DNA of 64,000 bases, from assembly GCA_034670405.1 (NCBI GenBank), contig JAXDDX010000056.1:1426501-1490500 (forward strand). The letters run 5' to 3'. Made by a program: the position numbers and the translations under genes. Source of the stretch: Hoplostethus atlanticus (lineage: Eukaryota; Chordata; Actinopteri; Trachichthyiformes; Trachichthyidae). Shown piece after piece: positions 1 to 64,000 of this stretch. Position 1 is the stretch's first letter. Every line of letters starts with the position of its first letter. Under the pieces are notes generated by a model, which did not search any database, was not told the origin of the DNA, and saw only the letters and a program-made list of their open reading frames with translations.

Positions 1-2972
1 CAAACATCACATTTTCACTCTCCAGCCCAGTGGAGAAAACTAGGGGCTCAGTACACTGTTATTTTGTGTAAATAAAGTTAACTTAAACTTTTGAACAAAT
101 TGGGATATAAAATACTTGAGGGCAACCACTCCTGTGTACTTAAAAAAAGTAAAGTAGTTTATTGGTTGTTATTAAGCTGTCCACCTATATCATCTATTGT
201 CATACAGATGACAGATGAAAGCGGAGGTGAAGGCGATCCCTGCAGAGCTGCCTCTGCCAGGCGCCATCTGAAATCCACAAAAGCTCAGGCTATGCAGTTG
301 TTTTCCTAAAACATAAAACAGATTTCTTATTTTATTTTATTTTATTTTTACAAATGTTGGAAAAGGCAACTTTAATTGTCCTGGTCCTTGAACTGCCTGT
401 TACGTTTTTCTTTTGTTTTTTGCTTTTCGCATAGATTATTTTGTGTTTACTGTTGATTTGATCATTTTTTTCTGTTTTTTCAATGTTGTGAAAAGTACTA
501 CACAAATAAATGATTTTATTCTTATGATTGTTTTCTTCTTCTAATTATCATTATTATTATTTCATTGAGTTGCTGTTGTTGTTACTGCCTTTCAATATAG
601 AGCCATCATATAAAAATTCAAATCTGTGGGACGAAATTAAATCGTAGCATTGAAAAAGTTACCAATTTCTGACAAACTGTCAAATAGGCTCATTCTGACT
701 ACCTTGTCTTTCTCCTAGACACCGGTCCGGGACAGATTTTGTTTCATGTTCCGGACGCCATTAAGCTTGTTTGTTCAATACAACTGACACAGTGTCATAC
801 CGGCAAACGCGTACATTCTTCTCTTTCCCTCTTGTACACATAGAAAAATCAATAATGTAATAGCACCTGTGTGTTTGACCTTGGAGACGTTACACTGTTC
901 ATATAGATGGACTGTAATTCACTTTGCTGAGTATCAGTAGACAGAATGAATGTCGGCGTCTCAGCGTTTTATATTTTTGTGAGCAGAATGGCTCAGAGTT
1001 CATATTGGAACTGAATAAATACTGTAGAAACAAAACTATACATTTCTCAAAAGTGGCTATTAAATTAAATTGCTAGTATGAGCTCGAGAAGTGTTCAGTA
1101 ATAGTAATATACGTTTACTCTACTATGGAGGTAATTACATTGAATACAATGAATGGCATGAAATAGGGAGTCCAGAGATTGGCTATCATTATGTTACCTG
1201 AACAGGGTTTGTCCCCTCTGGCAATGTCCATCTCTATTAAAGACAATTTTGCCCATCCAAATTGCCTCCAAAGATTTAATAGAGGTGATATAGACATTTC
1301 AGTGAATGTAATGCCACACCACCACCATGACCACAGCCTCCTGCCCCACACCTCAGGGTATGTTTTTGATTGGTCACGGCTAACCCTCACTCCCAGGGGT
1401 CGGGAAGTCTTGCTTCCTGACCTATCAGATCAGAGACAACCCAGCAGCGATGGAGCGAAGAGAGCGTATACCTCAGAGCAAACACAATCAGTGCATTTCA
1501 GCTGAACTCTCTGTCTCGTCCCCTCGCTCTCTCTCTCGCTCTCTCTCTATCTCCCATATCTCTAATTGAGATCACCCAACGGCTGAAAATGCAGAGGTAT
1601 TTCCTGTAGATCCACTGCACACAGTGAGAAAACCCAAAAGAACTACTGTCATGCCAGGCTAGTGATATCAATATACAGAAATGGCTGAACACACAAAGCC
1701 ATAAGGGGCCCAGACAGAGCCAAGGTCTTATATAGAAAGCGGGGCATAGTATGTGAATATTGTATTTGCTGGATACAAAATCATGTATGAATATTCTTCT
1801 TAGTCTTTACAAGTTTTGAGAATAGGGAGGTCTGACAGCCTGCACATGAGGGTCAGCTCTGTCTGCTGCACTATCTATGAAAACCCTTGTTAAAGAGGAG
1901 TGATCAAAATACATAGAGTGCACATAGGTAATATCTTTGCTGACTCACTGAAGCCATTTCATATGAAGAGTTATTCCATATCTGCATTACCACGTGACAT
2001 ATCACATATTTTCAACAGTGATACGTAATAGATTAAATGGACTTTGAGACATAACTATTTACAATATTGTAAAAACTGCTGATTGTCTGATTCTATTAGC
2101 AAATAGTTTATAAAGTATATTTCCCATTTTGATTTGACTTTAAGCATTAATCTGCATCTGACAGTGCATTATCTTCAACTGGCCTACTGGAGTACTCACT
2201 AGCATAATAGCGGTGACATCCATCAGCCTGTCTCCTTGTTTTTAATCTCTTCTGACACTGAGAGACAGTTAGGAAAAGTGACAGCTCTCACTGCATGGTG
2301 GAGCAGCCTCGTACAACGGGAGAGACACTCTGGCATGAAGACCTATCAATCTCTGACTTCATCTACCGTGACATTTGCAATCAGTATAAACCAGTGGTTC
2401 ACAAACTCAGGAGGCGGAGTCCAGTGTTGGGACCAGAGTGGTTTATAGGCTAGTTTTTGATATTGATATTGATATGGGCTATTTTCTGGTGGCACCTTTA
2501 ACAGTTATACTGTATTATACTGTATGTTTGCCTGAAGACCGTTCCTGAGGTCTTAACAACAAGTCCTTCAATGTAACCTAATTGAGTGCCAGAGCAATGT
2601 TTTCTCTGTTGCAACAAGACATTTCTTAACACTTTACTTTGGTCAGCATAAAGAACATAGGCAGAGCAAACAGAGTAAAGATGAATTATTAACAGATGGT
2701 GAGTCAAATAAAACTTATAGGTTGACCAACTTCCACAAAGCATTCAGAAACGTAGTCCTGCACATATCCTTTCCCTCTCACTGTAGTTTCACTTCTGTGA
2801 AATTCAACTTCCAAATTAGAAAAGTGAAAGCAGGCTATGCTGTGGAGGCTGCCTATACCGTCCAGTAGTCCTGACACATCACTGTACCCAGCTGACAGGT
2901 GAGTTCCTCTCACAGAATAGGAGTAATGATGACTTATGGTATGAGGCTGGAGCTTTGCACGCACATGCATTT

Positions 2973-2973
<1 letters not shown>
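1..2973. other. Intergenic DNA, no gene seen
   Basis: Non-repetitive, AT-rich vertebrate DNA with no ORF that resembles a known protein. The short ORFs between 1115 and 1692 overlap each other on both strands and include a pyrimidine-rich run near 1515-1555, so they look like chance ORFs. I see no RNA gene and no clear mobile element here. Confidence 0.6.

Positions 2974-3034
<61 letters not shown>
2974..3034. repeat. (AC)n microsatellite
   Basis: Uninterrupted AC/CA dinucleotide run of about 61 bp. The ORF that runs through it on the minus strand is only poly-(Cys-Val) and is an artefact. Confidence 0.97.
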
Positions 3035-3036
<2 letters not shown>

Positions 3037-4067
3037 CACAAGCAAGGTGGGGATAGATGAAGTATACCTAAAAAAGGTTTTTATTTGATTTATTTTCTGA
3101 AAAAAAACAGCATGGCTTCCTGGAGGAATATGTTTACGAGCTGCTTCTCTCCTCCCATCATTTGATGTGTGGATGTGAGCCCTTAGATCCTTGAGGAGTC
3201 AAGAGAAGCATCATGTTAAGCATCGTGTTAATGTGGTCACACTATCTATATATCATTCACTCATGTTAGAACATGTTAGAACATGTTAGCCTCTTACATA
3301 GTTTGAAAACAATCTAATCAAAACGTATATGAACAATGTAAAGAGATCGTGAGATCGTAATTCTAAATCGAAATATCCATGCAGTATTACATGGATAGTA
3401 AGCAGATTCATTAGCTGGTAGGCTAATCTATTACAGAGTAATCATCTATAGAACTGAACCCTTTCACTACCTTGGGAATGGTGGCCTGCATTAAGAATTC
3501 TGTTTGACTTGTTATACAGTGGCTTCCTCCACTCATTTCACCCAGGTACCAGTAAAGTGTGCTTCATTTAATTGATTTTCTACTTGCAAACGTGCAAGTC
3601 TGAGTTTGAAATGATCACAGCCAAATGATGGTACATATTGATTGCAAATAAATTTGGCTGCTGAGAAAATTATCCCATCAAATTAAATCGTTCGAGCCAT
3701 GTGTGAGTTCAGGGAGGGAGGGAATTCTGCACCCACCCTAAGCTATGTAGCCAAGGAGGGGATATTTACTGACCTCTTTCTACTTCCTGAAGCTTCATTT
3801 ACATGCACATGGCATGCTCTAACAGTGGTTCAATGGAACTGCCGACCTGGCATTAATTCACGGTAGGCTACAGAATATACAGTCCACTCAAAGCTAATCT
3901 CTGCAAAACACACTCAAACTCCATTTTGCATATACAGTATACTACATGCACGGACAAGCACAAGCATGCTTACACTAACATAACGCACATACAAACACGT
4001 GCCGCCACCAATAATTACTTTCCGACTGACTCGCATGCAGATGCACAAACATAATATCACTTCACAC

Positions 4068-5605
4068 TAGTGATGGGAATTACGGCTCTTTTCAGTGAGT
4101 CAGATCATTTGGCTCAGCTCAGCAATAAGAGCCGGCTCTTTCGGCTCCCAAACGGCTCTTAATTCAGTAGCACCTCTAGCTTTTAAAGTCAGCCAAATTA
4201 AACAATACTTGACCTATGACTGGTATGTGCACATCACAATTGTAGTAACAGTAGTAAAGTTACATCCTTGCGGTCACTTCCTCTACACAGTAACACCATA
4301 GTTACTTTTCCATTTGGTACAAGAAATAAATAAGCAAGATTCTTCATATTGCTGGTTAAAAAGCGGGATATGGCAAGAATAAATATCCTTGTTGTATAAC
4401 AATAATAACACACTATTAATGAAATAGTGGCTAATAAATAATTCCACAACACTATACGGAAATATATTTCAATTTATTTTGTATGACATAATATAAAACA
4501 AAGTATTGCTGCTACTGCTGCTGTTGACTGCTGTTCATTTACAAAAAAAAAAAAAACGGCTCTCAGACGTGTGTCGGCTCCCATCGTTCACTTAAAAGAG
4601 TTGACTCTAAGGCCAAATCCCATTTCACCCCTTGGCCCTACCCCTTAGCCCTTCTCCTCCGTTTTGCGCGTTCACGTGTAGGGGTAGGGGTGTCCCATTT
4701 CTCTTGGGATCGAGGGGTAGGGCGAAGTGCTAGGGCTACATGGCCCTCCAAACGGAGATTTTTCAGGGGCACACTACAAACCGAGGGCTAGGAGAAATCT
4801 CCCAGAATGACCTGCGAATCAACTGGAAGATCATGGCGAACGCTACACTACCATCAAAGTGAACCACAAATGTAATATTTTCTTTGTTAATAAAGATTTA
4901 AAAAATATTCTAACCGTGGTATTATCTTAGTTTAATGTCGTTTCAATGTATTATAGACCTTTTCTTTATAACAAGCATAACAAAAAATCGCTAGTATGCC
5001 GATGTCTACCTCGCTAGTTAACGTTACAACATTGTTTTTAGGCTGATTTGTGCATGACAGTCCTGCATTTTGACATATTTCCATGTCGCATTTCCCCCCT
5101 TTGATGGCATATGACGCCGAAATATAACTAAAGTCCAGCAGCGAAGTTGCTGCACTTGTTACGGCTCCTCTAATATCAGTGCAGACTACAGAGCACCGCT
5201 AACGCTATTCTGTCATGAAGTGGCCCGGTAATGAAGCAGTGGTCTTTTTTATTTGATGACTTGTTTGATCGATTGGTAGCGTGAAACGTATAAATTGTGA
5301 ACGAATCGCGAGCGTCCATGCTTTTCTATCTCCATCAGATGAACGGCAAATGTCACTGTGATAATACCATTATTGCCATAGTAATCTCCGATAACAAACT
5401 CGTCCCGTCTGTTTATGTAAACGTCATCGATGACGTATCAGCGTCTTGAAGGGTTGTCCCATTTCATAGGGAGAGATTTCTACCACTACCCCTTGTGACT
5501 CTGTTCTGAGGGCCAAGCCGAAGGGCCAAGCCGAAGCCGTAGGGGTGAAAATGAGAATTGGGATTCGGCCTAAGAGCCAACTCCTTTGTGTCCGACACAT
5601 CACTA
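4068..5605. mobile_element. Non-autonomous hAT element, interrupted by a nested insertion
   Basis: Both ends share the inverted terminal sequence TAGTGATG, and 8-bp direct repeats CTTCACAC flank the element at 4060-4067 and 5606-5613. An 8-bp target-site duplication is the signature of hAT transposons. The outer parts contain several copies of a CGGCTCTT-like motif on both strands. No transposase ORF is present, so this is a MITE-type element. A second transposon (4611-5570) sits inside it. Without that insertion and its duplicated TAA the element would be about 575 bp. Confidence 0.88.
4611..5570. mobile_element. PIF/Harbinger-like MITE nested in the hAT element
   Basis: The ends are inverted repeats: left GGCCAAATCCCATTTC and right, read in reverse, GGCCGAATCCCAATTC. 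The insertion is flanked by the trinucleotide TAA at 4608-4610 and 5571-5573. A 3-bp TAA duplication is typical of PIF/Harbinger elements. The subterminal parts are rich in AGGGGTAGGG-type motifs on both strands, and the sequence near 5505-5540 holds a short tandem duplication of GGCCAAGCCGAAG. No transposase ORF is seen. The superfamily rests on the TSD length and the GG..CC ends; another DNA-transposon group is possible. Confidence 0.75.
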
Positions 5606-5613
5606 CTTCACAC

Positions 5614-6402
5614 ACAAATGCCGATGCACACACAACATGCACGTCCACACAAATGCATCTAATAATCATGCAAAGCATGTACTGCATCAGTAAAGCACCT
5701 GGGTCGAGCTAATCAAACGGTAATGATTTTCCAGCAAAACTAATTATAAATTCCACAACTACAGTCATTCAATAACATCACCATTAAATCATAATAGCAC
5801 AGGCAGGCCCCTATTGATATTTCCCTCACATAAGGAGCAACATGTTCTCTTGTAAGGGCTGGAGCTTTGAAGCTGCTCTTTGAGGTTAAACTTCAAAGAA
5901 AGGATAGGAGGAGAATGATCAAGGTGGTGAGTTGAGGAGAGTTCTCAAAGCTGACAAACGCTGAGATGCAGACACATGCAAGCATATATATTTATATAGT
6001 GTGCACAAAAACACACACATACACATCTCTCAGACATTGTGGTACAAGGCCACACTCACTCACACATAATGGTTACCAATTCAAAATCAGTCTTCAGTCA
6101 ATGGAATATTTAGAAATCTTCCTCTCTCCCCATCCAGTGCTCATATCCCGCTGATGTCTGGAGTTTTCAAGCTGTTTTTTGTTCTTTCCCTGCATGGAGA
6201 AATCAATGCACATATAGGCTTCCCTAATGCTATCAAAGCCTTTTAGAGTCTTTCAATCAGATAGATATGGCAAAGCATATGTTTCTGAATGTTTTGATCT
6301 GTTTTTCTGCTTTTCTATTATTGGTTTCTCCTTCTTTCCCTAGACTCCCTCCCTTCCTTGTGTGTGGATGTGCACACATAGGCACATGCACGCATTTGCT
6401 CT

Positions 6403-6434
<32 letters not shown>

Positions 6435-8690
6435 CATGTGTGTTCGTTTCATCGAGTGTTTGCCATGCAATTTGCCCTTGCACGTTTGATTCCAATTGTG
6501 CACATTTGTCTCTGTGTGATTTCACAGTTAGTGCCCCCATGGGCTTGTTTGCACCACACACTCTCAATCTTTCTTGCTACTTACCTTCTTTTTCTCACAT
6601 CTTTGTTTAGCATTGTGAAGTTGTTAAGTCTGTTGATGTCACTGGTGCATGACTCCACAGTGATCCACTCCCAAACAGTGACAGAAGTGACTAACAGAGA
6701 GCAGCAGACAGAGCATGCAGACATGAACTAGAGCGTAACAGCAAGCCTCACAGTCTCACGGCAGTTCAACTGTGTCACTGCGCAAGCAGCCACATTCAGT
6801 AGCTGGACTTGGAAAAACATTTGAGCAAACTAAAGCAAAGTAAAAAATCAATCCTGTAATCCACCTCTCCAGCCTTGATTGCATGAATACACAATTGGAA
6901 GTCTAGGTGCCTCTGCCATCTGTGCTGCGGCACACTAAGAAAATAATCTATTTAATTTCCCTGGTGACCGTAGGTGCTATCATTTATCTCATCTAGAGAG
7001 ACTTCTAAAGTAGATAAATGCACTTCTTAGAATGAGATAGAACTACCTCACCATATGTGCCCTGCTGTGCTGCCTGAGAGAGGGTTGCGTTTGCTATTGA
7101 ATACTTAGAGGCCGAACTTTGGCTAGAGGAATTTCATTTGTATTATTTTCAGTTTAGAGTTATAGTGTCTCGTGGTCTAGGTGCAATTTTAGAGGCCTTT
7201 CCATTGCACCAAGAAAAAAAGACAGTGGGGAAACACACCTGTGGTATATTTGAAATGACACTGTGTCATGCTAACTTTATACAGCACAGTAACTTACAGC
7301 TATATCTGCTCTATGTGGGTAATACATATATATGTAGTCTACATGATGCAAAAATGCAGCACTGTATCTAACAATACCTGACAACTTCCCCTGGTGTCTC
7401 TCTTGCACAGAGCTAGCATTTTAGTTCACGCTTGCATGATTGTGCTAAGGACTCTCTGTCTGTCTTTCATAATTTATTTCTCTCTGCCTTTTTTTCTCCC
7501 TCTCTACCTATTCCTACATATTTTCAGAACTCTCCCTCTTTTTTTCTCCCCCTCCCCCTTGTCTGCAGGGTTGTTAACAGTCCTCACACATATCCCTTTA
7601 TTTCTCAAACCTTCTCAAATCTGAGGCTAACATCAATTTGCAATCTTATGTACCTGCACTTTGACCTTTCTGACCCCTGGGGAGCTTGACATATTGTATA
7701 ACCAATCAAGAGTACCATAGGTCATGGGTGGCCACAGATGGCATGACAGTTCTAGGCTGTGAACTGTAGCAGAATATGAATCTATCCATAATGCATATGG
7801 TACAGTCATTTAGCCTTGAGTGATGCTGCTGAGAAAGTGTCTAGCACAGCCAACCAGAGGGAGGTCTATGTGCTGCTGCCAACGCAACAGTTTGCTTGTT
7901 GAAAGATTTGAACTAGGGCCTAATTGAACTTGACGTGAGTCAAGGAAGAGTGCAACATGGTGTGTGCTGAAAAGCAGCAGGATTGCTCTGAATGTGGCTC
8001 AATGTTCCTAAAGTAAGGAGTGCTCCTTAAAAATTGACTGCAGTAAGGGATCTCTAGCAGGTCTCCAGTGGTGTGTGTGTGGATGGAGGTGGGGTTGGCT
8101 TTCACTAACACGGACACAGGTATCTAGCAACCAATTTCTTGTTTTTATGGTTGTATGGTACATTGTTAAATGTTATTTTCCTGCAACCTTGATTTTTGTC
8201 TTGATCGCCCACCCCCACCCCCAACACACACACACACTCACATGCACACAAACCCACTGCCAAGCACACACGCAACCAACTATTTTCAATGGGATAGAAA
8301 AATGTGATAGATAAAAAGATGGATCGAAAAAAAGGAGTGAAAAAATGAAGCGGTGAGGGAGGAGAGGGAAATCGCAGAGGCGCCACATATTTGTACATCT
8401 CCCAAACCAATGCGTGGACGGAGTGGGCTGAGGAGGGGGGAAGAAATGATTAAAATGTGCCACGGCCACAAAGTGCTCCTGGAGTAATTAAGTCGACAGC
8501 AGTTTTGCTCCAGTAGCTCCATTTTGAGTGTGTAATGTATTTCAATAATGACAGTGCATGGCAGCAAACTGGCTTGTCGTCACGCTCTCTCTCCCAGCTA
8601 ATCCTGTTACTGCTGACCACTCTGACGGGGCTCGAATCCAACACTCCTGCCTGCCTGCTGCTTTCCCGGGGAAGGAGGGATGAAGGAGAT

Positions 8691-8694
<4 letters not shown>
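5614..8694. other. Intergenic DNA with small microsatellites
   Basis: No coding gene recognised. A 27-bp (GT)n run lies at 6408-6434, and short CA-rich runs occur around 6008-6066 and 8213-8240. The pyrimidine-rich stretch at about 7440-7560 produces meaningless Phe/Leu/Pro/Ser-rich ORFs in two frames. Confidence 0.55.

Positions 8695-8736
<42 letters not shown>
8695..8736. repeat. (AG)n microsatellite
   Basis: About 42 bp of uninterrupted AG repeats. It is followed by a GT/GC-rich stretch (8760-8920) that generates Cys/Val-rich chance ORFs. Confidence 0.95.
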
Positions 8737-8741
<5 letters not shown>

Positions 8742-9542
8742 TGCTTGCTTGTTGACTTGAATGTGTTTTTGCTTACTTGTTTACTTGTGTGTGCGCGCGC
8801 CCATGCGTATGCGTGTCTGTGCACGTGTGTCTGTGTGCGTTTTTGATGTTGAGTGTGCAATTTTGTGTGCATGTCTGAGATTGCAAGTGTGTTTTGCTTG
8901 CTTGTGTGTGTACTTGCCAGCCAGCGTGTTCGTGCATATCTACCGTAAATGTTTATTCAGTCCACGGTGAATACGCTCCAGCCTCTTGCTGCTTACTGAG
9001 AGGTTTTCAGCATCATCTCGGGCTCTCAGCCCATCCACTCTGCTTTGTCCACAATGGCTAATCCTGACACAGGCAGCAGTGACTAACAATCAGCACTCAC
9101 AGACCAGTACATAATGGAACCCTGCCTGCCTTCCTGTCTGGCTGTACGTCTGTATGGATGACTGGTAGGCTGGCTGCTCATCTGGATGCTTGCCTTTCGG
9201 TGTCTGTCTGGCTGTTTAGATGGTGGCCTGGATGGCTGGTTGTGTGTATCTCTCTGTCTACACAGCTGCTGGCTTCGTGTAACTCTGCAGCGCCACTGTG
9301 CTGATACAGGATCACGAGTCAGTCCACACTATTCCCAGTTGAGCATCTCTTTCATGCATATGATCTCTGAACCCTCAAGAGGAAAGACTGTACATGCATA
9401 CATGGCCCGGTCTGATCAAACCACATATTTGACACATACAGGCATGTTCTGTGTTTTACATTCCTTTCCCTTTACATCCAGTCCAATTATCCTAATGTAC
9501 TGGTACATGTTCATTTACAGCCTGTGGAATCTTTTGAAGCAT

Positions 9543-10400
9543 TTAATGTGCAAGGGCAGGTCTGCATTTTTCACACATAGGTTGTGGGCATGTCACACAC
9601 AGGCATCTCAAGAAGCGATTCCCTGAGTTGTTTGGCCAGTGAGAGTTGTTGTCAAACCTTGCTGAATCTGTGACAGCCACGCTGGGCAAGGATTGTCTTC
9701 CATGGCCACTTGGATTGGTACCAAACCACTGTAGCAGACTCCACTGTACCACTGCACTACACATCGGAGCTTGAGGAGGTCAAAATCTCCACCCATGACA
9801 TTTCTGTAGTCTAGCCAGCTCAAAACCAGCGCACTAGAGACCAGCTGCTCAACTTTGAACTGATAGTGACACTGTAGGCTGTAGCGCTGCATGCAAGCCG
9901 GTTGTGTGACTTTGTCGTAGCAAAATTTCTCAGATCAGAAGGATCCTTCCATCCGACAAGAAGTTTTTCTCCTTCAGTCAGTACCTCTGAGGTACCTCTG
10001 GCAGATTTCTCAAATGGTTAGAAATGGTTAGCTTTCAATGGTGAGAAAGGGACATCAAACAAACGGTTTTGGTGCACAGTCCCAGAGAATCCATCCTCTT
10101 CTTTGTCATTTCATCCAAACGCAACAATGATGTAGAGAGATTTTCATGTGTAAATCTACATCCCTGTGGTACTTCAGCCTGTTCAGCAAGCCCCAATACA
10201 ACACTTGGTCTCTGGCCCAACCCAGACTTAGGTATGACAGTTTGGGATCCTGCATATGGTTCCATATGGTACATATATCGAGTTGATGAGGCAAGTCTCC
10301 AAAGCTTTTATCCAAAAAGCATAGGCCCTCCTCTTATGTACTGTTTGCATCTATGTCAGCCATGCTTTCATCAATAGAGAGGTATTTGCTGGGGTCTGCA
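9543..10400 (-). pseudogene. Decayed piggyBac-family transposase
   Basis: Minus-strand conceptual translation gives, in N-to-C order, fragments of a PGBD-type piggyBac transposase. SIDESM is at 10361-10378, then a YIRG/RP-like segment near 10320-10345. Next is a longer block containing MEPYAGS, GLGQRPSVVLGLAEQ and NLSTSLL (within 10100-10274), where piggyBac proteins read EPYxG, GLGxxVVxxLxE and NFFTSxxLL. Then come LKEKNF and SDGRILLI near 9945-9985 and DYRNVMGG at about 9800-9825. A Cys-rich C-terminus with CVTCPQPMCEKC lies near 9555-9600, comparable to the family's C-terminal zinc-binding region. The fragments lie in different frames with stop codons between them, so the gene is dead. A region up to about 10640 may be further N-terminal remnant. 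I did not locate its terminal inverted repeats. The family call is from memory of piggyBac motifs. Confidence 0.7.
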
Positions 10401-10639
10401 CTGGACAACTTATTGTTAGTTTCACCTGCCCAGATGTCTTGGTGGACCCTTTGGAGTTGGGAGGGACCTACTAGATGTATTGGTGAACGTCTTTGTCCTA
10501 GGTTTGGCACTGGGGATGTAGCTTTCGGGACCCATGAGATGTCTTGCTGGACTCCTCAGTCCTGGGTTTGGCACTAGAAGATGGCTCGGATGTCCAGGAA
10601 GAGCAAAGTACAACGTTGTCATCTTCTAACCTCAGTCTC

Positions 10640-12204
10640 TGGGGCCTATTTTGTTATGATCAAGGCCAACAAATCTGTATTCAAAAGCCGTGCTGGCGAG
10701 TGGCTTGGTTCTCCCTCATAATCCATATCAGATCACTGTCACAGTCACGTAGTATCGCCTCCTTCTCAGACTGGGGTGTGACTGCAATATTACTGTGGGT
10801 CTCTTTGGGACTGTCTTGATACAGTATGTCCAGCAATTGACTTAGAGTCAGTCTAGTTAGAAAAAAGATTGATTGTTTGATTGATTAAATGATTTATTGA
10901 ACATTTGATTACTTGGCACCAAGGTCATACCAGCTTGAATGACATTCAGTCTGACTCCCTGCATCAAGAACAAAATAAAATATTTTTTTATTTAAAATGT
11001 TTTAAACTAGACACTTTACAGATTATATCTACCAAAATACTTCTTTATAGATTATTGTCACCATGTTCCACTAAGCTCCTTTTTTACAGCAATGAAGCAT
11101 CCATTGCTTCCTCAAAGTGCATCCAGGAAGTAAAAGTGTGGTCATATGACTGTTTTCACTAATCACATAAAACTAGGCATAAAAAAGATACAGAACACAT
11201 GAGAAATTGATCAATTAACACATGCATGAGTCATGTAAAATATGAAAAGTTTTTGATGATCACAATTGTGACCAGTGGGATAAAATACTACTTTCCTCGC
11301 TCCATTCTTTTTCTCATTTGTTAGATTTGCTTGTTCATTAGTTTCTTTCTTTCTTTCCTTTGTTCATTCTTTCATTCTTTCCTTCTCATTGTTCAGTGCT
11401 CTAAAAGGGAGTAGAAATTGGCACAGCCCAACCATATGCTTGTAGTGCGAAGGATTGTACTTAATCATAGTGCCAGCAAACCTGCACTTCATCATACTGC
11501 TGGTGAAACAGCGCCTCCATTTCTTTAAGATTATACTATAGGCTTCAGGCTTGAGCAAGTTGAGCAAGAGGGTTTTTCACATCCATGGACAGCAACTGTT
11601 CCCACGGTGTGCAGCGAGGCAAACTGCATGTTATTTCCCTGTGTTTCATAGATGTAGATGACTTGCTGATTAGTTGGTGTGATAATGTTTGATCACTAAG
11701 CATTAATTCTCAGTAGTAAATTGTAATTCAAAGTTAATTATAAATGTAGTTGGTGTCCCTGCATAATCATTCGCCATTATGGGAACTGTATGTGTATGTG
11801 TATGTGTATATGAAGTGTTGTCATGTCTGCTATTTCTATTTTCTTTGGTTTTTATCTGGAGGGTGGATGGTTCTTCTGGGAGATTTCTAAAATAGAAGGA
11901 GTAACCCTTTTACCCCATGCAGTGTTACAGTAATAACCCCTTTACCCCTTTACCCCAGGCACATTGTGCAAAGTCAATTTGTGGACAGGCATCCTCCCAT
12001 AACCTTTATTGCCCTTAATTTGTTGGGTTTGGGTCTAAACCACTGCAGAATGCATTTTTACCAGAAAGCTGAGCTGCATTACAGCAGATATGTTTTTCCA
12101 AGCTGTGCCTTCCAAATATTGGATCACAGCAAATAGTCTTTAATGGGAGGAAATAGCTCTGTCCCTGGGGCTTTTTGCACAGAAGCAACCCCAGTGCCTC
12201 AGAC

Positions 12205-12208
<4 letters not shown>
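10640..12208. other. Intergenic DNA, no gene seen
   Basis: AT-rich single-copy-looking sequence with no convincing ORF. Short TTCT/TTTC-rich runs occur near 11341-11390, and a TGTATG/TGTGTA run near 11788-11810. The repeated phrase CCCTTTACCCC near 11909-11955 is a short local duplication. Confidence 0.5.

Positions 12209-12254
<46 letters not shown>
12209..12254. repeat. (TC)n microsatellite
   Basis: About 46 bp of TC repeats. The 167-residue minus-strand ORF that spans it owes its Arg/Glu run to this repeat and shows no recognisable domain on either side. Confidence 0.95.
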
Positions 12255-12258
<4 letters not shown>

Positions 12259-14059
12259 CTCTGTTGTCTCTCTCTATTATTGTGTGGTTTGATGCTTACA
12301 CTTTGCTGCTCTCCTTGCAGCATTGTGCATGCTAGAAGCTTCCGGTTCCCATAATGAGGCCAGAGGTTGTTAAACGGAGAGATGTGTGGTATTCCGGAAG
12401 AGGAGGATGAAAGGGTAGAGAGGCAAAAGACGTGGATGAGGGAAAATAAGAGTTGAAAATAAGAGTTCATTGCATGTACAAGATCCACCGGCTTGATGAC
12501 AGAAAAGGCAGTAGCCATTGTGTTAGCACAAACCTACAGTTCAAAGGTCACTAAATCCTATTAGTTTCCCCGTCCAGAATGTGACATATGGGGCAGGCTT
12601 GCATTTCATCACTAGTGCTATCCACATCCCCATGGATTGTTGGAAAGTAAAGCCACAAAACAACATTGCACATGGACAGTATAGCTTGCATACCCGTATT
12701 TCAGAGCTCCATCCACAGGTAACCTCCTTTCATCCCTCCTTTCAGTCTCTGTTCCCGTCTTTCTGTGCTCAGAGGCGTGTGGAAAGGTAGTTTGCATAAT
12801 CCAGTTGCATCCATGTGCAGTGAGGGCGATACAGGGGAGTAAACAGGATTCCCTCTGGCTGCTACCTTCACCTGCTAGAGATGGACTTGAAAACCAAAGC
12901 CGCATTGGATAGTTAGCTTGTTTGTTCATTCATTTATTCACTTATGAAATTACTCTTTCGTTGTCTCATTCTCATGTTGGTTACACAAGAAAAATACTCA
13001 ACCTCGTCGCAATCAATAAATCTTTCCAGCATACTGGTTTCTCTTCCTGTCTATTGTACACCTTCTATTTTTTCCCCCCATCAGTTTTTAATTTATTTAC
13101 ACCATAGCGAGCTCTTTCCTCTCCTCCAGCTGACCACTTTTTAGATATACCCACCTCCAACAACAGGCCATCAACAGCACCCAGAGGACTTCAACATGCA
13201 ATATTGAAGCTTTTCCATTAGTGCTGAATTGTTTGGACCATGAAGGGTGCAACAGGAAACAAACACGAGCCATCACTTCCACAGAAAGGAAAAATTGTCA
13301 GAGAGGGGAGAGGAGATGGGAGCTAGAAGAAGATAGAACAAAGTTAAATAAAACAGGAGACAATAGAATGGAACATGAGAGTATCAACATTTGTTGCTTT
13401 CCCTCCAGTGAACTCCTCCTTGCTGCTCCCCGGGCCCCGACAGACTACTGGCTGGCAGGACGTTTTATTAAACTTCAACATAATATAACTTAAACTGGTC
13501 CTGACTGTCGCTCTCCACGCCTAACCGTTAGCATGCACAGGGAAAGCACACAATATACCATATATATATCACATTGCACACCAGAGATAGATTATTAGCC
13601 CGTGTTTACCACATAAACATCCGTGGGTGGATTCATCTTTCCGGAGGGGTGTTTTAAATTCATTAGGCCTGCTACGACAAAACAATCCATACTGACAGAG
13701 AGAGAGAGAGAGAGGTGTGATTCCTATGAGTGAATTTGAGTGGGTTTGGTTACAGCTATGTAACAGAAATAGCAATTCACTACAACAAAAGCAGAGACCA
13801 TTTAGTGAATAAAGCAAGCTAATGAACTTTGAACGTGACTGTGTTATTGACAGTTAAAGACTGTGTGTGTGTTTGGCGTGTAGGTGTGTGTATTGTGCAC
13901 GTGTACAATGTGCTGAGCATGTTGGCTTGTGTGTAAGTTCACCAGTTTTCTGTTTCCATTAGAAATGAACAGGACTCTTCTCATTAGTGCAGCGGTTTTC
14001 AGCCTCCAGGTACTTCATAACATCGATTTACCATTAATTCTGTGGTTTAATGTTCTCTT

Positions 14060-14062
<3 letters not shown>

Positions 14063-14092
<30 letters not shown>
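14063..14092. repeat. (CA)n microsatellite
   Basis: 30 bp of CA repeats, with a second CA run about 125 bp downstream. Confidence 0.95.
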
Positions 14093-14095
<3 letters not shown>

Positions 14096-14213
14096 TTGTC
14101 TCTGTGCTTGATCTGGTAGCCAGCATGGATCTGATACTGAAAAAACATGTCTATGTGAGGGTATATTGATCTCACCAGTCTACTCATCCATATCTTTTTG
14201 ATTATAGGTATAT

Positions 14214-14216
<3 letters not shown>

Positions 14217-14266
<50 letters not shown>
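14217..14266. repeat. (CA)n microsatellite
   Basis: 50 bp of CA repeats. The surrounding region from 12255 to 16668 shows no recognisable gene. Confidence 0.95.
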
Positions 14267-14268
<2 letters not shown>

Positions 14269-16667
14269 CTCCTCAGTAATCATACCTCTCACTGCCCCGA
14301 GGAGGAGACCCTATCTCAGCAGGTGACAGCTATCAATCCACCTCCAAGGTCGATACAGCGATAGAACAAAACTCCTTTCATCTTTCCCCTGAATTTCTTC
14401 CCGTCTCGCTTTTCTCTCTCCCGCCCTTCACCGCATCCCCTTTCTCACACTCTCTCTTTTGTGTCTGGAGAATTCTCCAAGCGCTAACACGCTCGTCTGA
14501 GAGGAGTCTTCAAGCTCTTTTTTACAGTCGCACAAACACATCAGAACAGCTTTGTCTTTCTCTCTCCCGCCCCTTTCTTCCTCCCAATCGCCTTTTACTC
14601 ACATAGACTGGTGTAGATGTACTAAAACACACTTCTGGGTGAGGGAGCACATCAACAGCAGGAGATGGACCAAAGCCTGAGAGACCGAGTTACTTTGGTA
14701 CCGTGCTCCCCGGTACAAATTTTGAGTACAACTCTGCAGAGAAGCCACTTCTCTGACTGTGAGTGCTTGTTGAGTGTTTTGGCTTCATGCACAGACAATC
14801 AAACAAATCCACTTTCAGCTGGGGCTTAGTAGTAGTCTATTTATGGTTTGCTGATTGGAGAACAAGCTTTACCTTTACAGGGGAAAATACTCATTTTACT
14901 CAAGTATTCCTCTGGTCTGGAAGAACAATTCTCACTGAAATTGTAAGTATTCCTCAATCAGGGCCTCATATACCCCCATAGAGGCTTCGTATTACCCTTT
15001 AACCCGGATAGACACAATGGCTGTCTATGGCTATGGCTTCTGTCTCTGTCTATCTTTTCTCAACCTTTTCTCCATCCCTCCATCCATTTCTCCACCTCTC
15101 AGGACGAGGTCACTATCAGAGTGTTTCCTTCCTCTCTCTGGTTCTCGGGGGAACCTACTCTGCTCCGCTCCCCATCACCTCATCATCATCCATCTGGGAG
15201 GCAGGATAAGCACTGCATGGGACATTAGGCCCATTACCCAATCACGACAGGCTACCAGCCCCGGCCCACCGACTCTTCCTTGCTTTCACGCCGTGCTCCA
15301 ATTTACTGGAAAGGACACTCTGCTTAACGCGAGTTGCTAGAGAGTGCCTGGCTTTATCAATCTTTCAGTGGGCCCTCAGACACCATTAAACTTAAGTTGT
15401 AAATATCTTCAACTCAGCAGTGTTCTTCACTTCTTGATCATATGATTGTTGAGTCATCGGCAAAGTTAAATTTATACAGTAAATATCATTATCCCTGTAA
15501 CAGTGAACCTTCGCTGTTGATTTACACCCACTTCAATGCACCCTATGTATGTGAGATGTGTTGATATCCCATTGTTCTGAAATGATTCGGCGTGGTACTT
15601 TCTTGCACACACTCAAAGGAAAAGAGGGTTCATCATTTGTGTATATTTATTTAATTTATTTACTTTTAGATCTTATTAATACAGGAGGGTGGACAAAATA
15701 AAGGAAAAAGAAGCATTAAGATTGAGAGACTTTTTCTGATGTATTTATGGTTCTTCTCATGCCTAAGGGGCAGGTTCAGTGCTTTTATTTTGAAAAAGAA
15801 AAACAAATGGGTAGTTAGTAGTTCGTTCTCCATTATTTTTCTTTACTGAGACAAGTTGGAGATCACTCTAGCATATCTGGGTACATTGGTCATCATTTCC
15901 AATGGACTAATGTACATACTCAGAATGATTATGTGGCCCCTAAAATCAAAGACAGTGCATTTCTGTCACCCACCATTTCAGAATGTGCCATAACGTCTGA
16001 ATTGGTTTCATCATTGAGAAGGACGTCGTTATCATGCTGTTCAAACCACTTAACCACTTGTACCTTTTCCAAAGGCACATAGTCATCCAGGGTGACACCA
16101 TAACAGTCAAGAATGAAACGGACCAGGTGAAGAGATGAGGTGAAGCTCATCACGAAGAATCATTACACTAGTAATCAACACTTAACTCAACACCTCATTC
16201 GCTAAAAGAGAACACCAGTACAGAATAACTTACCATGCACATTCTGCACTCAGAAAGCTTAAGAAAATATCATTATTTTATGAGAAAAGTAGCTTACTTC
16301 AAATATATGATAACTTTTGTAAATGTTTTGGCATCCATTATTTAAAAGCATAGCAAAGCATCTCATTGATCGAATTTTAAAGCCTTTTACTATTCATCTT
16401 TAACCATGATGAATAATTCTGTGACTGAGAGTGTGTTGAAGAGTATGCGTGTGTATGTGCATGCTTTCCTGCGCATGTGCGTGTGTGTGTGTTGCTCTTT
16501 GACAGTGTAGCCTGGATCCAGTGGGGATTTAGTGGTTTTGATCCCCAGTGTGATGACCATCGGGCCTCAAACCCCCAACTACTCATAGAGTTATCTCCTG
16601 CTAAAGGAGCTTACAGAGCCACTGTCGACCCCTGGGGGTACCCCAGATGTACAGTGTACAGTAGGCT

Positions 16668-16668
<1 letters not shown>

Positions 16669-16721
<53 letters not shown>
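16669..16721. repeat. (CA)n microsatellite
   Basis: 53 bp of CA repeats following a GC-richer stretch (16500-16650) that I could not classify. Confidence 0.95.
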
Positions 16722-16724
<3 letters not shown>

Positions 16725-17013
16725 CTGATGTCAATGACACAATTGCTTGCAATTATGGGTTGTGATACCATCAGCTTCTACAACAAAAATAGCCCATTAT
16801 GTGTAAAGCAAGAACTACCGCAACAACACCGTTAGTGAGCAAAATGCATAAGGCCTAAAATCAGTTCATCAGTGATGAGTAGTATTTGCGGGAAAAAATA
16901 CCATCTCAATTTCTGTTCCTGACAACACTGCATGGCATGGGGTACCAAGGGAAATCTACAGAACTTCAGTCTATCCCCAATAAATGCTGAATCTTATGGA
17001 GATACAATGTATT

Positions 17014-17640
17014 TCAACTGTTACAACCCCCCACAGCCCAACCCCCTCCCACCTCCTATTTAATATTATATATATATATATTTAATACATGGCAGCTTTC
17101 CGACGGATGATCCCGGACTGACATTTGTCCCAATTTAAATGCTGAACTGAAATGAAGCTTAGCGTGCGTTCAATCAGGAAGTCCACCTGGCTCATATTTA
17201 CTGTACTGCTACTCCAGGTATTCTCACAGCCATCGACCTCGCTTGTTATTCAATCAGCCCCTTAAGCAAGGACACTCCTTTTCCTCCCTCTAGGGGAGCC
17301 AATTACAAACTCCCACATCCCTATATAGATACCTGCCCCATCCGTCATTTCAGGCTGCACACCACCGCCTCCCCACCACCACCAGTGCCAGGCTCCAGTT
17401 GGTCGTCAGTGGATCCATTCTGCCCAATGGAAGAGCAGTCTACAGGGGGGAGTTTCCCGCTCATCCAAGATTCACCGGGTTCTCCTTTAACCCTTGAAGA
17501 TTGATTTCAACTGGAGCCACCGCCAATGTTCACCTGATTCATTACCCATTAAAGCTTGTATTCAAACTTACAAATCTAGTCTCTCCTGATTTGAACTGGG
17601 TAATGCCTTATTGCATTACCCCAAGGCACCCACTGTGTAC
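17014..17640 (+). mobile_element. Possible solo LTR (retrotransposon)
   Basis: The stretch begins TGTTACAACCCCCC, as many Ty3/gypsy-type LTRs do. It contains a TATA-like box (CTATATAGATA near 17321) and, about 230 bp later, a polyadenylation-like ATTAAA near 17549. This is the promoter-then-poly(A)-signal order of an LTR. The GC-rich, non-AT-like composition between these differs from the flanks. The 3' end is uncertain: an inverted GGGTAATGC/GCATTACCC pair lies at 17599-17623, and I could not find a convincing 4-6 bp target duplication. No internal retroelement coding region is nearby. Confidence 0.35.
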
Positions 17641-18054
17641 TGATCCCAATTCAGCTTTTCTAGTATGTTAAATAAGTGGTAAGCCCAGGCAAGGATCTGA
17701 GATGATGCAATGCATTTGGATAAATTGAAACAGTTAAAAATGTGACTCAGTTAATAAAGTATCTGATAATCCTAAAACCCTGGACAGTTATCCACTTAAA
17801 AGATGATTCTTGTTTTATTTATATTCATCTTTGGCCAGAGAGTCATGTACTAACCAGCCAGTTCTTTAGCAATGTATCCAGCCACTAGCACTAAATGAAG
17901 GGCAGCCGTAGGAGCGTCCACAACACATCTCACCATTTTGATTAATTTACTAGCAGTGGTTTCATTAATTACCTTTCTCTTTGTTTTGTAAAATGGGAGT
18001 AGACATCTACTACTGTCATTATGAAAAGTGCACTATACTTCTGCCGTGTACTAT

Positions 18055-18090
18055 AACTGTCATCCTCCTCCTCCTCTTCCTCCTCCTCCT
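18055..18090. repeat. CTC/TCC-rich trinucleotide-like tract
   Basis: Short imperfect (TCC)n tract. It reads as a poly-Glu run in a minus-strand chance ORF. Confidence 0.8.
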
Positions 18091-18262
18091 TCTCCGACAA
18101 TGACTCAACCAGTAGGTATTGATATGAGCTTCTAAGACATACTATGAGAGTGTGAGGAGATGAGAACACGTGGGATGGTTTTAGATTCAACATAAGCTGT
18201 TCATGACTGTTTTCGCTGAGTCTTCACTACCACCCTAGCGAGGTGAGAGCCAAGGAGTAAGA

Positions 18263-18266
<4 letters not shown>

Positions 18267-18303
<37 letters not shown>
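18267..18303. repeat. (GA)n microsatellite
   Basis: About 37 bp of GA repeats. A second GA run follows at 18448-18477, and a short (CTG)n run lies at 18360-18375. Confidence 0.95.
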
Positions 18304-18309
<6 letters not shown>

Positions 18310-18438
18310 AGAGAGAGACGAGCAGAGCAGAGAGCGGAGATGACTCTCTTACATAACGTCTGCTGCTGCTGCTGCATGACACATTTGGTCACGCTCCGAA
18401 ATCACTACGCTTCAGTCCACCACCAAGAGGTGTGTGTA

Positions 18439-18447
<9 letters not shown>

Positions 18448-18477
<30 letters not shown>
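18448..18477. repeat. (GA)n microsatellite
   Basis: About 30 bp of GA repeats preceded directly by GT repeats, giving a compound microsatellite. Confidence 0.95.
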
Positions 18478-18480
<3 letters not shown>

Positions 18481-20842
18481 GAGGGTGGTCTGCAGTCCTC
18501 CCTTTGGGTGGGTGAGGAGGGTTGTTATTGATTGCGCAGCTGTCGCTTTTAATTATGTCTCCATCCAATCAATGCAAAAGGAGGCAGGAGCCAAAGGGAC
18601 ATTTCGACACTCTGATTACTCATGTCTCCTTTGTGGCTGGACCATCCTTTGCTTTAATTTTGAAGTCAGGTTGCTCCCATCTGCATCATTTTATGTCAGA
18701 CATTTCACCCATCGTGAACATATGGTTTACTTAATTTGGGGATGCACAATGGCGCAAGTGAAAGAAACCCAGAGGATTTTCAAATACTGTTAGCTCTTAG
18801 CTCAGTCCATGTTTAGTTTTTAGTTTTTGTTTGCTTTTCTGTTGCTTTGATTTTTGTATCCACACATCAACTCCGGTCCCTGGGTCACCGATCTTCTTCA
18901 GTTTTGACAAGTACATTTACAACCAAGCAGCCTTGATTGTTGTTTTTTTTCCTTGCCCAATGTTTAGACCTGGGACTGAACAAGTCTCACTGTGCAGATA
19001 ACTATGTGGGGCACTGGGTGATGCTTCATGTAAATGTAAATGTTATGGTGTGTGTGTGTGTGTGTGTGTGTGAGTGTGTTTGTGTGTGTATTGAACACCC
19101 CACCCCATTTACTACAGCCATTGTAGTCTTAAGGCTTGTAAAATCGTTGCCTGCTATTTCAGCACACTGCATACTGTAGTTGTGGAAATCCATTAGCGCC
19201 TGCATCAACAGCATCTAGGTTTCTAGAGAGGAGAATGAGTGCTTGATTTACACATGTAGATACTGTGTCCGCTGAGTGGCAAAATGGAATTTACCCCTGC
19301 AAGCTAAAACAAATTTAAAGGACGACTCCACAATGGCTGTGTTTGCACCGGTGACTGCCAGTGTTTATCCTATTAAATTGGAATGGTGTGCTAAACCAAT
19401 TGTGCCCCTCCTGTGGATAATAAAGCCTGGAACTGGTGAAGTGACCACTGTTGAATTAAGCAGGCAGCAATCAAGGTGGTGCCGGGCCTGGAATAACAAT
19501 GGAAACAGTACAACACACTACAGTCAAGATTAATGGCATCTCCTGTCAATTTGTTCCAGGTCAAGAAATAATACTAGAAATCCTCCATACTCAAAAATAG
19601 TGTTTTCATTCTCTCTCTCTCTCTCATTTTACCTGCCTCTCTCTATTTCTCTCCTTCTCTCCTGGCCACTTTCTCTCTCCCTCTCCCTCCCTGTGAATGA
19701 TTGTGGTGTAGGGGTAGCCGAGTCTGAAATACATAATTGGATCCCTGAATTCTTTATGGGAACAAAATTCTCATCTGCCTCGCTGCATTTTGACATTACC
19801 TCTAAAGGATTCTAAAAGCTTTTGTATCCTCACTTTTTAATTTTAAAACTGAATTTGAAACTTTTTTTTAAGTTTAAAACTTCAAAATCGGCTGTTTTCA
19901 TGACATCCCAAGTGGTTTCATTACCTGTTCTGGTGGTATACATTTGCAGTCCCTTTCATCACTCGAGGCAATTTGCAATTAGCTGAATCATGCCTGAGTG
20001 TGCATCAAGAAACATCATTTGTCTAACAAGTCCTGTGACATGATCTTTGTACAAAGCAGTTTTATTTGACCGTGGTATAATTAAACTTCTCTCCTACAGG
20101 TGAAAGATGATTGTGCAATCCAGCCACAGATGTAAGAGCCTATTGGCAGGTGGAAGGATGGAATAACTATCCTGTCAACCATACAATTGAAGCGCTGGGA
20201 GGTAGCATCAAAATCTTTTCCATTTTCCTTCCTTCCATTCTCCTTTCCTTCCTTTTCCAAAATGCTCGCGAGGGATCTGAGGAGAGCCATTTTGTTGGCT
20301 GGGATCACACCAGGACGATCGCGGCTTACTGACCCTCATCCGTTTCCATGGGGACGGAAAAGCCATTTCTGCCATTATTGAGATTAGAGTCTTATCTGCT
20401 TTTGTTCTATTTTGAAATAGCGTGAGCAGACTATCTGGAGGCCTACTGCTGCTACTCCAACAGCGATTATCACAGCCACCACATCTAATGCACTAATCAC
20501 TATTCCAGTACTATGTGGTATCTACCTCTGATATCAGTCCCTATCGTGTGCCGCCAGAACATATAATCTACTGTAGCATCACAATAGTTCCACGTAGTCT
20601 CTTGAGATACTCAGCTGTGTACCAATTAAAGCTAAACTGACCATCATGCTGTGGTCACGCACTGATTTTAGTCCTTCTGGAAAAGTATGACAACTAAAAC
20701 CACAATGTTTAGTGAGCGCATTGGCCAGCAGAGTAAAGCAGTGAGAACGCCAGGCCTGGACCTCCTGGCATTGCTTTGTCTGAAATCTAGTTTGTAATGC
20801 CTAAAAAGGGGCTTTATGGCAGCTACATGGCACATTCATTAA

Positions 20843-21144
20843 AGCTGCACTTGGCAACTCTGCATGTTGGTGGCCTCAAATGGCAGCGAGAGGTTGAAAA
20901 AAATGGAACTTCAATGCCCAGAAATCATGTAACGTGCACACAGCACAACTTGGCCAGTCTGTGGTCGCTTCATACTAAAGGACACTAAAAGGACAGGGAG
21001 AGGCTTTTGACACAACCCTTGCCTGCTGCTGTTCAGGAGGCAGTTTGTATGTCGATTCGACTTCACTTGTGGGCGGAGAAGTGTACAAACCCCGACACTA
21101 GAATCAGGGTATATTTTTACATACAAATTGTGCCTAGTGCAGCT
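20843..21144. mobile_element. TTAA-flanked MITE (piggyBac/Kolobok-type)
   Basis: The ends are inverted repeats: left AGCTGCACTTGGCA and right, read in reverse, AGCTGCACTAGGCA. TTAA lies immediately outside both ends (20839-20842 and 21145-21148). TTAA duplication is used by piggyBac and Kolobok transposons. The 302-bp element has no transposase and must have been moved by an enzyme supplied from elsewhere. Confidence 0.8.
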
Positions 21145-21827
21145 TTAAAATACTGCTAATATGCTGAAGGCAGTAATCAGCTTTTCTGTGCCACTGCAGT
21201 AAAAGCGTGTGTCGCTTGTCACCTTCTCAACATGAAGAGTGAATATTTACTCCTGGCTGTTATATCTCAGTTCATTGTAATCCATTTCACGACCACACAG
21301 CCAAAAAAAAAAACTATGGAATTAAAAATGGTATAGCCTTGAAAACGGGTGTGTGGCCAGCCATACTCACTGCCCCCCTTCTGATACTGCTCATCTCAGT
21401 AAAGCAGCTTCTAATGACCTCCCCTTCACTCTCACTCTGCTTTCGTTCCCTTACTTTGTAGACCGAGCTCTCACCATCTCCCGGGGGACCGAGGCGAGAG
21501 TCTGCGTGCTCAGTGTGATGATCAGTGAGACTTGGAGAGATCCTGACAGCCAATCATCTGTCTCCTACTGGCGTCTTGCTTGGCTTCACATTTCAGGAAG
21601 GTGCCATTTCTTTTATTCTTGCCCAGAGAGCCATTTCAGGTTGGAAGAGACTGGTGTTTTTTCTTAGTCCTGACATGCTGGGTAAAGTGATTCCGATCGA
21701 TCTGCAGTCTGTTTATTATGGAGAACATCCATATGGATGGTTGGAAACAAAGCTCTACAAGTTTTCAAGTGTACATTTTTTCAAAATCAACATGGATTAG
21801 TTACAGAGGAAGGAAGCACATATTGTC

Positions 21828-21828
<1 letters not shown>

Positions 21829-21873
<45 letters not shown>

Positions 21874-21930
21874 ATATATATATACCCTCTCTCTCTCGTT
21901 CCCTCTGTCTCTCTCTCTCCGTCTCTCTTC
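21829..21930. repeat. Compound (TC)n / (TA)n low-complexity tract
   Basis: TC repeats interrupted by a short TATATA stretch and followed by more CTCTC-rich sequence. ORFs in both directions are repeat artefacts. Confidence 0.9.
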
Positions 21931-22718
21931 CCTCTTCCACCAACCACAGCGCAAAGGAAAGTTTCCCATTAAAAATGTTCCCGGATCCGGCTCTGTTAGT
22001 GTGGAGAAAATACATTAGGGGAGTTAATGTGATTTTGGCTGAGCAGATTAGAAATGTCTTTCATGGTCACATTCCAATATTAGTCCCGAGCTAAGCCTCA
22101 ATACGTGTTTCTTTTGTGCTTAACCTCATAATGTCAAGAGACCCATACTCACTTCTGGCATGGATATTCTCTCCACTGCCAGTGAAGTTAGCTGCACCAG
22201 TCATCTAAAGCTGTTTGGAAAAGGGTGGGGTTAGGGAAATAGCGCGGGGCATTGAGGGGCACGAGTGTGAAAATGGACATTTGATAGACGATGTGAGCAG
22301 CGGATGTATGGAATGGCCGATGAAACGGCGGCACCTCCCAGAGAATATTACAAACTTGAACACTCCCTGCAAAAAGCACATGACGCAAACACCCAGACAC
22401 AAGTGACGCAATATCATCCGGGAGCCAACATGTAGACGTACACACACACACACACACAGCAGAGCAGAAGGACTCGCTGATCATCTGTCCAAACAGACTG
22501 AGTCCTGGCTGTCAGCCGGAGTCAAATCCTCTGAGTCAACACAAGCAGTGACTGATCCACATTCAATATAAATGACCTCTGCTGTCTCTGCGTCTCACGG
22601 GGGGGAGGAGGGGAGGGTGCAAACGCCTCAATCACACTGAACTCCCTCCTCACTCAATCTAACGGGGATTAAGCAACCAAATCAATTAGAAGCTGAAGCT
22701 GAGAAGCAAAAGTCTCAT

Positions 22719-22720
<2 letters not shown>

Positions 22721-22757
<37 letters not shown>

Positions 22758-22776
22758 CTTGCTGTCTGTCTGTATA

Positions 22777-22825
<49 letters not shown>

Positions 22826-22890
22826 CTTGCTGGCTGTCTGTCTGTATATCATTCTCTCTCTCTCTCTCTCTCTCGCTCTTTCTTTCTCTC
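22721..22890. repeat. Compound (TC)n microsatellite with a duplicated spacer
   Basis: Three TC runs are separated by two nearly identical spacers that read TTGCTTGCTG then GTCTGTCTGTATATC. The second spacer differs mainly by an extra GGCT. This looks like tandem duplication of a unit of TC run plus spacer. Confidence 0.9.
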
Positions 22891-23402
22891 ACTGCAATGT
22901 CAAAGCAGCAAAAGGTGCTTAAGTACAGTACCTGCAGTATCAGTGGTCATTGGCTTGGCATGTACTAATTACAATTGGCCTAATAATTGGATAATTGGAG
23001 CCACTTTTGCTAGAGAGCTAGTCTCACAATCACAGATCCAAAGGGTTGTTTAGTTCTATTTAAAGAAACACATTCAAATACTATTCAGGCAGCATGGCAG
23101 AGACTCAACACTAGGAGTTCAAGTGGGGCTCAACTCTCCCTCCCGTAGAGTGTACCCCCTGACTTTTCTCCCGCTGTCTGTCCTGTTTCCCTCTGTGAAT
23201 CCCTCTCTTTCTCCCTCGACTAAATCGCTCTCTGTATGCAGAGCCTCTTTTTGTCTTTCCCCACACCTTTCTTCCTTCCTCCCTCATCCACTGCCTCTCT
23301 CCGGCCCTAGGAAGAATACAGAAGTTCTGAGGGGTACAAGTGTGCTCCGACTGCAGGATGAGACGACCTGTTGCTGAGCGAATCCTCCGTTTCCTCTCTC
23401 CC

Positions 23403-23407
<5 letters not shown>

Positions 23408-23438
<31 letters not shown>
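23408..23438. repeat. (CT)n microsatellite
   Basis: 31 bp of CT repeats within a longer pyrimidine-rich region (23140-23460). Confidence 0.95.
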
Positions 23439-23443
<5 letters not shown>

Positions 23444-23924
23444 CTCCTAGTCCAAGGGAATCAAAGGAGATCAGCTCCCTCACAGCGCTGTCTTACAGGG
23501 GTTTGACTACAGAGAGAGGAGAGTGAGGAAGTGAGAGAGAGGAGGGAAGTATAACTAATCTGATAGGAGTGACTCAGAGGGCAAGAGGGAGAACAGTCAA
23601 CATCGGATGATCACCGTCCACTTCTCTGCTGTTTCACATCTGATTTGAGGGTTACGGTATTGCAAAATTGAATTCAAATGTTGGAGTGAATTTAATTTCT
23701 GGTGATTAAAAGCTATCATGAATACAAAGTAGTATTGCTTTAACTATTGTAGTATTTGTACATGCTCCATTTTGTAACTATTGCAGTATTTTTAACAGGT
23801 TCATGAATGAACTTTAATCATCACATACACATACATGCAGTGAAACTCTGTTTCTGCACACCCCTGACTAGATATATACACACAACGTATCACCCCGCAC
23901 ACATGCACATGCATTTTCAGGTCA

Positions 23925-24125
23925 GGGGGCAGAGCGCAGCTATTTGAACGGCGCGCCTGGAGCAGTTTTGGAGTTAAGTGCCTTGCTCAAGGGCACTTCA
24001 GCAGTGCTGGTGGGCACCGTAGCTGTGACACCAGTCATTTTTTCAATCACCAGCTCACGGGGATCGAACCAACGACCCTCCGGTGATGGGTCGGCCTCTC
24101 TAACCGCTAGGCCAACCCGCCGCCG
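23925..24125 (-). mobile_element. tRNA-derived SINE, minus strand
   Basis: Read on the minus strand, the element starts near 24125 with a tRNA-like head. It has an A-box-like TTGGCCTAGCGGTTAGAG and a B box GGTTCGATCCC with the expected spacing. A body follows containing CAGCACTGCTGAAGTGCCC and TTGAGCAAGGCACTTAAC, a core shared by several fish SINEs. The body runs to about 23925. A decayed copy of the same core is seen at 56825-56950. The SINE family was not named with certainty. Confidence 0.75.
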
Positions 24126-24359
24126 TTATTTGGAGATATATTGTGGTCGCTGTGGTTTCGTATGTGTTTTGTTATTTAATTTGTCTGTCCACCAATATAT
24201 CTGATAGCTGTTCGAGACAGAGTCATGAAACAAAAACAAATCCAAACAATGTTCATTACCATACCCCAATTGACCTGAAGGAGGCAGTATGAATAAAGAC
24301 CACTCCACGCACCTTGTAGTTATGAGACTTTGTGTACAGTTAACCTATCTTTCTAGTAG

Positions 24360-25155
24360 GCTTTTCACACTTGAATATGTTAGCCCAGGGTTAACTTTAA
24401 CCCTGGGTTATAATAGCCCTGGGTTAACTTATCTCACCTTTCACACTAGTTTTCTTTAACCCTGGGCTAACAATTGACCCCGGGTATTCAGTGTTCAGGA
24501 TTTCACACTGTAAGCTTGTAGACCCCGGGTTAACGTTTAATGGTAATGTTTAACTCGCTGTTACATTCTAACCCCTGTTACATTCTAACCCGTTACATTC
24601 TAACCTCTGTTACATTCTAACCCCTGTTACATTCTAACCCCTGTTACATTCTAACCTCTGTTACATTCTAACCTCTGTTACATTCTAACCTCTGTTACAT
24701 TCTAACCCCTGTTACATTCTAACCTCTGTTACATTCTAACCCCTGTTACATTCTAACCCTGTTACATTCTAACCCCTGTTACATTCTAACCTCTGTTACA
24801 TTCTAACCCCTGTTACATTCTAACCCTGTTACATTCTAACCCCTGTTACATTCTAACCCTGTTACATTCTAACCCCTGTTACATTCTAACCCCTGTTACA
24901 TTCTAACCCCTGTTACATTCTAACCCACAACGTTTCACACTATTGTTCTTAGCACCGCGTTTCGGGGATAGCACCACAAAAGCAGTGCTAACTCTGCTTC
25001 GTAGCAGGGTTTGTTAACCCAGGGTTAAAAGTGTTAAGTGTTAACCCCCTTTCAAAAATGCAAGTGTGAAACGCTGCTTAGCCCAGGGTTAAATGCGTCC
25101 TTAACCCAGGGTTAAGAAAGACGTTAGCCCGGGGTTAAGTGTAGTGTGAAAAGCA
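24360..25155. mobile_element. Palindrome-rich terminal-inverted-repeat element with internal minisatellite
   Basis: The two ends are inverted copies of GCTTTTCACACT, with TA just outside on each side. Many copies of the near-palindrome TTAACCCAGGGTTAA, or its CCCGGG variant, lie along both arms, together with the phrase TTTCACACT in both orientations. The centre is occupied by a 17-bp tandem repeat (24561-24926). No ORF is present. The TA dinucleotide is compatible with a TA-duplicating DNA transposon, but the superfamily is not established. Confidence 0.65.
24561..24926. repeat. 17-bp minisatellite, 22 copies
   Basis: Twenty-two head-to-tail copies of TTACATTCTAACCCCTG, with C/T variation in the CCCC part (CCTC) and several 15-16 bp variants lacking one or two bases. 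The variants are interspersed, which suggests repeated local duplication. It lies inside a transposon-like element and is not a CRISPR array, because there are no spacers. Confidence 0.95.
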
Positions 25156-28100
25156 TATGTGTGTATTGGACCATGACATACATCATGATGAAGTTTCTGC
25201 CATTCAAAGTTGTAGAAAAAAACCAAGTCATTTGCTTAAAACTTTGTAACTGCCAATACTGGCCAGATGACCATGAACAGTGGTCTGTCTCTCTGTCTCT
25301 TTGCCCTGCATTGCATCTGTATCTGCATGTACATTTATAACTCTCTCTTACTATTTCTCCGTGTCCATCTGTCCGTCCATCTGTCTGTGTGAGGGATCAA
25401 TAGTCTCTTCATTAGATAAATGGAAGGAGACAGGAGGAAACTGCATTAGGAAGCTAATCAGATAGCGTGAGAGAGAGGGAAGGACATTTCAGATCCAAAT
25501 CAGTTGCTATGAATCACAAGGGCACATGCTGATTCATAGGGCACGGCTTAATTTAGGGCCAAATAGACAATAAACAAAACCGGCTAGACTAAATTGCACC
25601 TCACTTCTGAACTGAACTGTGGGTGTGTGTTTGAAACTTATTACAGCTGCAAACTTCATTCAGTGTTATTTAGATACATACATTTTATTGCACGTGTGCC
25701 CACTGACACACACACACACACAGACATAGGAAATGATTCATAGAGTGTTGTGATGAGGAATGTCAGGGTGGTAACAATAATTCTGGTGTTAAACATAAAT
25801 TGTCCCAAATCCATTGCATTGAAGTTGGCAGACACAAAAGATGAACGATGAACTACTTCTGTAGCTCTTTTTCTTCTTTGTGCGTTTTCTCTTTAGTCAA
25901 ATGCTGAGAAGTCAGAGCGTGTTAAAGAAGAAGAAGGATCACAGCATAAAACACCAAAGGAAGTGAACCCGAGCCCTCGTCGGGGAATTTATACACGGCT
26001 ATGAGAAATGGCCGCCTCACAAACTACATCACTTGTTCCCACTGCGGTATCTGTGGCTTGCTGAAAGCGCTTCATCCAGAACTGCCCGGTCCCATATTCA
26101 TAACCATCCCTGCATGGATGTCCAATTCCATTTCAGCCAAATAGACAAATCACCTGGTTAGCCCTGCAATGCTAACCCTGTTCTGTGTGCGTTGATTGAT
26201 CTGTCTCCTATCTCCCCACAGCAGCTTTATTTCAAATCTGAAAGCAAACATTAGTGGCCCACGCATTACCCTTCTCCCTCTTATTCTATCGCTTTCTCTT
26301 TCTCTCTCTCTGCCAGTACTATGTTTCTCTCTCACACTCTCTCGCTCTCTCTTTCGCTATCGCATCCAAGAATCATCCGTCAGCGCAATGGGGGAATAAT
26401 AGGAGTTCCCTTTCGGCAGGTCGAAGTGACTGCTGTACCTTCCATTACAGCTGAGACATGAATGATTGCCTTGCAGATGGAAGGTGGGGAATATGAATGT
26501 ACTGATCCTGGTGAGAGAGAGAGAGAAAGAGAGAGAGAGAGATGGTGGTGGTGGTGGTGTTACTGGGAGTTCAGCACTGGTAACACTAGTGGGATTTCTT
26601 ACTCTCTCATGCGCAATACGTCCATCAAACCTGAGTCATTCCAAGGCTTTGATATTAGACGCTGTCCCCTCTTCTCTAATACACATTGGCTTTATCTTCC
26701 AAAGGGGGGACAACTTCAATGAAATGTGTCTGTTCTCTTTTTTTTTTTTCTTTCTCTTGGATAGCATCAAAGCTCTTTTCCAAGGGCCCCTTGAAAAACA
26801 AATTTCCCCCCCCTCTTGAAAGCATATGGCGGCGGTGTGTGCGTGCGTGCTGGAAATAAAGAAATGTCCACAAGATTTATGTGCCATATGATTTCCAGTA
26901 CAATTGCTGGGAGAACAAAAGAAAGAATGACTCATGCTTTCGCGTTGTATTGTATGTAACTTTGATAAGCAGGCGTTCTCAACGTGAATGAAAGAAATGT
27001 GTCATCTGTTTCGAAATTATCTGTGCTTTTCTGTTTGTTTCCTTTTGTTTCATCCTTCATCCAACTCCTTCTGAAGTTGTTATGTGTAGCAGAAGGTTTC
27101 ATTGTGTCTCTCTCTGTCTGTCTTCCTCTCGCCCCCTCTCTCTCTTTGTCTTTCTCCTGATTCACAAGCTAGAGTCTGGAAGCCTCCGTGTCTGTTTCCC
27201 GAACAAAAACTTTGCGTGGCCCACACAATCCAACTTCCTATTGTCTAACTCTGTCTTCAAGGAGGTGGGTAGGTGGGTAGGGGGGTCATAACTGGACGAG
27301 TGGCATGCTATCACAGACAGTATCGCAGAGGTGTATAGTCAGATGATTAATTTATCTTGATAAATGAAAAAATTATAGAAAGAATGGATAAATGAGAGAA
27401 TGCTATTTCTCCACTCAATTCGCATTGTTTTTATTTTATTTTCCCATAAATTATGAACACCATTAAAAGTCTAAACCGGTGTCTTTGGATTTCAAGGTGA
27501 TGTAAGGACCAATATGCCAAGGGTAAAGACCTTTCACCTGCCCATGAATATAGCACAGGTAAGGGACATTAGCTGATCTCATTGCCTGCGTTTTTATGAA
27601 TGTGTTTAGGACCGTGTGTGTTTGTGTGTGTGGTGGATCTGCAGTGCATCTGGCTCACATTAATTATTTGTGCAAGGCAACTGTATGCCAAAGTATGCGT
27701 CTGCTAGTGTGTGTGGGTCTGCATGTGTGATCTCTCTTCACGCGACCATCTGGCCAGAGTCTGAAGCACTTAGGTATCACACGATCGGCCCTGCCAGGTG
27801 TCAGGGTGTCCGGGTGCCCAGGTGGCAGGAGTGTCTTGCCAAGACCTTTGGCCGTCTGGATCCACGGCATTGGATGCAAGATTTAAAGCAACATTTCACT
27901 TTGATACAAATTTTTTAGTTTCAGTTACGCTCACCTTGACACGCCTAAATGAACAGTCAAGCTCCATCATTAGCAAGGAGTACATATTCACCAAAAAAGT
28001 TCAGTTTTTACACCCAATACCTCCAAATGGGCAAAATTACTTATTGGAAAGTCAACAAAGAAATATAGAAAAAAGAAAACACAATATCTTACTAGGACAG

Positions 28101-28204
28101 CCATTATTGGTGGCAGCCATGGCTGCAAATGTCATAAGTTTATTTTCATGGCATTTCAGCTTAGATGGCTAATAGTGTAGCAGTGACATGGAATAGGACG
28201 TTGT

Positions 28205-28480
28205 GGAAAAGATTCAAGACAAGCTGATATCATTGTGTGTTTTAACTTAAGTTAGTTTGGAGTTTGTCTGTCAGTCAGCAGGATATCTCAATAATGTATA
28301 TGTACAGATTAAATTTGGTAAACAGATAGGCCTTGGGCAAAGGAACAAATGATTCGATTTTGGTGGTGATCCGGATCCGGGATTTCCGCCCCATTAGACA
28401 ATTATCGTTTTTTTGGCTAAAACTAACAGAGATAAATACTTGATTCCAAATCCTAAGGGTATGTTTGTTTATCAAATCAA
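28205..28480. repeat. Interspersed repeat of uncertain class
   Basis: Contains the phrases TTTGTCTGTCAGTCAGCAG, GGATATCTCA, GGCCTTGGGCAAAGGAACAA and TTTTGGTGGTGATCCGGATC in this order. I recall this combination from a dispersed repeat in many animal genomes. I cannot assign a transposon class or exact ends. Confidence 0.45.
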
Positions 28481-28605
28481 TTATTATGATAAAAATTAAC
28501 TTTTAACAACTTTGCCAAAGGTCAAGACTACTCTCAAGTCAAATCCCATTAATTAATTTAGCTGTGACAGTTCCTGTTTTTTATGCTATTTTCTATTCTT
28601 TATTT

Positions 28606-28730
28606 AGGGAGTGGGAAAGTAGAGAGGGAAACAAAAGTATAGGAGACACAGGAGAGGAATTGGGATTTGATCCCAGGCCAGTGGGGTCACACATGTGCTG
28701 CCATCCAGGGTTTGAGCACCCCTGGGATCA
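28606..28730 (-). mobile_element. Degraded tRNA-related SINE fragment
   Basis: The + strand reads a purine-rich GTGGGAAAGTAGAGAGGGA run, then GGGATTTGATCCCAGGCC and a GTGCTGCCATCC segment. This resembles the reverse of a fish tRNA-derived SINE in which the GATTTGAACCC-type sequence is the B box. The match is weak and the ends are approximate. Confidence 0.4.
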
Positions 28731-29642
28731 TCCATACTAAAAATACTGTATATGCACTCTTGCTACAAGGAGGCACTTTTGGATGAAAGCATCCACCACA
28801 TCGCATGTACATGTTCTTCAAATGGCATATTTAAAAAAAATCTAGCCTTGCGGGAGTGATGAACCTGATCTCAGAGCAGCAGCTTCTCGTGGTGAGGCTG
28901 GCTGATTGATGCAACATTACAGCACCGGCACCTCTCTGTCAATTGTCTATTCAAGCTCCAAGGGATGCGGTTAAAAAAACATGCAGGTACCCTGCAGTGC
29001 AGTGAGTTCCCAGTGTGCTCTCTGTCTCTTTCTCGCCCTCTCTCCCCCTTCAGATGTACGTAGGTGTTAGGACTACAGTCGGTGTGTCAAGATAACCAAG
29101 GTTGACAGGTGCTTCTCCTCATTATTCAAATAGACTTTCACCATTGTGAGAGGCAGAGATAGAAGATGTTCCTCCACGGCCCCGTGCTCTATAACTGCAT
29201 ATATACAGCCCTATATACGGTATGTGTACAGTCCCCTGCTCTGGGCATTGATGGCTACATTACACTGACATTTACAATGAAATATCACCCTCTTATCATC
29301 CATATTCCATCGCGTTTTTCCCCATAAGCTGGACCTATTGATCTAAATATCGCATCCATCCTGCTTAGCACCCAAAGCTGTGGACCTCGCACGCAACAGC
29401 TCTCAAACAACAGGAGATAAATGAACGTCCATTAAGGAGGATAGCTGGGCCTGTTTACGGACCCAGCCTGGCCAAATTGGTTTCTAATAGATGTCCTTGA
29501 TAGTGTAATCACTTTGACCTGCTAACGGCCTCATCACTGATTGGCCTCCCAGCCAGCCAACCAGCCAACCAGCCAGGCAGACAGGCAGCCGGGCAGCTGG
29601 GGTAAATAAGTACAATTGGGATCAATCAGTGCTATGCTGTTG

Positions 29643-29645
<3 letters not shown>

Positions 29646-29716
<71 letters not shown>
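29646..29716. repeat. (GT)n microsatellite
   Basis: 71 bp of uninterrupted GT repeats. A CCAG/CAGG-type tetranucleotide-like tract (29548-29600) lies just upstream. Confidence 0.97.
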
Positions 29717-29718
<2 letters not shown>

Positions 29719-30164
29719 CTATATATGTCACCCTCAGTGTAGAGGTGGTAAACCATAATACAGCATGATTAGGCCTCTTGTGGATTATGGATAACACACT
29801 AAATGTATTGCTCAGGGTTGTAGTAGTGGGAATGGTCTTCTAATATACATGTTAAGCAAACACATCCATACACACACACAATCAATACATCAGTAATTAG
29901 CCCCTATATGCTCATATCCATGCATGCAGGCACAGACATACACTCTTCTCAGGGAAATGTGATATTTTGTAAATGCATAGTGGCGGATATGAAATGTGTG
30001 ATAACACAATGAGAACAATAAGAGGAGATAATGGATATGTGCAGTGTGTGTACAGTGAACACACGTGTACGGACATGGCCGCGGAGTGTCATCTATCTCC
30101 GGAGTAAGTAAGTAAGCCTTGTTTGAAGTGATGGCTAATAGGTTAGGGGCTTATCTGCTGTATC

Positions 30165-30345
30165 TGTGATAGGAAGGAGCTTAGGGATACAAGTACACCC
30201 CTTTGTACAGGACCCCAGTCTATTGCAGGGGCTTACCCCCAATCCATCTCAAGCTGAGTGCCATGCAGAGAGAAGCCAGCCATGGATCAAACTCCAAACT
30301 ATCAGGGCAGACAGTCTAGCCATGAGGCCACTGATCTAGTGGCCC
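30165..30345 (-). mobile_element. tRNA-derived SINE fragment, minus strand
   Basis: In reverse, the 30345 end reads AGTGGCCTCATGGCTAGACTG, resembling a tRNA A box. GTTTGATCC follows as a B-box relic. The + strand phrase CTGAGTGCCATGCAGAGAG upstream is part of the body of a common fish SINE. The copy is diverged. Confidence 0.55.
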
Positions 30346-31399
30346 TGGAACTACAGTATTCATGGTTTCTTTATGAATGAATGTGTGGATGTAGGTGGGT
30401 GAGGGAGGGAGGGCAGCTACATTTGGACTACGATTCACTATATAGTCGCTAGCCAACTTAAGCTTACATACACAGCACGGAAGCCTCGTACAGTGCATCC
30501 ATATTTTTCTATCAGCAGTTTTGTTAAATGGGAGTGTTTGACCCTGGGAAATGAGTCATCACTGAGGGATGTTGGTCATCCTTGGTAATGTCAATGGGAA
30601 TAAAGGGAGACAAGGAAAGACCAGGGTGAAAGCAATGACAGAGTGAGAGAGAGATACAGAGGGGAGTGGAAAACAAGTGGAAGGTGAAGAGAGAGAGACA
30701 TGATGTTGACAATAGAGAGAAAGAGAGAGGTGGAGAAGGGAAAATAAAAATGATGAGAAAAACATGTGGTGGTGTGGGATGCAAGGAAAAACAATGTGAG
30801 ATGGAGAGGAAAGAGCCAGTGAGAGACAGAGAGAAAAGTAAAGATGCAGGAGGGAACGTGTCATGAGTCAGAAACCCCTGCTGGACTGCCCAGGACAACC
30901 TGTCACCTCAACCTGGATCATGGAGCATACTCATATGTCACAGTCACCGAGGGCACAGCTGCTGCATACAATTCCTCCACGCAATGACTAAGCATGGTCA
31001 CAAACCAGTCTACGTACAGTGGGAATGATTCATCTATGATTAATAGGGATCTTTACATTATAGAACACACATATTAAATTAATTTCCTCATCAGAACAAG
31101 GAGCAGGGTGTTATCAAAGCAAACTGGAAGCCTGTGATGAATTCAGTTTGAAGACATTATCAGAGGGATATAATTGACTTCATATACCTTTTGGTATGGG
31201 GGAAAGAAGGATAGCAAACCTTTCATTTGTATGAGAGGAAAAGACAGTAACTGGGGATGCTTGAGGCATTATTATTTTTTGATTTCTGTGATTTAATTGT
31301 GTATGAAATCATGCCGTGTGCATGCATGGTTTATGAGGGTTGGGCACATTGTGTTTCATTTTGCCATGAAGTGTGTATACAAGCCATGCTTCTCCAGTA

Positions 31400-31402
<3 letters not shown>

Positions 31403-31465
<63 letters not shown>
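31403..31465. repeat. (TC)n microsatellite
   Basis: 63 bp of TC repeats. ORFs through it are artefacts. Confidence 0.97.
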
Positions 31466-31467
<2 letters not shown>

Positions 31468-31853
31468 TATTGCTCATTAGAGAGAGCTGTTGATCTTTTC
31501 ATCACCGTTCCATTTGAATTAGCCCCTAAGACCTAGTTAATATGTCACCACACAGGATTAGCTTTAATATTGAGTCCATGGATGGGCCATATGATGTATT
31601 GGCAATCTGGAAATAGTAAACATTGTCCTGTGTGAGACACACAAATTAAAACTAAAGGAAAAACATTGTTTCATGTCATCAGTGGTGTTAATGTGTTTAA
31701 CATGTGTGGACAGAATGGGGCTGTAGACCAATCTGCTGAAATGCCCCTAAAATTATGATACTCTACGTTGTGATCATGTGATTTTAATAAATAACATTAT
31801 TGACATGATTCAGTTTCAAGGCTCATAGGTCATGCCATGAACGGACATGAACG

Positions 31854-31866
<13 letters not shown>

Positions 31867-31887
<21 letters not shown>

Positions 31888-31888
31888 A
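31867..31888. repeat. (AGT)n short trinucleotide tract
   Basis: About seven AGT units following GGT/GGTAGT repeats, directly upstream of the LINE fragment. Confidence 0.85.
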
Positions 31889-31904
31889 AATAATAATAGT
31901 AATT

Positions 31905-32870
31905 GTTATCATTTTTGAACAACAATACTTTTGAGAAATTCCAATCAGGTTTTAGGCCACTACATAGCACAGAGACAGCCCTTCTAAAGTAACAAATGAC
32001 AGCAGATGCAGGAGATTGTGCCATTTTAGTCATTTTATACCTTAGTGCAGCATTTGATCATGCAGTTATAATTCTTCTAATCCTTTTGCTTCAAGCGTTG
32101 GGAATCTCTGGCTCAGCACTTGGCTCAGATCCTACTTCTCTACCGATAGGCAATTCCTCATGTACTTCAGCATAGATCACCTTTGGGGTCCCTCAGGGCG
32201 CCATCCTTGGCCCCATCCTTTTCTCTCTCTACATCCTCCCACATGGAAATATAATTTATAAACACAATGTCTCTTTCCACTGCTATGTGGGTGATACCTA
32301 TATATACTGTGCCTGCTGTTAAAAACTGGTGACCCAAACTCCATACACACTCTTAAGAACTGACTTGCTTTCTACAATTGAGAAGCATATTAAAAATCAA
32401 GTTCATGTTTATCCTTCACAGATCTAGAAAAGGTCATTCTTGCTTTTATTTATTTCCAATTAGACTGCCGCAACTCCCTCTACTCCTGCCTCAGTTAAAA
32501 GTCACAGTTCTCCAGTTTGTTCAGAATGCAGCAGCTAGGATTTTAACTGGTGCCAAACAAAGAGACCATACATGCCTAATTTTAGCATCTCTCCACTGGT
32601 TAGCAGTTCAATGTAGAATTGATTGAAAGATTTTTCTATTCACCTTTAAAGCTCAGCTGGGTCTGGCCCCTATGAGCTATGGGCCTACTGACTGTCCTTC
32701 AGTCTAGACTCGGTGATTGTAGTTTTACCGACTCCTAGGCTGTGGAACAGCACGTATATGTATTTCATTATTTATGCTTTGTATTCCTTTGCAAACTCTG
32801 CTTTTAGATAAGTGGTGTATAAATAAAGTTTATGATTATTGTATCATCATCATCATCATCATCATCAGTA
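31905..32870 (+). mobile_element. L2-clade LINE fragment (reverse transcriptase relic)
   Basis: Translated fragments follow the order of an L2-type reverse transcriptase. LSAAFDHA (32041-32064) is followed by LGISGSALG and then a frameshift. [16 protein letters not shown] lies around 32185-32232. The catalytic-motif region at about 32280-32310 reads HCYVGDT where active L2-type enzymes have YADD. After a deletion the C-terminal block reads LQFVQNAAARILTG (about 32510-32551) and LASLHWLAVQ. The 3' end has AATAAAGTTTATGATTATTG followed by a CAT-repeat tail. Stops, frameshifts and the altered catalytic motif show it is inactive. The 5' part is missing, as is usual for LINE copies. Confidence 0.85.
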
Positions 32871-32912
32871 GCAGCAGGAGTACCAGCAGCAGCATCAGTA
32901 GTAGTAGTAATA
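32845..32912. repeat. CAT / AGC / AGT trinucleotide tract
   Basis: CATCATCAT units followed by AGCAGC and AGTAGT units. It probably grew from the 3' tail of the LINE fragment. Confidence 0.85.
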
Positions 32913-33700
32913 TAAAAAAACATTGCTATGTGTTGGTCCGTGGTACATTAACATAGAATTTGGTTATCGTGTAACATCTAATATCACGAGAATACCTCAA
33001 GAACATTTCCAAGTGCCAGAGGAAATCATTGTTGTAAAGACACAGAGCGCTGTCCGTCTCTCCAGTTCAGTTCCCCGGTGCGCCTGCCCTCTTTTACGCC
33101 TGACTGGAATTCAGTACCTTGGACAGCACCCTGGACAGCACCCTGGCATTTTGCATTCTGTCCTTGCACTCTTCAGGCAATCCAAACGCTAACGTGTCTT
33201 GAATGGCACAGTAAGCCCCTAGAAGCCCCGGGGCAAGCATATTCTATGGGCCCCCGCATTGCCAGCGGTCACCATTAGACTCTGTACATTGTACATCTGC
33301 CCTGTCAATAGTCTGGACACACCACACTAAAAATGTCTCAATGTACAACTAACCAAGATACCGAGATGGTTTGCAGGTTCGTGTGACAGTGCACAATTAC
33401 AATAAAAATTACTACAGATTTACATACTTGCGAATCCGAGTCTTTAGAGCAGTTGTGGTCCATGCCCCCAGCACATGTATGTGTCCAGCATGCCTACTAA
33501 TCCATCAGATTACTCCTAGCCTCCTCCACAATAACCCAGTATTCAGGGCATGACACAATGACTCATGGTTTAGCGATTTATTGAAAACAGCATGGGGGAA
33601 TATAGAAATGTGCTATAATATTTGATGATGAGGAGTTTTCATTAATGGTAATTTGTCCGGAGGGCCCATTTTCCATGTTTTCTCATTCTTGCCGGGTTTT
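32913..33700. other. Upstream flank of the neurexin promoter
   Basis: No gene or mobile element recognised. A short duplication GGACAGCACCCT is repeated directly near 33121-33142. Composition becomes GC-richer towards the promoter. Confidence 0.5.
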
Positions 33701-33734
33701 GAAATGGGGGGGAATGGCTTTTTTTTTAGTACTA

Positions 33735-33830
33735 TGTAGAGGGCGGGCCAGAGCGGCCAGTGTGGGAGAATCCAGCGGGGGCCCATCATCAGTTGCGCTG
33801 AGTGAGCCGAGCTGAGAGATGCGCGTTCAC
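33735..33830 (+). promoter_or_regulatory. Likely nrxn3-alpha promoter region
   Basis: The sequence is locally GC-rich and CpG-containing against an AT-rich background. It carries an Sp1-type GC box (GGGCGGGCC at 33741-33749) and CpG motifs such as TGCGCGTTC and, just downstream, CCGCGCATC. No TATA box sits at a fitting distance from a likely start, as expected for a CpG-type neuronal gene promoter. The position fits a first exon that ends at 34026. The transcription start itself cannot be fixed from sequence. Confidence 0.5.
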
Positions 33831-34026
33831 TGAGACGGGGGAAGGAGGACCGCTGCCGTTCCCTTTACCGCGCATCACTTATAATAACCTCAGCAGCATC
33901 AGCATCTCATCGCCCCGGGCATACAAAAATTAAAATAAAACGGTATTTGGATGGGATTTTGCTTGGGATTATTATAATTTACCACATCTATACACATCGT
34001 CGGGAAACATCTTTCTGCAACAAAAG
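33790..34026 (+). other. nrxn3: nrxn3-alpha exon 1, non-coding (5'UTR), start approximate
   Basis: The sequence runs from the GC-rich promoter zone to a good splice donor, AAAAG|GTAAGAG, at 34026/34027. Alpha-neurexin genes generally have a non-coding first exon upstream of the large exon with the initiator codon, and the spacing fits. Two very short upstream ORFs lie inside it: 33819-33833 (4 codons plus stop) and 33951-33977 (8 codons plus stop). The 5' boundary is a guess, and the exon as a whole is inferred without transcript evidence. Confidence 0.5.
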
Positions 34027-37000
34027 GTAAGAGCAGACTAATGATGGGATATTCATGTTTTTCCTGCATCACAACTAAAAATAGGTAGACAATTGTGCCC
34101 TGGGATCCTTAAGTTTTTGCGAGGTTTTGCTGTTTCTGCGGTGCTGATGTGGAATTGGCGAGTTTGGGATGTGGGGGATTTTGGAGAGCTGCTTTGACTG
34201 CTTTGAGCGATTAGTTTACAGGCTTTCATCCGCAGTTTAAGCCCCGAGGAACAGGCGATTCGAAGCAAAATCATACTTCAGTAAATAATGTGGACTTATT
34301 AAAGACGAATTTGTGATAAATATATCTGAGGTGAACGAGTGGGAAGCGTGGAGAGTTAAAGTTTCAGCTCATTGAATTGCGTCTCTCAGGTAGAACGGGT
34401 CCTTTCCGAAAACAATCAAGTAAAAAACGACAAAAACGGGCAAAGATTTACCCTCGGTTTCTTGCAAATACCTCCGACTTCTGCTCAAATTTCGGTTTAT
34501 ATATTTAAAACAACGGTTAGTGACCCGTTGAGCAACAGTCATTCTGCCACCGTGCGAGAAATAGAGGGAACACTGGGACGCTTGAAATACCCAGAGCCCG
34601 CTGTTTCAGTCATCGGTTCAGGAGTCCGGGTCGGATATAGTGTGGGTTTTAAACATTTTACATTCATACAATTATTCAAAATAACCCAACAACTGATCAA
34701 AATCACTGTTGTGCTGCAACCGAGCACAAGTTGGGTTATTTCGTCCATTTTGTGAGAGCATGTGTCTGCCTGGGATTGACAGATATAACGGGTTTTAGCG
34801 ATAAAGCCATAAAACCCCCATAATATCAGTATAATATTCTTATAGGGATTTATAGTGTGTCTGTGGTACTCATTAGTGAATTTATAGTGACCTCGTTGTA
34901 CTTCATTGTATTTTTAATCTCCTATAGTATAACTGTAATATTTCTAGAGGACATTAGTTATGATATTATTATTATAGGATAGTATTATTATAGTATAGTG
35001 TTGCTGTGATATTCGTAAAGTGTCTCTTATAGAAATACTATAGTTCTTTTTGGTAAGAGTAGCACCCGGAGTTTTAGAGGTGTTATCGACTGCAGAGGGG
35101 GCAATTTTATGTTTCTATTTATTCTATGCCAGAATAGACCTGATGGTTCTATGTAGTACATTTGAATGCGAATTTCCTTGATGGAGCTTGTGAAGGTCTA
35201 ATGGAGTTAGTTTGTAGACTAAACCAGGGGTTCTCAAACTTGTGCATGTCAACTACCCCCACATAGATACGCATTAGACCGCGGGGACCACATCTGAGAA
35301 GATATGTGGATGTAGTGGAGTTTTCAGCCATCCTTGTACATTTTATCATCGTGGTTATTGTCTAGTGAATGAAATAATAGTGAAATTAAACTATTAGCCA
35401 TTTTGCTGGTGAGCCCCTGGAATCTCCGCAACGACCCCTGGAGGAACCACTGGATCAGACTAACGTGTTTGGGCCCATACACACGTCAGACTAGGCTAGA
35501 GATGTTTGCTGTGATTGATGTCCACCCCAGGCTGAAGGTTGAGATAGACAGGGAGGGCAGCAGGGCATAGAGGGGTCTCGAGCAGGAGTTGGGGGCTACC
35601 TTACAAATGTGTCAATAAATCTCCAGCACTAAAACTAGATGCATCATTTATGCCCAGTCAGTGTCTATCTGGTCAGGTCTGCAGGTCCTCTCATATCCTC
35701 CGCTATTTAATAATTCAACGTGTATATATCCCGGAAAATATGTGCTTATTGTAGCATAATTACAACTCTATCAAGACTACTGCTGAGAGCCGAAGACTTC
35801 AAGGTAACGTTAGCCTATAACTGTTACCTTGCCATTTTGAATTTTAGACTGTTGTTCTTCTTAACTTGGCATTTATGGGGGAAACACATTTCTCTATGCA
35901 TACTCTAGTGAATCATAAAAACTGTTTGGTGTAGGAATCAATAGTTTACACTATTTAACTCACTTTCACCCTCAACCAGTTGGTTTCAATGAGAAATGCT
36001 AACGATGCTAACTTAAGCTATTTTTAGGTTAGCCGAACGACCTGGTTAAAAAAACTGCCAAGAAAATTCAATGTCAATAAAAAAAAAAAATTGTCTACTT
36101 TATCCGGTATTGGCATTACATACAAATAGGCCTAATGCAGGTGGACAGCGCTGACATTAGCTGGGACAAAAGGACACCTGATACCGTAGGCATACAATAT
36201 GCATACAATGTGTCTTGAATAGAAGCCATAGGTCATTTTCATAGCGGGTTGTATTTCAGGTTTCATGAGATTGAAATGAAATACATTTTAGTTATTTATC
36301 TTCACTGGGGCTTTGTTGTATTGGAGGCACAAAAAAAAAAGTTCTGCATTAGCACTTTAGTTAACTGAATGACAACTTGTTAGCTTTGTCAACATTCCTT
36401 ATCAAATCAATGGCTCACGGGACAGGACACCTGATGCCCCAGTTAGGCAATGCACACAATAAGTCATGTTAATTGAATAGAGGGCGCAGGCAATTTCATA
36501 AGAGGCTGTATCTCAGGTTTCATGTGCTGATCGGCCCTTTGCTTATTGAAAGGAAACACAAATAGGCCTACTAGCACCTTAACGGCGCGTAGCACATCCT
36601 GGATTGACATGGCTGTGTCCAGGGTTATTTTGACCCCACAGAACCTTTTAACCTCTCTTCTGTCTCACAGAGTCACCTTTAAGACAAACACAATGATCCA
36701 GCCTGGCAACGCAGCATTGTCAGAGAGACACATACAAACACACACACAAACACACGCACATACACACACAGGCGCACATACACATGCACATAGTGCATTA
36801 GCATAGATATCGGTTACTAGAACTCAATAGCTCGCCTGCTGCAGCAAGATTAACTATTCAGGGCAGGTGGTTAAAGGGCCTATTGTATTGCATGGTGCTC
36901 TGCCACCATCATGATTGGACAAAGCCTTTGTCTGGTGGGCAGCCCACTGCCAAAACAACTGCAAGGGCAAAGGGCTGGAAGAGTACACACACATATAAGG

Positions 37001-38110
37001 TTTCGCCATGTGAATCATCTCTAGGTCTATTGGGCGAATTCAAGTAGAGCTGAATGAGTACAGGTTTAGCAAGCGAAGCTAGTAAGCTAGTTGTTATTGT
37101 TCTATACAAAACCCTTTTTCCATGTCATCAGGGTTTCAGTGGTGGAAGTAATTTGGCCTTGAATATGTATTCACTGAAAAAAATATTAATAGTGGAGGGA
37201 TTCCAATATGAAGTGGAACCATCCTAACGTCTTTCTGAATGGCTGTTTATGATTGTAATCCCCTGAAGACATGCAAACGAGAGGGAAAGTGGCAGCGGAT
37301 AATTAGTCATATTTATCAGGATCCCAGCAGGCCCTCGGAGATAGCAGGCTGACGTTTGCTGCTAAACACATGTACTGGCTCACCTCAATGGATTTCCACT
37401 CATCACAGAATCAAAAATAACAGCCTACTGGAGATGTTTTTTGCAACGTTTTTAGTCGTGTAGTGTTCAAGACTTTAACTCTGAGATTAGGCTATAAAAG
37501 TTTGAATGATTATTTGAGTTGCAGCTCCAATAAAATGGATAATTGGGAAGACATGGCCCCCACATAAAAATGCTCGTAAACCTTTTAATGGATGTTAATA
37601 TTGGTTACTTAGTGTTATTTAATGGCCATATGGAGAAACGACCAAATCTGCATTAAATGCTCCTCTCACCATCCCTATTCATTGCAGCTTTTAAACTTTT
37701 TTGGCATTAAGTCTAGCGCTCTTTACTCTATTTTGCAAATGGCTGGTTTGTAATTGGTAGAAGTAAAAGGATATGTTAAATCATGATAGCAGCCAATAAC
37801 TGCTTATAGTTATGGGTAACATACAGAATATAGAATATAGGTTTTTGGGGGATTTTAAACTTTACAGTGTGATTTCACCGTGAATTATGAAACTGTGTTG
37901 GTTCCTGTGACATATTGACTCATCATTAGCAGTAGACGTGAGCAAGTTTATGTTTTTATTACCAATGAACCGTATCACGTTTTTCAGTTTCAGATGGCTT
38001 TTATACTACTGGCAAAAAACAGCCAAAAAAAAGCCCCGAGATCATCATCAAAAAAAAAAATCTGATTCTTGCTTAATAATGCATTTCTATGACATTTCTG
38101 TTGTTTGCAG
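34027..38110 (+). other. nrxn3: nrxn3 intron 1
   Basis: A 4084-bp intron between donor GTAAGAG (34027) and the acceptor TTCTGTTGTTTGCAG ending at 38110. It contains a hAT-type MITE (35223-35456), a degenerate TTATAG-rich stretch (about 34835-35045) and CA-rich sequence near 36734-36795. No further exon was recognised. The ORFs inside it have no known domains. Confidence 0.5.
35223..35456. mobile_element. hAT (Charlie-type) MITE in intron 1
   Basis: The left end reads CCAGGGGTTCTCAAACTT and the right end, in reverse, has CCAGTGGTTCC, the usual end pattern of hAT-Charlie non-autonomous elements. AGACTAA is repeated directly at 35216-35222 and 35457-35463, which fits most of an 8-bp target duplication. 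The element is about 234 bp, has no ORF, and its exact ends are uncertain by a few bases. Confidence 0.7.
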
Positions 38111-38553
38111 TTCTATCAAAGGTGTGCTTGAAGCTGGAGATCAAACCATGGGGCATGGATATGGAACTGGACCAGTGATGGAGGTAGTGTGCTTCAATCC
38201 AGGAGGTCGCCTCAAAGAAAAATCATCAGACTCAGCTCTGAATCACTGACAGAAAACACTAAGGATCAGCTTCATCTTAGCACTCATACCTATCCCCTTT
38301 ACATGGAAATTGGATATCTTTCCATATATATCTGCTTAGACTCGGATGAGAAGATTAGATTTTGTCTATTATCAACATTAGATCTGCATCACAAATAAAA
38401 ACGGATATTGCATTCTCTACTTGACTGTAACATTATCTATATGGAATATAACGTTCAACAGATAAATCTTGGAACCCAGACATAATCTGATGTTATTATC
38501 ACTTTGAGGATCTATCCCCATTTCTAACCCGCTACGCCCTATTATTCTCTACC
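38111..38553 (+). other. nrxn3: nrxn3 exon 2, 5'UTR part with upstream ORFs
   Basis: 443 nt between the acceptor TTGTTTGCAG (ending 38110) and the start codon at 38554. Six short upstream ORFs begin here: 38148-38249 (33 residues, good ACCATGG context), 38155-38178, 38303-38398 (31 residues), 38346-38381, 38441-38485 and 38490-38507. All end before the main ATG. In such leaders, ribosomes usually reach the main start only by leaky scanning or reinitiation, so reduced or regulated translation is a reasonable inference. Confidence 0.65.
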
Positions 38554-39250
38554 ATGAATCCCACCAGCCTACCAGGGCATGTCCTTTTGCTGCTCAGTAC
38601 CATACTGGGCCTGAGTGTAGGCCTGCAGTTTACTGGCTCTGAAGGCCAGTGGGTTCGCTACCTGCGCTGGGATGCCAGCACCAGGAGCGACCTGACCTTT
38701 CAGTTCAAGACATCAGAATCTGACGGCCTGATCCTGTACTTCGATGATGGCGGATATTGCGACTTTCTGCTTCTCACAGTAACGGAGGGTAAGCTGCAGC
38801 TACGCTTCAGCATCGACTGCGCTGAAACCACCGTCGCCTCTGAGAAGATGGTCAATGACAGCCGCTGGCACTTTGCCACGATCAGCAGGCACAATTTGCG
38901 GACGGTCTTGGCCCTGGATGGCCAGACCAAGGCGGACGAGGTGCGGCCTCAGCGACAGTTCATGAAAATCGTCAGCGACCTATTCCTCGGAGGACTCCCG
39001 GGGGACATCCGCGCATCTGCCATCACCCTGCCGTCCGTCCGTGAGCTACCACCGTTCAAGGGAATTATCACTGATATGAGTTACGGGAGTAAGCTGCCCA
39101 CGCTCATTGATAGTCAGAAAGTACGTTTGGAGATGATAGGCCTTTGCACAGAGAACCCTTGTGAGAATGGAGGGAGCTGCTCGCTGGCGGATGGAGAGCC
39201 CTACTGTGACTGCTCCAGAACTGGATATGTAGGTCGATACTGCACTGAAG
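38554..39250 (+). CDS. nrxn3: Neurexin-3-alpha, first coding exon (signal peptide, LNS1, EGF-A)
   Basis: Presynaptic cell-adhesion receptor; alpha-neurexins bind postsynaptic partners and support calcium-channel function. This exon encodes residues 1-232 plus one base. Residues 1-23 form a hydrophobic signal peptide, with mature protein starting near LQF. The first LNS/laminin-G domain spans about 24-195, with Cys69 and Cys89 and an N-glycosylation sequon NDS at 101-103. EGF-like repeat A follows with six cysteines at 198, 203, 209, 218, 220 and 230. Motifs such as [20 protein letters not shown] and SDLFLGG match neurexin-3 better than neurexin-1 or -2 as I recall them. The ATG has an ACC upstream context and is followed directly by the signal peptide. 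The exon ends in the donor GAAG|GTAAGAG (39250/39251) in phase 1. The ORF continues to 39387 only by intron read-through. Paralogue a or b cannot be decided. Confidence 0.95.
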
Positions 39251-41181
39251 GTAAGAGGGCTGGCCCTGAGCTTAGCACACTGATTAACCCCACGGTAAAA
39301 ATAATCTCATGGTGTTTTTGCCTTCAAACATCCACACAAGGTTTATCTTTCTGCCATACATCCCCATACAGACTGAATTTAAAATGAATTTCCATAACTG
39401 TGTTGCTATTCCCGCTAGTCCTAACATGATTTATGCCACCCCAAACTTCATCTGTGAACCGCCCTGTATAATGTGTGTTAATTGTAATGTAGAATTTACA
39501 CAACTGAGTCATTTATATGAAGCCAGAGCAGGTATATTACCATGTGTTCCAGGTTTTAATGCAACTCACACACGACACAGGACCAGAATGCTTCTATGTG
39601 GGTAGTTGCTCTTACAGAGTTTATTTTAGAAAGTCTTCATATTTCATGTGGGAGTTAAATTGGAGGTGATGCACTCAGCATATTCCTCTTCCCTTCACAG
39701 TTATTTTATTTGATGAGGAACGGTGGATGCAGTATTAGCTGATACAACTAAAATTACAACATTCAGTTCTCTTTTCTCCATTAAATGTATTCAGCTCTTG
39801 CAAGGTGGTGCAGGGACCTGAAGGTACACAATACTTGAATGTTAAACAACTTCATCTGTTTTTTTTCCCCTCTGCTTTTATGCCAAGGTCATCTCTTTTT
39901 TGGCGGAGTAAAATGAGATGCAGTACTTATAATGGTGACAATATTATACATAACTTTTTAAAGCCATAGGCATAAAAAATTCATTTCAGCAAATTCTTAC
40001 CACCTCGACTCACAAATGGTGGCACAGTGTCAGCGTGGTACAGGACTCCATTTCAAAAGTTGCCATGTGTCCTCCCCTACCCCCTCCTCCTCCTCCACAT
40101 AATAGTGAAATGTTGACATGATTCACATTGTTGAATATTGTACTGCTGAGACCCACCATCAACAATGCCTACGTAGTGACCATCCTTTTCTATTATTCTC
40201 CACACACAGTGAACTATGTGAGTATTTCTTCTAAGAAAGGTCAGGGCCTGCTTACTATAAAAATGCTGACTTTCAAAATGCACCGCTGCTGGTAGCCTTG
40301 AGAGCAGTGCCTACTAATGCTAAGAATAACTTTTCCTCATTTACCTCTTTCAGGGTACTGCATCTCTCACGTGAAAAAGATCCATTGTCTTTTTCTATAT
40401 TTAGACTAATAATCCAAGAGAATACATTCCTACAGTAATCTCACTTCCCCCGACTCTTCTTCCTTCATGTGTATGTGTTGTAAATGGTGACTTTGTGTGA
40501 ACAGACCCATGTCGAGTTTCCTCCACTGCTGACCCACTTCCTGCCTGTCTAAATCTGACTGACATGGCTGAGGGATGACTCCATTTAAAAAAAAAAAATA
40601 AAGAAAATAGGGGATTGCTCACTGAATACTGCAGCATTGATTATGAGCTATTTGAGACTGTAACTAATACAATTTAAGTGTTATAATTTTTCACTTATCA
40701 GATGTCAGTATAGCGGTAAGCGGGACACAGTTTTGCTGTACATGGTTTTATGATATGTCCATCACTTGCTGCTCAAATGAAGCTGTTTGGAGCTTAAATT
40801 CCACAGGCTAGCCTGTGGCATTGTTCAGGACAGCACGCGATGTGCTGGTGGCTGAGCAGTCAAGCGGACGGACTGGACTTGCCCCCTTTTCGCTCCATCA
40901 TTCACCATTTGCTCATTGCCTCTGTCTAACAGTCGATGGAAGAGGAGGCCTATTTGTCTGAGAGCTTCCAGCAAGGCGACAGGGGAACTATGACATCCTT
41001 GTGTTAAATCCAATCCCAAGTTTTAAGAGGGTGGTTGTGATTCAGCCAGACAGCTTGGACAGAGAAAGAGATGACCATATCTCAGCCCCAGGGCAGAGCA
41101 AGTGCAAAGAGTGAATTCACCATAGCCTCGTTGTACACCGATTTGTCCCAGGAGGTCTGCCTTTGGACGACAACCCCCCTT

Positions 41182-41182
<1 letters not shown>

Positions 41183-41237
<55 letters not shown>
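41183..41237. repeat. (CA)n microsatellite
   Basis: 55 bp of CA repeats in intron 2; ORFs over it are artefacts. Confidence 0.97.
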
Positions 41238-41239
<2 letters not shown>

Positions 41240-41680
41240 CCTTTCCTCTCCGTCCTCAGGCCATAAAAGAGTGAGAGGAGGAGGGTTAGTCATGTTAACT
41301 CCCCAGCAGATCTGACTGCTGCTCTTTTCTGCCTTCCCATTAAATGATGTGGCTGATTGTTGATTACGCCGCAGAGACAGGGAACCATAATTAGCAGGAT
41401 AATGAGAACAGAGATGGCTAATTTGCCCAGAAAACGCCTGCACAAACAACACCGTCAATTCAAACTGTCTGTCGGCAAACCGCCGAGGGATTTTTATTGT
41501 TACATCCTCAAGTGTTCAAGCACTTGTTGTTTAAGTGACACTCCACATTGAGCTAGGTATTGTGGGCCGTCCAAAGTGATCAAATTTCACCTTTTGTTTG
41601 CTTATTATTAGTGCAATTAGAGGCACACAACTGGCTTTGTGTCTATACTATTGATTATGCCGTATGAGCAATGGCAGCAA

Positions 41681-41699
41681 CACACACGCACACACACAC

Positions 41700-41738
<39 letters not shown>
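41681..41738. repeat. (CA)n microsatellite with CGCA interruptions
   Basis: 58 bp of CA repeats with two G-containing interruptions (CACGCA). Confidence 0.96.
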
Positions 41739-41741
<3 letters not shown>

Positions 41742-43132
41742 CAACAAGGCCCCTGGAGCTGCTCTTTAAAATGGGCAGATGGCTGACTGACTGGCTGACT
41801 GTGGACTGGGTCTGGGAAGCATTTTGCCAGCCGTATGCCTTATGCTAGCCTGCTAGCCCACTAGCCTAGAAGGAAGAAATTAGTGGACAGCATCATGTGG
41901 GATGAGAAATGAGCAAATGGGATCGCAAACGGGGGTACGGCCTGTTTCAGCCACTTGCAATGACAAACCTCCAGATCATTAATGTTCTCACTACGTTGCC
42001 CATTTACGTTGTACATTTTTGACATATCTTGCCCGCTTCATGAGACAGCTGGGTTAGCCGACCGCTGAAACATCATTATTTCAGCACAGTGATAATCATG
42101 AGACAATTCTCCCCATCACTGCCCCCCCCCCTTCGCCCCACCCTCTCCATCTCTCTCTCTCTCTGTCTTTCTCTCACCTCCTGCAGATCTACCCAAACCG
42201 TCCAGCCAGGCTAGCAGCTTAGACCCATAGACAGTTGGCCATAAAACACATGTTCAGTCTCTCCTCCCATGTGGATCAGGATGTATCAGTGTGACTAAGT
42301 GTGTCAGGGCGATGAGCTGAAATTAGACACCACTCACCACTCGCTCTCCACACGCGCCAGCTTTGGCAGTCAGATCTGCTGCTGCCCTTCGCCGTGCGCC
42401 GTACGCGATGTTAATAACTCCAAAAACTATTGATTTCTGCTGAGTCATCTCTAATAATGACTTCATGTGGCCCCTGTTTGGGGGGGCCATTTCCATTTCT
42501 TTAATGGAAATGGTTTGGATGTTTTTGTCCCTCGTTATGTTCAATTAAATTAATAGGGCAGACATTATGAAGTCTCTAGAATACCTTAGGGTCTTCCAGT
42601 TACAAAGAGATATATGTAAGGTCAAGGTTGTTAAGAGCTACACCGGATTGTTTGAAGAACATGTCAAATTATTGCCCATTTCCTCTTTCAGATTCCTGTG
42701 CCTGTAATGGGTTTAAGGCCCCTTTTACTGAAAAAAAAAACTTGTCAATGACCTGATGGAAGGCTAGTAATTGAAGGCTAGGGCGAGGAAACTGTTAAGC
42801 AAGTGGTTGAAATGGTGCCTTCGGGCTTAGTTTTGGGGATTAATAAACAGACATGGAAAAAATGACAGTTACAATAATCTTACTATAAAAAGTAGGTCAG
42901 GGGAAAAAAAAAAAAGGAAAAATGGTGCGGGGACTTGCCTGATTCTAGTGCAGAGGGCATTTGTGTCTAGTGCCCAAGCTGAAAATGATGTTTGAATTTG
43001 AGTGGCGAAGCTGCTGGTAAAATAGAACAGGGGATTACGATCAGACCACATGTCGTCCACGGCACATTGGCTTGTTCTGGACGCTGTCGCATCAAGGAAA
43101 ACCGCTTTATCTGCATGGGCAACGGAGTGTTT

Positions 43133-43134
<2 letters not shown>

Positions 43135-43178
<44 letters not shown>
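43135..43178. repeat. (CA)n microsatellite
   Basis: 44 bp of CA repeats. A related but more complex CA-rich array follows at 43268-43350. Confidence 0.96.
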
Positions 43179-43180
<2 letters not shown>

Positions 43181-43267
43181 CAGCACATATGCATTTGTTT
43201 GAACACAAGCAAATGCACATATGCACACACAAGCAAAAACAAGACATGGACACATTCACACGTGTGA

Positions 43268-43350
43268 GCTTGCCCACATTCTCACACACACACATTCTCA
43301 CACATTCTCACACACACACATTCTCACACACACATTCTCACACACACACA
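43268..43350. repeat. CA-rich minisatellite with ATTCTCACA units
   Basis: About five copies of an ATTCTCACA block separated by CA runs of varying length, forming a higher-order CA-derived array. Confidence 0.85.
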
Positions 43351-44799
43351 TATGGGTCCAAAATCCCCTGGCGCTGGAGAGTTAGAGCAGCGCTACTGTC
43401 CATCAGTTGGCCGCTATCTCCCTTCCCCCCACCTCCATCCTCCGTCCTTCCCTTTCCTTAGCCAATGTCATCCTCTGCATGTGGGAGGAGAAGTAGCAGC
43501 CATTTTGTTCTCCCTAAAGGAGGTGGGAGAAAATCTAGCCTAGCCTCACCATTCCCCTCTATTTGTCTTCATTCTCCTCCCCCCTCCTCTCGAAAGGATA
43601 TTTCGGGCCTCTGTCGAGCTTGTTACATTTAACACGAGTGCTGCACGCTTGTGATAGAATGGCAGAGGGCCACGTTGAGAGGCTCTACGCACAACACGAG
43701 GACCTTAAGCTATCGGGGTGAAAAACAAGGCGTGAAAATCCCCTGTTCATATTTTCAGTGGTGGGAAACAGAGGCCTCCACGCAGCCTGGCCAGAGATCA
43801 AGGCGCAGCACTATTTAATTGCTCTGAGTCAAATTAATATCAGATATCGCACATTAGAACTGGCACTTAAAACGTCTAATGTAGTCTTCCTTAATTAAGA
43901 TTTCTTCAATTTACTCTTGTCAGTACTTGTTGCTCTCGTGGGGCTCTGATTACAGAAATCCCTTTACATTCATGCACCGGGGCTGATACTAAGCTAAAGA
44001 GATGCTGTAGGCACCTCCAGCCGTGAGAAGATACCGGAAAATGCTGCCTAGCTTAACATATAGCCACTGATATGACCAAGACTCATTTCACTGACTGATG
44101 TTTGACGTGCCTTAAATCAAATTGGCATGTTTGATACCGATAAGGGGGGTGTCCGCGGGTGAGACCCTGGTGAGGATATTAGCCTCAAAAGATGAAGGTT
44201 AGCATGTGGTTTATTTTTTTGCAAAACCATGCTGTGAACTACTGGGAGTCCAACAGTGAGCAGTCCTCTAAGCCATCAAGAAACCAGAGGGGGTGCATGG
44301 ATTTGGGTCAGCATTGAAGCAAACTCTGGTAGGGGGTGAAGGGGCGCAAGGGGTGGAGGAGAGAGATATGGGTCTGAGGAGTGTCCAAAGATCCACAAAC
44401 CTCACAACACCATAAATCCTCAGAAGTGTGGATTTATGTCTCTTTTTTTAATGTATGTGAGGCGCTCTGTGAGATACAAGATGCAGAATATTATGTCCGT
44501 GTAACAATATTCGAAATGTGAAAGAGTTGTTTGACAAATGATGATGACAATATGAATCTGGTTCCCTGAAAGGATGGGACAGATTATTTTTGCTGTGTTT
44601 CTCTCCACAGGATTTATATTGAAATTGTTATTTTGAACAGGCATGTCAAGGGGCGACTCTTAGCTCCTTACATGACAATGAAATGCTTAGCGGTGTGGTA
44701 CTTTTTTGCATGATAGATCCACATGCAAAGGAAGCTGTAGTGTGTTCCTAATGCAAGACATCTCTTTGCCTTCTTTCCCTTCCTCTGCAAACTCCACAG

Positions 44800-44817
44800 C
44801 AGTCCAGAGAAAACCAG
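44800..44817 (+). CDS. nrxn3: nrxn3 exon 3, SS1 microexon (18 or 15 nt)
   Basis: A strong pyrimidine tract (TTGCCTTCTTTCCCTTCCTC) leads into ACTCCACAG|CAG, and the donor CCAG|GTGAGT at 44817/44818 is close to ideal. With the single G left over from exon 2, the 18-nt exon reads AVQRKP and leaves G for the next exon. The human NRXN3 SS1 segment at this place, as I recall it, is DVSQDP, so length, phase and the V and P residues agree. The tandem CAGCAG acceptor allows a 15-nt form (44803-44817) without the Ala. A TGC lies just upstream of the acceptor, a feature seen in neuronal SRRM4-dependent microexons; that regulation is only inferred. Confidence 0.78.
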
Positions 44818-45144
44818 GTGAGTCTCCATAGGCCAGAGAATGATTCACATGGCAGAAGAGCAAGTCATAGTTAGATGATAGATCATAGTAGCACAATTAT
44901 ATCACAACTATATCATTTAATCATTAAACAACATGCAGAGCTAGTGTGTATTTACTGTATTACTGTATATTATTCATCTATTCTCAACAGAAAGCTTTCA
45001 TGTGCACTGGAGAAAGCTTTGTCTTTAGTGTGATAGTCATGGTTTGCCATCACGCAAAGCATGCATAATGACAATACATCTGAAGTATTGGTGTGCGGTT
45101 GCTCAGATTTTCTCTCTGTCTGTCCACCCAATATTGTCTTTAAG
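44818..45144 (+). other. nrxn3: nrxn3 intron 3
   Basis: A short 327-bp intron from GTGAGT to the acceptor TATTGTCTTTAAG. The 3' part has a good pyrimidine tract (TTTCTCTCTGTCTGTCC at about 45109). No repeat or other feature was recognised. Confidence 0.75.
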
Positions 45145-45171
45145 GCCTCGCACACCTGAAGGCGGAGCAAG
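45145..45171 (+). CDS. nrxn3: nrxn3 exon 4, SS1 microexon (27 nt)
   Basis: Phase 1-1 exon. With the G carried from the previous exon it reads GLAHLKAEQ and leaves a G for the next. Alpha-neurexins have GLAHLMMGDQ (NRXN1) or GLSHLMMSEQ (NRXN3) at this exact place by memory, so the GL.HL core and final EQ are conserved; the fish form is one residue shorter. Acceptor: pyrimidine tract then CTTTAAG|GCC. Donor: GCAAG|GTACTC, acceptable but not optimal, as expected for an alternatively used exon. The protein segment lies in the linker between EGF-A and LNS2. It is too short to appear as an ORF. Confidence 0.9.
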
Positions 45172-46202
45172 GTACTCTTTCTCTCCTTTTTCACTGTAGA
45201 TCTTTATATATATTTTTCATTCTGCCTGGCTTGGTTTTGTTGTCTAATTTTACGGTGTGTGCTTTCAACTACCTGTCTGTGTGCATTTGTGTGTGTTGCG
45301 GTGCTCCTACTGTTGCGGCAGGGGTGGTGATGGGTGTTTGTGTGTGTATGTGGCTATGGCGGCATGGCATGTTCCCGTCTCACCTTCCCCCCCTCTCGCT
45401 CTCATTCTCCCTCCTCCCTCACCATCATTCCACCCAGGTTTCTATGTATTACATAATTGTGTGCTGGGCTCGATTCTGCAGCTAACATGCAGTGACACAC
45501 TCCACTGCTACTGCCTGACTTCCACTGTTAGGGGGAGGGGGAGGGTGGGGCAGAATGTTGTAATTTATGAAGGAGGAATTTATGAGGAGGAAATACACAA
45601 GAAAAAAGGTAGTATGGGAGCTGGAAAGCAGAAAGAGAGGAGATTAAGGAACGAAATGAAAGAAATGAAGGCAGATGTAGAGAGGTAGAGGAGTGAGAAT
45701 TGAAATTGAGGAGGGGTCCTGTATTAGTATACAGATGCATTTAATCAAAAAGGCAAAGAGAAAAGCGAAGCAGAGAAGACATGCTAAGAATGTGAAGTGG
45801 GTGAATCAGGAACAGCTGCAGAGGGAGATGGGCAGAGTATGGTGTAGTTTAAATAGGCTTACACTACATGTGACTACATGAGCACTTAAGGGAGGTGTGT
45901 CTGTGATGGATCCTCTCCCTTGTGTGTATGTACGCACAAGCTTCTGTGTTGAATGTGTGTGTGGAGTGCGCTGTCTACGTGCTCCTTTGTGTCGCCCCAG
46001 AGGAATGCTTTCTCCGTTGCTGATCCATTTGCATGAGTGTCAACATTTTGCATGAAAGTGTCAGTTGGCAGCATACAGGCTTACTGTAGACTAACAATAG
46101 CTTATCCCCACTTTTTGCTGTCTTTCTCTCCTGTTTTCTGCGCGGGATGACACTCTTCCCTCTTTTCTCTCTACGGATCCTTTCTCCACTCCCTAACTGT
46201 AG
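45172..46202 (+). other. nrxn3: nrxn3 intron 4
   Basis: A 1031-bp intron from GTACTC to the acceptor CCCTAACTGTAG. ORFs around 45231-45740 are not supported by any domain. A purine-rich stretch lies at 45530-45720. Confidence 0.7.
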
Positions 46203-46214
46203 GTAGAAACAAAG
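46203..46214 (+). CDS. nrxn3: nrxn3 exon 5, SS1 microexon (12 nt)
   Basis: Twelve bases between a strong acceptor (TTTCTCCACTCCCTAACTGTAG ending at 46202, shown here as TCCACTCCCTAACTGTAG) and the donor CAAAG|GTACAG. In phase 1, with the G from exon 4, it reads GRNK. In mammalian neurexins the corresponding 12-nt SS1 segment is GRSK (NRXN3) or GKSK (NRXN1) as I recall. Order, length, phase and sequence all fit the position after GLAHLKAEQ. The call rests on this agreement. A 12-nt match alone could occur by chance, so confidence is below that of exon 4. Confidence 0.78.
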
Positions 46215-46490
46215 GTACAGCAATCCTTTTTTTTTCCCCCTAAGAGCTGTGTGCATGTATGTTTCTTCCACTGGTCAATTATTTATTAGGTATGTTCATC
46301 AAATGTGTATGTATGCTTGTCGGCCTGTTTGTGAGAGAGAGAGAGGAAAAAAGAGAGATTCAAGTGGCTCGGGGGACTTCAAGCTAACGAGTGCTTACAC
46401 ACATTTATTATTGCATGAAGGATGAGTGATTAAGTGGCGATACGGTGGGAATACGGTTTCTGTGCTGGACAGTGTCTATGTGTGTCTAAC

Positions 46491-46738
46491 GGGGCGGCTG
46501 TGGCTCAGTGGTAGAGCAGGCTGTCCACTGATCACAAGGTTGGTGATCCCCAGCTCCTCCTGTCCACATGTCGAAGTGTTCTTGGGCAAGACACTGAACC
46601 CCAAATTGATCCCGATGGTCAGGCCAGCACCTTGCATGGTAGCTCACTGCCATCGATGTGTGTGTGAATGGGTGAATAAGAGGCATATATTGTAAAGTGC
46701 TTTGGATAAAAGCGCTATATAAATGCAGCCATTTACCA
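46491..46738 (+). mobile_element. V-SINE type tRNA-derived SINE
   Basis: Begins GGGGCGGCTGTGGCTCAGTG with a tRNA-like A box (TGGCTCAGTGGTAGAGC) and a B-box relic (GGTTGGTGATCCC). A body follows with TTCTTGGGCAAGACACTGAA and a 3' end reading AAGTGCTTTGGATAAAAGCG, then CTATATAAATGCAG. This order and tail are those of fish V-SINEs, whose 3' end resembles a LINE end. It is in the same orientation as nrxn3, about 280 bp beyond exon 5. Target duplications were not found. Confidence 0.88.
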
Positions 46739-47109
46739 TTAATGTGATGTCCACTGTTTTCACTCAGTCATATAGAATGTGATATGAGGAGATGCACTGC
46801 GATGGACAATTCAGGGCTTTGCAAACGCTAGATAATGGTTAGAGTGTGTGTGTGTGTGTATGTGTGTGGTGCGAGGGGGTGTACATGCGTTTGTGTGTAT
46901 GTATGTGAACAATTGCATGTGTGTGCATGGTTAATTGGATGTGACACTTCTATGTCTTCGCTGAATAAGAGTTGATTGGAGAACTTGACCTGACATTTGG
47001 CTTCATCTGAATGAGGTCAAAGCGATGGCCTGTGTGCATCGCAATCATGCAGAGAATATCCTCATTATTCATTCATGGCAAGCATGCAATACACTGTGTG
47101 GTTGTGTGA

Positions 47110-47112
<3 letters not shown>

Positions 47113-47146
<34 letters not shown>
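47113..47146. repeat. (GT)n microsatellite
   Basis: 34 bp of GT repeats in intron 5. Confidence 0.95.
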
Positions 47147-47149
<3 letters not shown>

Positions 47150-47326
47150 CCCTCAGCTAGATGTAGGAAGACAATGACTTATGATCATCTGTCTCAGCTG
47201 CTATCAGTTTAAGGAAAGTTCTGCATTCTCTCACTTGGACTGAAAGTTGACTGCAGTGTGCCACTATGTTGTGTAAGTTTTGTCTACTGGTCACTATACC
47301 GCACAGGTGCTTGGTTCATTGCTCCC

Positions 47327-47555
47327 AAATGGTTTGCTCAGTGGTTAGCGGCATAGCCTAACAGCAAGAAGGTACCCTGGTTCCAGCTTTCTGAGTTTGG
47401 AGTGGGGTTTCCTCTGGGTGAATGTGAACGGTTGTCTCTTATCTGCGTTGGCCCTGCAACGCTTCCTAGATAGGCTCCAGACCCCATGGCCCTGAAAAGG
47501 AAGAAGTGGGTGAAGAGTGAATGAATCAAAGTCAAGTGAGTGAATGGATGGATGA
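47327..47555 (+). mobile_element. Degraded tRNA-like interspersed repeat of fish
   Basis: The order of phrases is GCTCAGTGGTTAGCGGCATAG, CAGCAAGAAGGT, GTGGGGTTTCCTCTGGGTG, GTGAACGGTTGTCTCT, TTGGCCCTGCAACG and GATAGGCTCCAGACCCC. A GGATGGATGAT tail follows. This is the sequence of a very common teleost interspersed repeat with a tRNA-like 5' end; this copy has internal deletions. Confidence 0.75.
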
Positions 47556-48005
47556 TAATTGGGCGTACTTAATCATATATCCAATCAGGTGGTGCACGTT
47601 TCAATATTAAGAGGGATGAAAAAAGGTTTCATATAATATTTTAGTTGCACGCTTACACGCCAGCTTCAAAAGTGGTCACTCACAAGATGAGATAAAATCA
47701 AGCTAAAAACAACCATTAGAGCCGTGTCTGAAAGGCAGTGATTCAAAAGCACACAGGACACATAACCAAGGCAGTGTTTAGGTTACGTAACTTATTACAT
47801 GACTTGTTCTTTGATCATAAAATACTACCAAAGTCATGATGGTAAAATGAGGATGCTTCTGACACTAGGTCCCTGTGCCATTAGCTTCATGCTTCTGCAG
47901 TTGCCGTTGCGTACCTTCATGCCACAGTGGCCAGAGGGCACAGTAAGTGGGGGGTTGGTGGAGAACAGAATAGGGAAAGGAGACTAGAGAGAGTAGGGGA
48001 AGGGA

Positions 48006-48038
48006 TAGAGAGAGAGAGAGAGGGAGAGAGAGAGAGAT
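48006..48038. repeat. (GA)n imperfect microsatellite
   Basis: About 33 bp of GA repeats with one GGG interruption. Confidence 0.9.
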
Positions 48039-50039
48039 CAGCGTTGCGAGGTCAGCACATATCTCTAATATGAAAAATATGGAGCACCTTGTCATCTCCC
48101 GACTCAAATCTGGGGCTGATGCTACTTGTAGCCTGAGCCATCTATCGAGAAAGTGTTACGCCCTTGCAATCAGCGAGGCCGCCGATTCTTGGCTCCGTGT
48201 TCTTGGCTCAGTGATGCAACCTTTTTAGATACATAGCTTTGACGATAGCTAACTTTTTATAAGCCATGGCAGCGGACCAGAACTGTGCTCCAGTTAGCAA
48301 CGCTGCTCCAGTTAGCAACAAGCTTCACTTTAACCTGCAGACTTCTTCTTGTACTGCATGTTAGCATGCACTCAGCTCCTGGACATGTCCCTGTTTTCAA
48401 ACTTTTTCATGGTGTTACCTACTGGGGTTGTGGACAATTCTCTCTTTCAATTCAACCAATTTAGGAAATGGATTTTCTTTTAAAATACCTCAACTTGAAA
48501 AAATAAATCAAGATTTGCCATTGGTTCTTATATCCAATTGATAAAGATGTTTTTGAGATGGATGATTATTATTATTTTGTGGTTACAGTTCACATTTGAG
48601 ATTGAATGATTTTGTTGTGAAGTGACCCTGACCTGTGACCATCTCTCTTTTACTTTCTCTCACACACACGCTCACACACACACTTCGTTCACAGAATTCA
48701 GAGAGAGGAAGAGGACAATGGGGATAGGAAAGTGTTTATTGTACAAATGTAAGGACAAGTGACAGTCATAATCCTCTCTCCATGTCCAACATTGGCACAA
48801 TCTAACCTTTTGGAGAAACATTTGACAGCATTGGAAACACCAACCAATAATCTCTAACACGAATTGTTGAAATCTAATTCAATTATTGTTCAGAGAAATT
48901 ATTATCCAAAGCTTGAGTTCGGCATCCTGATGTGAAAAGCTTCCTGAGATTAAAAAGATTATTTTTCTGCACTGTCTTGAGCTAGCCTTTAAAGACAATG
49001 ACAGACAAGATTAGTCAGTGTACATACGCAAATCAACCCTCAAATGTTCTTTTTTCATCTAAAATGTCATTGAAAGTAACATCCCAGCAGGCTGCCTGGG
49101 TAGTTTGTTGACACAAAATTGTCAGTAGGGAAGTTTCTTATCTTCCTACCCTCAATACTTTATTTTCCTGCTTTTTGCTTTCATCCCACAGCTCACTTGA
49201 CCCACTGTTGGGACCCATGAGGGTCGCAACCAATAGAAAATCATTGCCTTAGCAACATGGCACTGACAAAAGGTCAAATAACACATTCTGACCATGGTGT
49301 ACTGTACATGGAGTCATGGGTCTGGTATTGTGCTCAGTGACTTGTGACAATATAATTTTCCCCTTCATGTCTCATTACAAACGGCCTATCTGCCGTGCAA
49401 GTGGCTTCAGCAGGCTATGCGAGGTTTGCCCAAGGTCATAGGTGGGACTGTAAGGCAACCTTCAGGTCATGATGCCAGTGGTGATGAGGATATCAAGGGT
49501 TTCCTTCCATCATGAGGGGAAAAAAGGTTACCTAATGGTCATTGCACAATTTTAAAAATGGTGAGTATATCCTCAAAAATGTTGCTATTTTATGGTCAAA
49601 AGTCTTGGCTAACAATTACAATCCATAGTTAATTTTACTTAAATGCCAGTAATAACATTTGTATGTGTAGGTGTTACAGAAATTTCAGATATCTCATATT
49701 ATAATTCTATTCTTGTGTTGACCATTTTGGACTCCGGGGGTGGACAGAGAAACTGCACTGCTATGGGAACACGATTTCGGCAGTGGGAACAGAGAGTCCA
49801 CTTTAGAGAGTAGATAGGGAGCCAGAAGGAGAGAGATATGGAGGGAGGAAGAGAAAGAGAATGAGAAAGGAGTGTGGGGAAAAAATGAGAACGCGAGAGA
49901 GAGTTCAGCCCCGAGTCTAATCCCCCTGCATGAGGGCTTAGGACTGGGAACTTATTCTCCACTTCTGGAGCCACTCTCCCTAATTATCCCCTGAAAGTCC
50001 TGCCGCAAAGTTCACACAGACACGATTTTTACTTTCTCC

Positions 50040-50240
50040 CTCTGTCACACTCTCTCTTTCTGTCACACTCTCTCTCCCTCGCTCTCTCTCTCTATATTCT
50101 CTCTCCGTCACCCCCCTCTCTGACTCCATCTCTCTCGGTCTCGCTTCGCCTTTGTCTCACTCTATTTATCTCTGTCTGCCTGAGTACTCTAGTTAGCCCC
50201 TCTCTCTCTCTCTCTCTCTCTCCTCCTCTCCCTTTCTCAC
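50040..50240. repeat. Pyrimidine-rich low-complexity region
   Basis: CTCTCT-rich stretch with TCACACTCTCTCT repeated directly near 50045-50077. No exon was recognised after it. Confidence 0.8.
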
Positions 50241-50672
50241 TCTTCTCCAGTTAAAAGTACTGTGGACATCACAAGCCTCTTATCACAGTCAGACTCAATA
50301 TACGAGTGCTACGGCATGCTGGTGCTTACCACCAGTCCAGAGAGGCTCCAGGGCTTCAGTGGGGTTTATGTATGGCTTTCTCCATCCTCCTCAGAGCCAG
50401 GGTTTTTTGGCTACCTCACCCACTGTGCTTGAGGAGTGACGTGTCAGAGATATCACAATGACTTGGGCTGTCAATCGTCTTTTGGAACAATACTCGAAAG
50501 TAAATGAGTTGAATCGGTTTGCTAACCTGCTCGCATACTGCTGTTGCGGAGCTGTGTGGTTTCGTCACCTACCTGACTCCAAAACTTCATTGGGGTGAAT
50601 GGAGCGGCTCTACAGTGGCTCAATGAAGGGGGAGGAGCCAGTCTTCTCTTTCACAGCCCCACTTCATGAACT

Positions 50673-50865
50673 AGAGTGGTCCTCAAATCCGGGCCTCGGG
50701 GTCCAGAGTCCTGCTGGTTTTCTATTCTGCCAGGTAGTTTCCATTCTAGCTGTCTAATCAGGGATTGACTAAGACCTGGGATGCCAGGTGAATGCAATTA
50801 ACTAGCCTGGTAGGAGAGAAAACCAGCAGCACTCTGGACCCCGAAGCCCGGATTTGAGGAACTCT
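50673..50865. mobile_element. Fold-back hAT-type MITE
   Basis: The two arms are long inverted repeats. Left reads CCTCAAATCCGGGCCTCGGG then GTCCAGAGTCCTGCTGGTTT; right in reverse reads CCTCAAATCCGGGCTTCGGG then GTCCAGAGTGCTGCTGGTTT. GAACTAGA is repeated directly at 50668-50675 and 50866-50873; part of it overlaps the left terminus. There is no ORF. The family is common in fish. Confidence 0.82.
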
Positions 50866-53224
50866 GAACTAGACTGATAAAGTGCTTGTATTTTTACATA
50901 AAAAAGTTACATAATGCAGCTTTAAGTGCTGGCTTGCTACTCCCTACCCACAATCTCACAAATTCTCAAATGTCCTTGTTCATTCATTCATTGTCGTCAT
51001 TATGCCCAAACGGCATACTACTGTACAGCGTTCAATACTATATGAGTCATTCAGTTCGTTCATGAAAGAAAGTTAGCAATGGCTGATGAATCGTGCAAAC
51101 CCTATTGGGCCAACGTGTTTCTACTGCTGTACATTAGTCCAAATCTCTGGCAGTAGACACAGTTTACCACCATATGGTAGCCCAAAGCGCTGCTGGCTAC
51201 CAAATATCATTGTTACAAAGGGGAATCAAATTAACTGGTCCTGAATCAGTTCGCTACTGTTGGACAGGCCAAAAGAAGAGTTAGTAAATAGAATCTGTCT
51301 TTCCACCACTATCAACATCACTCTTCACTAAACCTGGTCCTTACCTTACTGAACCACACAGGCGTATTGGAAAATGACACATTTGTGCATCCTCATAGTT
51401 TTTTAGTGGATGAGATGTGCACAGGGTAAGGGGAAGTTTGTTTTGTTTGCAATGTGTACGGTCTCACTGAGGGAATGAAAACAAGCTTTTCTGGGAGGCT
51501 TCAGACGTGGGATTCTGAGCACCAGCTGGCCATTTATTGGCTTTGGCGCGCATCGGTCGTGCTGTTGATGAAGTGCTATTAATAGCCAGACGCCCACGCT
51601 GAACTTGAGTTTAACTTCACGTCACTTCATTACTCAAAGCTACAGTAGAATCCTTGCAGGGGTTTTCAAAGTTGCCAGAATTGAGGGCATTGGTCAAATT
51701 GATTTCAACGGTGACTGGCTGTTCCCCAAGCAGTCAGAAAATATGAGCTATAAATAAAGACCTGCCTCGCACACACATGGGTTTGTCCATGGAGCCCATT
51801 GTTTCTGAAAAGATTGGCCGATTGTCCAGAGTAGATTTCTACCCTGGCAATTACAATCCAGGGTAACCAGACCCTGAATTGGTGGAAAATTTGCTCGAAG
51901 AATCAATTCTGTTCGAGGTTCAAAGCTATAGCGTAGATTGAGGGTTTCATTTTGTTTGGATTAGGCTCTAAGATGAATGAAGGGAGGTATTGAAATGACT
52001 TGTTTACGGTTTCTTTCCCTCAATTTGTTTTCTACTTTCTTCCATCTCTTTATTTCTGTTATCCTGCGACAGGAACTGTTACCTACTGTTCTGTTGTGTC
52101 TTTTCCTTCTGTTGTGTTTTCTTCTGTTACACTCTGTTATTTGGCTTTTCGTTTTCCATTCGATTCCTTTCATTGTTTTGCTCTTTATTCCTCCTCTGGG
52201 CCATTTCATACGTTTCCAGCTCCCCAGATGACGTGCGAGGGTTCAGAATACATTGTCAGCTTCAGTGTACAACTCTTACCCTCTGTTTGATGCCATTCTC
52301 TCAGCCCCAGACACCAACTCACCGATGCCAACTTGACAATTGGCTATCTTTGTGTCCTTCTCGTTGGCTCTCTCTATTGGCCATGTGCTCTATCTCCTCT
52401 CCCTCTGTTCTTTCTCTCTCTTGCCGCTGACCTCTGGGATCAACCGAGCAAAACTGATTCCCTCTTTTTCACGGATCACGAGTGCGTCAGTGGTTACGCA
52501 ACAGTGAGAGAGAGAAAAAGAGAGGGAGAGAACATGAGACTATGTAACTGACATATTTGTCCGTCTTTATTTCAGTCGCTGCATCACTAAAGGACTACTG
52601 CCGTTGGTTAAGCCGATGTCCAAACAAAATGTTTAATATGTTAGCATAAAATGTTTGAACTGTCATTGTCGGCTTTGCTGCAGAGGAAAACATAAAACAT
52701 GCACTGTTCACACTTAGAGGGACAAATATGTTTACATAAGACACAGGTGAAGATCTGCATAGCTCAAGATAAAGACATAGGTCGAAACACTCTTACATAC
52801 CGTGTTGCTGCAGTTGGAATGAAAACAAGTTGTATCTCCAGAAAGTCAGTTTGCCTTTAGACTCTGTTTGACAACCGTGCAGTTTTGCAATTAAACAATG
52901 TGGATTTCATGAGTCACTGGTGTCAAGAAACTGGGCCAAATAGGTCCTCATGTGAAGTAAAAAAAAAAAAAAAGAAGACATCAAAATTTGAGAAAATGTG
53001 TTTCTTATGTGAGAGCAGTACACTGAGTGAACACATTTGGCTGAAAAATCAGGAAAGCTGTGCATTGTTCATGAAGTGCCTGAGACCTTATGAGTAGGTT
53101 TTATACGAAGAACTAGGTTAAGATGTGGCTTGAAGGGCTGCATTGTGAAAGTCTAAGTATGAGCACGTAAGCCTTAGGAATGTGTGGGAGCCTGCGTGTT
53201 TGTGCCTAAGTGTGCATATGTGTG

Positions 53225-53273
53225 AGTGTGTGTGTGTGTGTGTGTGTATGTGCCTGTGTGTGTGTGTATGTGT
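53225..53273. repeat. (GT)n imperfect microsatellite
   Basis: GT repeats interrupted by GTATGTGCCT. Confidence 0.9.
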
Positions 53274-54679
53274 GGAAGGGTGACGTGTAGATGTGATGGC
53301 TGCAGCCATGCAGAGATGTTCACACCAGGGCGAAAGTAAACAAACATGGTAGACAGAGCAGCAGAATGGTTAGAAATGCAGCGACCACTGTTAGACCGAC
53401 ATCTCTCTTTCTCTCTCTCTGCCCTTTATCTTTATTTCATTCATCCTCTGTCTCTGCCCATTGTCTCTTTTCACTGTCTAATACATGCTTCTCTCTCTCC
53501 CTGTCTTTCACTCCCTTTTCCACAGCTATTTATTCAGTTATTTTTGTCCTGTCATCAATGTCTCTTTGTCTCTCTCCCTCTCTCTTTGCCTCTCTCTCCC
53601 TCTTCCGCCAATTACATAGTGACCTCCTAACCTTTTCTAGCTATAGTTTGATGTTGCTTGGCAGCACTGTTGCCTGACATGATGGTTGACAACATGGTTT
53701 TCTTCTCACTGTAAAGTTATTTCTGCATGCATGTGAAATGTAGTCCTCATGGAGCACGTCTACTAGAGCGGCATATTATTTCAAACACTTTGATACAGAT
53801 GGCTGTAAAAACTGCCTGTCTCATTTCAAGGAAGGAAGGATCAAGGAAGTTTGAAGTTGCATCATGCTAATGGTACATTCACATATGGGTGTTCGATCTG
53901 AAAATGATTCATTTCCAAGGAGACAGTGACTGTGAACTATGTTGACTGCAGCGACTACTGGGGGAGGTGGGGGGGGGGGTGCTGTCGTGAGCCATGGTTT
54001 CCTGGATACCGACTTTGTGATGAGCAGACTGGGACAACAAAACCAGAACGAATGTAAATGGTCAATGACTTCTAGAAACATGTAAGTGTGAAAAAGGTGA
54101 AAAGCAAGAGCCATTCTTCAAACAACAACCAAGGCAAAATACTGTGAGGTTGTGAGGCTCAGGGACAAGAGCCTCTCATGCTTTTGAAGGAAAGAATAGT
54201 CTTTGTAATACCCCATGGCTTCCTAAAAATGAGGATTGTTTTTTCTTGAAAAATCAGATTTAAACCAGTTAAAAATGCAACTAGGTAGGACCTGCTGCTC
54301 GATTAAAATAGATTTTTCTGTCATCAGACCAGAATGGCTTTTTTAATTCCAACGTGTGACTTTTTACATTGATGCTTTCCTTAGGAGTATAATATGATTT
54401 GGTAGCATTCCAATATTTCATAATCATATTTCTATGGGTGTTAAAATGTTTCACACCTCTATAAAAGCCAATTATTTCTGTCCCTAGTACCCAAACATTC
54501 CCCAGTGCCCTCCTCTACCTCTCAGGAATGGAGGTCATTCACAAAAGAGAAATGTTCCGAAGGCTTAAATAGAAATATTCAAGCAAATTATAGTCACAGT
54601 ATCAAACATCCCCACATGTTCCTACTTTAATTTGCAGCAGAAAGCCTTATAATTGGATATATTGGATATAATAAAAACA

Positions 54680-54722
54680 TATATATATATATAGTATATA
54701 TACTGTGTATATATATATATAT
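54680..54722. repeat. (AT)n tract
   Basis: AT repeats interrupted by AGT and CTGTG, followed by an A11 run and GAGAGAG. Confidence 0.9.
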
Positions 54723-55088
54723 AAAAAAAAAAAGAGAGAGATCAATTATTGTCAGTTGCATAGTTTTTGTCTAAGGCTGGCACATGACTGTACATTTGCG
54801 CCAGGAGAGAACCAGCAATTGGTTACCAAACTGAACCAAACAAGCAGAACCTCCAGCCCTCACCCCCCTTCAGACTGAGACATGGTACGAGCCACGTGGC
54901 AGGCGGATGCCCTTGCTCTGGATGAGCCATTATGCAGATGATATGCTAACAAAGTCATCCGATTTGGTTCTGCTGCACTCAGGGAAGATAATCAAGCACT
55001 GATCAGCTCCCAACTCCACTCTCACTCTGTGTGTCTGTGTGTGTGTTTATGCAGCCACGTGTGCAGGTTTGTGCTGGTTGGCAGAGAG

Positions 55089-55318
<230 letters not shown>

Positions 55319-55639
55319 CAGACACAGACACAGACACAGAGACAGACAGACTATATGTGTGTCTGTCTTTGGGTGCATGCGTATGTTCGTGGGTGGATGT
55401 TGAGTTCCTTCATTATTTTATTTCTTTTGGTTCTTTCTACAAAATGATTGATTGATTTGTTTGAGTTGTTTCAAATCGAATTCTCATCTCACTCAGTTGC
55501 TTTCATTGCCCATAATAGAGATGCATTCGCCACACAGTGTCTGCACACTTCCAATACTGTCATAACAAATATAGTGAAAGGACTGTCCAAGGTCTGTAAG
55601 ATGTTATTGTTCAGTTGGTGCTTCAATTACTTTACTTCC

Positions 55640-56110
55640 CTACAATTCTTCTTCACTGCACTTTTTCTTACTATCGCTCCTGCTTTTGTTTTCTTCTCCT
55701 CCTTCTCAACCCTGCACTCCCCCTATCCTCATCTGACCTCTCTCTCACCTTCCCCCTACCCCTTTTTCCTGCTCCTTCTCTTCATCTCTCTCTCAACCTT
55801 GCCCATTATTCACCCCCCCTCCAACCACCCCCCATTTTTTTCCTCTCATGCATCCCACCAAATGGAAATAGCAGCCCTTGTCTCCTCCGTCCCTCTTTTT
55901 GTTTCATCTCTTTCTTGATCTCCAACTCCTTTTTCGTTTTGCCCAGTTCAGTTGCCCCTCCCCTCCTTCCCTCCGTCTCTCCATGCGCCAGTCCCCTCCG
56001 CTGCACTACCTGTTCCCAATCCACTGTAGTCGCATCCCTGACCCCCCCTAAAGCCTTAAGTAAGCAAAACATCATTTCAGTCTTTCATCTTCTCTCTCTC
56101 TCCTCTTTTT
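55640..56110. repeat. Pyrimidine-rich low-complexity region
   Basis: CT-rich stretch of nearly 500 bp producing two long but meaningless Ser/Leu/Phe/Pro-rich ORFs (up to 170 residues). No conserved domain is visible. Confidence 0.7.
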
Positions 56111-56824
56111 TTATTTTTTTAATTTGAGTGTAGCTGAGCGCGTAATGGATTCATCTCGCGTGTTCTAGTATACCAGGCAAATCTCAAAGCTTCTCAGCAC
56201 ACCCATTAACCCCCATTGCCTCCGCTCCTGTCTGTGGGTCCTCTGAGAGATTCAGAGAGGCATCTGATAGCGTTTGATCATCTTCCTCCTTTCAGCGATG
56301 TGTGTGTTTGCATGTGTGTGTGTATGCATTGACAGGATTAACAGCTCCCATTGATCCCCAGTGCCCCACTCTTTTGGAGGTGGACAGATCTGCACAAGGC
56401 AATAATTAATCTTCTAATTGGCTGATCAGTTGCATGGAAATACGCTGAGCCAACCTTTCACTGTTGCTGGAATGTGGTTTGACCCCAGATTTGCAGAGAT
56501 GCCCAGCGTGCCCGCTTTAATGTGAAAGAGCTGTGAAATCACTGTTGGAGGGAGCAACGACGACAAAGAGTGGAGTCTTTGTGGTTAACGTTTACTCGTT
56601 CTGGCAATTCAAAGGATGTCCGCTCACACGCTGTTAGATTCATTAATGGACAGCTGGAACAGTTTAGGAATTTAAAATCTCCAATCAGGACTGGGACTTA
56701 TTACGGGAGGTATTATGGAGGATGCATTGTACATATACCATGTTGTATAATGTTAGGATCTAAGAAGAGGGAGCTTTTTGCTTGAGAGCCTGAGCTGTTT
56801 TTGTTTTTAACCATTATCCACCAT

Positions 56825-56950
56825 TAGTAAGGGGTTAAATGCCTTGTTCAAGAGCATTTTGACAATATATGTTAAGGGCACAATGTCAGCCATTTACATC
56901 CCCGCCCAGATTTTCCTAGCTGGCTTGACTTTTTGATCACAAGCCCACTT
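56825..56950 (-). mobile_element. Relic of a tRNA-derived SINE core
   Basis: GGGGTTAAATGCCTTGTTCA then AGAGCATTTTGACA corresponds to GGAGTTAAGTGCCTTGCTCA then AGGGCACTTCAGCA of the SINE at 23925-24125. It is followed by a diverged, tRNA-like end with CCCATGCGGTTAAG. Confidence 0.55.
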
Positions 56951-57688
56951 TTCATTTTAACCCATGCGGTTAAGAATGTTATATAATGGCCATTATATAC
57001 TGTAGCTGAACTGAGCTGCTGGAGCGTCCCATTTTACCCTCCCAGACGCTTCTATGCTGATGCGTGTGACGGTGACTGTGTTGCAGTTATGAGCGAGTGT
57101 GTGTGTGTGCGTGTGTGTGTGTGCATGTGTGTGTGTGCCAGAGCCACTGGAGGCTCATTTTTGTGAGTAATCAATATCTGTTTCAAGCATGACGCCATTA
57201 CTATGCAACCAAGCATCAAGTGGAGCAGTGGACAGGGATGATGGGGGGCACAGGCACATGCAGGGTTAGCTCTGGGTGTGTTTGTTAACGTGTCAAGGTA
57301 TGATCATCTGTGTCCTTGTACATGGGTGTGAGCACTGGTGTGTGAATTTTTGTGTATGTGTGTGTGTGCATGTGATTGAGTGAATGCCTTTCTGAATTAT
57401 AGAGTGTGTTTGCTTTTTCACAGATCAGCACAAGAGGTGATGCCACAGTCAATGTCACAGCCTTCATGCATAATTGCTCCACTTTATCATTGCCAAGGGC
57501 TGGGCAGAGCCACATCTGATTGCTTCCCCACTTTCTCCCCTTTCTCCTTCTCCCTCCACTTTTCTCTCCCTCCTCTTCACTCTCTTTCATTCTCATTAGA
57601 CTCATTAACTTATCCTGCAGAGACAGATAGAGCGAGACAGAGAAAGTGAGAGCATATTGAGTAGTCTCAGAGAGATTTGTGTTGTCTT

Positions 57689-57690
<2 letters not shown>

Positions 57691-57744
<54 letters not shown>
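57691..57744. repeat. (GATA)n tetranucleotide repeat
   Basis: 54 bp, about 13.5 GATA units. Confidence 0.97.
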
Positions 57745-57878
57745 AAACTAAGGATAGGATATAACAAGAGATGTAGAAATGCATACATATTTGCATGGCA
57801 TGGTGTAAACCGAGAGCAGTTTCTTCAAACTAAATGAGGTATGACAGCATGTCTGGTACAGCAGACTTGACATTGGTC

Positions 57879-57879
<1 letters not shown>

Positions 57880-57910
<31 letters not shown>

Positions 57911-57917
57911 TGTGTGT
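57880..57917. repeat. (GT)n imperfect microsatellite
   Basis: GT repeats with one TATG interruption; short GT runs also lie at 57098-57138. Confidence 0.9.
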
Positions 57918-58328
57918 CCGTGCGTGTGTGAATTCACAGGTGCAACTGTGTGTATATGCATGTGCATACCTGCTTGCATGTGTGTAAATGTGTGAGTGAT
58001 GGTGGTAAGAAGACACTGAGCAGTAGAAAGCTACCCCATCAGTGGCGCAGACATGACTCTATCCTGGTGAAGGAGAACTGAGAGGTCACTCTGTTTGTGG
58101 CCGACACCCTGTCCGACACTAGTTAAAAATTAATTGGAAAATACATTTTGGAGAACACTGCACCTTTTGTTGACTGACACCTTTTTTTGGTTTTCTGAGA
58201 GAGCCGGTTCATGTGGAGGACTTGAGATACTTTTTTCATCCATTATATTGTTACTTGAGATATTACATTAAATCACATCATAAGTCATATCTCTTTTTCC
58301 TTCCGCTAATTTTCACTAGCATAGGTTG

Positions 58329-58330
<2 letters not shown>

Positions 58331-58410
<80 letters not shown>
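58331..58410. repeat. (GT)40 microsatellite
   Basis: 80 bp of uninterrupted GT repeats, the longest GT run in the window. Confidence 0.98.
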
Positions 58411-58411
<1 letters not shown>

Positions 58412-59534
58412 AGCCTGACCCACTGCTGAAAGGCCGGCAGTGAGTGAAGTCAGAGTGTCTCATGGTTAAATGATGGGCCCTGTTTGGGCCCTCAGAGGGC
58501 TTTGAAACACTAAGTAATTGGTTTTCCTGGCAGAATGGGGCCATGGCCATAGCTTAGGGCCAGTGTGAGCTACGCTGTAGCTCAGGTCTTGTCAGTGACA
58601 CTAGCCTGATAAACCTGGAGTAGAGGCTCACTAAACCAGACACAGAAAACAGAGAAATATCCTGTGAAACATTGACTACTATATTGGTGCAGAGGAAGTC
58701 TGTGAATGCAGACAGCCTATTTAGTAACGTTTTGGCCAAACAGCTTTTCTTGGGTCAAATGCACAAATTCAGTGTTGGAGATCTGTGTGTGCAATTTTCC
58801 CCCCTTCAAGAGAACTAATACTCCCTGTGCTGCGAGAAAAAGCATTGATCTGCGTTATCTACATTTACAGTACCTTTATCAAAACAGACAAACTAAAGGC
58901 AGTAAACAAACCAACATCATGGTGTTCATATGAGCCTTGTGTAAGTAAAGTTGTGTAATTAAATTTAAAGGCTGATGGTTAATCTAATCTATAGCTTACA
59001 GCCATACCATGGCACATCACCTACAGCCACAGTGAATGTTTTATTCTCCATTGGTCTTACAAGTATACAACAAAAACCAGCTAGCTAAGCTATACAGTTT
59101 TGGTTCATTTTGATGCTGTGAAATGTTTGTTAGCTCTTGTGATGTTTGGAAACCTTAACTGCCAATATTAAGGCTGAGACTCATCTGTAGCTGCTAACTG
59201 CATCATTTTGTGGAATCAATATCAGTGAAAAACAGTTTCCATTATGGCTGCATTTTTACAGCCATAATGTCATATTGTGAACATTTTGTGCTCATTTGAA
59301 CTGGTGTGTTGTCCAGCGCCCTGGCTGGCTGTGTGTGCTGTGTGCTACACTATTATATGAGATGTGCGTGCTGAGTTGAGTCTGTTCACTCAACTCAGCA
59401 CACACACAATGTTCAATCGCTCACCTTGAAATCGACAAGTCTCTTTCTATCGTGCTCTATCAATCTCTCTCTGGTAAACACACACACACACACACACTGG
59501 TCTCTCAGCTGATAAATATCTCTTTTGTTTGCTG

Positions 59535-59571
<37 letters not shown>
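59535..59571. repeat. (GT)n microsatellite
   Basis: 37 bp of GT repeats, preceded at 59476-59498 by a CA run, so the two could pair as an inverted repeat of about 20 bp. Confidence 0.95.
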
Positions 59572-59572
<1 letters not shown>

Positions 59573-60786
59573 ATTCTGTGTGTTTGTGAACTGCTTGTGT
59601 GCAGCCGCAGTGGAATTGGCTGGTTGTTGGTGAGGCTTGGCCGGCCCCAGGCGCAGGAAAAGCTTTATATATATTGGCCTACATGCCACTATCTCTTCGG
59701 GGAGACTGTCAGGAGCTAATTTTAAGACTGATAGAGAAGCTAGTTGTGGGAGAAAGATGTGGCAGTGACGGGGGAATACATGACTTTTTGTTTTTTAATG
59801 TCATCACCTTTTTTTGTTTTTTTGTTTTCATGTGCACCCTGTCCTCCCATTAGCTGTACGTCCCTACTTCGGCCTAATGCATCCCTATCATTTATAGTGA
59901 TATCAGGAAAAAGTAACTCACTCTGCATCTACCCTGCAAATATCCTTCACATGTGTTGCAACACCCTCTGCCAGCTATTCTTTCTCAAGGGTTGTAGACA
60001 GAGATGAATGGGCTCAGTGCAACGTAAAACTCTAATCTCTAATCTCACTGCTTCTTGCCACTCCTTCCCTTTCATCGTGACAGCGCTTAAAAAGAAAAAA
60101 AAACAAATAGTAGTGCAGCACATATGGAGTAAGCTGACGTCTTCTAATGTGTATAGTAATTGTAACACCCAATAATTTTGTTAACATTTTGAACTCAAAA
60201 CAGATCTAATGAAAGAAAAAATGGCTACATATGTCTTTAATCTGGTTTGCACAACCCTCAGCGCAAACCACGGGGTTCCTCTCAGCCGTGGAGCAGCAGT
60301 GCAGCAGTAGTGCAAAATGTGGGAATACATCTTTATCTCGCTTTACTCCCTCTCTCCTCTGCCCCTTTTTTCCAGTTCTCTGCTGTGTTTGTGCGCTCGG
60401 CTGTAATTGAGTCATTTTCTCCTCATTTGAGCGGTGTCTCCGGCAGCCAGCTGCATCAAGGTGACCTCCCGCTATTGTTTGGGCCTCTGTGTTTTGGTCT
60501 CGCTAGCTCCCCGACATAATCACTCCCTTTCAAGTAATGTAACGGGTCAGTTAGTAGCAGTGAGATATCATTTCTGACCCTGGACGCAATTGCTCCTCGG
60601 TTGAAATGTCAGCGAAGAGGCGAGGAGATACGGCATGCGATGATGTAATGTTGCAGTGAACCCTTCCCTTCTCTGACGTCCCCTCTCTCCCCCTCACTGT
60701 GCTAACGCTTTCTAATTTGGGGTGTTTTTGTTCAGCTTCTCCCTCCCCAAAGCAGCTTAAAGGGGAACCAGGGGCCATTGGGAGTT

Positions 60787-60845
60787 GGATCTCCTCTCCT
60801 CTCTCCTCTCCTCTCCTCTCCTCTCTCCTCTCCTCCCCCTCCTCT
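60787..60845. repeat. (CTCTC)n-like tract
   Basis: Repeated CTCTCCTCT units over about 55 bp. Confidence 0.9.
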
Positions 60846-61976
60846 TGATTTTTGGAGCATGGCCGCTCAGAGGAATAATCTCTCTGCCTGTTTAGAGCAC
60901 TAATCCCTCTGTCAATCCCTGCTTCTTATTAACTGCTGCATTAGTGCCGAGTAGCCAGTCTGGGCTGGCATGACCGTTATATTATTTTTCATGCTATTTA
61001 ACCTTTATTTAATCACTCAGGTCAGTTGACAACAAAATGCACATTTTAAATGACAGAAATCAACATTTAAAATGGGCTGGACTGTACATGGATGGTTTTC
61101 AACTTTTTGCAACTGGACTGTGTCTTTTTATTGGGACAGGTATCTCTAAACTCTCCATTTCCCATACCTCCTTATTCTTAGAAATTGCAGTGCCTTACGT
61201 TTGGTAACCATAAGTACGAACTTGATATGAGAAGAGGCTGACAAAGGCGTTTAAGGAGGGCAGATATTTACAATTAAGTCCTGTGAGATCCACTGGATAA
61301 AGAGTGTCAATCACTGTTATCTTAAAGAGCTTGGCGCTCCAGTTGTGAAAACACTGACATGTTAATCCAGAGCTAGTACACAGCTGTAATTAGACAAGGT
61401 TTTGTTGCTGCCACACACACTGGTGTCGCTCAGTCACACATCCTTTTGTGTCAGGGTTGGCCGTGATATAATAATCCCAACCGTGGATGGCCACCACACA
61501 AGCCAGGCAGGGCTAGGTTCAATTTCCTTTCTATTCAACATTGGCATTTTTAAAACTGTGTCGGCCTTGTTTTGAAAATACAGGTATTCAGAAATAATGG
61601 AAAATTAGAGCTCTGCCAGTAGTCGGATGAATGGAGGTTGTAGTTTGTTTGTAACATTGAATTGACTCCAGCTCTGCTAAAAAGCTGGATGTCACTGAAT
61701 AGCGAGGGGTGGATTTAATCATTGCACATAACTGTATCTTGTTCAAAGCTTGACCTTCGTGATTAATTGGTTGGTGGATAATTTGTATGCACAAAACGGC
61801 AGTCAGCGTTCTGTCTGTGCTCATCAGGGGGAATGACATAGCCGAAACAATCTCAAAAGACGTGACCCATAGCTGCCTGCTTTAAAAAGGGTTGCGCTCT
61901 GATCATAAGAAAAAAAAACAACCTCTTCTCTGCTGACTCAAAGCTGTTGGCTACAATTAGCTTTAGTAAAACAACC

Positions 61977-62301
61977 GGTAACACTTTATTTGAAGGGGTG
62001 TGCATAACACTGTCATGACACTGTCATAACCATGACATGACACCTGTCATGACCATGAAGGACGCTTCATGAATGTTTATGACTGTTGTCATTAAGTGTC
62101 ATTCGGTAAAGACATCTCAAACAATGTCAACTTTGCATTAACAATGACATAATTTACCGAATGACACTTAATGACAACAGTCATAAACATTCATGAAGCG
62201 GTTAGGGTTAGGGTTAGGGTTATGGTCATGACAGGTGTCATGTCATGGTTATGACAGTGTCATGACAGTCTTATGCACACCCCTTCAAATAAAGTGTTAC
62301 C
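61977..62301. mobile_element. Fold-back hAT-type MITE carrying telomere-like repeats
   Basis: The ends are inverted repeats starting GGTAACACTTTATTTGAAGG on both strands. The complementarity continues through most of the 325 bp, for example TTACCGAATGACACTTAATG pairing with CATTAAGTGTCATTCGGTAA. The 8-bp duplication AAACAACC flanks it at 61969-61976 and 62302-62309, as expected of hAT elements. The right arm contains about three and a half TTAGGG units (62200-62222) absent from the left arm. No ORF. Confidence 0.92.
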
Positions 62302-63341
62302 AAACAACCTTGTTTGGTCCAGGGTTAGGTTATACGGCACCTGGCTGCATGACCTTAGTTTAGTCATAGCTTCAGGCTTTTAAAGGAGCTTCCAGGTCAG
62401 GAGTCATAGATAGCACAGATTTGATAATTGTAATTGAGCACTAGAGTTCTCGATGGCCACTTTCCTGCTGGCCAAACACACAACAGGCTAATGAGGAACT
62501 GTCACAGGGCCTGTAGTGTTTGTTTGTGTGTGTGTGTGCACGTCTTTGATCTTGATGGAACATGGTAGAGGCAAGAGATCAGACAGGGCTGAGAGGAGAA
62601 GGCGGGGGGAGACAAAGTGGAGGACCTGCTCTAGAGGTGTCTGAAGTGGGGGCACAAACAATCAGCCAGTTTCATACTAACAACTATAATTCCTGTGGCG
62701 TACGCGTGCTGATGAACACAGCACAGTCCATTATCGTCATAATAATAGGGGTGCCCGAAATAGCAACCGTTATTTGCAAATCTGAATTTAATTGTGTGCT
62801 TCAAATAGCTTGAAAGAGTGAGGGACAAAGGCGGCCGTGGAGAAAAGGTATCTCGTCCCCAGATGAGTGAGAATTAGCGAGCATGAGTGAGAATTTGGCA
62901 ACGCTATGCCAAATCAGCTGCATTCAAACATCATCATTCAAATAGCATAGCTTCAGTGAGTGTGGGGAAAAAAAAAAAGAGGTAACTCATCACCTGGTGA
63001 GTAAGAGTAAGTGAGCGGTTAAGGGAGCGGTGAGGGATGCGTTGTGAATGAAGCTGAGCCACGGGTGGTTGTTGGAGCCGTGTTACAGGCATTAAGGATG
63101 AGAGGCACTCTTCTCGTTCCTTCACTTGCTCACTCATTCCTTGATGGGTTTCCTCTCTCTTTTTTGGGGGGCTTGTGACTGATTTGGCTCATTAAGATCG
63201 GGAGAGGGAGAATTAATTATTGTCATTAAATGAAGCATGCTGCTCCCCTCTCTCAACCGCTGCAGTGGTGGGGCAGCGGAGTGTGGATGACGAGTGAACA
63301 AGCAAGGGAAGAACAGAGGAAGGGATGGAGGAAGGGGTGGA

Positions 63342-63361
63342 TGGATGGATGGATGGATGGA
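63342..63361. repeat. (GGAT)n short tetranucleotide repeat
   Basis: Five GGAT units inside a purine-rich stretch (63295-63570), which also contains a GA run at about 63545-63567. Confidence 0.9.
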
Positions 63362-63663
63362 GGCACACAGGGAATTCAAGACCATGAGAGGAAGAGGATA
63401 AGATAAGATAGATGGAGGCCTCCTGGATAAAAAGAAAGCAATAGAAATGGAGAGCGACCAGGAGGCAGACTGAATGGAGTCACAGAGAGTGTAAGATGGA
63501 GGGCCAGGGCAAAGGGAGCAACATGAGAAAGAGGGACAGAGAGAGCGAGAGAGAGAGAGAGAGAGAGGTTTGAGCAGGATTTCTGTCTTTTGGCTGGGCT
63601 GGATGCTAATACGCTGGAACATATTGTTCAGCTCAGAAAAAAATAAAAATACATACAAATAAA

Positions 63664-63688
63664 TAAATATATATATATATATATATTA
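63664..63688. repeat. (TA)n tract
   Basis: About 25 bp of TA repeats following AATAAATAAATA. Confidence 0.9.
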
Positions 63689-64000
63689 TCCAGGTCAGAT
63701 GGATGGAGAGGGGGAGGGAGGAACTGAGGAGAGAATGAGAGGCAGGGAGGCAGGGAGGAAGGGTGAGCTAAAAGAAGGGAGGAAGTCATTGAGTGTGAGG
63801 TATTGAGAGCTAAGGATGAAAGGAGCAGAGAGAGAAAGCAAGATAAACAATATTGCCCTCATAATCGTCAGCATCACCACGGCTCCAGTTTCTGCTCTGC
63901 TGCATGTAGCTTACTCACTGCGCTCATAAGTTAAAACATCCAATTAAGGAAGACAAAAGGACCAACAAATTGGAGGAGATTTTTAGTTTGTGTTGGTTCT

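Follow-up and report, generated by a model that had tools for sequence, protein, structure and literature searches.

SS1 exons are present in zebrafish neurexins, and we take the human NRXN3 pieces at this site to be DVSQDP, GLSHLMMSEQ and GRSK. Neurexin splicing is described at sites SS1-SS6 (PMC12665717; PMC10063607), and the human NRXN1 protein is reported to run ..DNNVE-GLAHLMMGDQ-GKSK-GKEEYIATF.. between EGF-A and LNS2 (PMC12707391). In mouse, an inhibitory-synapse rescue is reported to have shown no difference among SS1 variants of Nrxn3 (PMC10063607). With respect to control, TGCATG is given as the Rbfox motif (PMC4317164) and RBFOX2 is reported to have promoted SS4 inclusion in an Nrxn3 minigene (PMC8486766). 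Among surveys of microexons, MicroExonator lists 402 microexon pairs common to zebrafish and mouse, with microexons of mouse Nrxn1 and Nrxn3 mentioned by name, and 16.1% of conserved microexons are stated to be missing from the zebrafish Ensembl annotation (PMC7821500). The main text of two zebrafish microexon screens contains no mention of nrxn or neurexin.

The window analysed here is a stretch of 64,000 nucleotides, bases 1426501-1490500 of contig C56 in a fish genome of 633 Mb, and positions given without a contig are window positions. A genome search with the LNS1 exon returned eight matches, namely six neurexin genes (on contigs C56, C237, C131, C18, C91 and C44) and two weak others; a search with the human NRXN1 LNS2 stretch returned twelve, the same six contigs on the same strand and six weak others. 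The six genes fall into three pairs. In a tree of the LNS1/EGF exons that included human NRXN1, C56 was grouped with C237 and C131 with C18, while C91 and C44 were placed with the human protein and were named nrxn1. We assume that C131 and C18 are nrxn2, by elimination and from human NRXN2, and that C56 and C237 are nrxn3, from zebrafish oligos and human NRXN3. Against C56, three short zebrafish nrxn3b oligos (PMC11488651) matched 54 of 67 bases, against C237 42 of 67 and against the other four genes 35-41 of 67, and because they fit C56 best we refer to this gene as nrxn3b. The initial annotation had called the gene a fish neurexin-3, and the oligos and the tree support that identity, specifically as nrxn3b. 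It is most improbable that the gene is instead nrxn1, nrxn2 or nrxn3a: although GLAHL is equally close to NRXN1 and to the presumed NRXN3 piece, the tree sets C56 and C237 apart from both the human NRXN1 group and C131/C18, the oligos prefer C56 to C237, and the LNS2 exon start AREENVATFRG is common to C56 and C237 (read by eye in C237).

The coding features of the locus are as follows.

38554..39250, + strand, coding part of nrxn3b exon 2 with start codon, putative signal peptide, LNS1 and EGF-A
44800..44817, + strand, SS1 microexon A (AVQRKP), 18 nt, bordered by CCACAG and GTGAGT, sequence CAGTCCAGAGAAAACCAG
44803..44817, + strand, microexon A (VQRKP) when the second acceptor in a CAGCAG tandem is used, 15 nt
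45145..45171, + strand, SS1 microexon B (GLAHLKAEQ), 27 nt, bordered by TTTAAG and GTACTC, with counterparts in the other five neurexin introns
46203..46214, + strand, SS1 microexon C (GRNK), 12 nt, bordered by CTGTAG and GTACAG, sequence GTAGAAACAAAG

These three microexons had been proposed from the sequence at first reading, and their coordinates, sizes, AG/GT borders and phase 1-1 were all exact. Exon 2 had been said to end in the same phase, and it does: its end, ..VGRYCTE + G, is in phase 1 at position 39250 with donor GTAAGA, and all six paralogous LNS1/EGF exons likewise end in phase 1 before GT. The LNS2 exon of nrxn3b lies beyond the window, at window-relative 93478 and 47 kb past microexon C, and the LNS1-LNS2 intron measures 54 kb. 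Its acceptor (tttcag before CGAGAG) is in phase 1, as are the LNS2 acceptors in 6 of 6 neurexins (determined via translation for C56 and by eye for the other five). Because phase 1 is found at both ends of each microexon, at the exon 2 donor and at the LNS2 acceptor, each microexon can be included or skipped in frame. Three states of A and two each of B and C make 12 combinations; in every one the frame stays open from exon 2 through the first 281 bases of LNS2, and the earlier figure of eight variants, or twelve with the alternative acceptor, is correct as a count of frames. That acceptor, the second of the CAGCAG tandem, is real and scores lower, 2.2 at 44803 vs 6.3 at 44800, using splice-score matrices built from assumed consensus frequencies. 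The pyrimidine tract that had been credited to each microexon was found before A and C; before B it is short and interrupted by purines, and the donor of B is weak.

We conclude that the three microexons very probably constitute the SS1 cassette of the fish alpha-neurexin gene nrxn3b. The sequence, the frames, the order and the homology with neurexins of the same genome are directly observed. An SS1 cassette is in itself a real and already known kind of optional protein insert, and the parts of this locus worth following are the weak middle exon and an inverted repeat upstream of A.

Compared with SS1 as described for human NRXN1-alpha (PMC12707391), the nrxn3b pieces occupy the same place, the linker between EGF-A and LNS2, in the same succession; the second piece is encoded by 27 rather than 30 nt, and GRNK stands where the human protein has GKSK. 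Microexon B matches the human piece at 6 of 9 residues with one gap, and C is identical to GKSK at 2 of 4 positions. No residue is common to A and DNNVE when the two are end-aligned without gaps; A is assigned by its position and length together with its phase and splice-site rank. Kinship to known SS1 inserts, previously suggested for all three peptides, is thus clear for B, moderate for C and absent for A by sequence against human NRXN1. As a whole, SS1 position, order, phase and peptide kinship hold for nrxn3b and also for paralogues in this genome. A long SS1 stretch of the human NRXN1 type (IKFGLQC..) gave only chance-level matches in the searched parts of the six introns, with a best E of 0.36.

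Three AG..GT segments might also come together by chance within a long intron. Within the window, the intron (39251-64000) already contains 958 open phase 1-1 AG..GT cassettes 6-45 nt long, and among them is a cassette at 46245-46289 (ELCACMFLPLVNYLL) with strong sites and splice rank 2, which was dropped as hydrophobic and without kinship to neurexins. Over the full intron, a cassette encoding GQSK at C56:1507127 is nearer to GKSK than GRNK is (16 vs 14), though its acceptor is very poor. By splice score, A ranks 1, C 14 and B 82 among the 958, and in the full 54-kb intron A ranks 1, C 21 and B 174 of 2047 cassettes of 6-45 nt; A also ranks 1 of 3700 cassettes at 6-120 nt, which speaks against chance. 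By similarity to human NRXN1 GLAHLMMGDQ, B is first in 39251-64000 with a score of 28 vs 11 for the next best. Since 28 was also attained in 2 of 100 Markov-shuffled sequences, and the rest of the window has cassettes with scores of 23 (at 24360) and 22 (at 34027), the similarity of B by itself is moderate. C is first of the 80 12-nt cassettes in 39251-64000 by similarity to GKSK. Whether the microexons are more than chance is settled by the paralogues.

Microexon B encodes GLAHLKAEQ in nrxn3b, GLAHMVAEQ in nrxn3a (C237), GLAHLMLNRQ in C18, GLAHLMMGDQ in C91, GLAHLMIGDQ in C44 and GLAHLTLNNQ in C131. It has splice rank 2 in each of C237, C18, C91 and C44 (of 1459, 414, 872 and 735 cassettes, respectively). 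The 180-kb intron of C131 yielded no SS1 microexon in an initial reading of 28.7 kb. Its B was later located with a degenerate pattern that matches the beginning of B and had been designed from the five other genes without the C131 copy; this B has strong sites and takes rank 1 among the 231 cassettes in the surrounding 6.3 kb that was read. The pattern occurs at 7 places in 633 Mb (a control pattern at 0). Six of them are the LNS1-LNS2 introns of the neurexins, one place per gene, and the seventh is C20:5385130-5385147.

For microexon A, the peptides are AVQRKP (nrxn3b), EVNSNIP (C237), AIQKEVE (C18), EDNYAE (C91) and EHSYTP (C44), with splice rank 1 in all but C44, where it is 4. The paralogue exons were selected as cassettes of 18-21 nt upstream of B that stood near the head of the splice ranking, and EHSYTP in C44 was chosen over a better-scoring 30-nt cassette, GGLGERRRLQ; because of this selection the ranks illustrate and do not test independently. 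A measures 18 nt in nrxn3b vs 21 nt in nrxn3a and C18, while B is 27 nt in both nrxn3b and nrxn3a. Microexon C reads GRNK in nrxn3b, AKSK in nrxn3a and GKSK in C91 (rank 39 of 872); the candidate in C44, GKLR (rank 32 of 735), is doubtful. B and C of the C91 gene are identical to the human pieces as published, GLAHLMMGDQ-GKSK (PMC12707391). C was not found in the nrxn2 intron of C18, and neither A nor C was identified in C131, where C was sought only within short stretches. The reading of the introns covered 44 of 76 kb in C237 and 29 of 79 kb in C91.

SS1 of nrxn3a, nrxn1 and nrxn2 in this genome resembles that of nrxn3b in phase and in having B. With six of the seven places of the B pattern in neurexin introns, including one that played no part in its design, and with the order of the microexons common to nrxn3b, nrxn3a and the nrxn1 gene of C91, chance has a negligible claim on the cassette as a whole, and for B it is already excluded. 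A separate similarity between C56 and C237 near 46836-46882 was a GT microsatellite and was discarded.

What sets nrxn3b apart from its five paralogues is that its B has the weakest splice sites of the six copies. The acceptor and donor score 2.9 and 3.4, vs 8.9-11.1 and 8.3-9.0 in the other five, and the donor, GTACTC, has no G at +5, where all five paralogues have one. These weak sites argue for lower use of the 27-nt exon. One reading is that B has decayed, having once belonged to the cassette and now being rarely or never spliced in, which would leave a living cassette of two microexons. The scores and the donor favour it, but B retains its reading frame and GLAH..Q, and 20 of its 27 bases are identical to nrxn3a, with 3 of the 9 codons identical, 4 changed silently and 2 replaced, as expected of a sequence under protein constraint. 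In addition, PTBP1-repressed micro-exons have been reported to have weaker splice sites (PMC4317164). We regard decay as doubtful. The coding sequence of B looks constrained at the protein level relative to nrxn3a, and we favour lower inclusion over loss, with B probably spliced in less frequently than its counterparts in the paralogues.

The introns flanking the microexons contain several copies of TGCATG, of which those around microexon C are listed here.

46030..46054, + strand, a pair of TGCATG motifs, lying 173 nt and 154 nt before microexon C
46252..46257, + strand, TGCATG, 38 nt downstream of microexon C
46412..46417, + strand, TGCATG, 198 nt downstream of microexon C

The most distal of these recurs, at +198 in nrxn3b, +200 in C91 and +194 in C44, with none there in nrxn3a. 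Around 14 SS1 microexons from five genes, up to a distance of 300 nt, TGCATG was counted 18 times vs an expectation of 4.4 based on the remaining intron sequence that was read (for C237 and C91, the background is the read part only), a figure to be taken with the facts that the motif was picked after looking, that eleven motifs were counted and that gene pairs (ohnologues) are not independent. By gene, the counts are 5 in C56, 2 in C237, 0 in C18, 4 in C91 and 7 in C44. The count of 18 was reached by 0 of 2000 circular shifts (mean 5.7), and the counts observed at 150, 500 and 1000 nt were reached by 1, 0 and 2 of 2000. Among hexamers of the same composition (180 tried), TGCATG ranks 5 by ratio, the four above it resting on 1-3 occurrences. 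In the window alone the signal is weaker, with 6 vs 1.87 expected in 44400-46700, which 4.5% of equal stretches reach. Other raised motifs were GCATG, the core of TGCATG, and CTAAC (5 vs 2.55 expected). Of the upstream signals that characterise SRRM4-type microexons, UGC and UC-rich motifs, UGC occurs 25 times vs 14.6 expected in the 60 nt upstream of the 14 microexons of the five genes, and pyrimidine motifs rise there as at any acceptor.

UGCAUG is thus enriched in the flanking introns as in those of Rbfox-regulated microexons, and regulation of this kind may apply to SS1. The neural micro-exons with flanking RBFOX motifs described in PMC4317164 are likewise symmetrical with TGCATG nearby, as in nrxn3b; in that report the motif is over-represented downstream, whereas the best conserved one of nrxn3b is upstream, inside an inverted repeat. 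A literature search, conducted mostly on titles and abstracts, returned no paper on Rbfox control of SS1, and with that scope is weak evidence of novelty.

This inverted repeat and its counterparts are located as follows.

44706..44728, + strand, inverted repeat TTGCATG-N9-CATGCAA with Rbfox-type TGCATG, for which an RNA hairpin is possible
C237:432566-432587, counterpart inverted repeat in nrxn3a
C91:586893-586913, counterpart inverted repeat in nrxn1

Relative to microexon A, the repeats lie at -94 in nrxn3b, -87 in nrxn3a and -93 in the C91 gene, with spacers of 9, 8 and 7 nt. Three of the five genes compared have the repeat upstream of A; it is absent there from C18 and C44, the latter having a TGCATG at -95 without the second arm. 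In 311.6 kb of six neurexin stretches, these three are the only TTGCATG/CATGCAA repeats, and genome-wide TTGCATG-N6-10-CATGCAA occurs at 42 places (control 5), the neurexin three included. Short pieces fold modestly better than shuffled ones, with z of -1.84 in nrxn3b, -1.67 in nrxn3a and -2.78 in C91, and 10, 12 and 2 of 200 shuffles, respectively, fold equally well; with longer flanks, another pairing is preferred in C91. The arms are invariant and hence offer no covariation to prove a hairpin. With spacers that vary in length, a hairpin in the RNA would be a better fit than a two-part DNA site of rigid spacing, and the repeat is possibly a new control element.

A more ambitious proposal, which we offer as speculative and on balance improbable, is that the repeat is an ancient RNA switch predating the nrxn1/nrxn3 split. 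The hairpin would hide or present an Rbfox site, Rbfox would repress A from upstream and promote C through the conserved site near +200, and the SS1 insert would be switched as neurons mature, with nrxn3b having additionally weakened B. When included, the SS1 microexons would add up to 19 residues to the EGF-A/LNS2 linker. Brain transcripts would be predicted to use these junctions, inclusion might be set by neuronal factors, with Rbfox acting via UGCAUG, probably together with pyrimidine-tract and SRRM4-type factors, and the choice among the microexons would alter the length and charge of the linker. The repeat is a small and testable cis-element that may help explain the choice at SS1 and, if it is also present in mammals, SS1 control becomes directly testable by minigene. 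This analysis also provides exact coordinates for microexons, which annotation can miss, and places B in all six neurexin genes of this fish.

Several other features were noted in the intron and the window. Beyond the window, C56:1497132-1497613 (window-relative 70632-71113) contains two blocks of 166 and 216 aligned columns that are 87-89% identical to C237 in the same nrxn3a intron, vs only 70% for coding exon 2; they may be either a conserved non-coding element or a repeat. At 46490-46640, the stretch GTGGCTCAGTGGTAGAGCAGGCTGTCCACTGATCACAAGGTTGG.. resembles a tRNA-derived SINE head; ARAGORN found no tRNA in the window, this stretch included, and an Rfam scan of the window was empty. At 55083-55316 there is a 234-bp AG dinucleotide array of 117.5 copies with 98% matches, which appears as long Arg-Glu frames in the list of open reading frames, and at 24558-24926 a tandem array comprises 22 copies of the 17-bp unit CTGTTACATTCTAACCC.
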